Positions 1 through 50,585 of a stretch of 50,585 nucleotides of DNA are shown piece after piece (the first letter of the stretch is position 1; each line of letters begins with the position of its first letter). Where the stretch lies: positions 135,399 to 185,983 of the forward strand of contig JAFGDR010000031.1 of the NCBI GenBank assembly GCA_016932035.1, given 5' to 3'. Source of the DNA: Candidatus Cloacimonadota bacterium. GTDB lineage: Bacteria > Cloacimonadota > Cloacimonadia > JGIOTU-2. Under the pieces are notes generated by a model, which was not told the DNA's origin, ran no database searches, and worked only from the letters and a program-made list of their open reading frames with translations. The translations under genes and the position numbers were made by a program.

Positions 1-322
1 TGAAGAATATCATGAGTGCTGCAAAGAGAACCACAGCGGTTGCTATTGCCGGTTTTACCCAAGCCCAGTTCCAGAAATAATGTTTTTCTTTTTGAGGTAT
101 TCGCTCAAATCGTTGCATGATATGAGCATGAGGAGGAACGGGATGCCTTTTTATGTCCTGTGAGACAAATTCTTCAGTCAGATTAAGGACTTTTTTCCAT
201 TCTTCAACCTCAAGTCTGCAATGTGGGCATACAGAGATATGCTTCTCGATATGTTTTTTCTTTTGAGATGATAGCTCATCGCTTAAATAATCGAGTAAAA
301 TATTTTTTTTAATACATCTCAT
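1..322 (-). CDS. Zinc-type anti-sigma factor (partial, runs off left edge)
   Basis: The reading frame starts at the ATG whose complement is 320-322 and stays open to the window edge (about 107 codons). Near residues 26-33 it has H-x3-C-x2-C (HISVCPHC), the signature of zinc-binding anti-sigma (zf-HC2) domains. The C-terminal part seen here begins a hydrophobic membrane segment (after WVKPAIATAVVLF). The start lies 2 bp after the sigma-factor stop, with an SD-like AGGAG inside the end of that gene, so the two should be translationally coupled. The expected role is to hold the upstream ECF sigma factor at the inner membrane until a signal arrives. The sensory C-terminal part is outside the window. 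Confidence 0.75.
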   Translation of the reverse strand, partial: MRCIKKNILLDYLSDELSSQKKKHIEKHISVCPHCRLEVEEWKKVLNLTEEFVSQDIKRHPVPPHAHIMQRFERIPQKEKHYFWNWAWVKPAIATAVVLFAALMIFF

Positions 323-324
323 CG

Positions 325-843
325 TTACTCCTGAAAATCCATCATATGCTGATCTTGCAGGTCATTCTTGATCTTTTGCATGGCAAAAAAATAACTACTC
401 TTCACTGTGCCGAGACTTTTTTTGAGGATCTGTGCGATCTTTTTAAAAGGCAGCTGATTATAATAACGCATAACAAAAATCTCTTTCTGCCTTGGTGAGA
501 GGGCTTCAATTGCCTTTTCGAGTGAATCAAACAATTCCTTTTCCTGGAGAACAGTAGCAGGATTGGTATCAACCTGCGTTCGCACTTCGTGAGCAATCGG
601 TATGTTGTTCAAATCCTTACTTTTTTTACTGTTCATGTAATAAATATGGTTGAGTGCGATCCTGTAAACCCAGGTCGTAAATTTTGATTCCTTTCGAAAT
701 GAACTGATATTTTCATAGACTTTTATAAAAATCTCCTGTGTTGCATCTTCTGCGTCTTCATAGTTTTTCAACATCTTTAAAGCAAGCAAAAAGATCATCT
801 GGTAATTTTCTTCAATCAGTGTATTAAGCTGAACAGATTCCAT
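325..843 (-). CDS. ECF-type RNA polymerase sigma factor
   Basis: This 172-residue protein has the two-domain layout of extracytoplasmic-function sigma factors. Region 2 is at about residues 25-70 (DAEDATQEIFIKVY, then a WVYRIALNH segment for -10 recognition). Region 4 is at about 110-165 (LSPRQKEIFVMRYYNQLPF followed by a helix-turn-helix containing GTVKSSYFFAMQKIK) for -35 binding. Regions 1 and 3 are absent, as is normal for the class. The anti-sigma gene follows directly on the same strand. The usual arrangement is autoregulation and response to an envelope signal; the target promoters cannot be read from this window. Confidence 0.9.
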   Translation of the reverse strand: MESVQLNTLIEENYQMIFLLALKMLKNYEDAEDATQEIFIKVYENISSFRKESKFTTWVYRIALNHIYYMNSKKSKDLNNIPIAHEVRTQVDTNPATVLQEKELFDSLEKAIEALSPRQKEIFVMRYYNQLPFKKIAQILKKSLGTVKSSYFFAMQKIKNDLQDQHMMDFQE

Positions 844-1071
844 GACCTAATTTTCGTTTATTAGCTTAGACGTAAAAGCAGTAAAAAAGTTTAATCTCAA
901 ACTGGTTTTTTTCATATTAAGAACAAAATAGAGAGAGCAGTTTTCTTATAGCAAGGAAATTGTGTGCATTATAAATTGACAGAAATATTCATATAAAACC
1001 CACTGAAGGAGTTGTGCTCACATGGTTACAATATATTTGTAAAATAGATTCATGGAGACAATAAGGAAACT

Positions 1072-2766
1072 ATGAAAAATTCTGAACAAAAAACTCTCGG
1101 TAATATTTTCAACAAAACAATAAAAACATACCCAAACAACATCGCAGTCTCAATGGTTGAAGGAGAACCTGTGACCTATGAAGAATTTGGAAAAAGAGTT
1201 GAGATTTTATCAAAAATATTACAAAAAAGAGGAATTACCAAAGGGGAGAAGGTTGCAATTCTCTCAGAGAACAAACCGAAATGGGGTATTGCCTTTTTTG
1301 CAATAACTACTATTGGAGCAATCGCAGTTCCTTTACTCCCAGATTTTCACGCAAATGAGATCCATCACATACTGCTGCACTCAGATGCTAAAGCGATTTT
1401 CATTTCAAAAGAGCTCTATAACAAACTTGAAGATGCACGTCTCGAAACGCTGCATACGATTTTCCATATCGATGATTTCAGTATTATCCCACCAAATACA
1501 GCGCTGGACAAGTTAAAAGAATTTCTGAAAGAAGGTGAAATTGAATATACAAAACTGCGTGATTCTGCGATGAAACTGCTGTATCCAGAGATGCAGACGA
1601 TTACCGAAGATCATGTCGCATCAATAATATACACTTCAGGAACGACAGGACATTCAAAAGGTGTCGAGTTAACACATAAAAATTTAATCTTTGATGCTGA
1701 ATCCACGTTGAAGATTCAGGATGTCAATTCAGAGGATCGACTTTTATCAATTTTACCGCTCTCGCATTCCTATGAATTTACAATAGGATTCCTGATACCC
1801 TTTATAGCAGGTGCAGCAGTGTATTATCTTGATAAACCACCTGTGGCAAGAGTGTTACTTCCGGTTCTTCAAAAAATAAAACCCACAATGATGCTCACCG
1901 TACCTCTTGTTATCGAAAAGATATACAAAGTGAGAATTGCACCTCAGCTTGCTAAAAGCGGTTTGATTCGATCTATCATGAAAGTGCCGGCTTTACGCAA
2001 GAAATTACACAAAGTCGCAGCCAAGAAAGTCATGAAATTTTTTGGTGGAGAACTGAAATTCTTTGGCATTGGCGGTGCAGGATTGAATAGCGAAGTCGAA
2101 AAATTCCTTCGAGAAGGGAAATTTCCCTATGCAATTGGTTACGGACTTACGGAAACATCACCGTTGATCGCAGGAAGCGGAGTGAAAAATACAAAATTCC
2201 GATCAACCGGTATAATCATTCCAGAAGTTGAAGTTAAAATTAACGACCCTGATCCTAAAACAAACGAAGGCGAAATCTGGGTGAAAGGTCCAAATGTCAT
2301 GAGAGGATACTATAAAGATCCCGAGCGAACAAAATCAGTGATAACAAAAGATGGTTGGTTTAAGACTGGCGATCTTGGTTATATGGATAAACAAGGATAC
2401 TTATATATTATTGGAAGATTGAAAAATATTATTGTGGGACCGAGTGGAGAGAATATATATCCTGAAGAGATCGAATCGTGGATCAACCAGAATGATAACG
2501 TGTTGGAATCCATTGTATATCAGGAAAACGGGCAGCTTATTGCTCGTGTTCATTTAAATTATGAGGAGCTTGATGTTGAGTTCAAGCATAAAAAATTAAC
2601 TGAAACCCAGATCGCAAAAAAGGTTGAAGCCATGCTTGAAGATCTGAGAAATGAAGTAAATAGCAAAGTTTCGACCTTTTCAAGAATATCAAGGATGATC
2701 GAACAGCCCGAACCTTTTGAAAAAACACCCACCAAGAAGATCAAACGCTATCTTTACACAAACTGA
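1072..2766 (+). CDS. AMP-forming acyl-CoA synthetase (long-chain fatty acid-CoA ligase family)
   Basis: A 564-residue adenylate-forming enzyme. Visible motifs in order are the phosphate-binding loop YTSGTTGHSKG (about residue 187), the A5 motif GYGLTETSP (about 356), the ATP-ribose Asp motif TGDLGYMD (about 432), GRLKNIIV (about 448), and the C-terminal catalytic-lysine region PTKKIKRYL (about 552). The family activates a carboxylic acid to acyl-AMP and then acyl-CoA; length and sequence favour long-chain fatty acids, but substrate is not proven. The gene stands alone, with a modest SD (AAGGAA) before the ATG. It may supply activated fatty acids for lipid synthesis or membrane repair. Confidence 0.88.
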   Translation: MKNSEQKTLGNIFNKTIKTYPNNIAVSMVEGEPVTYEEFGKRVEILSKILQKRGITKGEKVAILSENKPKWGIAFFAITTIGAIAVPLLPDFHANEIHHILLHSDAKAIFISKELYNKLEDARLETLHTIFHIDDFSIIPPNTALDKLKEFLKEGEIEYTKLRDSAMKLLYPEMQTITEDHVASIIYTSGTTGHSKGVELTHKNLIFDAESTLKIQDVNSEDRLLSILPLSHSYEFTIGFLIPFIAGAAVYYLDKPPVARVLLPVLQKIKPTMMLTVPLVIEKIYKVRIAPQLAKSGLIRSIMKVPALRKKLHKVAAKKVMKFFGGELKFFGIGGAGLNSEVEKFLREGKFPYAIGYGLTETSPLIAGSGVKNTKFRSTGIIIPEVEVKINDPDPKTNEGEIWVKGPNVMRGYYKDPERTKSVITKDGWFKTGDLGYMDKQGYLYIIGRLKNIIVGPSGENIYPEEIESWINQNDNVLESIVYQENGQLIARVHLNYEELDVEFKHKKLTETQIAKKVEAMLEDLRNEVNSKVSTFSRISRMIEQPEPFEKTPTKKIKRYLYTN

Positions 2767-2831
2767 TCGAGCTGTTGTTTATTCATAAAACCAAGATTTG
2801 ACGAAAAGATTGCACAATTCTACTTAGAAGC

Positions 2832-2850
2832 ATGCACTATATTTGTGCAT
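2832..2850. promoter_or_regulatory. Candidate enhancer site (UAS) for the sigma-54 operon
   Basis: Perfect inverted repeat ATGCAC-N7-GTGCAT, centred about 120-130 bp upstream of the expected transcription start. That is the normal position for a binding site of an NtrC-family activator. A half-site TTGCAC lies at 2810-2815. The likely binder is the response regulator encoded at 6496-7830 in the same operon, but this is inferred from position and symmetry only. Confidence 0.5.
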
Positions 2851-2948
2851 AATATTCTGAAAGAAATTGATGGTAAAATAATTTTTAAACGCATAACAAA
2901 CAAAATAGAAGAAGGTTACGGCAATAATGATTTGGAATGAAATAAATT

Positions 2949-2965
2949 TTGGCACGATTTTCGCA
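2949..2965 (+). promoter_or_regulatory. Sigma-54 (-24/-12) promoter
   Basis: TTGGCACG at 2949-2956 and TCGCA at 2961-2965 match the sigma-54 consensus. The invariant GG (2951-2952) and GC (2963-2964) are separated by exactly 10 bases. The predicted start is near 2975-2978, about 30 bp before the first gene's ATG at 3007. The operon it controls encodes a kinase and a sigma-54 activator, which supports the call. Confidence 0.8.
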
Positions 2966-3006
2966 TAAAAAGTGGCTGCGAATAGACATGTATGAAAGGA
3001 GAAAAC

Positions 3007-3462
3007 ATGAAAAAGTTAGTCGCACTCATAAGTATTTTGATGCTCACTGTTGGTATCATATTTGCAGCCTCGGTAGAGGGCTATGTTACAGATGCTGAAA
3101 ACGGTGAAGGAATTGAAAGTGCAATTGTTAGATTTCATTTTCTTGATGGAGACTGCCCAGAAGGCGGAACAAATGGAAATGGTCAAAATGGTGGAAACAA
3201 TGGTAATAACGGCGGCAATAATGGTGGTTATGGCATTAATGTTTATAATGCAACGACCGATGCAAACGGTTATTACTCAATCGTTGATTTACCAGAAGGC
3301 AGTTATGAAGCTCGTGCATTAAAACCTCATACCTATATGCCAACTCTTATTGAAGATATCACCATCACTGAAGATGTAAATGTTGTCGATTTTGCACTTG
3401 AGGGCTGCAACGGGACAGGCTCTGCAAAGCAGTTAAAAGTAAGACATCTGATCAATTTTTAG
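3007..3462 (+). CDS. Secreted protein with a CarboxypepD_reg/Cna-B-like domain and an Asn/Gly-rich loop
   Basis: First gene after the sigma-54 promoter (151 residues). The start is placed at ATG 3007, not the in-frame ATG at 2992, because AAAGGAG lies between them at good SD spacing and the signal peptide (MKKLVALISILMLTVGIIFAA) begins there. The mature part begins with SVEGYVTDAENGEGIESAIV and ends with a strand pattern (YYSIVDLPEGSYEARALK) typical of carboxypeptidase-regulatory or Cna-B beta-sandwich domains. A run of Asn and Gly residues is inserted in the middle (DNA 3172-3234). Its role is unknown; a surface or periplasmic structural protein is plausible. Confidence 0.75.
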   Translation: MKKLVALISILMLTVGIIFAASVEGYVTDAENGEGIESAIVRFHFLDGDCPEGGTNGNGQNGGNNGNNGGNNGGYGINVYNATTDANGYYSIVDLPEGSYEARALKPHTYMPTLIEDITITEDVNVVDFALEGCNGTGSAKQLKVRHLINF

Positions 3463-3483
3463 GTGTACAACATGAGAAATATT

Positions 3484-3513
3484 GACGGGATTTCGGTCCC
3501 GTCCTTATTTTCT
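3484..3513 (+). terminator. Intrinsic terminator-like hairpin inside the operon
   Basis: Perfect 7-bp stem GACGGGA / TCCCGTC (3484-3490 and 3497-3503) with a 6-base loop, followed by a T-rich stretch. The next gene's SD (AAGGAG) begins just downstream. It probably terminates part of the transcripts or protects the 3' end of the first message, so that the first secreted protein is made in excess. Confidence 0.6.
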
Positions 3514-3528
3514 CAATAAGGAGTTTTC

Positions 3529-3879
3529 ATGAAATCGATAATATTAACTGGTTGTTTTATACTTATACTCACAGGTTTTATATTTGCGGCTGATTCTACC
3601 AACGTACCTGTTACTAATGATCAAATAGTGATCATTGAAAAGGATGACGGTCAGGAATTCGATTTCTTTGTTGATAAAGATGGTGATGGTATTTGTGATA
3701 ACAGAACTTTAAGAAATAAAGGAATGATATCACACAATCAAAAAATCCGTCATTATAGAATGATATCATATAAATATAACCAGCAAAACCAGTGTGAATT
3801 TGGCTTGGAAAACGGAGAGAGAAGAGGAAATAACGGAAATGGACAGCACGGGACACAGAGACACAATGGAGGTCAATGA
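3529..3879 (+). CDS. Small secreted protein with an EF-hand-like calcium loop
   Basis: A 116-residue protein with a good SD and a signal peptide (MKSIILTGCFILILTGFIFAA). The mature part carries DKDGDGICDN at about residues 50-59, a loop with acidic residues spaced as in EF-hand or dockerin calcium sites. The last 25 residues are rich in Asn, Gly, Gln, His and Arg, resembling the low-complexity stretch in the preceding gene product. No enzyme motif is seen. Its place between another exported protein and an outer-membrane barrel suggests an envelope function. Family not recognised. Confidence 0.7.
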   Translation: MKSIILTGCFILILTGFIFAADSTNVPVTNDQIVIIEKDDGQEFDFFVDKDGDGICDNRTLRNKGMISHNQKIRHYRMISYKYNQQNQCEFGLENGERRGNNGNGQHGTQRHNGGQ

Positions 3880-4845
3880 TTGATGCATGCCCTTGTCGGT
3901 GTGATTATTTTTCTCATTCCAACGATGCTTCTTGGCTTGAATGTTCAAGGGGATGTTTATATTTCAGGTTCTGCGCAGCAAGATGTCGATCTGATGACAG
4001 AAAGTAAAGGAATATTGGGAGGAACGTTAAAACTGATTAATGATAGCTACTATATTGATGCACAAACCCAGTATTCAGTTCCCTTAGATACAACACAATC
4101 AGAAAGTAATATTTCTTTATTAGGTGAGATATTTTTCCCATGGTTCAGCGTTAGCACACATATCTATTATCAAGATGGTAGAACCCAATATCGTGATTAT
4201 TTAATGATCAGTGGAGAGATATTTCGAACAATTGATAATCCTCAATCAATTATAGAATATGGAGATGTTTTCAAGTATTCTACTTTTTGGGATTATAACA
4301 CTTTCAACCACATAGATAATACACTCTATCTTCTTTATAAACACTTTTTTAGACGATCGGCACTACATACCTATTTCGATTTCAGCTATCGGTATTTCAA
4401 CAATTATTCTGATCCATCAATAGCACTTTCAAAGGCAAGCTCAGAAATATATGTAACACAAAGCATAAAGCGCAATATTGGCCTGAAATATGGATTTTTT
4501 ATTAATAAAAATATAACGACAAATGATTCACTTATTTATATGAACTCAGATTTATATGATACATTTGCCTATGATCTCTATACCGTTTATTTGGGCGGTA
4601 CGATTTATCTTGAGAATTTGCTCATGAAACCCGAACTGTCCTATCATCATAAGATTTACAATAACCTTGCAGAAGAACATCCTTATACGGAAAATGGAAT
4701 AAAATTATCTCTTTATGCAGATTACCCTCTTACTGATCATATATTTGTTTATTCAAATACCAGTGTTTATTTTATTTTAGATGATTCTTCGAATTTTGGT
4801 TCCTATAATGTGGTTTGTGGCGTAAGATATACATTTATAAAATAG
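3880..4845 (+). CDS. Predicted outer-membrane beta-barrel protein
   Basis: About 320 residues with an N-terminal hydrophobic export signal (ALVGVIIFLIPTMLLGL), then alternating polar and aromatic residues throughout and a final strand ending VVCGVRYTFIK. This pattern is typical of outer-membrane barrels. The start is either TTG 3880 (7 bases after GGAGG at 3868-3872) or ATG 3883; the two differ by one residue. It directly follows the previous stop, and only one base separates its own stop from the histidine kinase ATG, so it belongs to the sigma-54 operon. No specific porin family is recognised. Confidence 0.7.
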   Translation: MMHALVGVIIFLIPTMLLGLNVQGDVYISGSAQQDVDLMTESKGILGGTLKLINDSYYIDAQTQYSVPLDTTQSESNISLLGEIFFPWFSVSTHIYYQDGRTQYRDYLMISGEIFRTIDNPQSIIEYGDVFKYSTFWDYNTFNHIDNTLYLLYKHFFRRSALHTYFDFSYRYFNNYSDPSIALSKASSEIYVTQSIKRNIGLKYGFFINKNITTNDSLIYMNSDLYDTFAYDLYTVYLGGTIYLENLLMKPELSYHHKIYNNLAEEHPYTENGIKLSLYADYPLTDHIFVYSNTSVYFILDDSSNFGSYNVVCGVRYTFIK

Positions 4846-4846
4846 C

Positions 4847-6499
4847 ATGAAAACAAAATCTGTTCAGAAAAAAGAAAAAACCCTTAAGTATTTGCTCTTG
4901 ATCACATCACTCATAATTGTATGTTTGTGGGGGTCACTTTATTATTTACAAACGAACAATATTAATACGGTTTATAAGACCATAGAAATGAACGGACGTC
5001 TCTATCTCGAGATGGTGAGTGACATCATTCAGAGCAATCTTTATTCACAGGACGTTATAGAATCTCTCTTCTTTGAGCGCGCAGAAATGCTCCTTCATTT
5101 TGTTATGGAAGAGCACTCACCTCAGCTAGTTGACTCATTAAGAAACAGTATGCTCATTCACCATGTATGTACCATTGACTCACGAGGAAAACTGATAAAC
5201 TCCATACCGGAAGATTGTACTGATATTATTTCGGTTGAGCATCTCCCCAGAACACATGAATTTGTACTCCTTGAAATAGAAGACGACCCATCAAATGTTT
5301 TTTTCGTTACCTTCAGAGAAAACACATGGTTTGTGGCATCTGTTAATAAGAGAGACTATTTTTCATTGCTTAAACCGATTCAATTGTCAACGCTCTTTTC
5401 AAAGCTTGGCGAGCAAATTGAACGTGTCAGTGAATCTGTTAAGATACTTCCCCAGATTCGTTATCTTGTTATACAGGACGAGAGAGGGATCATTGCTGCA
5501 ACCGAGAATGTGCGAAAAATTCAGCGGATATCATCGGATGAATTCCTGGAATCGAATTTGATGAATGAAAAGATTGCTTCAAGAACTTATACTTATGAGG
5601 AGAAAAAAGTGCTTGAGATCATTCGACCGTTCTATCTCGAAGAACAGTCCGTTTTAATACGTCTTGGGATTTCAATGGATAGGATTGAAGCACTGAAGAG
5701 GAACAGGAATCTTCTATTTATTATGTATTCAATCATTTTTGCTGGAATCCTTGCACTCGAGTTTTTCTTCTATAGAAATCATATTAAAATAAACAGCATG
5801 AAAGAATCCCTTCAAAATGCAGAATACATGGCAGGCATCGGAGAGCTTGGTAGAGAAGTTGCACACGAGATAAAAAATCCCCTTAATGCGATTTCAATGA
5901 CACTTCAGCGATTGAATAAGGAGATAGACATCAAGAAGAATGATTCGTCCAAGAAAATGCTTGCCCTCTCATTCAATGAGATCGAACGTCTTAATGAAAT
6001 AGTAGAAAGATTTCTGGATTACTCTAGACCACTCGAACTAAAAATTGAAAGTGTTCCTGTTTATAAATTTGTTGATAAGATTCTTATGCTGTTCAAAGAA
6101 GAGTTTAGGGCAAAAAATATAAATTTTAGACTAGATGGTTCACCAGATCTATTGTGGAATTTCGACCCTGAAGCTCTTACACAGGTTATGATTAATGTTA
6201 TTAAAAATAGTGTTGACTCCTTCCAGGATGCTCAATTAAATTCAATTATTGAAGTAACTTTCCGTGAAAAAAATAATGAACTTCAGATCAGAACATCGGA
6301 CAACGGAACTGGTATTCAGGATGATATTCTTCAAAAAGTATGGGATCTTTATTTCAGCACAAAAGAATTTGGAAATGGCTTAGGGCTCCCGGTCTCAGCA
6401 AAGATAATCAAAGAACATCAGGGTTCAATTGAGATAACAAGCAAGGTAGATAAAGGCACTGAGGTAGTAATACAATTACCGAAGGTGGAGTTAACGTGA
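4847..6499 (+). CDS. Membrane sensor histidine kinase (NtrB/AtoS-like)
   Basis: 550 residues. Two membrane segments (about residues 14-31 and 285-305) enclose an extracytoplasmic sensor region of about 250 residues with no recognised fold. The cytoplasmic part has a HisKA domain with the phospho-acceptor in EVAHEIKNPLNA (His near 340), then a HATPase_c domain with N box (NVIKNSVDSF, about 450), G1 (DNGTGIQDD, about 485) and G2 (GNGLGLPVS, about 509). No HAMP domain is evident. The last four bases overlap the response-regulator start (GTGA), so the two form a cognate pair. The input signal probably comes from the periplasm. Confidence 0.93.
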   Translation: MKTKSVQKKEKTLKYLLLITSLIIVCLWGSLYYLQTNNINTVYKTIEMNGRLYLEMVSDIIQSNLYSQDVIESLFFERAEMLLHFVMEEHSPQLVDSLRNSMLIHHVCTIDSRGKLINSIPEDCTDIISVEHLPRTHEFVLLEIEDDPSNVFFVTFRENTWFVASVNKRDYFSLLKPIQLSTLFSKLGEQIERVSESVKILPQIRYLVIQDERGIIAATENVRKIQRISSDEFLESNLMNEKIASRTYTYEEKKVLEIIRPFYLEEQSVLIRLGISMDRIEALKRNRNLLFIMYSIIFAGILALEFFFYRNHIKINSMKESLQNAEYMAGIGELGREVAHEIKNPLNAISMTLQRLNKEIDIKKNDSSKKMLALSFNEIERLNEIVERFLDYSRPLELKIESVPVYKFVDKILMLFKEEFRAKNINFRLDGSPDLLWNFDPEALTQVMINVIKNSVDSFQDAQLNSIIEVTFREKNNELQIRTSDNGTGIQDDILQKVWDLYFSTKEFGNGLGLPVSAKIIKEHQGSIEITSKVDKGTEVVIQLPKVELT

Positions 6500-7830
6500 A
6501 AATATTAGTTATTGAGGATGATAGATCGCAGAGAGAGATCTTAACTGATTTTTTAACAACCAAAGATCATCAGGTTACTGCCGCCCTTTCTGGTGAAGAT
6601 GGAGTTGAAGCGTTCTATCATAATCCGGTTGATGTCGTCATAACTGATTACCGAATGCCGGGCATAAGCGGGAAAGAGGTTCTTCAAAAAATACTTGAGA
6701 TAAATCCCCTGACTGCAGTTATAGTCATCACTGCTTACAGTTCGGTTGAGAACGCAGTAGAGTTACTCAAAATTGGCGCTTTCGACTACATAGAAAAACC
6801 GATCAATCTCGAGCTTTTGCTCAATAAAATTGAAAATGCACAGAATTATATACAGGTTGAGAAAGAAAGCAAAACTGTTCATGATGTGATCGAAGATAGA
6901 GATTTCCCGATTACTTTTATTGCTGAAAGCAAAAAGATGAGTGAGATCCTCAGTGTGGTTAAAAGGGTAGCACATGTCGATGCTTCTGTTCTTATTACAG
7001 GTGAGAGCGGAACGGGAAAAGAGGTTATCGCCGATATCATTCATTATCTAAGTTCGCGCAGACATCGTAAAATGGTAAAGGTGAACTGTTCGGCTATACC
7101 GGACACTCTTCTTGAGAGCGAACTTTTCGGGCACGTAAGAGGTGCATTTACCGATGCGATCAGAGACAGAAAAGGCAGATTTGAAGAAGCAGATGGGGGT
7201 ACCCTCTTTCTGGATGAGATCGGTGACATTGCTCCAATGATACAGGTAAAACTGCTCCGTGCACTGCAGACAATGGAGTTTGAACCTGTAGGAAGTTCAA
7301 TCACCAAGAAGGTGAATGTACGTATTATTGCTGCGACGAATAAAAACATAAAAACAGAGGTTCAGATCGGGAATTTCCGAGAAGATCTCTTTTATCGGCT
7401 TAATGTCATTCTTATTCATTTGCCACCACTCCGAGAACGAAAACAGGATATCACAAAATTAGTTAATCATTTTCTGGAAGAATTTTCTAGAGAAGAAGAG
7501 CTTTCCATATCACATGAAGCGCTGATGATGCTTATCAACTATCAATGGGAAGGGAATATCAGGCAATTGAAAAATGTAATCCAGAGAACGGTCACACTTT
7601 CAAGAAGCAATGTTATACGCATTGAAGATCTGCCGGATGAGATAAAGAATTTCACTATTTCCAAAGACCAGTCAAATGGAAGAACAATTGCACAAGTCGA
7701 GAAAGAGCATATAAAAAGTGTATTAGAAGATTGTGATCATAATCAGATAAAAGCTGCTGAGATACTTGGGGTTCACAGGAATACCCTTTCTCGTAAGATC
7801 AAAGAATATCACATTCGGTTAAAGAAATAG
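6496..7830 (+). CDS. NtrC-family sigma-54-dependent response regulator
   Basis: 444 residues with a GTG start overlapping the kinase stop. The receiver domain (1-120) has the phospho-acceptor Asp51 in VVITDYRMPG and a Lys in EKPINLELL. The AAA+ domain follows, with Walker A GESGTGKE (about 169), the sigma-54-contacting GAFTDA loop (about 215) and Walker B TLFLDEIGD. A C-terminal Fis-type helix-turn-helix ends the protein (NQIKAAEILGVHRNTLSRK). All parts needed for sigma-54 activation are present. The most likely target is the -24/-12 promoter at 2949-2965 that drives this same operon, giving positive autoregulation. Confidence 0.95.
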   Translation: MKILVIEDDRSQREILTDFLTTKDHQVTAALSGEDGVEAFYHNPVDVVITDYRMPGISGKEVLQKILEINPLTAVIVITAYSSVENAVELLKIGAFDYIEKPINLELLLNKIENAQNYIQVEKESKTVHDVIEDRDFPITFIAESKKMSEILSVVKRVAHVDASVLITGESGTGKEVIADIIHYLSSRRHRKMVKVNCSAIPDTLLESELFGHVRGAFTDAIRDRKGRFEEADGGTLFLDEIGDIAPMIQVKLLRALQTMEFEPVGSSITKKVNVRIIAATNKNIKTEVQIGNFREDLFYRLNVILIHLPPLRERKQDITKLVNHFLEEFSREEELSISHEALMMLINYQWEGNIRQLKNVIQRTVTLSRSNVIRIEDLPDEIKNFTISKDQSNGRTIAQVEKEHIKSVLEDCDHNQIKAAEILGVHRNTLSRKIKEYHIRLKK

Positions 7831-7839
7831 TAACGATTT

Positions 7840-8625
7840 ATGGGTCGATTTCATATTAGAAGGTTCATTCAATATAGTTTTCTTGGCATTTCTGCAGCCC
7901 TCTTTATACTCCTGACAGAAGGTGCTTTACCAATAGCCCATGAATTCTGCCCCTATTCTTCTGTTTGTTTCGGTGTCTGGAAAATCGGTTCGAAATTTGC
8001 TCCCTTCCTTTTTCCTGCTGCGATTATCATTGGTGGACTGATAGCAATAAGTTCGATGTTTTTGGGACGCTGGTTCTGTGGGTACGTATGTCCATTTGGA
8101 ACCATCCAGGAGTTGATCTATTCCGCCCGTGGACCAAAGACACGTTTTCGTCAGCTTATAGCTTATAAAACACATAAATATCTGAATATACTGAAGTATA
8201 TAATTTTGTTGTTTACAGCAGTTACTTCTTATTTAAGCGTGCAATATCTATATATGAAATTCTGTCCGGTTATGGCAATTGCTCATATTCAGCGTATTAC
8301 TTTTGCAGGGATTGGTGTGCTCATTATCATTGTCGCAGGTGGTTTTTTTGTTGAGAGATTTTGGTGCAGATACCTCTGCCCTTATGCTGCATTAATGAAT
8401 ATTTTTCAGAAGCTTGCTGATCTTCTCAAGATCCGGAGATATAAAATTTATCGTAATATTAAAACCAGTTTAAATTGTTTTAATTGTGTCAACTACTGTC
8501 CGATGAATATTGACATAGGATATCTGGAAAAGATTTCAGATTTCAATTGCATCAAATGTATGCGATGTGTTCGCCAATGTTCGAAGTCTGATAAAGAAAA
8601 AAGCAACTGTATATACAGAGATTAA
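7840..8625 (+). CDS. FixG/NapH-like membrane 4Fe-4S protein
   Basis: 261 residues with about five hydrophobic segments. Two membrane-edge cysteine motifs typical of the NapH/FixG/NosR-type family are present: FCGYVCPFG (about residue 85) and WCRYLCPYA (about 180). The C-terminal soluble part has CFNCVNYCP and CIKCMRCVRQC. The first of these lacks one Cys of the usual CxxCxxCxxxCP. The family moves electrons between the membrane pool and redox partners. It starts 9 bp after the regulator gene, is followed 7 bp later by an exported polyferredoxin, and probably hands electrons across the inner membrane to it. Confidence 0.85.
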   Translation: MGRFHIRRFIQYSFLGISAALFILLTEGALPIAHEFCPYSSVCFGVWKIGSKFAPFLFPAAIIIGGLIAISSMFLGRWFCGYVCPFGTIQELIYSARGPKTRFRQLIAYKTHKYLNILKYIILLFTAVTSYLSVQYLYMKFCPVMAIAHIQRITFAGIGVLIIIVAGGFFVERFWCRYLCPYAALMNIFQKLADLLKIRRYKIYRNIKTSLNCFNCVNYCPMNIDIGYLEKISDFNCIKCMRCVRQCSKSDKEKSNCIYRD

Positions 8626-8632
8626 GGAAACC

Positions 8633-9136
8633 GTGAAAAAAATACAGAGTTTACTCATCCTAATTCTTATGGTAATACCAATAGTCGTTATTGCACAGAA
8701 AACAACGAAAGTGTATGAAGTAAATGATTCAAAATGTATCGGCTGTACGATCTGTGTGCGCAAAGTACAATGTCCAACCGATGCCATAACAATGGTGAAT
8801 GGTAAAGCTGTTATAGACAAGACAAAATGTATTGCATGTGGTGTATGTGCAGTTCAATGTCCTGTAAAAGCTATTTTTGAGACTGAGATAATAGATAGTA
8901 CTGTACCGAATGATACTAAAGACATTGCAATCATAGAAGAAAGTACTTCTCAAGAAAATATTTTATACGAGGTAATCCCTGAAGCATGTATCGGGTGTAG
9001 AATTTGTGTGAAGAAATGCCCGATGCAGGCAATCAGCATTAAGAAGGGTAAGGCAATTATTGATTCCACGAAATGTAATAATTGTGGAATCTGCGAGAAA
9101 GTTTGTCCTTTCGATGCGATTAGAGAAAAAGAATAG
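8633..9136 (+). CDS. Exported polyferredoxin with four 4Fe-4S motifs
   Basis: 167 residues. GTG 8633 is chosen as start because AAGGAAA precedes it, it begins 7 bp after the upstream stop, and it opens a clean signal peptide (MKKIQSLLILILMVIPIVVIA). Upstream in-frame ATGs would bury that signal. Four cysteine motifs follow: CIGCTICVRKVQCP (x5 before the last Cys instead of x3), CIACGVCAVQCP, CIGCRICVKKCP and CNNCGICEKVCP, arranged as two ferredoxin pairs separated by an acidic linker. It should sit outside the inner membrane, possibly as partner of the FixG/NapH-like protein encoded just before it. Last gene of the operon. Confidence 0.85.
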   Translation: MKKIQSLLILILMVIPIVVIAQKTTKVYEVNDSKCIGCTICVRKVQCPTDAITMVNGKAVIDKTKCIACGVCAVQCPVKAIFETEIIDSTVPNDTKDIAIIEESTSQENILYEVIPEACIGCRICVKKCPMQAISIKKGKAIIDSTKCNNCGICEKVCPFDAIREKE

Positions 9137-9148
9137 GCAGGGAAATCT

Positions 9149-9955
9149 TTACAGATACTGCATCATATCTTTGTTTTTTACCTGTCCATACAATTCAATA
9201 TAAGGCTTAACAGGGCTCGAAACAATTTTTGGGAAAAGCACCTCTTCAATCTGGAAAAATCCAGCAGACTGCGACATCTCGATAAGTATTTTTATAGGCT
9301 TCTTCTCGCCTTTCAAGATATTTACTTTTTGGATCGAGCTTGCGGAATATTTATGAATATCCCCTACTCTTGGTTGCTGAGAGAGTAATGTCGTAATACG
9401 GGAACGTCCCTTTTCCATATCACAACCGTCACCAATAAGAACAAGACCAGCTTCCAGCGAATAGATCTTCTCAGTTGCCATATGACCGAATATACCTTCG
9501 ATGACCATGGATTTAAGGATGCATTTTCTGTGAATGTCTTTACCGTAAATGACATCGAGAATTCTCTGAATAATTGGTTCAGCAATGATGATCCCGATGA
9601 TCTCATGATGATCGCGTGTCGAGGACATACCTACATCATGCAGAAGAGATGCCATAAGAACTGATACCTGGCTATCCTCTACAGTTCCGAGATTTTCATT
9701 CTCCAGATTGAATTTGATGCCTGCTTTATGCAACAAATCAAACATCTTCAGAGCATTGAGTGCTGCCTTACGCATATGCACCGGTCCATGATCGTTATAT
9801 CCGAGACGTTTTATTGAAACTGTATTTGCATAATCCTGAAGAGCTTGTACTTCTTCATCTTCAAATATATGTTCTGCAATTTCTTTTGCCTTTCCCTTAA
9901 GATGGCTGATAATTGTCTTTTCAAGATTCTGTTGTTTATGAGTTTTCTTTATCAT
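9149..9955 (-). CDS. HD-domain metal-dependent phosphohydrolase
   Basis: 268 residues. The HD signature LLHDVGMS is near residue 107, preceded by NDHGPVHMRKAALNALKMF, which supplies the first metal-binding His, as in the HD superfamily. The remaining sequence contains DHHEIIG and a C-terminal region without a recognised domain. No nucleotide-cyclase, GYP or response-regulator domain is present, so the substrate cannot be assigned. It converges on the sigma-54 operon with only 12 bp between stops. A plausible sigma-70 promoter lies upstream at 9993-10020. Confidence 0.8.
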   Translation of the reverse strand: MIKKTHKQQNLEKTIISHLKGKAKEIAEHIFEDEEVQALQDYANTVSIKRLGYNDHGPVHMRKAALNALKMFDLLHKAGIKFNLENENLGTVEDSQVSVLMASLLHDVGMSSTRDHHEIIGIIIAEPIIQRILDVIYGKDIHRKCILKSMVIEGIFGHMATEKIYSLEAGLVLIGDGCDMEKGRSRITTLLSQQPRVGDIHKYSASSIQKVNILKGEKKPIKILIEMSQSAGFFQIEEVLFPKIVSSPVKPYIELYGQVKNKDMMQYL

Positions 9956-9992
9956 ACTATGTTTTCTTTTCCATTTTACTTTTTACAATGAA

Positions 9993-10020
9993 AGTGTAGC
10001 ATTTGACATATACTTGTCAA
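9993..10020 (-). promoter_or_regulatory. Sigma-70-like promoter of the HD gene, overlapped by an inverted repeat
   Basis: On the minus strand TTGACA (10020-10015) is followed after 16 bases by TACACT (9998-9993), about 38 bp before the ATG. The -35 hexamer forms one arm of the perfect inverted repeat TTGACA-N6-TGTCAA at 10003-10020, so a repressor site could overlap the promoter. Confidence 0.5.
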
Positions 10021-10056
10021 TAAGAATGTAATAAAGTTGAAAGTGGTACGAATGAA

Positions 10057-10095
10057 AATTAAAAAAAGGAATGCTCCTCATATTGGGAGCATTCC
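10057..10095 (-). terminator. Intrinsic terminator of the RND efflux operon
   Basis: A 10-bp perfect stem, GGAATGCTCC (10068-10077) with GGAGCATTCC (10086-10095). On the minus strand it is followed by seven T residues. It lies 26 bp beyond the RND pump stop codon and ends the tetR-tolC-adaptor-pump transcript. Confidence 0.85.
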
Positions 10096-10120
10096 AATTT
10101 ATATAGATTGTTTATAATCT

Positions 10121-13100
10121 TTATTTGGTGTCTTTATTGTATTTCTTGTATGAGATCCTCTCGACCAATGAATAGATAGTCGGGATAATCAGCAGGGTAA
10201 AGAAAGTTGCGGTAATTAGACCCCCAATAACTGCAATTGCGATCGGTGAGCGCATTTCTGAGCCCTGACCTGTACTGATTGCCATTGGGAGCATGCCTCC
10301 GATCGTTGTTATAGCTGTTATCAGAACCGGTCTCATCCTATCAGAACCTGCCTGCAAGATCGATCTTTGGGGAGAGAGCCCCTCTTTTCTCAGCTGATTA
10401 ATATGATCAATTAGCACAATACCGTTGTTCACCACAATACCAGAAAGCACGATAATGCCAACGAACGTAATAGCGCTAAGTGTGGTTCCGGTGGCAACAA
10501 GTATATAGATAACACCAATATATGCCAATGGGAGTGTGAACATGATCACAAACGGCTGTTTGAAGGATTCGAATTGTGATGCAAGAATAACATACACAAG
10601 AAGGACTGCGAGAAGAAGGGCAAGGAATAAGGTAAGGAAGCTTTCTTTCATGTCTTCATACGCCCCACCGTACTCGATGAAGTATCCAAGCGGAAGGTCA
10701 TCTGTAATATCCGTGAGTTCCTTTTTGATCTTCAGAACTGTTCCGCTAAGGTCTTTTCCTTTCAGGTCAGCGGTTATTGTAACCTTCCTCGTCTGATGTT
10801 CGCGCGATATTGTCAGAGGACCTTCACCAATATCCCATGAAGCTATTTGCTTAAGGGGGATCGAAAATCCCATCGGTGAAACTAAAGTAATATCTTCAAG
10901 ATTTTTGATACTGTTCCTGTCTTCCTTATCATATCGTACGAAGATATCGATCTCATCTCCTGCTTCACGAAAGATACCTGCCACCGTTCCATAAGTTGCG
11001 GTTCTGATCGCAGATTCGATCTGTGCCGTTGTCAGGCCGTATCTAAATGCCTTATCTCTGTTTATCTTAATGTGAAGTTCGGGCTTCGCTTGCTTGTAGG
11101 TATTTTTAACATCGATGATACCTGGAATTGACGAAATTTTATCTTCAATCTGAAGACTTATCTTTCGGAGATAATTGAGATCCTTCCCAAATATTTTGAT
11201 CGAAATAGGATCACCTGAACCGCCCATCATCTCGCCGGACATATCAGAGAATGTGATATCTACATCTTCGTAGCGGGGAAATTTCTGCCTTATTGCTTCT
11301 TTTATTTCGTCAGAACTGCGGTCGCGATCTTCTTTGTAACTGATCCTGAAAAATATCTGCGATTCGTTGGATCCCTGAGGATTAGTAGGGTCGGCTGCTG
11401 CCATACCTTCTGTCATAGCGCCGGTAGCAGACATGACATCGATGACTTCAGGAATTTCTTCAATGATCGCTTCGAGGTCATGCACAAGAGCACTTGTCTG
11501 GTCAAGACTTGTACCCACAGGAGCTTTTACCGTCATGACCTGCATGGGCATATCGGATTTCGGCATGAATTCAGCTCCAACAAACGGTATAAGTAAAATT
11601 GCAAGTACAAAGAAAGCAAGCGTAATTAAAATGATTTTCCCCCGATGATGCAGAGACCAATTGAGAACTCGAACATAGAAATTACGCAGCTTGATGAATA
11701 TCTTACCTGTCGCCTGCATGTATTCTTCGCCCGACGCTCGCTTTTTAAAAATGACAGAAGCAAGCATAGGAACGATCGTAAGGGCTACGAATAATGATGC
11801 AAAGAGAGAGAATGCAACAGTGAGTGCCATGCCGCGGACAAGCTGACCGGTAAATCCTCCCGCAAAAATCATGGGTGCAAAAACAGCAATTGTGGTCAGC
11901 GTTGATGCAGTTATCGCCATACCAACCTGCGAAGCACCGATAATCGCTGCTTCAAAACGCTTCTTCCCTTTTTCAAGATGACGATAGATGTTCTCGATCA
12001 CAACAATAGAGTTATCTACCAGCATACCAACCCCGAGCGCCAGACCTCCAAGTGTCATGATGTTCAGTGAATATTTTGCCAGGTAAATTGGAATAAAAGT
12101 AACGATTACCGAGATGGGGATTGCAAGAGAAATGATAAGCGTCGGACGCCAGTTTCTTAGAAAGAGGAACATGATCAATATTGCAATGAGACCACCAAAT
12201 ATAAGAGTATTTCCTGTTTTTGACGTTATTCTTGCTACGATATCACCCTGATCAAAGATCTCCACAAATTTGATGTCTTCAGGAAGGGTTTCCTTGATCT
12301 TAACCAATTCTTCATTGATAATTTTAGAAACCTTCAGTGTGTTTGCACCGGACTCTTTACTTATCCAGAGCATGACGGTAGGTTTACCGTTCGTGAGAAC
12401 TTTATATCGTACTTCTGCAAATCCATCTACAACTCGAGCTATATCCTTCACATAGATGACTTTGCCGCTTTTACTCATCCCGATAGGGGTGTTTGCAATT
12501 TCCTCGGTTGATGTGAATTGACCGAGTGATCGAATCATATATTCATTGATACCTTCGTCGATATAACCGGCACTCATATTAAGATTTTGAGCGCCAATGA
12601 TCTGAACCACATCATCGATGGAAATCCCATTCTGCTCCAGCTTGACTTTGTCGATAATGACCTGCTTCTGCGGTTCGTCTCCACCCATCATTGAAATGGA
12701 AGCAACCCCCTTGAGATGCTTGAGTTTAGGCTCGACCTCATCTTCGAGTATCTTCTTAAGCTGATAGGTATTCTCCATACCGGTAACACCATAATATAAA
12801 ACCGGCATTTCAGAGAGATTGAACTTAACAACCATTGGACGATTTGCATCTTCCGGAAGATAATCAAGGTTCATATCGATCGCATCTCGAAGATCTTGTG
12901 CAGCAAAATCAAGATTTGTGCCCCAGACAAATTCAACAAGAATGAGAGAAATGTTCTCCATGCTTTCGGACTTGAGATTTTTAATATTTTTAACACCGGC
13001 AATGGAAGTTTCGAGAAGCTTTGTTATAACCTCTTCGACATCTTGGGATGAAGCTCCCGGATAATATGTCACAACTGAGATGGTAGGATAGTCGAGATCC

Positions 13101-13213
13101 GGAAGCATTTCAAAACCGATCATCAGGAATGATACAATACCCAATATGACAACCAACACAGTGAGCATCGTTACAGTGACGCGTCTGTTAACGGAAAATT
13201 CTGGTAATTTCAT
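10121..13213 (-). CDS. RND family efflux pump, inner-membrane subunit (HAE1/AcrB-like)
   Basis: 1030 residues, the usual size for AcrB/MdtB-type transporters, with a first membrane helix at about 12-32 followed by a large periplasmic loop, then two clusters of helices. The family motif around the proton-relay Asp is present (GVGMLVDNSIVVIENIYRHL), and the C-terminal half repeats the pattern (FVGIIVLSGIVVNNGIVLID). The periplasmic porter regions include ASSQDVEEVITKLLE-type sequence near the N-terminus, as in multidrug rather than heavy-metal pumps. It works with the adaptor and TolC proteins encoded just upstream. Drug substrates are unknown. Confidence 0.94.
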   Translation of the reverse strand: MKLPEFSVNRRVTVTMLTVLVVILGIVSFLMIGFEMLPDLDYPTISVVTYYPGASSQDVEEVITKLLETSIAGVKNIKNLKSESMENISLILVEFVWGTNLDFAAQDLRDAIDMNLDYLPEDANRPMVVKFNLSEMPVLYYGVTGMENTYQLKKILEDEVEPKLKHLKGVASISMMGGDEPQKQVIIDKVKLEQNGISIDDVVQIIGAQNLNMSAGYIDEGINEYMIRSLGQFTSTEEIANTPIGMSKSGKVIYVKDIARVVDGFAEVRYKVLTNGKPTVMLWISKESGANTLKVSKIINEELVKIKETLPEDIKFVEIFDQGDIVARITSKTGNTLIFGGLIAILIMFLFLRNWRPTLIISLAIPISVIVTFIPIYLAKYSLNIMTLGGLALGVGMLVDNSIVVIENIYRHLEKGKKRFEAAIIGASQVGMAITASTLTTIAVFAPMIFAGGFTGQLVRGMALTVAFSLFASLFVALTIVPMLASVIFKKRASGEEYMQATGKIFIKLRNFYVRVLNWSLHHRGKIILITLAFFVLAILLIPFVGAEFMPKSDMPMQVMTVKAPVGTSLDQTSALVHDLEAIIEEIPEVIDVMSATGAMTEGMAAADPTNPQGSNESQIFFRISYKEDRDRSSDEIKEAIRQKFPRYEDVDITFSDMSGEMMGGSGDPISIKIFGKDLNYLRKISLQIEDKISSIPGIIDVKNTYKQAKPELHIKINRDKAFRYGLTTAQIESAIRTATYGTVAGIFREAGDEIDIFVRYDKEDRNSIKNLEDITLVSPMGFSIPLKQIASWDIGEGPLTISREHQTRKVTITADLKGKDLSGTVLKIKKELTDITDDLPLGYFIEYGGAYEDMKESFLTLFLALLLAVLLVYVILASQFESFKQPFVIMFTLPLAYIGVIYILVATGTTLSAITFVGIIVLSGIVVNNGIVLIDHINQLRKEGLSPQRSILQAGSDRMRPVLITAITTIGGMLPMAISTGQGSEMRSPIAIAVIGGLITATFFTLLIIPTIYSLVERISYKKYNKDTK

Positions 13214-13241
13214 GATAAGATCTCCTTGTGTGTGGTGTGCA

Positions 13242-14273
13242 TTACTGGTTTCTAATTATTACTTCAGAACCATCAGGCAGACCGATCGCACCGCTGATAA
13301 TCACAAGATCATTTTCACTAAGTCCTGATAAAATCTCAACCTCGGTTTCGTTCGACAACCCTCGAGTAATTGCCTGTTTTGATGCTTTTGATTTACTCAC
13401 CACAAAAACATAATTGTCATCGACAAGAGCATCTTTGGGAATGATCAGAGTTTTAGATGAGCTTTTTATTACAATATCTGTAAGCGCAAATTGATTTGGT
13501 TTGAGTGAATGGTCACGGTTGTCAATATTGATCGCGCAGGGGAAGGTTCCGGACATCATATCTGCTTCAGGAGAGATGAAAGTAACCGTACCCAGGAAAT
13601 ATTGGTCAGGTTCACTATCAACAAAGATATAGGCCTTTTGTCCTTTTTTGATCTTATTGATGTCTACGTCCGAGATGTTTACATTCATTTTGAGTTTATC
13701 AAGAGTGACGATGCGGAACAGGGCAGGATCTCCATATGCGCTTGGGAGCATAGGAGAAAAGGATTCACCCTCATGTTTTGTGCGAAGGGTTACGATTCCG
13801 TCGAAAGGTGCTTTGATTTGTGTGTTATTCTTGATAAAATTATATGCCGATTCTGCTGTCTTGTATTCAGATTCGATCTGGTCGAAAGTTTGTTTGTCCA
13901 CAGAACCGGTATTTTTGAGGGACTTCATTCGCTCATAATTTTTCTTTGCAACCTCGAACTGTGCTTCTGCCTGTCTGAGCTGTGTGCTGTCCATGATCGC
14001 AAGCACCTGTCCCTTGTGAACGTTATCACCTTCTTGAACAAAAATTTTATTGATCTTCATGCTAAGTTCGGGACCAACGAGTGCCGCTTTTTCTGCTTCC
14101 AATGTTCCGGAATAGGTCACTACCTCTTCGATATCTTTGATTTTAACTTTTTCTACTTGGACAATATTTTTACCTGTTGATATGATCTCTTCCTCAACTT
14201 TCGCTTTTTGTGAACAAGCAGTAAAGGATATGACGATCAGTATAAGTGCCAGAGTTACTATTTTATAGTTCAT
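13242..14273 (-). CDS. RND efflux periplasmic adaptor (membrane fusion lipoprotein)
   Basis: 343 residues beginning with a lipoprotein signal (SFTAC lipobox, acylated Cys about residue 21). The body has the typical fusion-protein order: a lipoyl half-motif (SMKINKIFVQEGDNVHKGQ), a coiled-coil hairpin (about 95-150), the second lipoyl half (IKAPFDGIVTLR), then beta-barrel and membrane-proximal domains. It links the RND pump to the outer-membrane channel. It lies 28 bp before the pump gene and 13 bp after the tolC-like gene on the same strand. Confidence 0.92.
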   Translation of the reverse strand: MNYKIVTLALILIVISFTACSQKAKVEEEIISTGKNIVQVEKVKIKDIEEVVTYSGTLEAEKAALVGPELSMKINKIFVQEGDNVHKGQVLAIMDSTQLRQAEAQFEVAKKNYERMKSLKNTGSVDKQTFDQIESEYKTAESAYNFIKNNTQIKAPFDGIVTLRTKHEGESFSPMLPSAYGDPALFRIVTLDKLKMNVNISDVDINKIKKGQKAYIFVDSEPDQYFLGTVTFISPEADMMSGTFPCAINIDNRDHSLKPNQFALTDIVIKSSSKTLIIPKDALVDDNYVFVVSKSKASKQAITRGLSNETEVEILSGLSENDLVIISGAIGLPDGSEVIIRNQ

Positions 14274-14286
14274 GTGTTCCTCTCAA

Positions 14287-15687
14287 TTATTTGTTTGTAT
14301 ATTTTTCCAAGGCATACTTTGCTCGCACAAAATCATAGTAAGACGTTTGCAAGCCCAGTTCTATGCTGTAAAGCATTATCTCTGAATCCATTAATTCTGT
14401 ATTGGTGACCATTCCCTGGTCAAAAAGGTCATTTACGATACTATAATTTTCTTTTGCATTCTCATATGCCAACTTCCCGCTCATCACTTTTTTTGCTTTT
14501 GTGATCAGGTCGTACACGCAGTTTTCAGCTGCCATGAGAATTTTCTGACGTGCATCTTCCAGCTTGAGTCTTGTGCTTTTATACTCATAGCTGCTTTTTT
14601 TAAGATTGGTAATGTTTGTACCAAAATGGAAAATTGGAACTGAAAATACAGCAGCTATGTTCCATGTATCAGCACCATCAAAATTGAGTTTGTCATCCTG
14701 GTCAAATGTACGGGTGTACTTTAGATTGAAAGAAGGAAGAAAGTTGCTGATAGCCAGTTTGTGCGCAGTCTTGGCAATTCGATCTGTAAGTTCCAGGCTT
14801 TTTAGATCAGGATTTTCAGATTTGACAATGGAAAGCACATAACTCAGCGTATCATATTTAGTAACCTCAGACATAGAGTGCAATAGTGAAATCTCATTAT
14901 CATAGGATGTAAGGTCAATGCGGTCAGGCATAGCAGCATCAGACAGAGACTGCAAGCCGAGAATGTTGAACCAGTATGTTTTCAGAACAGATAAACTATT
15001 CTTCAACTGCTCAAGTGTGATCTTGTCATTTTCGACCTTTACTTCCCACTGAAGCACATCGGATTTTGTAACCATTCCCACATCGAATTTATCCTGAATT
15101 TTTTTCAACTGAGCTCTGCTGGATGCCAGGCTTTTATTTGCGATCTTGATCATATCTTGGATATTAAGAATATTAAGATATGAATCTGCAACATTGTACT
15201 CGAGATCGTTCTGTGTGCTTGCAAGGCTTTGTAGTGCCTGCTTTGTGCTCAATCTTGCGATCGTATAACCGAGAAAGAGTTTCCCGCCATTGAATATTGG
15301 CTGTTGCAGCGTAATATCGGTCGTGTATGTTGTTTTGTAAATTCCGCCGCTCAATTCACCGGCAGATATCGGAACATAGTCACCAGTCGGCACATCGAAT
15401 GCATCGAAAACCGGTAATTTATAAACTGTGTTCGCTTCGTTGTAGGTTTCATCGTCTATCCTAAAAGCCATTGCATTGAAATCAAGTTTCGGGAAGAAAT
15501 TCGTAAGAGCATTTTTTTCATTCCACTTTGAATTTAGATAATCATATTTTTCAGCATTAAAACTCTTGTTGTTCTTGAGAGCAGTTGAGATCGCATCATT
15601 AAGAGTTATGGCAGAAAGATGGAAGCCCATCAAGAACAGCAGAAGGATCAAAAACTTGAAAGCCCTGAAAATGAGTTTTTTACTCAT
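14287..15687 (-). CDS. TolC family outer-membrane efflux protein
   Basis: 466 residues with a signal peptide (FKFLILLLFLMGFHLSA) followed by LNDAISTALKNNKSF, the characteristic opening of OEP domains. Two related halves each contain long helical stretches (for example VADSYLNILNIQDMIKIA and LKSLELTDRIAKTAHKLA) that form the periplasmic tunnel. It is the outer-membrane exit duct for the RND system encoded downstream, in the order tetR, tolC, adaptor, pump. Confidence 0.92.
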   Translation of the reverse strand: MSKKLIFRAFKFLILLLFLMGFHLSAITLNDAISTALKNNKSFNAEKYDYLNSKWNEKNALTNFFPKLDFNAMAFRIDDETYNEANTVYKLPVFDAFDVPTGDYVPISAGELSGGIYKTTYTTDITLQQPIFNGGKLFLGYTIARLSTKQALQSLASTQNDLEYNVADSYLNILNIQDMIKIANKSLASSRAQLKKIQDKFDVGMVTKSDVLQWEVKVENDKITLEQLKNSLSVLKTYWFNILGLQSLSDAAMPDRIDLTSYDNEISLLHSMSEVTKYDTLSYVLSIVKSENPDLKSLELTDRIAKTAHKLAISNFLPSFNLKYTRTFDQDDKLNFDGADTWNIAAVFSVPIFHFGTNITNLKKSSYEYKSTRLKLEDARQKILMAAENCVYDLITKAKKVMSGKLAYENAKENYSIVNDLFDQGMVTNTELMDSEIMLYSIELGLQTSYYDFVRAKYALEKYTNK

Positions 15688-15709
15688 GTATATCTCCTTA
15701 TTATATAAT

Positions 15710-16321
15710 TTATGGTTTCATTCCCTTGAATATTAAATCGATGAGATCGTCGGTATTCTCAAAAAGTGTTTCCGTATCAAATTCAGGATCAAAGATGTAC
15801 ATCATCATTTGCGTCAGAAGAACGGAATAGAATATTTTTGTTGCATCGAAGGTGTTGATATCGCGGGATATAATATTATTTTTTTTGAATCTATCCAATA
15901 ATTTTTGGAATGATTTCATGAGTTCAATATCAAGGAAGATACCCTTCTGGATATGCGCATCGGAGGAAAGGGTTGCAATAAAAATCTCCTTTAGACTATC
16001 CTTATTTACTAATAACGGGATACTAAAAATTTTTCTTAGGAGTAATTTTATCGCATCTTTCGCTTTTTGCTCTGTAAGATTAACGGTAAAAATTTCATCA
16101 CTATCAGCGATTTTGAATTCCATCTGCTCCTGTATGATATCGAGCAGAAGATCGTGCTTTGAGGGGAAGTAGTTATATAAAGTTCCAACTGCCACATTAG
16201 ATTTTTCTGCGATATCCTGCATGGATGTATTCGAGAATCCTTTCTTGTTAAATAGGTCAACTGCGGCTGCAAAGATCCTATCTTTTCGGGCTGTTTTCTT
16301 TTTTTCTCTTAAACCAGTCAT
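15710..16321 (-). CDS. TetR/AcrR family transcriptional repressor of the efflux operon
   Basis: 203 residues with the N-terminal TetR helix-turn-helix at about residues 10-60 (KDRIFAAAVDLFNKKGFSN, DIAEKSNVAVGTLYNYFPSK) and a helical ligand-binding C-terminal domain. It is the first gene of the minus-strand efflux operon, 22 bp before tolC. Two palindromes just upstream of its start (16337-16348 and 16353-16364) are good candidate operators. Autorepression relieved by a pump substrate is the usual mode for this family. Confidence 0.93.
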   Translation of the reverse strand: MTGLREKKKTARKDRIFAAAVDLFNKKGFSNTSMQDIAEKSNVAVGTLYNYFPSKHDLLLDIIQEQMEFKIADSDEIFTVNLTEQKAKDAIKLLLRKIFSIPLLVNKDSLKEIFIATLSSDAHIQKGIFLDIELMKSFQKLLDRFKKNNIISRDINTFDATKIFYSVLLTQMMMYIFDPEFDTETLFENTDDLIDLIFKGMKP

Positions 16322-16336
16322 GATATCTCCAAAAAA

Positions 16337-16364
16337 TGAATAGATTCAAAAATGAATTGGTTCA
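16337..16364. promoter_or_regulatory. Tandem candidate TetR operators
   Basis: Two 12-bp palindromes of the form TGAAT/TTCA: TGAATAGATTCA (16337-16348) and TGAATTGGTTCA (16353-16364), with centres 16 bp apart. They lie 15-43 bp upstream of the repressor start and just downstream of a minus-strand TTGACA (16394-16389), where they would cover the transcription start. The arrangement fits binding of two repressor dimers. Confidence 0.6.
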
Positions 16365-16484
16365 CTTTTTTGTGGCTTCAATAAAAGCTGTCAAATTATT
16401 TAACATAGAATAAAAATATTTGACATTATTTAATCCTTATTTGTAAACGTTGAACTACATTGATAAAAAACCAGAGGAGATGCT

Positions 16485-17579
16485 ATGGAAGAAAAACAAG
16501 CTAAGGTTTTCAGGTTCAGGGATATCTTTAAAGCATGGAATCATACTTTCAGATTCCATCGTTTGATGATATCAGGTTTTGCGTATATCCTTATGGGGAT
16601 TATTGCATATTTCCTCATATTCGATGACTTTCTTATTCCAGTTTCTATGTTCGGTATGAAAGATACGTTATTGGTCGCTCTTAACCTCTTTTCCGTTAAA
16701 TCGATCATCGGTATAATCTTGATTGCGTTCATTATGTTTATCGCCCGAATGTGCATTGCATATTCCATCAGGACTGAGGTGGTTGATGATGAGATATTCG
16801 TTGGATGGAAAGATGTTTTCAAATTCTTAGGTAAACATATTAAGACATTTGTATTTTATGTGTTAGGATGGATTTTGCTCTTTGTTCTCATTGCACTTGG
16901 TCATCTCTTCTTCTATGTAATCGGTATGATCCCCTATGTTGGTTCACTTTGGCTATCAATCATGTATCTTATCCCTTTTGTGATTTCTCTTTTTGCAGTT
17001 CTTGCAGGGGTCATTCTATGCTTTGCATGTACCTATGGCGCTGTTATCGTTGGTGTCGAGCAGGAATCTGCAATGGACAGTATCATAAGTCTATTCCATC
17101 TTATTAAGGACCACGGCGTTTATATCATTGCCACACATGCGCTATCATGGCTCGTAGGAACCATTGCATTCTGTTTCGTTTTCGTCGTCGTTCAGGGCGC
17201 GGTGGCACTCACAAGCTGGGGCGCACATCTCATCATGGGACAGGAGTTTGCTAAGATAACAATTCCGAGTTTCTTTGGATTTCTGGGCCTTCTCTTTCCA
17301 AAACTAAATATGGTTTATGGCGTAGGTGGATATTATCTTGTTCCAGGATTTATCATAGGTATTTTCCTGATTCTGATAGCAGGTATGCTCTATTCCTATT
17401 TCTTTAATTATATGTCCGCAGCAGAAACCTTCATCTATCTTTCATCACAGGATAAATTTTACCCAAAGAGAAAAGATGACGATGTCGATCTTGATGAGGA
17501 CGAAGAAGACGAGGAAAAAGATGACGTGGAAGAAGAAGTCGATGTTGAGATCGATGTCGAAGAAAAAGAGAAAGAATAG
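16485..17579 (+). CDS. Polytopic membrane protein with highly acidic C-terminal tail
   Basis: 364 residues with about six hydrophobic helices (starting near residues 27, 60, 124, 160, 225 and 290) after a cytoplasmic N-terminus containing KVFRFRDIFKAWNHTF. The last 40 or so residues are almost all Asp, Glu and Lys, giving a strongly acidic cytoplasmic tail. The layout resembles uncharacterised multi-helix membrane proteins; I do not recognise the family. It has a good SD (GAGGAG). It is 5 bp upstream of the aldolase gene, so the two are probably co-transcribed. A TTGACA at 16420-16425 may be its -35 element. Confidence 0.7.
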   Translation: MEEKQAKVFRFRDIFKAWNHTFRFHRLMISGFAYILMGIIAYFLIFDDFLIPVSMFGMKDTLLVALNLFSVKSIIGIILIAFIMFIARMCIAYSIRTEVVDDEIFVGWKDVFKFLGKHIKTFVFYVLGWILLFVLIALGHLFFYVIGMIPYVGSLWLSIMYLIPFVISLFAVLAGVILCFACTYGAVIVGVEQESAMDSIISLFHLIKDHGVYIIATHALSWLVGTIAFCFVFVVVQGAVALTSWGAHLIMGQEFAKITIPSFFGFLGLLFPKLNMVYGVGGYYLVPGFIIGIFLILIAGMLYSYFFNYMSAAETFIYLSSQDKFYPKRKDDDVDLDEDEEDEEKDDVEEEVDVEIDVEEKEKE

Positions 17580-17584
17580 TAACA

Positions 17585-18556
17585 ATGGTACATTTTAAGG
17601 AATTAGGATTTCAAAATACGCGTGACATGTTTAAAAAGGCGATGGATGGCAAATATGCCATCCCCGCCTATAATTTTAACAACATGGAGCAGCTTCAGGC
17701 AATTATTACTGCTTGCGTTAATACAGCTTCTCCGGTTATCTTACAGGTTTCCAAGGGTGCTCGTAATTATGCAAACGAAACCCTCCTTCGATATATGGGA
17801 CAGGGTGCTATTGCAATGATGAAGCAGATGGGAAAAGCAGTTCCCGTTGCAATGCATCTTGACCATGGAGATACTTTTGAACTGTGTGTAAGTTGTATTG
17901 AATATGGATTTTCATCCGTTATGATCGACGGATCTTCATTGCCGTACGAGGAAAATATCGAGCTGACAAAAAAAGTGGTTGATTATGCTCATAAGCATGA
18001 CGTCACCGTAGAAGGTGAATTGGGTGTTCTCGCAGGAATCGAGGATGATGTTTCTGCTGAAGTGTCACACTACACCGATCCAGACGATGTTGAAGATTTT
18101 GTGAATAGAACAGGTGTTGATTCGCTTGCAATATCAATCGGCACCTCGCACGGCGCGTACAAATTCAAAGTAGCACCAGGAGAGAAAATTCCACCACTCC
18201 GTTTTGATATACTCGAAGAGATTGAACACAGAATTCCCGGATTCCCGATTGTGCTTCATGGTTCATCATCCGTTATGCCAAGATATATTGAGATAATTAA
18301 TAAGTATGGCGGAGATATGCACGGTGCAACAGGTGTGCCGGAAGATCAACTTAGAAAAGCAACAAAATCTGCTGTTTGTAAGATCAATATCGACTCTGAC
18401 GGAAGACTTGCTATGACTGCTATCATACGAGAATTTCTCGCAAAAAATCCATCCGCTTTTGACCCGAGAAAGTATCTTGGACCGGCTCGCACAGAACTGA
18501 TTGCAATGTATGAACACAAGAATAAAAATGTCCTTGGTTCCGCAGGAAAGGCATGA
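17585..18556 (+). CDS. fba: Class II fructose-bisphosphate (ketose-bisphosphate) aldolase
   Basis: 323 residues. Class II zinc-aldolase motifs are present in order: PAYNFNNMEQLQAI near the N-terminus, AMHLDHGD (zinc His and catalytic Asp, about 89-96), VEGELGVLAG (about 140), GTSHGAYKF (zinc His, about 187), and VLHGSSS (about 223). The family cleaves fructose 1,6-bisphosphate to dihydroxyacetone phosphate and glyceraldehyde 3-phosphate. A GAPDH gene lies 2 kb away on the other strand, consistent with glycolysis or gluconeogenesis. Related tagatose-bisphosphate aldolases cannot be fully excluded. Confidence 0.9.
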   Translation: MVHFKELGFQNTRDMFKKAMDGKYAIPAYNFNNMEQLQAIITACVNTASPVILQVSKGARNYANETLLRYMGQGAIAMMKQMGKAVPVAMHLDHGDTFELCVSCIEYGFSSVMIDGSSLPYEENIELTKKVVDYAHKHDVTVEGELGVLAGIEDDVSAEVSHYTDPDDVEDFVNRTGVDSLAISIGTSHGAYKFKVAPGEKIPPLRFDILEEIEHRIPGFPIVLHGSSSVMPRYIEIINKYGGDMHGATGVPEDQLRKATKSAVCKINIDSDGRLAMTAIIREFLAKNPSAFDPRKYLGPARTELIAMYEHKNKNVLGSAGKA

Positions 18557-18714
18557 TATAACATAAAAACTTGACAATTTATACGAAATTTAAGAACAGA
18601 AATTCTATACGTGTTTTTTGAATTGAAATGTCGAAATTAAACCAAGCTTCGGCTGATTATGTTAACTTCTTAGGCAGGTAATAAAAAAAATAACAAAGTT
18701 CGAGAAGGAGTACT

Positions 18715-19278
18715 ATGAAAAAAATAATTGCTTTAGTTGTGTGTTTAATGATAACCACAAGTGTGTTTGCTTTCGATCCAGGTGAAAAACTTATCTGGGG
18801 TGAAGTAGGATTTAGTTCTTATACACCCATGAAAGATTTTGATGCTACAACAACACTTAGTCTTGATGCAATGGTCAGCTATTTTCTTATGAAGGATATT
18901 TCACTTGATGTCGGTCTTTTTTGGGAAAGTGTAAAAAGTCCATATTTCTATATGAAAGAAGATGAAACCCAAACTGTTAGTGATCTGATGCTTGGCGTTG
19001 GTGGTTCTTTCTATATAACTAATTTCTATATCAATGCAGCATTTCTCTATGAGTTGTATAGTTCAAAATATAATAGCAAGAGTGATGACACCTATACTCA
19101 AAATGCAACATACTTACTGTTTGGTGGTGGCTATCTGTTCCCACTTGTTGAACATGTATTTATAGATATTGGTGCTGATTATTTGATGGGACTTGGAAAA
19201 TTCTCTGGTGATAGCGAAGCAGACAACGAACGCACAAACATTGGTGTCGGAGCAGGTTTTGTAGTTCATCTACCATAA
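18715..19278 (+). CDS. Small outer-membrane beta-barrel protein
   Basis: 187 residues with a strong SD (GAAGGAG), a signal peptide (MKKIIALVVCLMITTSVFA) and a mature sequence of alternating hydrophobic and polar residues with many Tyr and Phe, ending in a strand (TNIGVGAGFVVHL). This looks like an OmpW/OmpA-type eight-stranded barrel, but no family signature is certain. It is followed by a second barrel gene on the same strand. A TTGACA at 18571-18576 is the best candidate -35 region, implying a leader of about 110 bases. Confidence 0.7.
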   Translation: MKKIIALVVCLMITTSVFAFDPGEKLIWGEVGFSSYTPMKDFDATTTLSLDAMVSYFLMKDISLDVGLFWESVKSPYFYMKEDETQTVSDLMLGVGGSFYITNFYINAAFLYELYSSKYNSKSDDTYTQNATYLLFGGGYLFPLVEHVFIDIGADYLMGLGKFSGDSEADNERTNIGVGAGFVVHLP

Positions 19279-19387
19279 AAACTAATAATGTAATTATGAA
19301 ATAACGGAGCATCATTCAATGGTGCTTCGTTTCTCATTTCAATACATACCAAAACATATAAGAAAGTATGAACTAAAAAGGAGTACA

Positions 19388-20548
19388 ATGATGAAAAAAC
19401 TACTAGTTCTTATACTGTTACTTGCTGTTTGTACCTCTGCCTTCGCTACAGAAGGACGAGCAAGAGGCATGGGAGTAAATCCCATATTTTATGATGATGA
19501 CTGTCTTTTTATTCTATTTCCACAGTATATTTCACATTATATGAATAATGCATATATTGATGCATATTATTCTTCATATTATGGAAAGACTCAAGCTTAT
19601 CAATATTCGGGCGGTTTGAACTTCAAGCTTCTCGGCAATGACTTTGGTATCTATATCAATAGAGATTTCCCCATCAAGTTTGACTATAATTATGCAAGAC
19701 TGGATAAAGCAATGAACCTCTATCTTGCACTGGGTGGACTTGGTCTTGGATTCGATGTTGCAATGGATAACTATCAGAACGATAATTATTATACGAAATC
19801 AAAGCTGACAGAAAACACTCTTGGTCTTGGTGGAAAGATCGGACTCGAAGTAAGCGGTTTTGATGTTGCAGGGCAGGTATACTTTGCAACCGGAAAATCT
19901 GAAGTGGAAGATGTTTCAGAAGACACTGATAATGCCATGTTCTTATATGGTGCTGCTCGAATGAAAATGTTCGAAACAGAAAAATCATGTATTTATCCAA
20001 AAGCAGAACTTGAAATTGGAACCGCAAAAGAGGTGGAAAAAGACCTGACAAAAGATGATAATGAAGATGAATACAAATTTAATTACATGACCATCGATCC
20101 GGGTATCGGCTTGAATCATTGGATTACGGACGAAGTCCTTGTTATCGCTGCTGCAAGCTGCGGGTATTATACCGGCAAATATACCTATTCATACGGGTAT
20201 TCAGACACAACATATAGTTATGATACCAGCTATTCTATGATCACCCTGCCTTTCCTTGAGCTTGGCCTTGAAGCACATCTTGCAAAATGGCTGACCTTAC
20301 GAGCAGGTGTTAGTAAAGAATATTACTACTACTCATCAAAAGGTGATGAATGCTGCAAAGATGATAACAAAGTTTCATATTATGATTCAAACTTCAACTA
20401 TGCATTTGGCGTTGGACTTAACTTCGGAAGATGGACGGTCGATTGGGAAATCTGTGATGACCTTTATTGGGAAGGTCCGTTTATTGTAACTGGAAATGAA
20501 AGCGATTTTGCCGGTTCATTTACGGTAAAATATAATTTCGGTCAATAA
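19388..20548 (+). CDS. Predicted outer-membrane beta-barrel protein
   Basis: 386 residues from ATG 19388. The frame is open further upstream, but AAAGGAG just before 19388 and the signal peptide MMKKLLVLILLLAVCTSAFA fix the start. The mature protein has regular amphipathic strands (for example LNLGGLGLGFD-like and ALGVGLNFGRW patterns) rich in Tyr, Gly and Asp, and ends with FTVKYNFGQ, a typical C-terminal barrel strand. Its function is unknown; a porin or surface-exposed barrel is likely. It is followed by a strong terminator. Confidence 0.7.
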   Translation: MMKKLLVLILLLAVCTSAFATEGRARGMGVNPIFYDDDCLFILFPQYISHYMNNAYIDAYYSSYYGKTQAYQYSGGLNFKLLGNDFGIYINRDFPIKFDYNYARLDKAMNLYLALGGLGLGFDVAMDNYQNDNYYTKSKLTENTLGLGGKIGLEVSGFDVAGQVYFATGKSEVEDVSEDTDNAMFLYGAARMKMFETEKSCIYPKAELEIGTAKEVEKDLTKDDNEDEYKFNYMTIDPGIGLNHWITDEVLVIAAASCGYYTGKYTYSYGYSDTTYSYDTSYSMITLPFLELGLEAHLAKWLTLRAGVSKEYYYYSSKGDECCKDDNKVSYYDSNFNYAFGVGLNFGRWTVDWEICDDLYWEGPFIVTGNESDFAGSFTVKYNFGQ

Positions 20549-20571
20549 TCTCTATTCTGATTATAAACTTA

Positions 20572-20599
20572 GGGACGATTAAAAAAATCGTCCCTTTTT
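20572..20599 (+). terminator. Intrinsic terminator after the barrel gene
   Basis: Perfect 8-bp stem GGGACGAT (20572-20579) with ATCGTCCC (20587-20594), followed by TTTTT. It lies 23 bp past the plus-strand stop codon and separates it from the convergent GAPDH gene. Confidence 0.85.
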
Positions 20600-20621
20600 G
20601 TTTTATATACAAATTTTCTTA

Positions 20622-21635
<1,014 letters not shown>

Positions 21636-22607
21636 TTAATGTATTATTTTTACTTCATCTTGAATATCTTCAGGAATTGTAATGCCAAGTTTTTGAGCTG
21701 TTTTTTCATTCACCATCAGCGTTCCTTTTTTAGGCATCCTGACTGTGAGTTGTGACGGTTTTGTGCCCGATAGAATTTCTTTTGCCATAAGTGCAGCTTC
21801 ACGACCCTGTTCATAACCGGATTGGGTTTCTCCGCATAGGACGCCACCAAGAACGGAGAATGCTTCGAAACTAAACGTAGGAATCGGAGTATTATCAAGT
21901 GTCCAATTAAGGACTCGTTCGTTTGGTATACTCTCATCAGAACCTGGATCTCTCAGCGTAAAGTAAAGATATATTCCAAGAGCATCAACTTCTGAGTGGA
22001 TCTTTCGTACATATTTTTTCCAGTCATCGTAATTATCGGTCATAAAAACATCATACAGATCAACCGGAAAATTTTCCTGAGTAAATCTGGTCACTGCAGC
22101 TTGTGAAGTCACACTATTATCAGTAATAATAGCAACTGATCTTACAGATGGATCTAGTTGCTGGAGCAATCCGATCGTGCCCTCAATAAGATTTCGTTCA
22201 ATGACACCGGTGATATTCTTTGCAGGCATTCCATAATCCTCTGGATCTCCATTTATACCAGTAAAGATAAATGGGAATTTTTTATCGATGTATTTACTTG
22301 CTACCAGTCGGCACGCATTGTCATCACAAACAATAACAATATCCGGCTTGAAAGAGTCAATTTTCTGAATAGCTTCGGTTGTGACGTTCTTTTCCCATGT
22401 TTTATCCGTTTTGCGTTTTGTATCCATATAGAAGGACTCGATCGTAATATCCTGATCATTGAAGATTTCATATATTCCCTTTTTCTCCTGCTTGCACCAT
22501 TCATATTCAGGATGATAGCTGTATATTACCAATATTTTTTTTGGAGATTTTGAACAGCCAATAATGATAAACAGTGCTGCTAATAAAAGCATGATTATTT
22601 TCTTCAT
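21636..22607 (-). CDS. ABC-type substrate-binding lipoprotein (ABC_sub_bind-like)
   Basis: 323 residues. The second of two nearby ATGs (22607) is preferred because AAGGAG is then 7-8 bases away. A lipoprotein signal (LFIIIGC) is followed by two alpha/beta lobes: ILVIYSYHPEYEWC early, VAIITDNSVTSQAAV in the middle, and IPTFSFEAFSVLGG late. This resembles the ABC_sub_bind periplasmic proteins linked to amino-acid or unknown-solute uptake. No permease or ATPase gene is adjacent, so the transporter partner, or a role as sensor, is open. It lies 21 bp upstream of gap on the same strand. Confidence 0.75.
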   Translation of the reverse strand: MKKIIMLLLAALFIIIGCSKSPKKILVIYSYHPEYEWCKQEKKGIYEIFNDQDITIESFYMDTKRKTDKTWEKNVTTEAIQKIDSFKPDIVIVCDDNACRLVASKYIDKKFPFIFTGINGDPEDYGMPAKNITGVIERNLIEGTIGLLQQLDPSVRSVAIITDNSVTSQAAVTRFTQENFPVDLYDVFMTDNYDDWKKYVRKIHSEVDALGIYLYFTLRDPGSDESIPNERVLNWTLDNTPIPTFSFEAFSVLGGVLCGETQSGYEQGREAALMAKEILSGTKPSQLTVRMPKKGTLMVNEKTAQKLGITIPEDIQDEVKIIH

Positions 22608-22673
22608 GAACATTCTCCTTGCATGCGAACGTTTATCGGTAAATATTTTTAATTGTCAAGATTAGGATTTTGA

Positions 22674-24395
22674 TCACAAAATTAAATTGAGAATACCCCC
22701 AACAATGATCGTGGAAATCAACATGATCCCTGCGGATTTTAACATATCCTTTACACCCAATTCTTTTAGGAGTACTGCAAAAGTTGCTATGCAAGGGAAA
22801 TACATGGTTAGAACAACCGAAGAAATGATCATCTGCGATTTGGATAATCCAAGAGGAATAAGCATACCTACAGCAACATCTTTTCGTAGAAAGCCAATAA
22901 TGAGGGCACCGACAGCACCCTCCGGCAGTCCAAAAATTCCCTTAACGAGTGGCGCAGAAAGCCTGCCTAAAAATTGTATGATGCCCGAAAAATAGAGAAT
23001 ATTCACAACAAGAACGCCGACGATTACGAAGGGAACAGCTTCTCTCAGGAACCACAGGATACGCATCCAGACCTTTTTAAAAAGACCTGGAATATATGGG
23101 AATCTATATGGTGGTATCTCAATGAAAATCTCAGGACTCTCACCCTTGGTAAAGACATTCATAATCAAACCAAGCACGACCCAGACAATGAACAGTGTCC
23201 CAAAAACGATTGCAATTGCTCCTACTCCATATGAGCCGACAAGCCCGAATATCATGGCGATCTGAGCCATACAGGGGATAGCAATTGCCATGAGTGTAGC
23301 AGCGATGAACCTTTCCCGCCGGGTTTCAAGTACTCGTGTTGCCATTGCACCAGGCACATTACATCCGATACCGAGAAGCATCGGAATAATCGCCAGCCCA
23401 TGTATGCCAAGCTTGTGCATGAACTTATCGATAAGGATTCCAAGGCGTGGCAGATAGCCCGAATCTTCAACAAAACTGAGTACCAAATAGAATGAAATTA
23501 TATATGGAAGAACCATTCCGATAGGAACAAAAAGACCTGTAGAAAGGAGTCCCAAAGATTCGACATATTCGATCGAGCCATTGATCAGTTTACCAAGCAG
23601 TATGTTATGAAAGAAACCTGAGCCACCGAGAAGGGCTGAGAGTTTCATAAGCACCGGTGTCCATAAATTATCAAACAGTGGTTCCATAACATAACCGATG
23701 ATTGATTCCCCAATAAGCCGAATAATATAAAATGATAGAGCAAGTATGATTATTGCAATTGGTATACCAGCAATAGGATGGATCGAGGCGTCGCCAATTC
23801 GCTCCCACAGTGTATGATGTCTATGCGTTAGTTGCTGTGTTTTCTCAATGATCTTACCGATCTTGTTCCATATATTTTCTTCTTTGAATTGCAGGGTGCT
23901 TATTTTTGCCTGATCGAGTGATTCCACAAAATGCTTGATACCTTCACCTGTTATTCCGCAGGTTGTAAAGACCGGAATGCCAAGTTCTTTTTGTAAGGCT
24001 TCTACATTGATGGATACACCGGTATGCTTGCATTCGTCCCAGAAATTAAGTAGGACGATCATCGGCATTCTTCGTTGTATGAGCTGAAGGGTAAGATGGA
24101 GGTTTCGTTCAAGATTTGTTGCATCGACAACATTGACGATAATGGAGTTTTCATCATCTTTGATATCGTCGAGCATTTGCACGGCAACCTCTTCTGCACG
24201 GCATGTCGGTTCGAGTGTATACGTGCCCGGAACATCGAAGATCTCGGTGCGCAATCCCTCATGCCGCAGGATACCTTTTGTAAAACTTACGGTGGTTCCC
24301 GGGTAATTGGATGCAATAACATTCACGCCGGTCAAGCGAGAGAATATAACGCTTTTCCCGACATTAGGATTCCCGATAAGAAGGATCTTATTCAT
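22674..24395 (-). CDS. feoB: Ferrous iron transporter FeoB
   Basis: 573 residues from ATG 24395; its start overlaps the end of feoA. The N-terminal G domain has G1 GNPNVGKS, G2 YPGTTVS, G3 DVPGTY and G4 NFWDE. The membrane domain has the two gate motifs seen in FeoB: GIGCNVPGAMATR and YFPCIATFAVLL. The protein is shorter than the roughly 700-770 residues of many FeoB proteins, but both gates are intact. It imports Fe2+ under anoxic conditions, powered or gated by GTP hydrolysis. The preceding feoA and fur genes support this role and suggest iron control. Confidence 0.93.
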   Translation of the reverse strand: MNKILLIGNPNVGKSVIFSRLTGVNVIASNYPGTTVSFTKGILRHEGLRTEIFDVPGTYTLEPTCRAEEVAVQMLDDIKDDENSIIVNVVDATNLERNLHLTLQLIQRRMPMIVLLNFWDECKHTGVSINVEALQKELGIPVFTTCGITGEGIKHFVESLDQAKISTLQFKEENIWNKIGKIIEKTQQLTHRHHTLWERIGDASIHPIAGIPIAIIILALSFYIIRLIGESIIGYVMEPLFDNLWTPVLMKLSALLGGSGFFHNILLGKLINGSIEYVESLGLLSTGLFVPIGMVLPYIISFYLVLSFVEDSGYLPRLGILIDKFMHKLGIHGLAIIPMLLGIGCNVPGAMATRVLETRRERFIAATLMAIAIPCMAQIAMIFGLVGSYGVGAIAIVFGTLFIVWVVLGLIMNVFTKGESPEIFIEIPPYRFPYIPGLFKKVWMRILWFLREAVPFVIVGVLVVNILYFSGIIQFLGRLSAPLVKGIFGLPEGAVGALIIGFLRKDVAVGMLIPLGLSKSQMIISSVVLTMYFPCIATFAVLLKELGVKDMLKSAGIMLISTIIVGGILNLIL

Positions 24396-24636
24396 GACCG
24401 AGCCTTTCCACATAGATCCTGCGAGCCATGCCATGCCCGATCGCTACTTGTGAGTTCCCGATCTGAACAATAACCGGACCGTGAAAAAGCTGCGATGAGA
24501 CCATTTTAACTACTGCATGAGGACGTAATCCAAGCGAACTCATCCTGCGTTCAAAGAGTCTTCCGCCGTGGTGTGACACGATAACAGCGCTTTCACCTTT
24601 TTTGAGTTTGATCAAGGGGATTTTTTCCATGTACAA
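24388..24636 (-). CDS. feoA: FeoA-domain protein
   Basis: 82 residues forming a single SH3-like FeoA domain: IPLIKLKKGESAVIVSHHGG, then RRMSSLGLRPHAVVKM and GPVIVQIGNSQVAIGHGMARRIYV. FeoA is a small cytoplasmic partner that binds and modulates FeoB. It lies between fur (3 bp away) and feoB (overlapping by 8 bases), giving a compact fur-feoA-feoB operon. Confidence 0.92.
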   Translation of the reverse strand: MYMEKIPLIKLKKGESAVIVSHHGGRLFERRMSSLGLRPHAVVKMVSSQLFHGPVIVQIGNSQVAIGHGMARRIYVERLGHE

Positions 24637-24639
24637 CCT

Positions 24640-25077
24640 CTACTTGTCCTTTTTCCGGCATTCTTTACAGATGCCGCATATTCTGAGTGTGTGACCGGTC
24701 ATCAAGAAATCATTTTCTTCACATACCTGCTTTTGTATCGCTTCGATCTTATCAGAATGAAATTCTATGATCTTGCCGCATTCATTGCATATAAGATGAT
24801 CATGATGGGCTTCATCCTTCTTTTGTTCATAGATATATGAACCGCTTTGCAGCTGAGTATTCTCGACCAGGCCGCTCTTTACCAATAGATCGAGGGTACG
24901 ATAAACTGTTGCGCGGGATATGGCATATCCGTCTTGTTTAAGGTCAAGATAGAGTTCATCTGCGCTGAAATGGTCTGAACGTAAAAGGATGTATCGGGTT
25001 ATCTGTTCTCTTTCTGCAGAACAGAGTGAATTGTTCATTTTTAAAAAGGTTTTAAATTTTTTTATCTTCTTTTCCAT
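24640..25077 (-). CDS. Fur family metal-responsive regulator
   Basis: 145 residues. The N-terminal winged helix (EREQITRYILLRSDHFSADE, ISRATVYRTLDLLVKSGLV) is followed by the dimerisation domain with HHDHLICNECGKIIEF and a second CxxC pair near the C-terminus (CGICKEC). These supply metal-binding His residues and the structural zinc site. It heads the feoAB operon, so Fur (iron) is the most likely member, though PerR or Zur cannot be excluded from sequence alone. The inverted repeat at 25099-25113, just upstream, is a candidate autoregulatory site. Confidence 0.9.
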   Translation of the reverse strand: MEKKIKKFKTFLKMNNSLCSAEREQITRYILLRSDHFSADELYLDLKQDGYAISRATVYRTLDLLVKSGLVENTQLQSGSYIYEQKKDEAHHDHLICNECGKIIEFHSDKIEAIQKQVCEENDFLMTGHTLRICGICKECRKKDK

Positions 25078-25098
25078 TTTTATAAACCATTTTAAGAT

Positions 25099-25113
25099 TG
25101 AGACACAGTCTCA
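25099..25113. promoter_or_regulatory. Candidate Fur-type operator upstream of fur-feoAB
   Basis: TGAGACACAGTCTCA is a perfect inverted repeat (6-3-6). Its 15-bp length and TGA...TCA ends match the 7-1-7 layout of Fur-family boxes. It lies 22 bp upstream of the ATG and overlaps the expected -10 region 17 bp from a minus-strand TTGACA (25134-25129), so a bound protein would block transcription. Confidence 0.6.
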
Positions 25114-25142
25114 TTTGAAGTTTACGCCTGTCAAGAAAAATG

Positions 25143-25178
25143 TAAAATAAAAAACCCGTAGCATTCACTCCGGGTTTT
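25143..25178 (-). terminator. Intrinsic terminator, minus strand
   Basis: Stem AAAACCCG (25151-25158) with CGGGTTTT (25171-25178). On the minus strand the stem is followed by a T-rich tract. It lies 22 bp beyond the stop of the DUF6588-like gene and insulates it from the fur promoter. Confidence 0.75.
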
Positions 25179-25199
25179 AAGTTAATTTACAAATGTTTT

Positions 25200-26102
25200 T
25201 TAAATAGAAAAACCGACACCTAATCGTACGGTCTGGTACTTCGCAACGGAATAATCAAGCATAACGTCGATGAGTAATATTTTCAACCGTGCACCTGCTG
25301 TTAAACGGAATCCGTTGTCACCATCGATATCAAAGTCGATCGGAACATCTGTACCAGTCCAAGGTTCTTTATAGGTATATTTTGCTTTGAGCTTTGTCAT
25401 CTCATATCCGATACCACCATAAATTGTAACAGGAAGTACAACGAGTCCTCTGCTGGCATGAAGATTTACAAATGAGCTATTCACTGTAACCTCGTCACCA
25501 ACCTTCAGCTGCTGGTATGTTCCCTGTATTGATATTGGGATAAGAGCAGATAGCATTGGGATAAGTTTACTTACCTGGTATTTTACACCCCCACCTATAA
25601 ACGTAAGTTTTCCGAGATCCTTGATCTCGTAAGGAGGGATGTAACGTAATTCGACTTCGAAACCTGCTGGTAATCCAAGATGAGCCTGAGGAACAACAAG
25701 AGGGATCATACCAAAATTTACACCTGGAGGTAAAAATAAATCCGGTGTAACCTGAGGATCTTTGGTTGTGAAAACTGCACCGTCTTTTCCCCACACTGTT
25801 GCTGAAACCTCGTAATCTCCATTATACAGTTCAGTATTTGGGTTATGAGCTAAAAAGGTTTTTTCTTTGTCTGGAACAACTGCAAGCATTGCATTGAACG
25901 TCAGACCAAAACTCAAGGGTGCCGTCTTAGCTGTACTGAACCATCCTGAATTAAGGTCGCTTCCAAAAGCATTAACAAAGGGCTTGATATACATTTTAGC
26001 GTTCTCTTCACCAAGCTTTGTGAGGTCTTCTATAACATCAGCCTGGATAAGAGAAACAGCACAAATCATCAAAAAAAGAAAAACTAAAATTATTTTCTTC
26101 AT
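25200..26102 (-). CDS. Predicted outer-membrane protein, DUF6588-like
   Basis: 300 residues from the ATG at 26102, which has GGAGGT upstream; an earlier in-frame ATG lacks an SD. A signal peptide (KIILVFLFLMICAVSLIQA) precedes a mature region with LGEENAKMYIKPFVNAFGSDLNSGWF and later strands ending VRLGVGFSI. This opening is reminiscent of DUF6588 family proteins, and the rest looks like a beta-barrel. The function is unknown. A minus-strand TTGACA at 26153-26148 may be its -35 element. Confidence 0.65.
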   Translation of the reverse strand: MKKIILVFLFLMICAVSLIQADVIEDLTKLGEENAKMYIKPFVNAFGSDLNSGWFSTAKTAPLSFGLTFNAMLAVVPDKEKTFLAHNPNTELYNGDYEVSATVWGKDGAVFTTKDPQVTPDLFLPPGVNFGMIPLVVPQAHLGLPAGFEVELRYIPPYEIKDLGKLTFIGGGVKYQVSKLIPMLSALIPISIQGTYQQLKVGDEVTVNSSFVNLHASRGLVVLPVTIYGGIGYEMTKLKAKYTYKEPWTGTDVPIDFDIDGDNGFRLTAGARLKILLIDVMLDYSVAKYQTVRLGVGFSI

Positions 26103-26168
26103 GTGTACCTCCACACTTTTATGTGAGTACGTCAGTTTATATTAAAATGTCAAGAATTTTAGGAATTT

Positions 26169-27371
26169 CTATAAGAGAATAAGTTTGCAGAATCTGCGTT
26201 TACCAACTTTGATGACCATGTCATTTTCCGGGATTAATTCATAGTTCATGTCGGAAATTCTTTCGCCATTTATTGATACAGCCCCCTGTTTGATCATGCG
26301 TCTGCCTTCACCATTAGACTGCACAAGCCCCCCATCATTAAGAAGCTGAACCAGCCAGATTTTTTCCGGTTTGACCTTTAACTCAGGGATGTCATCTGGA
26401 ATTTCTTTTTGAGCAAAAACAGTATTAAAATGATCTTCTGCTTTCTTTGCAGCTTCAGCATCATGATAAAGCTCAACAACCCGACGTGCAAGCTCCTGCT
26501 TGATCAGCTTGGGATTCATACCTTCTTTGAGTTTCTTCTTCATCTCAAGTATGTCGTCGATAGATGCAAACGCCGCATACAGGAAATAATTCTCAATGAG
26601 ATAATCCGGTATGGACATGACCTTGCCGTATTTATCTTCGGGAGAGTCAAAGATTGCTATGTAATTACCAAGACTTTTACTCATTTTTTCTACACCATCA
26701 GTTCCGATCAGAATGGGCATCAGCACTGCGACCTGTTCGGGCATATTGAAGTAACGCTGCATATCACGTCCTGCTAAGATGTTGAATTTCTGCTCGGTGG
26801 CACCCAATTCCACATCAGCTTTGATCGCAACAGAGTCGTATGCCTGGAGTATTGGATACATAAGCTCGTGCAGTCCGAAAGGAAGATTTTCTTCATATCT
26901 TCTACGGAATGTATCATGCGCCATGATCTGCGCCATGGTGAATTTTCCAAGTAGAGAAATAAATTCCGAAAGCTGCATAGGACCAAACCACTCACTCTGA
27001 TAACGAACTTCAGTCTTATCCTTATCCAGAACATAGTACATTTGATCCATGTATTTCTCTGCGTTTCGTTTTACATCTTCTGCAGATAAGTGCGGTCGCG
27101 ACTCGTTTTTCCCGGTCGGGTCTCCGATCTGTGCAGTATAGTCTCCGATCACAATAACGCCGATATGTCCTAAGTCCTGGAATCTGCGCATAATACGAAC
27201 AGGAACCATATGCCCGATGTGTACATCCGAAGCTGTGGGATCGATACCGTATTTTATCCTGAGTGGGATTTTTGTCTCTTGCGAATGTTTGAGTTTCTTA
27301 ATAAGATCTTCTTCAGGAATGATCTCTTCAACTCCCTGCTTGATGATCTCCATCTGTTTTTGTATATCCAA
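26169..27371 (-). CDS. tyrS: Tyrosyl-tRNA synthetase
   Basis: 400 residues. Class I motifs are present: HIGHMVPVR near residue 52 (HIGH) and KMSKSLGN near 231 (KMSKS). Tyrosine-site sequence (YPILQAYDSVAIKADVELG) lies between them. The C-terminal S4-like RNA-binding domain (GEGRRMIKQGAVSINGERI) completes the enzyme. The start is most likely TTG 27371, with GGGAG about 6 bases upstream; an ATG lies six codons in. It attaches tyrosine to tRNA-Tyr. A tRNA-Leu gene precedes it on the same strand. Confidence 0.95.
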   Translation of the reverse strand: MDIQKQMEIIKQGVEEIIPEEDLIKKLKHSQETKIPLRIKYGIDPTASDVHIGHMVPVRIMRRFQDLGHIGVIVIGDYTAQIGDPTGKNESRPHLSAEDVKRNAEKYMDQMYYVLDKDKTEVRYQSEWFGPMQLSEFISLLGKFTMAQIMAHDTFRRRYEENLPFGLHELMYPILQAYDSVAIKADVELGATEQKFNILAGRDMQRYFNMPEQVAVLMPILIGTDGVEKMSKSLGNYIAIFDSPEDKYGKVMSIPDYLIENYFLYAAFASIDDILEMKKKLKEGMNPKLIKQELARRVVELYHDAEAAKKAEDHFNTVFAQKEIPDDIPELKVKPEKIWLVQLLNDGGLVQSNGEGRRMIKQGAVSINGERISDMNYELIPENDMVIKVGKRRFCKLILL

Positions 27372-27457
27372 AATATCTCCCGATTTGATTATCTTACATT
27401 CATAGGTTTATTCTTGACAACAGATATGCCCTTTTTAAGAGCTGAATCATAAATGAT

Positions 27458-27545
27458 TGGTGCTGAAGAGGGGACTCGAACCCCTACATCCGTAATGGAC
27501 ACTAGGTCCTGAACCTAGCGCGTCTACCACTTCCGCCACTTCAGC
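27458..27545 (-). tRNA. tRNA-Leu (CAG anticodon)
   Basis: 88 bases with encoded CCA. The acceptor arms GCTGAAG / CTTCAGC pair fully. The anticodon stem CTAGG/CCTAG holds the loop TTCAGGA, giving anticodon CAG. The T arm AGGGG-TTCGAGT-CCCCT and a long variable arm (TCC...GGA) are as expected for a class II leucine tRNA. It lies upstream of tyrS on the same strand. Confidence 0.95.
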
Positions 27546-27633
27546 ACGAGTGAGAAATTTCTGAGATGCGCTCTGGAGCGTCAAGAAAATCGCATTTCCA
27601 GATGCAGTATTGATTATAGAATAAGGATAGTAG

Positions 27634-28206
27634 ATGAATAAAATAGAGATTGAAAGATTATTGGTCGACTCTGGTGCTTTTTTAGAAGGTCATTTCAAGC
27701 TGACCTCTGGAAAACACAGCAAATATTATGTTGAGAAGATAAAGCTCATTCAGAGACCGGAAGATGTGGTCAAGATCGGGAAGGCATTTGCTTCGAAGTG
27801 TTCTCATCTCGATTTTGATGTGGTTGTGAGTCCTGCTCTCGGAGCGATTGTTCTTGGATATGAAGTTGCCAAACAAATGGGTAAGAGATTTGTTTTTACC
27901 CAGAGAAAAGAAGGTGTGATGTCAATCCGCAGCGGGTTTGATCTTCAGCCGGGTGAAAGAGTCCTTATTATCGAAGATGTGACAACAACCGGAGGGAGTG
28001 TTTTTGAGGTAATCGATTGCATTAGAGAGCGTGGGGCAGATATAGCCGGTGTCGGTCTTGTGGTTTACAGAAGTGGAGGTATTATCGATTTTGGTGTACC
28101 TGTACTCCCACTCCTCACGTTGAAAATCGAAGCATACGAGCCGGATGAATGCCCCCTTTGTAGAGAAAATGTTCAGATAACCAAACCCGGTTCAAGCGGT
28201 AAATAA
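27634..28206 (+). CDS. pyrE: Orotate phosphoribosyltransferase
   Basis: 190 residues. The PRPP-binding motif is VLIIEDVTTTGGS (about residues 110-122), preceded by FVFTQRKEGVMSIRSGF, which supplies the flexible-loop region, and by LTSGKHSKYYVEK near the N-terminus. The enzyme joins orotate to PRPP to give orotidine 5'-phosphate in pyrimidine synthesis. A short C-terminal segment contains DECPLCREN, a Cys pair seen in some longer PyrE forms. It is followed 25 bp later by ftcD with its own SD. Confidence 0.93.
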   Translation: MNKIEIERLLVDSGAFLEGHFKLTSGKHSKYYVEKIKLIQRPEDVVKIGKAFASKCSHLDFDVVVSPALGAIVLGYEVAKQMGKRFVFTQRKEGVMSIRSGFDLQPGERVLIIEDVTTTGGSVFEVIDCIRERGADIAGVGLVVYRSGGIIDFGVPVLPLLTLKIEAYEPDECPLCRENVQITKPGSSGK

Positions 28207-28231
28207 GAGAATATTCAAGGAGTAAATACAT

Positions 28232-29923
28232 ATGAAAATTGTTGAATGTGTTCCTAATTTTAGTGAAGGTCGTGATCTCAATATTATCAAACAGATCACT
28301 GACCAGATAGAAGAAGTCGATGGCGTTGTGCTGCTCGATGTTGATCCCGGTAAAGAAACGAATCGAACTGTTGTAACCTTTGTCGGGTCTCCAGAAGGTG
28401 TAGAAGAAGCAGCGTTCAGGGCAATTAAGAAGGCTTCTGAGATCATCGACATGCGTCAACACTCAGGTGCTCATCCACGCATGGGAGCAACCGATGTATG
28501 TCCCTTTGTGCCTGTGGCAGGAGTAACAACTGAAGATTGTATTGAGATTTCAAAAAAACTTGGTAAGCGTGTCGGTGATGAACTCCACATACCGGTTTTT
28601 CTATATGAACACTCAGCAACGACACCGGAACGGCAGAACCTTGCAAACATCAGGCAGGGAGAATTTGAAGGGCTCGCCAAGAAACTCGAAAATCCGCATT
28701 GGAAACCTGATTTTGGTCCTGCAAAATGCCATGAAAAAGCAGGGGGTCTTGTTACCGGTGCTCGTGAATTTCTCATTGCATACAACATCGATTTGAACAC
28801 ACGTGATACTCAAAAAGCAAAGGAAATAGCTCTTACGATACGTGAAAAAGGTCGTCGAATGCGTGATGAGAATTATCAGCCTATTACAGATGATGAAGGA
28901 AACATTATTACAGAGCCAGGTATATTTGAGGATGTTAAAGCGATCGGATGGTATATTCCTGAATACGGACAGGCGCAGATCTCCATCAACCTTACGAACT
29001 ACAACGTTGCACCACCCCATCTTGTTTTTGACAAAGTCAGAGAGATCGCTCTTGAAAGAGGTTTGGTGGTAACAGGTAGTGAGCTTGTTGGACTCATTCC
29101 GCTTGAAGCAATGCTTAATGCAGGTAGATATTTCCTCGAAAAGCAAGGTTCATCCTATGCTGTTTCCGATAAAGAACTGGTGCATATTGCAATTGTTTCA
29201 CTCGGACTCAATGACATTTCAAAATTCGATCCAAATGAGAAGATCATTGAATATAAGATTGCTAAACAAGACTTACTTGTTAATCTGAAAGTCAACGAAT
29301 TTGTTGATGAGCTTGCCTCCGATTCACCTGCCCCTGGTGGCGGAAGTGTTGCAGCATTATGCGGGAGTCTCGCTGCAGGCTTGACTTCGATGGTTGGAAA
29401 TCTGACGCAGGGAAAATATAAATTCAAGAATAGCGAAGAGAGGATTGCATATAAAGAAAACGAAGCGCGCATGCTGACCATGGCGTGGGAAGCCCAGCAA
29501 CTTAAAAAGCATCTTCTCATCGCAATCGATACTGACACGGAAGCATTCAATACGTATATGGCCGCAATGAAGCTTCCCAAGAAAACGGATGAGGAAAAGA
29601 AAATTCGATCTACTGAAATTCAGAAGGCGATCAAAAATGCAACACAGGTTCCGCTTCATACAATGAAACTTTGCTGGGAAGTTATCGTGCTGGCAGAAAC
29701 CGCAGCAAAATATGGAAACCAGAATGCCCTTTCTGACGCAGGCGTCGCTGCCATAACAGCACTTACCGCAACAAAAAGTGCATATTTTAATGTGCTAATC
29801 AACCTGCCTGGTGTCAAAGATGAGGATTTTAAAAAGAAGATCAGAGAGGAAGCAGACAACACACTAAATCAAGCAATTGAACTTTCTGGAAAAATTGAAA
29901 AAAGTGTTTTAGAGAAGTTATAA
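28232..29923 (+). CDS. ftcD: Bifunctional glutamate formiminotransferase / formimidoyl-THF cyclodeaminase
   Basis: 563 residues. The first 300 form the formiminotransferase (VECVPNFSEGRD at the N-terminus; QHSGAHPRMGATDVCPFVP near 76). From about 350 the cyclodeaminase follows (DSPAPGGGSVAALCGSLAA), a four-helix domain ending with ATKSAYFNVLINL. The fusion transfers a formimino group from formiminoglutamate to tetrahydrofolate and deaminates it to methenyl-THF, a late step of histidine catabolism that yields one-carbon units. No hutH, hutU or hutI genes are near. A strong SD (AAGGAG) precedes the ATG. Confidence 0.94.
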   Translation: MKIVECVPNFSEGRDLNIIKQITDQIEEVDGVVLLDVDPGKETNRTVVTFVGSPEGVEEAAFRAIKKASEIIDMRQHSGAHPRMGATDVCPFVPVAGVTTEDCIEISKKLGKRVGDELHIPVFLYEHSATTPERQNLANIRQGEFEGLAKKLENPHWKPDFGPAKCHEKAGGLVTGAREFLIAYNIDLNTRDTQKAKEIALTIREKGRRMRDENYQPITDDEGNIITEPGIFEDVKAIGWYIPEYGQAQISINLTNYNVAPPHLVFDKVREIALERGLVVTGSELVGLIPLEAMLNAGRYFLEKQGSSYAVSDKELVHIAIVSLGLNDISKFDPNEKIIEYKIAKQDLLVNLKVNEFVDELASDSPAPGGGSVAALCGSLAAGLTSMVGNLTQGKYKFKNSEERIAYKENEARMLTMAWEAQQLKKHLLIAIDTDTEAFNTYMAAMKLPKKTDEEKKIRSTEIQKAIKNATQVPLHTMKLCWEVIVLAETAAKYGNQNALSDAGVAAITALTATKSAYFNVLINLPGVKDEDFKKKIREEADNTLNQAIELSGKIEKSVLEKL

Positions 29924-29945
29924 AAAAATTCTATGAATGACATAC

Positions 29946-29983
29946 GTGCACACGAATAATAACTTTGTGTGCACTTTTTTATT
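29946..29983 (+). terminator. Intrinsic terminator after ftcD
   Basis: Perfect 8-bp stem GTGCACAC (29946-29953) with GTGTGCAC (29967-29974), followed by six Ts. The next gene's ATG (29984) starts right after the T tract, so the nfo message is either read-through or begins very near its start codon. Confidence 0.8.
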
Positions 29984-30841
29984 ATGAAATATATTGGAGC
30001 ACATGTCAGCGCAAGCGGCGGTGTGTGGAACGCACCGGAAAATGCCCATAATATTGGTGCAAAGGCATTTGCACTCTTTACTAAAAACCAGAGGCAATGG
30101 AAGGCAAATCAGCTTAATAAAGAGGATATTTCATTATTCAAAGAAGCATGCTCCCGTTTTGGATATGATTCCAGATATATCCTTCCCCATGACAGTTATC
30201 TGATAAACCTGGGACATCCTGAAAAGGATGCTCTTCAAAAATCAAGAGATGCTTTTATCGATGAGGTCCGACGATGCGAGCAGCTTGGGTTGCGCTATCT
30301 CAATTTTCACCCGGGAAGTACGCTTAAGAGAATTTCAAATAAAGAATGCCTAGCCATCGTTGTGGATTCGATAAATAAGACAATTGATAACTCCGATTAT
30401 CTTACATTAGTCATTGAAACAACCGCGGGAATGGGTTCGAGTGTTGGTTCGTCATTTGAAGAACTTTCGTATATTATAGAACGAGTTGAAGACAAATCCA
30501 GAATAGGTGTCTGTATCGACATGTGCCATATCTTCGCAGCAGGATATGATATCGGTAAAAAGAAGAAATATGAAGAAACGATGCGTAGGTTTGAAGATGT
30601 CATAGGTCTTCAATATCTAAAAGGAGCTCACCTCAACGATTCCAAAAAGGATTTCGGAAGCGGCATAGACAGACATGCCCCAATCGGAAAAGGTTTTATA
30701 GGAATAGAAGGTTTCAGAAACATCATGAATGATGAACGATTCGATGAAATTCCTCTCATACTCGAAACACCCGAACGAGATAATTGGAAAAAAGAAATAA
30801 TATTGCTCTACGATCTTATTGAACAGAAAGAGGTTACATGA
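29984..30841 (+). CDS. nfo: Endonuclease IV (AP endonuclease)
   Basis: 285 residues from ATG 29984 (MKYIGAHVSASGG is the usual beginning; the GTG five codons earlier lies in the terminator stem). Metal-binding and catalytic motifs are in order: HVSASGG, HDSYLINLGHP, NFHPGS, IETTAGMGSSVG, CIDMCHIFAAGYD, HLNDSKKDFGSGIDRHAPIG and LETPE. These hold the three-zinc site that cleaves DNA at abasic sites. No SD is visible because the start follows a terminator. Its end overlaps the next gene by ATGA. Confidence 0.95.
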   Translation: MKYIGAHVSASGGVWNAPENAHNIGAKAFALFTKNQRQWKANQLNKEDISLFKEACSRFGYDSRYILPHDSYLINLGHPEKDALQKSRDAFIDEVRRCEQLGLRYLNFHPGSTLKRISNKECLAIVVDSINKTIDNSDYLTLVIETTAGMGSSVGSSFEELSYIIERVEDKSRIGVCIDMCHIFAAGYDIGKKKKYEETMRRFEDVIGLQYLKGAHLNDSKKDFGSGIDRHAPIGKGFIGIEGFRNIMNDERFDEIPLILETPERDNWKKEIILLYDLIEQKEVT

Positions 30842-31986
30842 ATAAAAAAATTGCAGTTTTAGGAGCAGGTCTTGTTGGTCATGCAATCGTACAGGACCTT
30901 GCTAAGGATAAGGATGTTTTTGTGAAGGTTTATGATATTGATGATGAGAAGCTCAATCAGTTTCAGAATATCTATAATGTGGAAGCGGAGTGTAAGGATG
31001 TTGCAGGATTATCATCTTTTGATGAAATACTTGAAGATGTCGATCTTGCAATTTCTGCGGTACCTGGATTTATGGGTTTTGAAACATTGCTTAAGATCAT
31101 CAAAACGGGAACGAATGTCGTTGATATTGCATTTTTTCCTGAAGATCCCTTCCAGCTCGATGAGCTTGCAGAAGAGATGAAGGTTACTGCTGTTATCGAT
31201 TGCGGAGTAGCCCCCGGTTTGTGTAACATCATACTTGGTTATCAATATGCTCATCTTGATGAAATTTCACGTTATGAGTGCTTTGTAGGCGGATTGCCGA
31301 AAGTTCGCAGAATGCCTTTCCAGTACAAAGCAGGATTCTCCCCGATCGATGTGCTTGAGGAATATACTCGTCCTGCGCGATTTATCGAGTTTGATAAAGA
31401 GATCACGAAACCTGCATTATCCGATGTAGAGCATCTTGATGTGCCCGGAGTCGGAACACTCGAAGCATTCAATACGGACGGATTGCGCACACTTCTCAAA
31501 ACGATTCATGTTCCATTCATGAAGGAAAAGACACTGCGATATCCTGGTCATGCTTTTATTATGAAGATGCTTCGTGATAATGGTTTTCTTGATACTAATG
31601 AAATCGATGTTCACGGAACGAGGGTCAAACCCATTGAGATGACGTCTCAATTACTTTTCAAGAACTGGAAATTCGATGAGGGCGAAGAAGATGTGACGTT
31701 TATGAGAGTTATCATCGACGGGGAAAAGAAAAATCAACACTACGCTTATACGTATGATCTTCTTGATTCCTATGATAAGGAAACTGATACGACCTCAATG
31801 GCGCGAACAACAGGTTATACATGCACAGCTGTCGCAAGACTTTTGCTTTCAGGAATGTTTGATAAAAAAGGTATCTGTCCTCCAGAATATGTCGGGCAAA
31901 GTCAGAAATGTTATGAATCAGTACTGAAGCAACTTTCACAGCGAAATATTGTGATGGAAGAGAAACTCGCTAAAGATGATGAATAA
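30838..31986 (+). CDS. Saccharopine dehydrogenase family protein
   Basis: 382 residues. The N-terminal Rossmann motif KIAVLGAGLVGHAIVQDL binds NAD(P), and the body carries the LOR/SDH-type arrangement (VIDCGVAPGLCNIILGY, then GGLPKVRRMPFQYKAGFSP). The C-terminal part has MARTTGYTCTAVARLLLSG, characteristic of the C-terminal saccharopine dehydrogenase fold. Members act in lysine metabolism or related amino-acid reactions; the exact substrate is not assigned. It is coupled to nfo by a 4-base overlap, and the lipoprotein hydrolase gene begins directly after its stop. Confidence 0.88.
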   Translation: MNKKIAVLGAGLVGHAIVQDLAKDKDVFVKVYDIDDEKLNQFQNIYNVEAECKDVAGLSSFDEILEDVDLAISAVPGFMGFETLLKIIKTGTNVVDIAFFPEDPFQLDELAEEMKVTAVIDCGVAPGLCNIILGYQYAHLDEISRYECFVGGLPKVRRMPFQYKAGFSPIDVLEEYTRPARFIEFDKEITKPALSDVEHLDVPGVGTLEAFNTDGLRTLLKTIHVPFMKEKTLRYPGHAFIMKMLRDNGFLDTNEIDVHGTRVKPIEMTSQLLFKNWKFDEGEEDVTFMRVIIDGEKKNQHYAYTYDLLDSYDKETDTTSMARTTGYTCTAVARLLLSGMFDKKGICPPEYVGQSQKCYESVLKQLSQRNIVMEEKLAKDDE

Positions 31987-32991
31987 ATGAAGAAAATATC
32001 TCTTTTATTGCTTTTCATATGCCTTCTTTTTTGTTGTACTCAGAATCAAAAACATGAAGCAGAGAAAGAAGAGGTAGTCTCAGAGAAGAAAACAGTTGAA
32101 CATCCTTTATCCATTGAGTATCTCAGAACGCAAAACTTTTCGAGAAGCAGGATTGAGATCGTCGATACGGTGCTGGTCAATGAATCATATTCAAAATATA
32201 TCGTATCATACAAGTCGGGCAGTCTAAAAATTTATGCAGCACTGGCAATACCCAAAAGTGATGAAACAGAAAGTACTTTTCCCATAATCATTCTCAACCA
32301 CGGATACATTCCACCTGATTCATATGACAACACCAGGAAATATGTTCGTTATATTGATTTTATGGCACGGAATGGATTTATCGTATGTATGCCGGATTAT
32401 CGGGGACATGGAAAATCCGGAGGAATCGCCACTTCTCCTTTTTTCACAAATCATTACCTTAAGGATGTGATGAATGCTCTGGGTTCTGTTTTGCAACTCG
32501 ATAATGCAGATACAACCAATATTTTTATGTGGGGGCATTCTATGGGCGGCTCGATCACCCAGCATGCAATGGTCATCGATGACCGCATACGAGCAGGAGT
32601 TATCTGGGGAGGAGTGGTCGGAACATACGAAGATATGTTCTATACATACCAGGATAAGACGCCATGGGTGAGAAAAGGCGGATATATTGCGCATGAAATG
32701 GAAAGGTTGGAACGAGAATACGGTGCGTATTCGTTAGAGAATGAATTCTGGAAATCGATTTCACCTGTTGCTTATTTGCATAAGATAAGCGGACCCGTTC
32801 AGCTGCATCATGCACGATACGATCCGTCTGTGCCGGTAGAAATGTCGATAGCTTTTACTCAACATCTGGAAGTTGCGCAGCAGTCGGTTGAGCTTTATAT
32901 CTATAATTCGTATGATCATAATATCGGTCCCCCACATTTCGAGGAAGCGATGCAGCGCACTGTAGATTTTTATAAAAAATATGTAGAATGA
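31987..32991 (+). CDS. Alpha/beta hydrolase lipoprotein (prolyl-oligopeptidase-like)
   Basis: 334 residues with a lipoprotein signal (LLLLFICLLFCC) and a charged linker. The catalytic domain has the oxyanion segment LNHGYIPPD, the nucleophile elbow GHSMGGS (Ser about residue 187), an Asp in HARYDPSVPVE and a His in YNSYDHNIGPPHF. This is a serine hydrolase anchored in the envelope, possibly a peptidase or esterase. It starts immediately after the saccharopine dehydrogenase-like stop. Confidence 0.88.
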   Translation: MKKISLLLLFICLLFCCTQNQKHEAEKEEVVSEKKTVEHPLSIEYLRTQNFSRSRIEIVDTVLVNESYSKYIVSYKSGSLKIYAALAIPKSDETESTFPIIILNHGYIPPDSYDNTRKYVRYIDFMARNGFIVCMPDYRGHGKSGGIATSPFFTNHYLKDVMNALGSVLQLDNADTTNIFMWGHSMGGSITQHAMVIDDRIRAGVIWGGVVGTYEDMFYTYQDKTPWVRKGGYIAHEMERLEREYGAYSLENEFWKSISPVAYLHKISGPVQLHHARYDPSVPVEMSIAFTQHLEVAQQSVELYIYNSYDHNIGPPHFEEAMQRTVDFYKKYVE

Positions 32992-33013
32992 AATAAATCT
33001 CAGGAGAGATATA

Positions 33014-34177
33014 ATGAAAGATAAGATAAATTTAGGATTACGATTTTTTCTGATCATACTCATCGTCGTTGTTGGATCAATTATTTCTGTGCGATTGTGG
33101 TCGGGAAAGTCTGAGAAGATAGATTAATCGCTTGAAATCGCCATCAATGAGAATATGACGATTTCTGAAATCGGGAAAGTAAACAAGCTTGAAAATATTG
33201 TACTGAAAAATGCTTTCGGACTTCAGGCAAAAGAAGAGATGCAAAAGAAACTCTCGGACTTTAATCTCTCTATCGAGCAGGCGGCATCAAAGATACAAAA
33301 ATCCATGGCATTACAGTCCGAGGACGCATCAAAAAATTGGGTAAAGATCGTCATCAAATTCGCACTCTGGTTTGCGTTCCTGATATTCATGTTCATTATG
33401 ATAAAAAAGAAAAATGTCAGCACAAAGAACAGAAGTTGGTTCTACTTTATTGCAGTTATGATATTTGGCGTCATACTCAGCGCAGATCCTTCTCCCATGG
33501 GAACGATCAAAGATAACTTTGCTCTATTTGGTGCATATCATGTTCTCTTCCCGCCGAGATTAGTCGCACTTGCACTTATGTTGCTCATGGTCATTCTTGC
33601 AAACAAATTTATCTGTTCGTGGGGATGCCAGCTCGGGACATTGCAGGATCTCATTTTCAGGATCAATAAAGAAAAAAAAGGGAGACCTGTTATCGCAAAG
33701 ATTAAAATACCATTTGTGATCACGAACACGATTCGGATAATTTTCTTTCTGGTATTTGCGGTCATTGCATTAGTCTGGGCATTTGATATTATCGAGCCGA
33801 TCGATCTCTTCAGGATATTCAAACCGTCTGCACTTGGTATTATCGGGATAATTTTTGCGGCGATCATGTTCAGCTTATCATTGATCGTTTATCGTCCGTG
33901 GTGTCACTTTTTCTGCCCTTTCGGTCTTATTGGATGGGTTGCAGAAAAGATAAGCATCATCAAAATAAAGGTTGATTATACTAAATGTATTGGATGCGGA
34001 AGCTGCATTAAAAGTTGTCCTTCAAGCGTAATGGAAGCAATCATTAAAAAGAAGAAGATAATTCCCGATTGTTTTTCCTGTGCATCCTGCATTGAGAGCT
34101 GCCCGGTCGATGCGATCAGTTTCAAGGAAGGTAAGAGAGATAAGCCAACGAAGGATATTTTACAGAAATTGGGTTAA
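33014..34177 (+). pseudogene. NapH/FixG-like membrane 4Fe-4S protein gene interrupted by in-frame TAA
   Basis: A 37-codon ORF (33014-33127) with a good SD (AGGAGA) encodes a membrane segment (LRFFLIILIVVVGSIISVRL). Its TAA (33125-33127) is in the same frame as the following long ORF, whose first ATG is 33155 (340 residues). Downstream there are further helices, FICSWGCQLG and WCHFFCPFG motifs, and two complete 4Fe-4S motifs (CIGCGSCIKSCP, CFSCASCIESCP). Changing TAA to a sense codon would give one 387-residue protein with an extra N-terminal helix. It may be a recent nonsense mutation, a sequencing error, or two ORFs; the ATG 33155 has only a weak SD. Confidence 0.6.
33155..34177 (+). CDS. 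Membrane 4Fe-4S protein, downstream ORF of the interrupted gene
   Basis: This is the part still open for translation if the internal ATG is used. The N-terminal 55 residues form a soluble helical region (TISEIGKVNKLENIVLKNAF), then about five membrane helices. The membrane cysteine motifs sit at about residue 150 (CSWGCQLG) and 250 (CHFFCPFG), and two ferredoxin motifs lie at the C-terminus (about 275 and 310). It resembles the FixG/NapH-like gene at 7840-8625, but with complete ferredoxin motifs. A role in electron transfer at the inner membrane is likely; its partners are unknown. Confidence 0.75.
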   Translation: MTISEIGKVNKLENIVLKNAFGLQAKEEMQKKLSDFNLSIEQAASKIQKSMALQSEDASKNWVKIVIKFALWFAFLIFMFIMIKKKNVSTKNRSWFYFIAVMIFGVILSADPSPMGTIKDNFALFGAYHVLFPPRLVALALMLLMVILANKFICSWGCQLGTLQDLIFRINKEKKGRPVIAKIKIPFVITNTIRIIFFLVFAVIALVWAFDIIEPIDLFRIFKPSALGIIGIIFAAIMFSLSLIVYRPWCHFFCPFGLIGWVAEKISIIKIKVDYTKCIGCGSCIKSCPSSVMEAIIKKKKIIPDCFSCASCIESCPVDAISFKEGKRDKPTKDILQKLG

Positions 34178-34209
34178 TAAATTGTGCGTTGAGATTTAAG
34201 AGCAAGGTG

Positions 34210-34242
34210 AAAAAAAAGCACGGTATCATTAGACGCCGTGCT
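34210..34242 (-). terminator. Intrinsic terminator of hppA
   Basis: Stem AGCACGG (34217-34223) with CCGTGCT (34236-34242). On the minus strand it is followed by seven or more Ts. It lies 25 bp past the hppA stop. Confidence 0.85.
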
Positions 34243-34267
34243 CTATGTATTTAAGGGTTATTGGATT

Positions 34268-36472
34268 TTACATAATACCGAGGAAATTTTGAATTGCGGG
34301 GGAGAACGCTACGATCATTCCTGCGAACACAATACTTACCATGCTCATCAGTTTGATGAGAATGTTAATTGAAGGACCGGCAGTATCTTTGAATGGATCG
34401 CCAACTGTATCACCAACCACACATGCTTTGTGAACGTCTGAACCTTTTCCACCATAATGACCGATCTCGACATATTTTTTTGCATTATCCCACGCACCGC
34501 CAGAATTGTTCATCATGATCGCGAGTGTGAAACCTGTGGTGAGTCCACCTGCAAGCAAGCCCATGACACCGGCAACACCGAGTAACAGACCAACAAAGAT
34601 GGGAGTAAGAATACCAAGAAGTGCAGGGGCAACCATTTCTTTTTGAGCTCCTTTTGTAGAGATAAGAACACATTTTGCATATTCGGGTTCAGTCTTGCCT
34701 TCCATAATACCTGGAAGCTCTTTGAACTGTCTGCGGACTTCAGCAACCATATCGCCTGCTGCGCGTCCAACTGCTTTAAGGGTCAGTGCTGCAAAAACAA
34801 ATGTGACCATTGCTCCGATAAAAAGACCGATCAGCATCTTAGGATTCATGAGTGTTATATTATAATGCTGAACGAAATGGGCAATTGTTGCTTTACTCAA
34901 TTCTACGCCAGCGATCATTGTTTCGCCTGCGAATTTCAACCCGGTTCGCACTTCTTCAAGATAGGAAGCGAGCAAAGCCATTGCGGTAAGTGCTGCAGAG
35001 CCGATAGCGAAACCTTTTCCGGTTGCCGCAGTTGTGTTACCAACAGAATCGAGTGCATCGGTGCGTTCGCGAACCTCTTTGGGAAGCTTGGACATTTCTG
35101 CATTTCCACCGGCATTGTCAGCAATAGGACCGAAGGCATCCATAGCGAGTGTTACACCGAGTGTGGAGAGCATGCCGACTGCACCGAATCCGATGCCGTA
35201 CAAGCCCATTTCAGGAATACTGAAACCTTTACTCACAGCAAACGCAGCAAGAATTCCAATGCCGATAATAATGACCGGTGCGCCTGTCGATCTCATGCCA
35301 ACTGCAAGTCCATCAATGATAACGGTTGCAGGTCCAAATTCAGCCTGTTCCGCTATTCCTTTTGTTGGCTTGTAGCTATATGATGTAGAGCGTTCGGTGA
35401 ATATCCCGATAAGAATACCGGCAAGCAATCCTATGACCATGGCAAAAAAGACTCCAAGCGAATATTCGGGAGGTAACATCCATTTTGTTACAAAGAATGC
35501 AACGATCGCGATGAGTATTGAGCTTCCATACACGCCCTTGTTCAAAGCGAACATGAGGTCTTTGGTTGTAGCATCTTCTTTGGTTGAGACCATATAAATG
35601 CCAAGTACAGAGAGAAATGCACCGATACCGGCAAGTATCATCGGTGCGGTGACAAAGCGGATCGCAAGATCCTGCAATGCCGGGATCCTCAAAGAAATCT
35701 GAGTAAAAGCAGCCATACCAAGTGCGGCAGTTGCAAGAATTGAACCAGCATAAGATTCATAAAGGTCTGCACCCATACCAGCCACATCACCGACGTTGTC
35801 TCCCACATTATCTGCAATGGTCGCTGGATTACGGGGATCGTCTTCTGGAATACCGGCTTCGACTTTGCCAACGAGGTCAGCACCCACGTCAGCAGCTTTT
35901 GTATAAATACCTCCACCGAGACGAGCAAAAAGTGCTTGAGTTGATGCACCCATACCGAAACTAAGCATCACGACTGTGATCGTATGAAGGTCCATCTTGA
36001 ATGCATTAAGTACAAAGAACCATGCAGAGATATCAACAAGTGCCAGTCCAACGACCACAAGACCCATCACACCACCTGCCCGGAATGCGATAGTGAGACC
36101 TTTATTCAGACTCTGACGTGCACCTTCAGCAGTTCTGTTTGATGCAAGAGTTGCTGTGTTCATGCCAATCCAGCCTGCAAGTCCGCTGAAAAATCCACCA
36201 GTCAAGAATGCCCATGGTATAAGAGGGTGGAGCACTTTCAGCACCCATGCCATAATGTTAAAGACGATGAATGCAATAATAAAAAATATTCCGACTCCGC
36301 GATACTGCTGCTTAAGATATGCAAAAGCGCCTTCCCGTACATATTTGGCGATCTTCTGCATCTGCTCATTACCCGGATCTTCTTTTTTCACATTCCTGTA
36401 AAGAACGAATGAAAAGATCAAAGCTATGATAGCACCGGCAGGAGCGACAATCCATAGTAATGGGATGTTCAT
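34268..36472 (-). CDS. hppA: K+-dependent membrane-bound pyrophosphatase (Na+ or H+ pump)
   Basis: 734 residues with about 16 membrane helices. The PPi-binding signature DVGADLVGKVE is at about residue 193, followed by EDDPRNPATIADNVGDNVGD. The motif GNTTAATGKG (about 477) has Ala where K+-independent enzymes carry Lys, marking the K+-dependent group. The ion-gate Glu lies in DLYESYAGS, as in Na+-pumping and related bacterial enzymes, rather than in the shifted position of plant H+ pumps. It hydrolyses PPi to pump ions. It is divergent from the hydrogenase operon. Na+ as the pumped ion is inferred, not certain. Confidence 0.93.
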   Translation of the reverse strand: MNIPLLWIVAPAGAIIALIFSFVLYRNVKKEDPGNEQMQKIAKYVREGAFAYLKQQYRGVGIFFIIAFIVFNIMAWVLKVLHPLIPWAFLTGGFFSGLAGWIGMNTATLASNRTAEGARQSLNKGLTIAFRAGGVMGLVVVGLALVDISAWFFVLNAFKMDLHTITVVMLSFGMGASTQALFARLGGGIYTKAADVGADLVGKVEAGIPEDDPRNPATIADNVGDNVGDVAGMGADLYESYAGSILATAALGMAAFTQISLRIPALQDLAIRFVTAPMILAGIGAFLSVLGIYMVSTKEDATTKDLMFALNKGVYGSSILIAIVAFFVTKWMLPPEYSLGVFFAMVIGLLAGILIGIFTERSTSYSYKPTKGIAEQAEFGPATVIIDGLAVGMRSTGAPVIIIGIGILAAFAVSKGFSIPEMGLYGIGFGAVGMLSTLGVTLAMDAFGPIADNAGGNAEMSKLPKEVRERTDALDSVGNTTAATGKGFAIGSAALTAMALLASYLEEVRTGLKFAGETMIAGVELSKATIAHFVQHYNITLMNPKMLIGLFIGAMVTFVFAALTLKAVGRAAGDMVAEVRRQFKELPGIMEGKTEPEYAKCVLISTKGAQKEMVAPALLGILTPIFVGLLLGVAGVMGLLAGGLTTGFTLAIMMNNSGGAWDNAKKYVEIGHYGGKGSDVHKACVVGDTVGDPFKDTAGPSINILIKLMSMVSIVFAGMIVAFSPAIQNFLGIM

Positions 36473-36820
36473 AGAGAATCCTCCGATATAAATGTTGATT
36501 TAGCGTCAGATTTTTAAGCACTATCCTGTTTGTCAAGGATACAAAGATGAGAGCTATCTTCTACATCGAACTTCAATGAATAATTGGATAATTATAAATA
36601 ACGAGAGTTTAGGAATATTAAGCGGAAAAAAAGTATCATTTTTGATGATTAATATCAAAATTTCACATGCTAAAATGGTTGAATTATAAATTTAGGAATC
36701 TTTCTCGGAAAAACTTGACACATAAAATATACCCTAATGTTTTACCCACCAAATAACTTACTTCAAAAATAAAATTATTTAAATGATTAGACCTAAATGC
36801 TTGAATGAGAAAGGACACAC
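36473..36820. other. Divergent regulatory gap between hppA and the hydrogenase operon
   Basis: 348 bp with no credible gene. It holds TTGACA facing left (36536-36531, toward hppA) and TTGACA facing right (36715-36720, toward the hydrogenase genes); neither has a clear -10. Two AT-rich inverted repeats lie between them: ATAATT-N4-AATTAT (36580-36595) and TTTTGAT-N7-ATCAAAA (36640-36660). These are candidate operators that could coordinate both units. Confidence 0.4.
36640..36660. promoter_or_regulatory. Candidate operator upstream of the hydrogenase operon
   Basis: Perfect inverted repeat TTTTGAT-GATTAAT-ATCAAAA. The half-sites TTGAT/ATCAA are those of FNR, but the spacer is 7 bases rather than 4, so the binder is unknown. 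It lies 55 bp upstream of a rightward TTGACA. Confidence 0.4.
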
Positions 36821-37840
36821 ATGGTCGTTTCAAAATCCGATCTAATTAAATTTTTCAATTCAATACAGTCAGAATATGAGGTTTATGTCCCCCATAAAAC
36901 TGAGCGGGAAGTTGACGACCTTGTATTTAAAAAATTTGATCCTGAAAAAGATTTTGTCCTCGATAAATACCGCACAGTTGATCCTGTACGAGCACTTTTT
37001 TATATGCCATCAGAAACCGTTCTGCCACCCTCTGCAAAATCAAAGAAAAGAATAATCGCAGGCGTAAAGAATTGTGATCTTATGGGACTTGCTGTTCTTG
37101 ATGATGCGCTACTTAAAGATAATTTTGTAGAGCCGAATTATAAAATCTGGAGAGAAAATTCATACATTATAAGTTGTGACTGCACGGGGGCACTTCCCAC
37201 CTGCCATTGCATTTTACTCGATAATAATCCCTATCCTGTAGAAAAAGAAGGTGAAGTGCTTTACGATATTAACCTTTCTCCTGTCGATGATAAATATATC
37301 ATAACAATCGGTAGTAAGAAGGGGGAAGAACTCGCAGAAAAACTCAAAGAAGTGTGTACACTCTCAAGTGTAACTGATAATGATAAAGAGATCCGTGAAG
37401 CAAATCGAGCAGAGGTTCTCAAGAAGGTCAGAGACATCAATGCAGATTTTACACCTGACAGAAACTATGATGTGATCACAGAGAATAAAGAAGCTGCTAC
37501 ATGGAAAGAATTATGTAATGAATGTGTACAATGCGGTGCATGTACGAATATCTGTCCGACTTGTTATTGTCTTATCCTCAATGATGAAAGCACAAATGAG
37601 GAATTCAAAAAAGTTCGATCATGGGACTCCTGCCAATTGGTTGGATATGCAGAAGTTGCAGGTGGAGGAACGCCACGCGAACACAAATGGGAAACATTTA
37701 GAAATCGTTATCAATGCAAACATAATTTTATGAAGTTTAATTTCGATAAATTAGGATGCACAGGATGCGGGAGATGTATTTCTGCCTGTCCTGCTGAAAT
37801 CGATTTACGAGAAGTTATTCAAAGTTTACAGGAGGTTTAG
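36821..37840 (+). CDS. HydB-like 4Fe-4S subunit (sulfhydrogenase beta / AsrA-like)
   Basis: 339 residues, first gene of the hydrogenase operon. The N-terminal part has PSETVLPPSAKSKKRI and AGVKNCDLMGLAVLD, typical of HydB/AsrA-type proteins. Two 4Fe-4S motifs lie in the C-terminal third: CVQCGACTNICP (about 233) and CTGCGRCISACP (about 311). Several further Cys residues (NCDLMG, CDCTGALPTCHC) are also conserved-looking. In soluble sulfhydrogenases the beta subunit carries electrons between the flavin subunit and the NiFe module. It is followed one base later by the HydG-like gene. Confidence 0.88.
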   Translation: MVVSKSDLIKFFNSIQSEYEVYVPHKTEREVDDLVFKKFDPEKDFVLDKYRTVDPVRALFYMPSETVLPPSAKSKKRIIAGVKNCDLMGLAVLDDALLKDNFVEPNYKIWRENSYIISCDCTGALPTCHCILLDNNPYPVEKEGEVLYDINLSPVDDKYIITIGSKKGEELAEKLKEVCTLSSVTDNDKEIREANRAEVLKKVRDINADFTPDRNYDVITENKEAATWKELCNECVQCGACTNICPTCYCLILNDESTNEEFKKVRSWDSCQLVGYAEVAGGGTPREHKWETFRNRYQCKHNFMKFNFDKLGCTGCGRCISACPAEIDLREVIQSLQEV

Positions 37841-37841
37841 G

Positions 37842-38669
37842 TTGCCAGACAAGAACCCCTACGAAGTATTAAAAGCTGATGTGCTCGACGTCATCGAAGA
37901 ATCCCCTACGATCAAATCATTCTATCTCAAACCGGAAAGACCGTTTGAATTTGCTACTGGTCAGTTCATTGAACTTTCATTGCCGGGAATTGGAGAAGCA
38001 CCTTTTACGCCTTCATCCTCACATTATGAGAAAGAAAAAATATGGGTTACCATAATGAATGCCGGATTTGTCACCAACCAGATACATAAGGTTCAAAAAG
38101 GTGATGTGATGGGAATCCGCGGACCTTACGGAAAAGGATACCCACTCGACATTTTCAAAGGCAAAGATGTTCTCCTCCTTGGTGGCGGTGTGGGACTCGC
38201 TCCGCTTCGTTGTCTTCTCCAGACAATGATACATGATATTAATGATTATAAGAGTATCACAGTTTGCTTTGGTGCCCGTACACCAGATGATATGATCTAT
38301 AAAGATCAGATTAAAGATTGGAAAGGCCATGAAAAGATACACCACCTATGTACTGTTGATAAATGTTCTGAAAGCGATATCTGGAAAGGGAAAACTGGTG
38401 TTGTAACTATTCTACTTGATGATATCAAGGTTGATCCTAAAGAAGCCATTGCCGTGGTATGCGGACCTCCTATCATGATGAAATTCGGAACCTTCTCTTT
38501 GCTGGATAAAGGTTTTAAACAAGGAAATATCTACCTCTCAATGGAGAAGAAAATGTATTGCGGTTTCGGGCAGTGCAGACATTGTGTGATGGGTAAATAT
38601 TATGCCTGTAAAGATGGTCCCGTGTTCACGTATGAACAAATCAAAGACGAAGAAAAAATCTGGGATTAA
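37842..38669 (+). CDS. HydG-like FAD/NAD(P)-binding subunit (sulfhydrogenase gamma / AsrB-like)
   Basis: 275 residues. TTG 37842 is the start: CAGGAGG (37829-37835) is ideally spaced and no ATG fits. The domains are ferredoxin-reductase-like: an FAD barrel (ATGQFIELSLPG; GIRGPYGKGYP), an NAD(P) domain (LLLGGGVGLAPLRCLL, AVVCGPPIMM) and a C-terminal 2Fe-2S ligand set CGFGQCRHC...C. The family transfers hydride electrons from NAD(P)H to the iron-sulfur subunit. Its place ahead of a group-4 hydrogenase suggests that NAD(P)H, rather than only ferredoxin, can feed the membrane complex. Confidence 0.9.
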   Translation: MPDKNPYEVLKADVLDVIEESPTIKSFYLKPERPFEFATGQFIELSLPGIGEAPFTPSSSHYEKEKIWVTIMNAGFVTNQIHKVQKGDVMGIRGPYGKGYPLDIFKGKDVLLLGGGVGLAPLRCLLQTMIHDINDYKSITVCFGARTPDDMIYKDQIKDWKGHEKIHHLCTVDKCSESDIWKGKTGVVTILLDDIKVDPKEAIAVVCGPPIMMKFGTFSLLDKGFKQGNIYLSMEKKMYCGFGQCRHCVMGKYYACKDGPVFTYEQIKDEEKIWD

Positions 38670-38694
38670 TACATATTAAAGGAAAGATAGTATC

Positions 38695-39201
38695 ATGAAA
38701 AGATTATTTGTAGATATACCTAAGCTTCTGAAAGAAGAAAGTCTCGAATGCATTGATTGTGAATACTTGTATCACGAAGGAGCTAATCGCGGTGTATTCT
38801 CTATTGTAGAAATTGCTGAATTTGGTGCGTATTGCCGCCAATGCAAAGAATCCTTTTGTATCGAAGCATGCCCAAAGGATGCGCTTGAACACAGCCCAAC
38901 CAATATGATCTTACGTCATAATATGCGTTGTGTGGGTTGTAAGAGCTGCACGCTTGCCTGTCCCTTTGGTACGATCTTTCCCGAAGTCATTAACTATATA
39001 TCGCAGAAATGTGATTTCTGTTTAAATCAATTGGAAATTGATCCGAACTATGTCCCGCTTTGTGTAAAAACCGCTCCTAACGAAACACTTACTATGGTTG
39101 ATATCGACAAAGATGATCCTGAAAATAATATTTATCTTGTTGGAAGCAGAATGGTGGTCAAGACACATCACTGGCGAAATAAAGTCGGAAAAAATAAATA
39201 G
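38695..39201 (+). CDS. CooF/HycB-like electron-transfer ferredoxin subunit
   Basis: 168 residues with four cysteine clusters. The N-terminal CIDC pairs with later Cys residues. Then come CRQCKESFCIEACP and CVGCKSCTLACPFG, and finally CDFC with a distant Cys (YVPLCVKTAP). This is the HycB/CooF/DmsB pattern for up to four 4Fe-4S clusters. It likely bridges the HydBG-like flavin module and the membrane hydrogenase small subunit. SD AAAGGAA is present, and the nuoH-like gene follows 28 bp later. Confidence 0.88.
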   Translation: MKRLFVDIPKLLKEESLECIDCEYLYHEGANRGVFSIVEIAEFGAYCRQCKESFCIEACPKDALEHSPTNMILRHNMRCVGCKSCTLACPFGTIFPEVINYISQKCDFCLNQLEIDPNYVPLCVKTAPNETLTMVDIDKDDPENNIYLVGSRMVVKTHHWRNKVGKNK

Positions 39202-39229
39202 CATTGGATGATGAGGTTCAGGAGATAAT

Positions 39230-40159
39230 ATGCTAAAATATTTGTTCTATCTGCTCGTGTTCCCGGGCTTTCTCTTTGCATCCGTATTCGGACTCATCGT
39301 AGGATGGATAGAAAGAAAAGTCAGTGCTCGAGTTCAATTCCGCGTTGGTCCTCCTTTCTTTCAGAATTTTTATGACATATTCAAATTGTGGGGTAAAGAG
39401 ATCATACTGATAAAGAATTCCCCCTATTTCATTTTTATTATTGCTCCAATCATTGCATTTGCATCAGTTATCATATCATCAACAATCGTCGGGGTTTCTT
39501 TCTTCTACGGCATTGGTATCGGCGGAGATCTTCTCTTTATCATCTACCTGATGGTGATATATTCTGTTGCGATGATCCTTGGCGCATCGTCTACCGGTAA
39601 CATCTATTCCAGTATCGGGGCAGGACGTGAGATGAAGATGCTCATCTCGGATGAACTTGCATTCGTTCTGGTGATCCTCGTTCCGATCATCCATGCAGGA
39701 TATAAAATCAACCTTTCACAAATTTTAGCATATCAAAACGTAAACGGTATGATCATCGGTAGCGCTTCTGGCATTATCGCTTTTATCGTTGGCATCATTT
39801 GCCTACAGGCAAAGATGGGCATGGTTCCTTTTGATATCGCAGAAGCTGAAACAGAGATCGTCGAAGGACCGCTCATGGAGTATTCCGGTCCATTGCTTGC
39901 GTTCTGGAAACTTGCACATTATATGATGTATGTGTTCCTTCCAATGCTACTCGTTATCCTTTTCTGGGGTGGCATGAGTTTTGCTTCTTTTGGAACCATT
40001 ATGGCTGGAATTGGAAAATATCTGCTTGTAGTAGTACTGATGATACTTATCAGGAATACAAATCCTCGCGTTCGTATCGATTATGCAATAAATTTCTTCT
40101 GGAAATGGGCAAGCCCCCTTGCTCTTATCGCCGTAATTCTGGCAATCATAGGAGTGTAA
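39230..40159 (+). CDS. NuoH-like membrane subunit of group-4 hydrogenase (MbhM/HyfC-like)
   Basis: 309 residues with about eight helices. It carries signatures of the complex-I NuoH/HyfC family: GWIERKVSARVQFRVGPPFF near residue 25, an acidic cytoplasmic loop FDIAEAETEIVEGPLMEYSG near 203, and a final LRIDYAINFFW-like segment (RVRIDYAINFFWKW). It anchors the peripheral hydrogenase arm and forms the entry of the ion or quinone-like cavity. The next gene starts 3 bp later. Confidence 0.92.
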   Translation: MLKYLFYLLVFPGFLFASVFGLIVGWIERKVSARVQFRVGPPFFQNFYDIFKLWGKEIILIKNSPYFIFIIAPIIAFASVIISSTIVGVSFFYGIGIGGDLLFIIYLMVIYSVAMILGASSTGNIYSSIGAGREMKMLISDELAFVLVILVPIIHAGYKINLSQILAYQNVNGMIIGSASGIIAFIVGIICLQAKMGMVPFDIAEAETEIVEGPLMEYSGPLLAFWKLAHYMMYVFLPMLLVILFWGGMSFASFGTIMAGIGKYLLVVVLMILIRNTNPRVRIDYAINFFWKWASPLALIAVILAIIGV

Positions 40160-40162
40160 ATT

Positions 40163-40582
40163 ATGGCTTTCTATAATAAAATTATTAAAAAATCGATTTG
40201 GGTATTTCACGTCAGTGCAAGCCCGTGTAACAACTGCGACATCGAAATTCTTGATCTAATCACACCGGGATATGACGTCGAACGTTTTGGTATTAAGCTT
40301 GTCGGTTCAGCCCGTCATGCTGATGTTCTTCTTGTTACGGGTGTTGTTTCCTATAAAGTTGCACCTCGCATTAAGCAACTCTATGAACAAGCAGCAAAGC
40401 CGCTCTTTGTTGTTGGCATTGGAACTTGTACTGCTGGTGGCGCAACCTTCAAAACGAGTTATAATAAAGCAGGAATACCGCTTGAAAATGTTATACCGGT
40501 CAATGCATACGTCCCGGGATGCCCTCCTAAACCCGAAGCTATGATCGATGGTATAGTAAAATTATTAGGAACGTTAAAATGA
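40163..40582 (+). CDS. Group-4 [NiFe]-hydrogenase small subunit (NuoB/MbhJ-like)
   Basis: 139 residues, the compact small-subunit size of energy-converting hydrogenases. Four cysteines for the proximal 4Fe-4S cluster are seen: two in SPCNNCDIE, one in GTCTAGGATF and one in VPGCPPKPEAM. The body contains HADVLLVTGVVSY, as in NuoB-type subunits. It passes electrons between the ferredoxin-type subunit and the NiFe site in the large subunit. It overlaps the next gene by ATGA. Confidence 0.94.
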   Translation: MAFYNKIIKKSIWVFHVSASPCNNCDIEILDLITPGYDVERFGIKLVGSARHADVLLVTGVVSYKVAPRIKQLYEQAAKPLFVVGIGTCTAGGATFKTSYNKAGIPLENVIPVNAYVPGCPPKPEAMIDGIVKLLGTLK

Positions 40583-41028
40583 GCGACAAAGGCACAGAAT
40601 TTTTTGATACATTTAAAGATAAGATGACCAAAGTCATCCGCAAACCAAGAAGAAATTACTTCAACATAAAAAACGAAGACCTGATAGAGATCGCCGACTA
40701 TCTTTTCAATACAATGGGCTGCAGGCTTTCGATCTGTACTGCAACCGAGGTGTATGATGGATTGGAAGTACTCTATCATTTCTCTGATGACAAAACAGGG
40801 ATTTATTACAATCCGCGTGTAAAAACGAGTCTGGAAAATCCGGAGATCAATTCAATTGCACCAATGATCGCTGGTGCAAACTGGATCGAGAGAGAAATGT
40901 ATGATCTTTTTGGTATTAAGTTCAAGGGACATCCTGATCTGAAGAAATTGCTGACAATCAACAGCCCTCATTTCGGTGAAGATGACCATCCAATGCGTTT
41001 TAAGCGCAAGCGAACAATAGAGAAGTAA
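40579..41028 (+). CDS. NuoC-like hydrogenase subunit (30-kDa family; MbhK/HyfG-N-like)
   Basis: 149 residues of the complex-I 30-kDa family, with RLSICTATEVYDGLEVLYHF, NSIAPMIAGANWIEREMYDLFGI and a final HPDLKKLLT segment. The ANWIEREMYDLFGIKF motif is diagnostic. It caps the large subunit and stabilises the peripheral arm. It overlaps the small-subunit gene by 4 bases and lies 22 bp before the large-subunit gene. Confidence 0.93.
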   Translation: MSDKGTEFFDTFKDKMTKVIRKPRRNYFNIKNEDLIEIADYLFNTMGCRLSICTATEVYDGLEVLYHFSDDKTGIYYNPRVKTSLENPEINSIAPMIAGANWIEREMYDLFGIKFKGHPDLKKLLTINSPHFGEDDHPMRFKRKRTIEK

Positions 41029-41050
41029 CAGGTATGCAGAGGAGCATGTA

Positions 41051-42268
41051 ATGAGTAAATGCAGAATTCCTTTAGGACCTTTTCATCCATTGTTGGAAGA
41101 AGCGGAATTCTTTGATATAAAAGTCGAAGGTGAAAAAGTTGTTGATATTGAAATGGAAACCGGCTGGATGCACAGGGGTCATGAAAAGATCTCTGAAACC
41201 AAATCCTTTACCCAATCGATCTTCCTTGTAGAAAGAATTTGTGGAATTTGTTCGACCTCCCATCCATTCGCAGCAGTCCATGCTATGGAAGACATCGATA
41301 ATGTCGAAATACCAGAACGTGCGCAATATATACGAATTTTTATCGGAGAGATGGAACGAATCCACAGCCATCTGCTCTGGCTCGGGCTTGCTGGACATTT
41401 CATTGGATACGATACCCTTTGGATGTGGGCATGGAAATATCGCGAACCCGTTTTGCAAATATTCGAAAAAGTGTCGGGTAATAGAAATCACTATGCGATG
41501 TTCCGTGTCGGTGGTGTCGGGAGAGATTTTGATAATGATCTGATCCCTGAGATACATCCAATTCTTGATATGATCGAAAAGAAGATGCTTATGATAGCAG
41601 GCGCAGCACAAGATGATCCGGTACTTCGCTCACGTCTTAAAGGTGTCGGAGTGCTGACCAAAGAAGATGCTATAAATTACTGTGCTATTGGTCCTACAGC
41701 TCGTGCATCTGATGTTGATATAGACGTCAGACGAGATGATCCTCTTGAATATGATCTTGTAGATTTTGATGTTATCGTTTTACCGAACGGGGACGTTTAT
41801 GATAAATTAGTTGTTCGTGTACTTGAGATTATTGAATCTGTGAAAATTATCAGACAATGTCTTGACGCATTTCCAAAGATTGGTGGTGAATATATCAATA
41901 AAGTAAAACATATTTCGCCCGGAGAAGGTTGCGGAAGATACGAAGCACCACGCGGAGAAGTATTTCATTATATTAGAAGTGATGGCTCAAATCGTCCACT
42001 TCGTCATAAAGTTCGTGCTCCAAGTTTCTCAAATATTCCAACCTACAAAGCTTCGTGTGTTGGCATTCCGCTTGCAGATGCTCTTATCACACTTGCAGCT
42101 GTTGACCCATGCTACTGTTGTACCGAGCGCAGCATCCGAGTTATTGATAAAAATAATAAGAAATTAGAACATAATCTATTAACCATGTCTCGCCAAAAGA
42201 CCACACAACTCAAAAGTGACATAGTAGGAAGCGAGAAAACACCCATCGATCGAATTTTTGAAGATTAG
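41051..42268 (+). CDS. Group-4 [NiFe]-hydrogenase large (catalytic) subunit
   Basis: 405 residues. Both nickel-binding motifs are complete: RICGICSTSH (Cys64, Cys67) and DPCYCCTER (Cys354, Cys357). The protein is therefore a hydrogenase and not a NuoD subunit of complex I, which lacks them. A tail of 45 residues follows the final TER, as in large subunits that a maturation protease trims. The HycI-like gene at 48739 would be the matching protease. It catalyses reversible H2 production at the membrane arm. Confidence 0.95.
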   Translation: MSKCRIPLGPFHPLLEEAEFFDIKVEGEKVVDIEMETGWMHRGHEKISETKSFTQSIFLVERICGICSTSHPFAAVHAMEDIDNVEIPERAQYIRIFIGEMERIHSHLLWLGLAGHFIGYDTLWMWAWKYREPVLQIFEKVSGNRNHYAMFRVGGVGRDFDNDLIPEIHPILDMIEKKMLMIAGAAQDDPVLRSRLKGVGVLTKEDAINYCAIGPTARASDVDIDVRRDDPLEYDLVDFDVIVLPNGDVYDKLVVRVLEIIESVKIIRQCLDAFPKIGGEYINKVKHISPGEGCGRYEAPRGEVFHYIRSDGSNRPLRHKVRAPSFSNIPTYKASCVGIPLADALITLAAVDPCYCCTERSIRVIDKNNKKLEHNLLTMSRQKTTQLKSDIVGSEKTPIDRIFED

Positions 42269-42290
42269 GAATTCAAGAAAGGGTATATAA

Positions 42291-44105
42291 ATGTGGAATA
42301 ATTATCTATTTTTGCTTGTCGTTATCCCGATAATTGCAACCATTATCAGTCTATTTGTACCGACGATCATCAAAAAGCTACTCACCCTCGCTTCTGTAAT
42401 ATGGACGCTTATTCTCAGCATTAAGGTTTTCAGTGCAGAAGCACTCAGCTTTGGAATGTTCGGAGCAAATATTTTCCTCACTGACCAACTTTCACGATTC
42501 ATACTCCTGTTCATTAATATTCTCAGTTTGATCATTCTGATCTATTGCCTCAAGAATGTGAAAAAAGACTATGAGGGAAAATTCTTCCTTCTCTTTGCAT
42601 TGACGGTAAGTTTCTGTAATGGTGTTGCCCTGAGCGCAAATATGATCGCATTCATTATTTTCTGGGGACTCTCCGGAGCACTTGTATACCTGTTTGGAAT
42701 TTTAAATTCACCTAAGAGTGCCGATAGCTCAAGGAAAGCATTCATTATTATTGGAACATCAGATGTGCTGCTGCTTTTTGGTATGGTCATTATGTTTGTA
42801 ATGACCAAGAATCCAAACCTTTATATGGGCAAGATAACACTGTCCAGCGTGATGACCTATGTGGCATTTTTCTGTTTACTTCTTGCTTCATTTGCCAAAG
42901 CAGGTGCATTCCCGATGCATACGTGGCTACCTGATTATGCTAAAGATGCCCCTATCGAAGCAGTTGCAGAACTTCCAGCGGCAATGGATAAGCTTCTGGG
43001 AATTTACCTTTTTGCACGAATTATGATGAATTTCTTTGCCTATCCGTTTGTAATACAAGCGATCATTATGATACTGGGTGCCTTAACGATAATCTTTGCT
43101 GTTATGATGGCCCTTGTTCAACATAATGGTCGAAAACTTCTCGGATACCATGCTGTCAGCCAGGTTGGATATATGGTACTTGGTATTGGAACAGGGAATC
43201 CAATTGGTATTATCGGTGGACTCTTCCACATGCTGAATAATGCAATCTATAAATCAAGTTTATTCCTTTCACTTGGATCTGTGGAGAAAAGAACGGGAAC
43301 TTCCGAACTCGACAATCTCGGCGGTCTTGCACGAAAGATGCCCCTCACATTTGTGGCAGCATTGATCGGTGCCCTTTCAATATCGGGAATTCCACCCTTG
43401 AATGGATTCTTCTCGAAATGGATGGTTTACCAGAGTGTTCTGGAAACTGCATCAAAGCATGGTTCGATCTGGCAGATCGTGTTAAACCTTTGTTTCGTTC
43501 TCGCAGTGTTCGGAAGTGCTCTTACTCTCGCAAGTTTTATCAAATTTATACATGCGATCTTCCTCAGCAAATTGCCAAAGAAATATGACGCTGTTAAGGA
43601 GATCAGCTTTAATAACTGGATCGCAAATCTGTTGCTTGGAGCACTCTGTGTGATCTTTGGTGTGCTTGTATTTGCAATTCCAGTAAAGATGTTCTTGCTT
43701 CCCATTATTGGCACGGGAACGATTAAAACATTCCTTTTGGGGTTTTACAGTTCAAAGGTCATTCTCTACTTCTTTGCCGCATCAATCCTTCTTGGTCTGA
43801 TCATCTATCTTGTCTTCAAGAAAATCCGTTTTGATGATGAATATGTCGGTACCTATCCCACGACTGAAGCGAATCGTATCACCGGTGTTGAGTTCTATCA
43901 GGAAATCTCGAATATGAGACCGTTCAAGAAGATCTACGAGTGGGCAAATAAGAAATATTTTGATATTTATAAATGGGGAACAGTGTTTTCCCTGTGGCTT
44001 GGCGATGTCTTCCATAAGTTGCATTCTGGTTTATTACACACCTATGCGATATGGACACTCGCCGGTCTGGTGATCGTCACCATAATTTTGTTAAGTGCAA
44101 TTTAG
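42291..44105 (+). CDS. NuoL/MrpA-N-like antiporter subunit
   Basis: 604 residues with about 16 membrane helices. The Lys of the antiporter core lies in SFAKAGAFPMHTWLPDYAKD (helix 7 region), followed by the HNGRKLLGYHAVSQVGYM helix and a GIPPLNGFFSKW helix. The helix-5 site usually bearing Glu reads IIFWGLSGALVY, so Gly126 replaces it. A C-terminal amphipathic arm (RIMNF-like to IWTLAGLV) extends past the core. It is one of two antiporter-like subunits in the operon, the other being MrpD. Confidence 0.9.
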   Translation: MWNNYLFLLVVIPIIATIISLFVPTIIKKLLTLASVIWTLILSIKVFSAEALSFGMFGANIFLTDQLSRFILLFINILSLIILIYCLKNVKKDYEGKFFLLFALTVSFCNGVALSANMIAFIIFWGLSGALVYLFGILNSPKSADSSRKAFIIIGTSDVLLLFGMVIMFVMTKNPNLYMGKITLSSVMTYVAFFCLLLASFAKAGAFPMHTWLPDYAKDAPIEAVAELPAAMDKLLGIYLFARIMMNFFAYPFVIQAIIMILGALTIIFAVMMALVQHNGRKLLGYHAVSQVGYMVLGIGTGNPIGIIGGLFHMLNNAIYKSSLFLSLGSVEKRTGTSELDNLGGLARKMPLTFVAALIGALSISGIPPLNGFFSKWMVYQSVLETASKHGSIWQIVLNLCFVLAVFGSALTLASFIKFIHAIFLSKLPKKYDAVKEISFNNWIANLLLGALCVIFGVLVFAIPVKMFLLPIIGTGTIKTFLLGFYSSKVILYFFAASILLGLIIYLVFKKIRFDDEYVGTYPTTEANRITGVEFYQEISNMRPFKKIYEWANKKYFDIYKWGTVFSLWLGDVFHKLHSGLLHTYAIWTLAGLVIVTIILLSAI

Positions 44106-44121
44106 TTGTAAGGAGGCTTAA

Positions 44122-44661
44122 GTGCCAGTTGATGTTTGGTTGTACTTTATTTTAGGATTCATGATAATCGGTTCGATTGCAAGTCTGGAAATAAAGAACA
44201 TTCTCTCTTCGATCATCACGATTGGTGTGGTCGGACTGGGTTTGTCCTTGGCATTCCTCTTCTTAGGAGCACCGGACCTTGCACTCGTTCAGTTCGTGTT
44301 CGAAATTCTTTGTGTTATAATCTTGATCCGGGCTTTTGCAAAACGTTCGATCGAGGTTCGTGCACTGAAAAGAGATGTGCCGGAAACGATCATTGCAATA
44401 GTTATCCTGATCAGCATTTTCGTCTTGAGCATATTTGCTTTTAAAGATCTGCCTTCCTTTGGCAAACCCATCGTGCGTGTTGCTGAACGATACCTGGCTC
44501 GAGCAGGTGTGGAAACCGGTTCTCAGAATATCGTCACCTCCGTTATTCTAAACTACAGAATATATGATACCCTCGGTGAAGTCACCGTGCTTTTCACAGC
44601 GATTTTAGGTGCCTTTACCATATTGCGCAAACAAGGGAGGAAGAAAAGACATGCAGAATAG
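44122..44661 (+). CDS. MbhD/MbhE-like fused subunit (MrpA C-terminal region)
   Basis: 179 residues from a GTG start with AGGAGG upstream. The first half is the DUF4040/MbhD fold (LFLGAPDLALVQFVFEILCVI). The second half matches the MbhE/MrpA C-terminal domain (RIYDTLGEVTVLFTAILGAF). In many Mrp systems these are the end of MrpA, and in Pyrococcus Mbh they are two separate genes. Here they are one short gene after a separate NuoL-like gene. It overlaps the mrpB gene by 11 bases. Confidence 0.88.
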   Translation: MPVDVWLYFILGFMIIGSIASLEIKNILSSIITIGVVGLGLSLAFLFLGAPDLALVQFVFEILCVIILIRAFAKRSIEVRALKRDVPETIIAIVILISIFVLSIFAFKDLPSFGKPIVRVAERYLARAGVETGSQNIVTSVILNYRIYDTLGEVTVLFTAILGAFTILRKQGRKKRHAE

Positions 44662-45100
44662 TTTTCCCAAAGAAGGAATGTCTGTAATTGTTAAGACAAT
44701 TACACGTTTCACTGTCTGGTTGATCTTCTTATACGGTTTGTACATCGTTATTCATGGTCACCTTTCACCCGGTGGTGGTTTTGCAGGTGGAGTGATTATA
44801 GCGCTTTCTTATGTCCACCTGACCCTTGCATACGGAAAGAATTTCGTGTTGGAACGCGTTAATAAATTTGCGATGCATAGTCTCGAAGCAATTGCCGCAA
44901 TCCTTTTTGTGCTGACCGGTATTGCCGGTTTGTATATATTAGGAAGTTTCCTCGCAAATTTCATGGGCATTGGCAAGCTTTATACTCTCATAAGTGCTGG
45001 ATACATTCCGATGCTGAATATCTTCATTTGTGTGAAGGTAGGTATGGGTCTGTATCTCGTGTTCTATTACCTTGCAAGTTTCAAACCCAAGGAAGGATAA
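44651..45100 (+). CDS. mrpB: MrpB/MbhF-like subunit
   Basis: 149 residues from ATG 44651; an open frame upstream exists but overlaps more and lacks an SD. It has four helices and the MrpB signature HGHLSPGGGFAGGVIIALSY. Mrp subunits form the Na+/H+ antiport module that is joined to the hydrogenase arm. It precedes mrpC by 4 bp. Confidence 0.92.
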   Translation: MQNSFPKEGMSVIVKTITRFTVWLIFLYGLYIVIHGHLSPGGGFAGGVIIALSYVHLTLAYGKNFVLERVNKFAMHSLEAIAAILFVLTGIAGLYILGSFLANFMGIGKLYTLISAGYIPMLNIFICVKVGMGLYLVFYYLASFKPKEG

Positions 45101-45104
45101 GACA

Positions 45105-45449
45105 ATGATATTATATATAATGTGCTTTTTCCTCTTTTTGGTCGGTATATACGGTGCGATCACAAAGAGAGATCTGATTAAAATAATACTTGCAATCGGT
45201 ATCATGGGTTATTCCGTGAATCTTTTCCTCGTGCTACTTGCATACAGGACAGGAGCTCTTGTTCCCATCCTAAAAGAAGGACTCAACATTCCTGCAAGCA
45301 TGATGGTCGATCCTATTCCTCAAGCGCTTGTTCTAACCTCGATCGTGATCGAGCTTGGTATTACAGCTCTTATGGCTGCCCTTGCGATCAGGATCTATCA
45401 AAAATATGATACCTTTGATATTACGAAGATCAGGAGATTACAAGGATGA
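45105..45449 (+). CDS. mrpC: MrpC/MbhG-like (NuoK-related) subunit
   Basis: 114 residues, start at ATG 45105 with GGAAGG upstream. It is a three-helix NuoK/MrpC-type protein with GIMGYSVNLFLVLLA and the DPIPQALVLTSIVIELGITA segment that is diagnostic of the family. It overlaps mrpD by ATGA. Confidence 0.94.
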   Translation: MILYIMCFFLFLVGIYGAITKRDLIKIILAIGIMGYSVNLFLVLLAYRTGALVPILKEGLNIPASMMVDPIPQALVLTSIVIELGITALMAALAIRIYQKYDTFDITKIRRLQG

Positions 45450-46951
45450 TATTATCACAGTTTATTTTCGTTCCACTCCTTGCTGCGTTTCTGATTGTTC
45501 TTTTTGCTCGTAGAAAAGAAAATATTGCTGCTGTCTTTACTCTTGCTGCCACTGCGTGGATATTGATTGTTGCCTTTGTTGCGTTCTTCAAGCTTCCTGC
45601 TAACGGAGGTATGATCCTCAATAATACAAGCGGCTGGAAGATACCTTTTACTATTGCTTTGATCCTGGATAATCTTTCTGCATTTATGCTTATCGTTGTG
45701 AATCTTGTTGCATTTCTCTCTGCTTTTTATGCGATCCAGTACATCAATCACTTTAACGGGAAATGGAATTTCTTTGCACTCTTTATGCTCATGGTAACAG
45801 GCATGAATGGTGTGATCCTCAGCGGAGACTTCTTCAATCTCTATGTATTTATGGAAATCTCACTCTACTCTGCATATGCCCTTGTTGCATTTGGAACAGA
45901 GTCTGAGGAATTGGAAGCAGCATTCAAATATGCCACCATGGGCGCGATCACCTCGACAATGATTCTCTTTGGTATCGGCATATTATATAGCTATACCTCT
46001 ACGTTGACCATGGCTGATGTTGGTCTCCACTTAAGAAGTGTAGGGACTCCGAAGCTCATCTTCCTCGTATACGGATTATTTATTGCTGGTTTTGGTTTAA
46101 AGACAGCGCTTGTACCGTTCCATGCATGGCTGCCTGATGCTCATCCATCAGCTCCTGCCCCTATCTCTGCGATGCTTTCCGGCGTGTTGATAAAAACTCT
46201 GGGTGTCTATGCAATCGTACGAATATTTTTCAATGTATTTGGTGCACCAACCGTTGTGCTTCAGATACTGATGTTACTGGGTGTTCTATCAATAGTTATA
46301 GGAGGATTCCTCTCTGTTGTGCAATGGGATTTTAAACGATTGCTTGGATTCAGCAGTATCAGTCAGATTGGTTATGTTATAATTGGTTTTGCATTGGGAA
46401 CTCCTCTTGGAATACTCGGCGGTGTGCTACATTTATTCTATCATGCAATCTTCAAATCCTTGCTCTTTTTGGATAGTGGTTCGGTCGAATATGCAACAGG
46501 TACCCGAGATCTCAGACAGCTTGGTGGGTTGTCAAAAGAGATGAAAGTCACGTCATCAACAACAATGATCGGCACGCTTTCAATCTCAGGAATTCCTCCA
46601 TTTAATGGATTCTTCAGCAAACTGATAATCATCATTGCATGTATCGCAGCAGGTCAGGTCATTATTGGTATTATTGCCGCTTTAGTGAGTATTGTAACTC
46701 TTGCTTATTTCCTAAAAGTGCAGAAGCATGCATTCTATGGCAAGAAGGGTTCTGCAAAGGTTCTGGAAAAAGTTCCTTTTGCTATGAAAACTGCGATGAT
46801 CATCCTCGCTGCCCTGTGCCTTATCAGCTCTGCTGTTATGATCCCTTCGATAAGAAAAAATTATCTCAATCCCATAGTGGATACCGTTATGGGAAAGACT
46901 TCATATATCGACAAAGTCGAGCCCTATCTTGATAATGGGAGTGTCAAATGA
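45446..46951 (+). CDS. mrpD: MrpD/MbhH-like antiporter subunit
   Basis: 501 residues with about 14 helices. The helix-5 Glu is present (NLYVFMEISLYSAYALVAF), and the helix-7 Lys lies in GLKTALVPFHAWLPDAHPSAPAPISA. The HLFYHAIFKSLLFLDSG and ISGIPPFNGFFSKL segments complete the antiporter core. It should perform the ion-translocating step of the module. It overlaps mrpC and mrpE by 4 bases each. Confidence 0.95.
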   Translation: MILSQFIFVPLLAAFLIVLFARRKENIAAVFTLAATAWILIVAFVAFFKLPANGGMILNNTSGWKIPFTIALILDNLSAFMLIVVNLVAFLSAFYAIQYINHFNGKWNFFALFMLMVTGMNGVILSGDFFNLYVFMEISLYSAYALVAFGTESEELEAAFKYATMGAITSTMILFGIGILYSYTSTLTMADVGLHLRSVGTPKLIFLVYGLFIAGFGLKTALVPFHAWLPDAHPSAPAPISAMLSGVLIKTLGVYAIVRIFFNVFGAPTVVLQILMLLGVLSIVIGGFLSVVQWDFKRLLGFSSISQIGYVIIGFALGTPLGILGGVLHLFYHAIFKSLLFLDSGSVEYATGTRDLRQLGGLSKEMKVTSSTTMIGTLSISGIPPFNGFFSKLIIIIACIAAGQVIIGIIAALVSIVTLAYFLKVQKHAFYGKKGSAKVLEKVPFAMKTAMIILAALCLISSAVMIPSIRKNYLNPIVDTVMGKTSYIDKVEPYLDNGSVK

Positions 46952-47451
46952 AGGTAGAAACAAAAAGCAGGATCGTTGTCTTTATTCTTTCGATTTTAGT
47001 TTGGATATTGATAACAATGGTCTTCAGTATTCCATCCCTGGTTGTGGGTATAGTAATGGCATTGCTTACCGCGATATTTGCCGGTGAGATGCTCATCATT
47101 ACTGAACGAAAATTTCGTTTGAAAAGAGTTTGGTATACACTTGAATACCTGGTGAAATTCTTTTGGGAGTTGATCAAGGCAAATTTCCACGTTGCATACA
47201 TTGTTATTCATCCTCTTCTTCCGATTAAGCCAGGTATTGTAAAGGTGAAAACAAAGTTAAAAAGAGACTCTGCACTCACCATGCTTGCCAACTCGATTAC
47301 CTTAACTCCCGGAACACTAACGGTAGATATCGATGTTGATGATCAGGTTCTGTATGTTCATTGGATCGATGTCAAATCTACCGATATAGAGCAGACGACA
47401 AAAGATGTGGGTGGTCGTTTTGAAAAACTACTCGAGGAGATATTTGAATGA
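46948..47451 (+). CDS. mrpE: MrpE/MbhA-like subunit
   Basis: 167 residues with two N-terminal helices and the family segment LANSITLTPGTLTVDID, followed by a soluble domain ending with VGGRFEKLLEEIFE. The family belongs to the Mrp antiporter and Mbh modules. Four-base overlaps on both sides show tight translational coupling. Confidence 0.95.
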   Translation: MKVETKSRIVVFILSILVWILITMVFSIPSLVVGIVMALLTAIFAGEMLIITERKFRLKRVWYTLEYLVKFFWELIKANFHVAYIVIHPLLPIKPGIVKVKTKLKRDSALTMLANSITLTPGTLTVDIDVDDQVLYVHWIDVKSTDIEQTTKDVGGRFEKLLEEIFE

Positions 47452-47789
47452 GAGTTTTTAGATGGTTTATCGGTTTACTTATAATAGGTGCATTCTTTGT
47501 TATAAATTTTGTAGTATTTCCAGAGATTCCCTTTAACTATAAGCTGATCAATGTACTTCTTTTCTGTTCGCTGTTCATACTAATCCGTGTGGTGAAAGGA
47601 CCGTCGGTGGCAGACCGTATCGTAGCGATTGATATTCTGGGTATTTTGATCATTGGAATCTGTGCGATCCTGGCAATTGCCCTTGAGCGTTCATATTTTA
47701 TAGACATCGGTATTGCATGGGGTCTTCAAAGCTTTATTGGAGCCATGGCTCTTGCAAAGTTCTTAGAAGGGAGGTCCCTCGATGCATGA
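47448..47789 (+). CDS. mrpF: MrpF/MbhB-like subunit
   Basis: 113 residues with three helices and the motif VVKGPSVADRIVAIDILG, diagnostic of MrpF. It is longer at the N-terminus than the usual 90 residues. It overlaps mrpE by 4 bases and mrpG by 8 bases. Confidence 0.93.
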   Translation: MRVFRWFIGLLIIGAFFVINFVVFPEIPFNYKLINVLLFCSLFILIRVVKGPSVADRIVAIDILGILIIGICAILAIALERSYFIDIGIAWGLQSFIGAMALAKFLEGRSLDA

Positions 47790-48141
47790 TCTTGCAATCA
47801 ATCAGATAATTGGTTATATTATTATTTGCGGTGGTATTTTGTTCGATCTTTTTGGGGTACTGGGTCTGGTTCGTCTTCCTGATGTGTATAACAGGCTTCA
47901 GGCTGCAACGAAAAGCGTTACCTTCGGCTCTGCTGGAATTCTTATTGGTGTATTGGTATATTCAGGATTTACTGCAATGGGATTTAAAGCGCTTCTCTGT
48001 GCAATCTTTATACTTCTTACATCGCCTGTTTCTGCCCATGCTATTGCCAAAGCAGCTCATAAAGCAGGGATCAAAATGACTGATAAGACAATCATCGACC
48101 TGTATCGTCAGGATAAAGACAAGAATGAGGAACAGAAATGA
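47782..48141 (+). CDS. mrpG: MrpG/MbhC-like subunit
   Basis: 119 residues with three helices; GVLGLVRLPDVYNRLQAATKS and LTSPVSAHAIAKAAHKAG are classic MrpG segments. It completes the Mrp B-G set. It overlaps the following 4Fe-4S gene by ATGA. Confidence 0.94.
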   Translation: MHDLAINQIIGYIIICGGILFDLFGVLGLVRLPDVYNRLQAATKSVTFGSAGILIGVLVYSGFTAMGFKALLCAIFILLTSPVSAHAIAKAAHKAGIKMTDKTIIDLYRQDKDKNEEQK

Positions 48142-48749
48142 TTATTCCAAAACTTCGAGAATTAGGCGAAGCAATCGTCTCACTTTTTTCTAAACCAATC
48201 ACAAGCAAATATCCTTTTACAAAAAAACCCTATGAACCCGTTAAGCAGTTCAAAGGTAATCCAATATATAATGAAGATGAATGCGTTGGATGCGGAGCTT
48301 GCGCCCAGGTATGCCCTGCCGGTGCAATCAAAATGATCGACGAACCTGAAGAAGGCAAACGCATTATGCAGGTGAGTTATACGAATTGTATTCGATGTGG
48401 GCAATGTGAAGAACACTGTATTACTAAAAAGGGAATAAAGCTCTCTAATGAATATATAACAGCTACTTTCAGTCCTGCGTGGGAAGCCGATATGATGAGT
48501 ATTGAGAAGAAACTCATTGTCTGCCCGATCTGTGGAACAAAAATCGCAACTGAAGATCACATGAACTGGCTTATTGAAAAGATGGGTCCAAAAGCGTATG
48601 GAAATCCAAATCTTCTTGCTTTCATTCAACTTCGCTATCAGGATCTTCCGGAAGCGCACATAAAGAAAGATAAAATCAGAAGAGAAGATTATTATAAGTT
48701 AATGTGTCCACGCTGTAGGCACCAGGTTGTTGTCGAAGATGCTTTCTGA
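48138..48749 (+). CDS. NuoI/MbhN-like 4Fe-4S subunit with C-terminal zinc-ribbon-like Cys pairs
   Basis: 203 residues. Two ferredoxin motifs near the N-terminus, CVGCGACAQVCP and CIRCGQCEEHC, correspond to the NuoI/HyfH subunit that delivers electrons to the small subunit. The C-terminal half adds CPICGTKI and CPRCRHQ, two CxxC pairs about 60 residues apart that could bind zinc. The ATG overlaps mrpG. The protease ORF begins inside its last codons. Confidence 0.9.
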   Translation: MIIPKLRELGEAIVSLFSKPITSKYPFTKKPYEPVKQFKGNPIYNEDECVGCGACAQVCPAGAIKMIDEPEEGKRIMQVSYTNCIRCGQCEEHCITKKGIKLSNEYITATFSPAWEADMMSIEKKLIVCPICGTKIATEDHMNWLIEKMGPKAYGNPNLLAFIQLRYQDLPEAHIKKDKIRREDYYKLMCPRCRHQVVVEDAF

Positions 48750-49220
48750 TGAGTTGAAAAATCTATTTTCTTCAATCAAAAATAAAAATACCCTTTGCGT
48801 AGGGCTGGGAAATTATCAACGCGGCGATGATGCTGTGGGACTCTATATTGTCGACAATCTGCAGAAGAAATGTAAAAAAAAAAACTTACATATCTGATCG
48901 CAGAAACAACTCCTGAGAATTATTTGAATATCCTTACATCAACTGGTCTCGATACAATTATCTTTTTCGATGCATGCAGATTCTCCCAAAGAGAAGGTGA
49001 TGTGAAGATATTAGATGAAGAAGAGATCAGTACATTTGCTACATCAACTCATACAAGCTCACATGGATTGATAATATCATATATACATAAATTTTCAAAA
49101 GCAGTGATTTATGTTATCGGAATCTGTATTGTAAAATCTTCACACTCTCAAAATATGTCAGAGAATGTAAAAAAAAGTGCCGATGAACTTATAGGTTTAA
49201 TACAACATGCAGTATGCTGA
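48739..49220 (+). pseudogene. hycI: HycI-type hydrogenase maturation protease, frameshifted at an 11-A run
   Basis: The frame starts at ATG 48739 with LCVGLGNYQRGDDAVGLYIVD, the GxGNxxxGDDxxG motif of hydrogenase endopeptidases. It then ends at TGA 48895 (52 codons). After the A11 run (48874-48884) the family sequence continues in the -1 frame (LTYLIAETTPENYLNI, then FFDACRF and STHTSSHGL, which supply the other metal-binding Asp and His) to TGA 49218. One A fewer would give a single protein of about 160 residues. Assembly error, transcriptional slippage on the poly-A run, or true inactivation are all possible. It would trim the large subunit. Confidence 0.75.
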
Positions 49221-50585
49221 GATAATCCTAACCGGCATTGTTCAGGGCGTTGGATTCCGTCCTTTCGTAAAAAGGACAGCATTGAAGCACAATATTAAAG
49301 GATTTGTTGAAAACAGGGAATTCGGAGTGAAGATCATATCTCAGGCTTCAAAAAATACGATACAAAAATTTCTTGATGACCTATTGAACGCTGCTCCGGA
49401 CGTTTCTACGATACTTACCCATTCGATAACATTTGGTGAAACCGAAGATGTATTTAACACATTTGATATTTCTCCCAGCAAGAAAAAGGGTGAGGTATCA
49501 GCACTTATTCCACCGGATATTGCAACATGCGAGGTTTGCGCGCAGGAGATTCTTGATAAGAATGACAGGCATTATCAGTACCCATTTACTAATTGCACGA
49601 ATTGCGGTCCACGATTTTCGATCATACAAGCCATTCCTTATGATAGAAAAAACACAACCATGAAGAAATTCGTTATGTGTGATCACTGCAACAGGGAGTA
49701 TACAACCGTTACAGATAGACGTTTTCACGCACAGCCCAATGCCTGTCCAAAATGCGGTCCCGAGCTTAGACTGATAGAGATCATCGATGATGAACAAACA
49801 ATCATTGCTCAAAGAGAGCAGGCACTGGATAAAACAATATCGTTATTACAATCGGGCGAAATCGTTGCAATAAAAGGAATTGGAGGTTATCACCTTGTTT
49901 GCACTACTTTACAGCAAGAGACAGTTGATAAGTTGAGAAAGCGCAAGTACAGACCAAATAAACCATTTGCACTCATGGCACGGGATATCGAGACGGTTAA
50001 AGAATACTGTATGGTAAGCGAAGCCGAAGAACGAATGCTGACCGGTCAACAGAAACCGATCGTGTTACTCAAGAAAAAAAATGAACAGCTTGAACATGTT
50101 GCTCCCGGTGTGAAGGATCAGGGTTTTATGCTTCCGTACACACCTCTTCATTATCTTCTTTTTAAGCATTTTCGAATCCTTATCTTTACAAGCGGGAACA
50201 TTTCAGAAGAAGCGCTGGAAAACAAAGACGATAGTGCATATGAGAGACTTTTTCATATAACACCTTATTACCTTTCATACAATAGAGAAATATTCAACAG
50301 GATCGATGACTCGATCGTAACCTTTGCACATGATCAGAATATATTGATACGAAAAGCTCGTGGATTTATACCAAAACCGATCAATATAGAAAAGAGATTC
50401 GGCAAACCGCAGATATTTGCTGCAGGTGCTGATATGAAGGGTTCGTTTGGGCTAACAAAAGAGAATATATTTCTTGGCAGCCAGTACTTAGGTGATCTTG
50501 AATTCTCTTCAAATCATACTTTTTACAAAGAATCTCTTCAATATTTTAAATCGATTTTTGAGATGAATCCACAGGTTGTTGTTGC
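49207..50585 (+). CDS. hypF: Carbamoyltransferase HypF (partial, runs off right edge)
   Basis: Open frame from ATG 49207 to the window edge (459 codons). The acylphosphatase domain begins it (GIVQGVGFRPFVKRTA). Two zinc-finger Cys sets follow (CEVC with CTNCGPRF, then CDHC with CPKCGPE). The YrdC-like domain has KGIGGYHLVC and the Kae1-like part begins near AAGADMKGSFGLT. HypF makes the thiocarbamate used for the cyanide ligands of the NiFe centre. The ATG lies inside the end of hycI, so the genes are coupled. The remainder lies outside the window. Confidence 0.95.
   Translation, partial: MQYAEIILTGIVQGVGFRPFVKRTALKHNIKGFVENREFGVKIISQASKNTIQKFLDDLLNAAPDVSTILTHSITFGETEDVFNTFDISPSKKKGEVSALIPPDIATCEVCAQEILDKNDRHYQYPFTNCTNCGPRFSIIQAIPYDRKNTTMKKFVMCDHCNREYTTVTDRRFHAQPNACPKCGPELRLIEIIDDEQTIIAQREQALDKTISLLQSGEIVAIKGIGGYHLVCTTLQQETVDKLRKRKYRPNKPFALMARDIETVKEYCMVSEAEERMLTGQQKPIVLLKKKNEQLEHVAPGVKDQGFMLPYTPLHYLLFKHFRILIFTSGNISEEALENKDDSAYERLFHITPYYLSYNREIFNRIDDSIVTFAHDQNILIRKARGFIPKPINIEKRFGKPQIFAAGADMKGSFGLTKENIFLGSQYLGDLEFSSNHTFYKESLQYFKSIFEMNPQVVV

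Follow-up and report, generated by a model that had tools for sequence, protein, structure and literature searches.

A hydrogenase maturation protease gene kept out of frame at a run of eleven A residues lies near the end of the window, by which is meant the whole stretch of 50,585 nucleotides of Candidatus Cloacimonadota DNA that was analysed. The same two-frame gene recurs in each of the other seven genomes of its genus (the 'Ca. Celaenobacter' group of Cloacimonadota), giving 8/8. Judged from its sequence and conservation, it is a real, conserved, frameshift-dependent enzyme gene. A working enzyme would probably be obtainable only when the copying machinery slips at the run, and RNA polymerase slippage appears, with fair confidence, to be the most likely mechanism of decoding.

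Organization of the split gene

The split hycI-like gene occupies positions 48739-49220 (482 nt; plus strand, like all features of the window given here), and its first 11 nt, beginning with the ATG, lie within the end of the upstream gene. Starting from this ATG at 48739, the zero frame encodes 52 amino acids (48739-48897), including the first metal-ligand Asp, which lies in the motif GLGNYQRGDDAVG. Its product has the C-terminal sequence CKKKNLHI and stops at a TGA (48895-48897) 10 nt past the end of the A11 run, which itself lies at 48874-48884 and is read as TGT AAA AAA AAA AAC. The -1 frame is open from a TAA at 48873-48875 to a TGA at 49218-49220, and homology carries on there. The ORF in this frame (48876-49220, 114 codons) supplies the remainder of the protease, with metal ligands in the sequences FFDA and STHTSS, and the joined two-frame protein has 160 amino acids. 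Because the left edge of the run is spanned by the TAA of the -1 frame, the shift necessarily takes place within the run. Reading of the sequence in both frames confirmed the run and the -1 direction given in an earlier note on this DNA. The same note wrongly took ten A residues as a result that would argue against a shift; a gene with ten is still out of frame, and one with twelve (or nine) is in frame.

Runs of this length are rare in the assembly examined (2.44 Mb, 66 contigs, 95% complete). By counts obtained by subtracting overlapping matches, it has 76 A/T runs of at least 9 nt, 12 of at least 10 and exactly one of at least 11, the run at 48874-48884.

Identity of the protein and its operon

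The joined protein scores 41.9 bits against HycI (PF01750, cut-off 23) and 85.1 bits against the hydrogenase maturation protease model TIGR00072 (cut-off 47.45), which bears out the earlier proposal of a hydrogenase protease. Since it misses the cut-off of the hycI equivalog model TIGR00142 (83.9 vs 119.1 bits), the protein is classed as a HycI-like family member and not as a HycI equivalog; G008, an unsplit relative, likewise stays under this cut-off with 83.6 bits. The second part alone reaches 37.8 bits against HycI (cut-off 23), less than the joined protein, and the N-terminal fragment alone is below every Pfam cut-off. HycI of PDB entry 5zby aligns with residues 8 to 156, spanning the junction, at 2e-12. 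The two-frame homology is far beyond chance.

Three residues, D31, D78 and H105, are invariant in nine aligned homologs, both split and unsplit, and by analogy with HycI/HybD we take them to be the metal ligands. Asp31 lies before the run, Asp78 and His105 after it. With the ligands distributed over both halves, the 52-amino-acid product cannot be an active protease. The same genome also has a second, intact HycI-family protease (G000:C40:113099-113377), which probably serves another hydrogenase.

The hycI-like gene ends an Mbh/Mrp-type hydrogenase cluster of the membrane-bound kind, where it is placed between the gene for a 4Fe-4S (HycF/NuoI/MbhN-like) hydrogenase subunit (48138-48749) and hypF, which encodes a carbamoyltransferase (49207-50585, continuing beyond the window). 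In 8/8 genus members, hypF and the hycI-like gene share 14 nt, from the ATG of the former to the stop of the latter. The large subunit of the [NiFe] hydrogenase is encoded at 41051-42268. After its DPCYCCTER motif comes a C-terminal tail of about 46 amino acids, and this subunit would be the likely substrate of the protease. With reasonable probability, the gene is maintained out of frame and encodes a functional HycI-type endopeptidase for this adjacent Mbh/Mrp-type [NiFe] hydrogenase. A study of Antarctic members describes Mrp-linked hydrogenases of group 4g, which evolve H2, in several Cloacimonadota genera, and a cytoplasmic hydrogenase of the Mvh type in Ca. Celaenobacter (PMC8542988). 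The genus of the window differs in this from G015 and G016 (L003, L014), where hypF is not next to hycI and the HypF motif lies about 1 kb further on.

Conservation of the run and the offset

The genomes of the genus are Cloacimonadota MAGs from independent studies and different assemblers, and include Ca. Celaenobacter antarcticus; as members of one genus share ancestry, the eight cases are not independent. A search of relatives also found the same split in G016, which belongs to another genus of the same family. In 9/9 split genes the run begins at gene nt 136 and the break falls at the same codon; all nine have runs of A10-A12, and none (0/9) is in frame. Eight of the nine are exactly 482 nt long and keep the -1 offset. 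G005, a MAG with 6% contamination, has a different offset and is likewise out of frame. From the GLGN motif to TTPEN the distance is 103 nt in G005 and 104 nt in every gene with the -1 offset; for G003, whose motif is different, it was obtained in another way. The earlier note had proposed a check of run length in relatives, and its result, A10-A12 with two frames in every genus member, favours a real recoding site.

The length of the run varies within a constant frame. Run and spacer add up to 20 nt in 8/9 split genes (A10+10, A11+9, A12+8), and from the start of the run to the next conserved codon the sequence is A10TTTTACATAC-like, A11CTTACATAT, A11TTCACTTAT or A12TTATATAC. In the eight -1-offset genes, run length thus varies by substitution at the edge, with net indels of zero. 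Long A runs are normally prone to insertion and deletion.

Across the class (125 genomes surveyed), the homologs outside the genus and G016 are all single-frame across the site among the matches listed; the one TGA of G008 is at the normal end of the gene. Runs of at least ten A residues are present in 9/9 split genes, whereas 20/20 unsplit homologs measured have at most nine, with 7 to 9 in the unsplit genes of the family and 4 to 8 in the 15 other class homologs measured. In the protein tree the genus forms one clade and G016 groups with unsplit relatives, so that either the split had at least two origins or the relatives repaired it.

Selection and translation starts

Over the 28 pairs of genus members, pN/pS is 0.21 for the first half in the zero frame and 0.34 for the second half in the -1 frame. 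The other frames have pN/pS of 1.0 to 2.1 and 2 to 14 stops per sequence. Synonymous divergence is close to saturation, with pS of 0.63/0.81 in the deepest pair (G000 vs G003). These ratios indicate that purifying selection acts on both halves. A bias in Lys codons was considered as the only cause of the run and set aside: in the rest of the gene 25% of Lys codons are AAG, yet the three codons of the run are all AAA in 9/9 split genes, an argument that is suggestive but weak given shared ancestry.

Production of two separate proteins by reinitiation is ruled out for the eight -1-offset genes, where no start lies ahead of the conserved residues of the -1 frame. In these genes the downstream frame begins at the TAA that spans the left edge of the run, and no ATG, GTG or TTG occurs in it between the run and the LIAETTPEN block; in the gene of the window, the -1 ORF has none before 48924. 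The first downstream-frame start of G003 is at gene nt 324, past both ligands, and G016 has no start codon in this frame at all. In G005, with its other offset, the downstream frame does have start codons ahead of the run.

Proposed polymerase slippage and alternative explanations

In the proposed mechanism, RNA polymerase would slip on the run during transcription, adding or dropping A residues. Transcripts that end up one A longer (or two A residues shorter), a minority, would give the full 160-amino-acid protease, and unslipped transcripts would give the 52-amino-acid fragment, which is without two of the three metal ligands. The same protein would also result if RNA polymerase were faithful and the ribosome underwent programmed -1 frameshifting on the tandem AAA codons (A_AAA_AAA/AAC/AAT), an explanation that we consider distinctly less probable. 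The zero-frame codons are TGT AAA AAA AAA ANN (TAT as first codon in G005, ATT in G016), and all -1 cases have the A_AAA_AAN heptamer in the right phase for such a shift. Nine A residues would suffice for it, yet the runs are of 10-12, and A_AAA_AAG is a much stronger site in E. coli than A_AAA_AAC or A_AAA_AAA (review PMC5009743). By a rule that Antonov et al. proposed in 2013, orthologs that differ in offset point to transcriptional realignment, and orthologs that share one offset to ribosomal shifting (PMC3711429). The -1 offset common to 8/9 split genes is ribosomal by this rule, but the deviating offset of G005 (1/9, one MAG), which one -1 shift cannot solve, makes the rule lean towards slippage. 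Folding of the split-gene sequences revealed no downstream pseudoknot or hairpin that could stimulate ribosomal shifting. No stable or conserved RNA structure was found 3' of the site, where folding was no better than for shuffled sequences in nearly all cases; there was no consensus structure, and no SD-like motif before the site was obvious by eye. The lack of RNA structure together with the mixed offsets favours RNA polymerase slippage over ribosomal -1 frameshifting.

Other explanations locate the change in the DNA or in its assembly. Runs of 10-12 A residues are mutable and the offset of G005 differs, as could be expected of phase variation, in which replication slippage gains or loses A residues and a subpopulation is in frame. 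This is improbable, as in the comparison between species 0/9 genomes are in frame, eight share an offset despite run lengths that vary by substitution, and a cytoplasmic maturation enzyme is unlike the surface or modification genes that are usually phase-variable. A sequencing or assembly error in the homopolymer was raised in the earlier note; all named relatives are MAGs, A runs of at least ten are error-prone, and split genes occur sporadically at other A runs. Error is nevertheless very unlikely, since independent assemblies share the same position and offset with three different run lengths, and homologs with shorter runs are always intact among the matches listed. Just as little probability attaches to a dead gene, whose ancestor would have lost the protease and left the halves as relics. 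The intact paralog at C40:113099 might substitute for it, but both frames are under purifying selection at near-saturated synonymous divergence and the metal ligands are invariant.

Slippage by RNA polymerase would have a low, fixed dose of protease as its likely consequence. HypF is perhaps affected as well, because coupled ribosomes would reach the hypF start, which overlaps the hycI stop, only on slipped messages. Ribosomes that terminate at the early stop end about 310 nt before hypF, so slippage may also set the translation of HypF. The role in regulating hydrogenase maturation that the earlier note proposed is plausible. It is a tentative and rather unlikely further proposal that the obligatory out-of-frame state has lasted as long as the genus, with slippage as a built-in dose setter for the protease and, by coupling, for HypF. 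Slippage might respond to ATP supply and thereby tie hydrogenase maturation to the energy state.

Comparison with known systems

The closest parallels are found among genes decoded by slippage. tssM1 of Citrobacter rodentium also has an A11 run with an early stop just downstream and no stimulatory structure; extra A residues were measured in its mRNA, with about 20% full-length product (PMC4256274). As proposed for the present gene, the full-length form requires these extra A residues. Both forms of tssM1 are needed, in type VI secretion (PMC4256274), whereas the short form here has only a small part of the active site, and the split, which is fixed across the genus, affects a hydrogenase maturase gene. 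Like the present gene, dnaX of Thermus thermophilus (A9, transcriptional slippage) is cellular and conserved, and its long A run lies close to the frame transition. Its long product is in frame and slippage leads to the short one, whereas only slippage would make the enzyme here. IS transposases and other A-run slippage genes have their frame restored on A runs of at least 9 (Baranov 2005, PMC1088944), as proposed here; unlike slippage-decoded IS transposases (PMC1088944), the present gene is not a mobile element. With HycI/HybD-type endopeptidases (PF01750, TIGR00072) it shares a whole-protein match, the Asp/Asp/His residues and an operon with hydrogenase and hypF, but it differs from them in being read in two frames, where the unsplit class homologs use one.

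No report on the recoding of hydrogenase proteases or of hydrogenase maturation was found in the literature searched, and the gene would be a new case within a known type of recoding, that of slippage-decoded genes. To our knowledge, there are few conserved cases of a non-mobile bacterial enzyme made only through slippage. Annotation pipelines would probably treat the gene as a pseudogene and arrive at the wrong conclusion that maturation of the hydrogenase is impossible. The genus carrying the split is little known, and its eight species, with one site and three run lengths, offer a clean natural comparison of transcriptional and ribosomal recoding.

Other A runs in the genus

A total of 70 distinct runs of at least ten A residues were classified in the genus. 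Besides hycI only a few look split, and hycI is the only A-run split found conserved across the genus, the others checked being species-specific or sporadic. A-run frameshifts or errors thus occur sporadically in the genus, and the classification led to rejection of a general habit of the genome. A response regulator/PAS gene (L150, G004:C87:2391-2401) is split at A11 in one species only; in the relatives read it is intact and without a long run. A Wza-like polysaccharide export gene (L063, G005:C3:49727) is split at A10 and is intact without the run in G007 and G000; it is also broken in G006 (L193/L195, G006:C51:6621-7296), making two species. The transposase gene split at A10 in G004 (L151, G004:C104:1217) is of a kind in which slippage is often used. 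L133 (G000:C25:7750) was rejected as a split, as a new gene starts there with ATG AGA AAA AAA AAA. This gene is Radical-SAM-like, with the A10 run after its start codon, and begins inside the end of a TPR gene.
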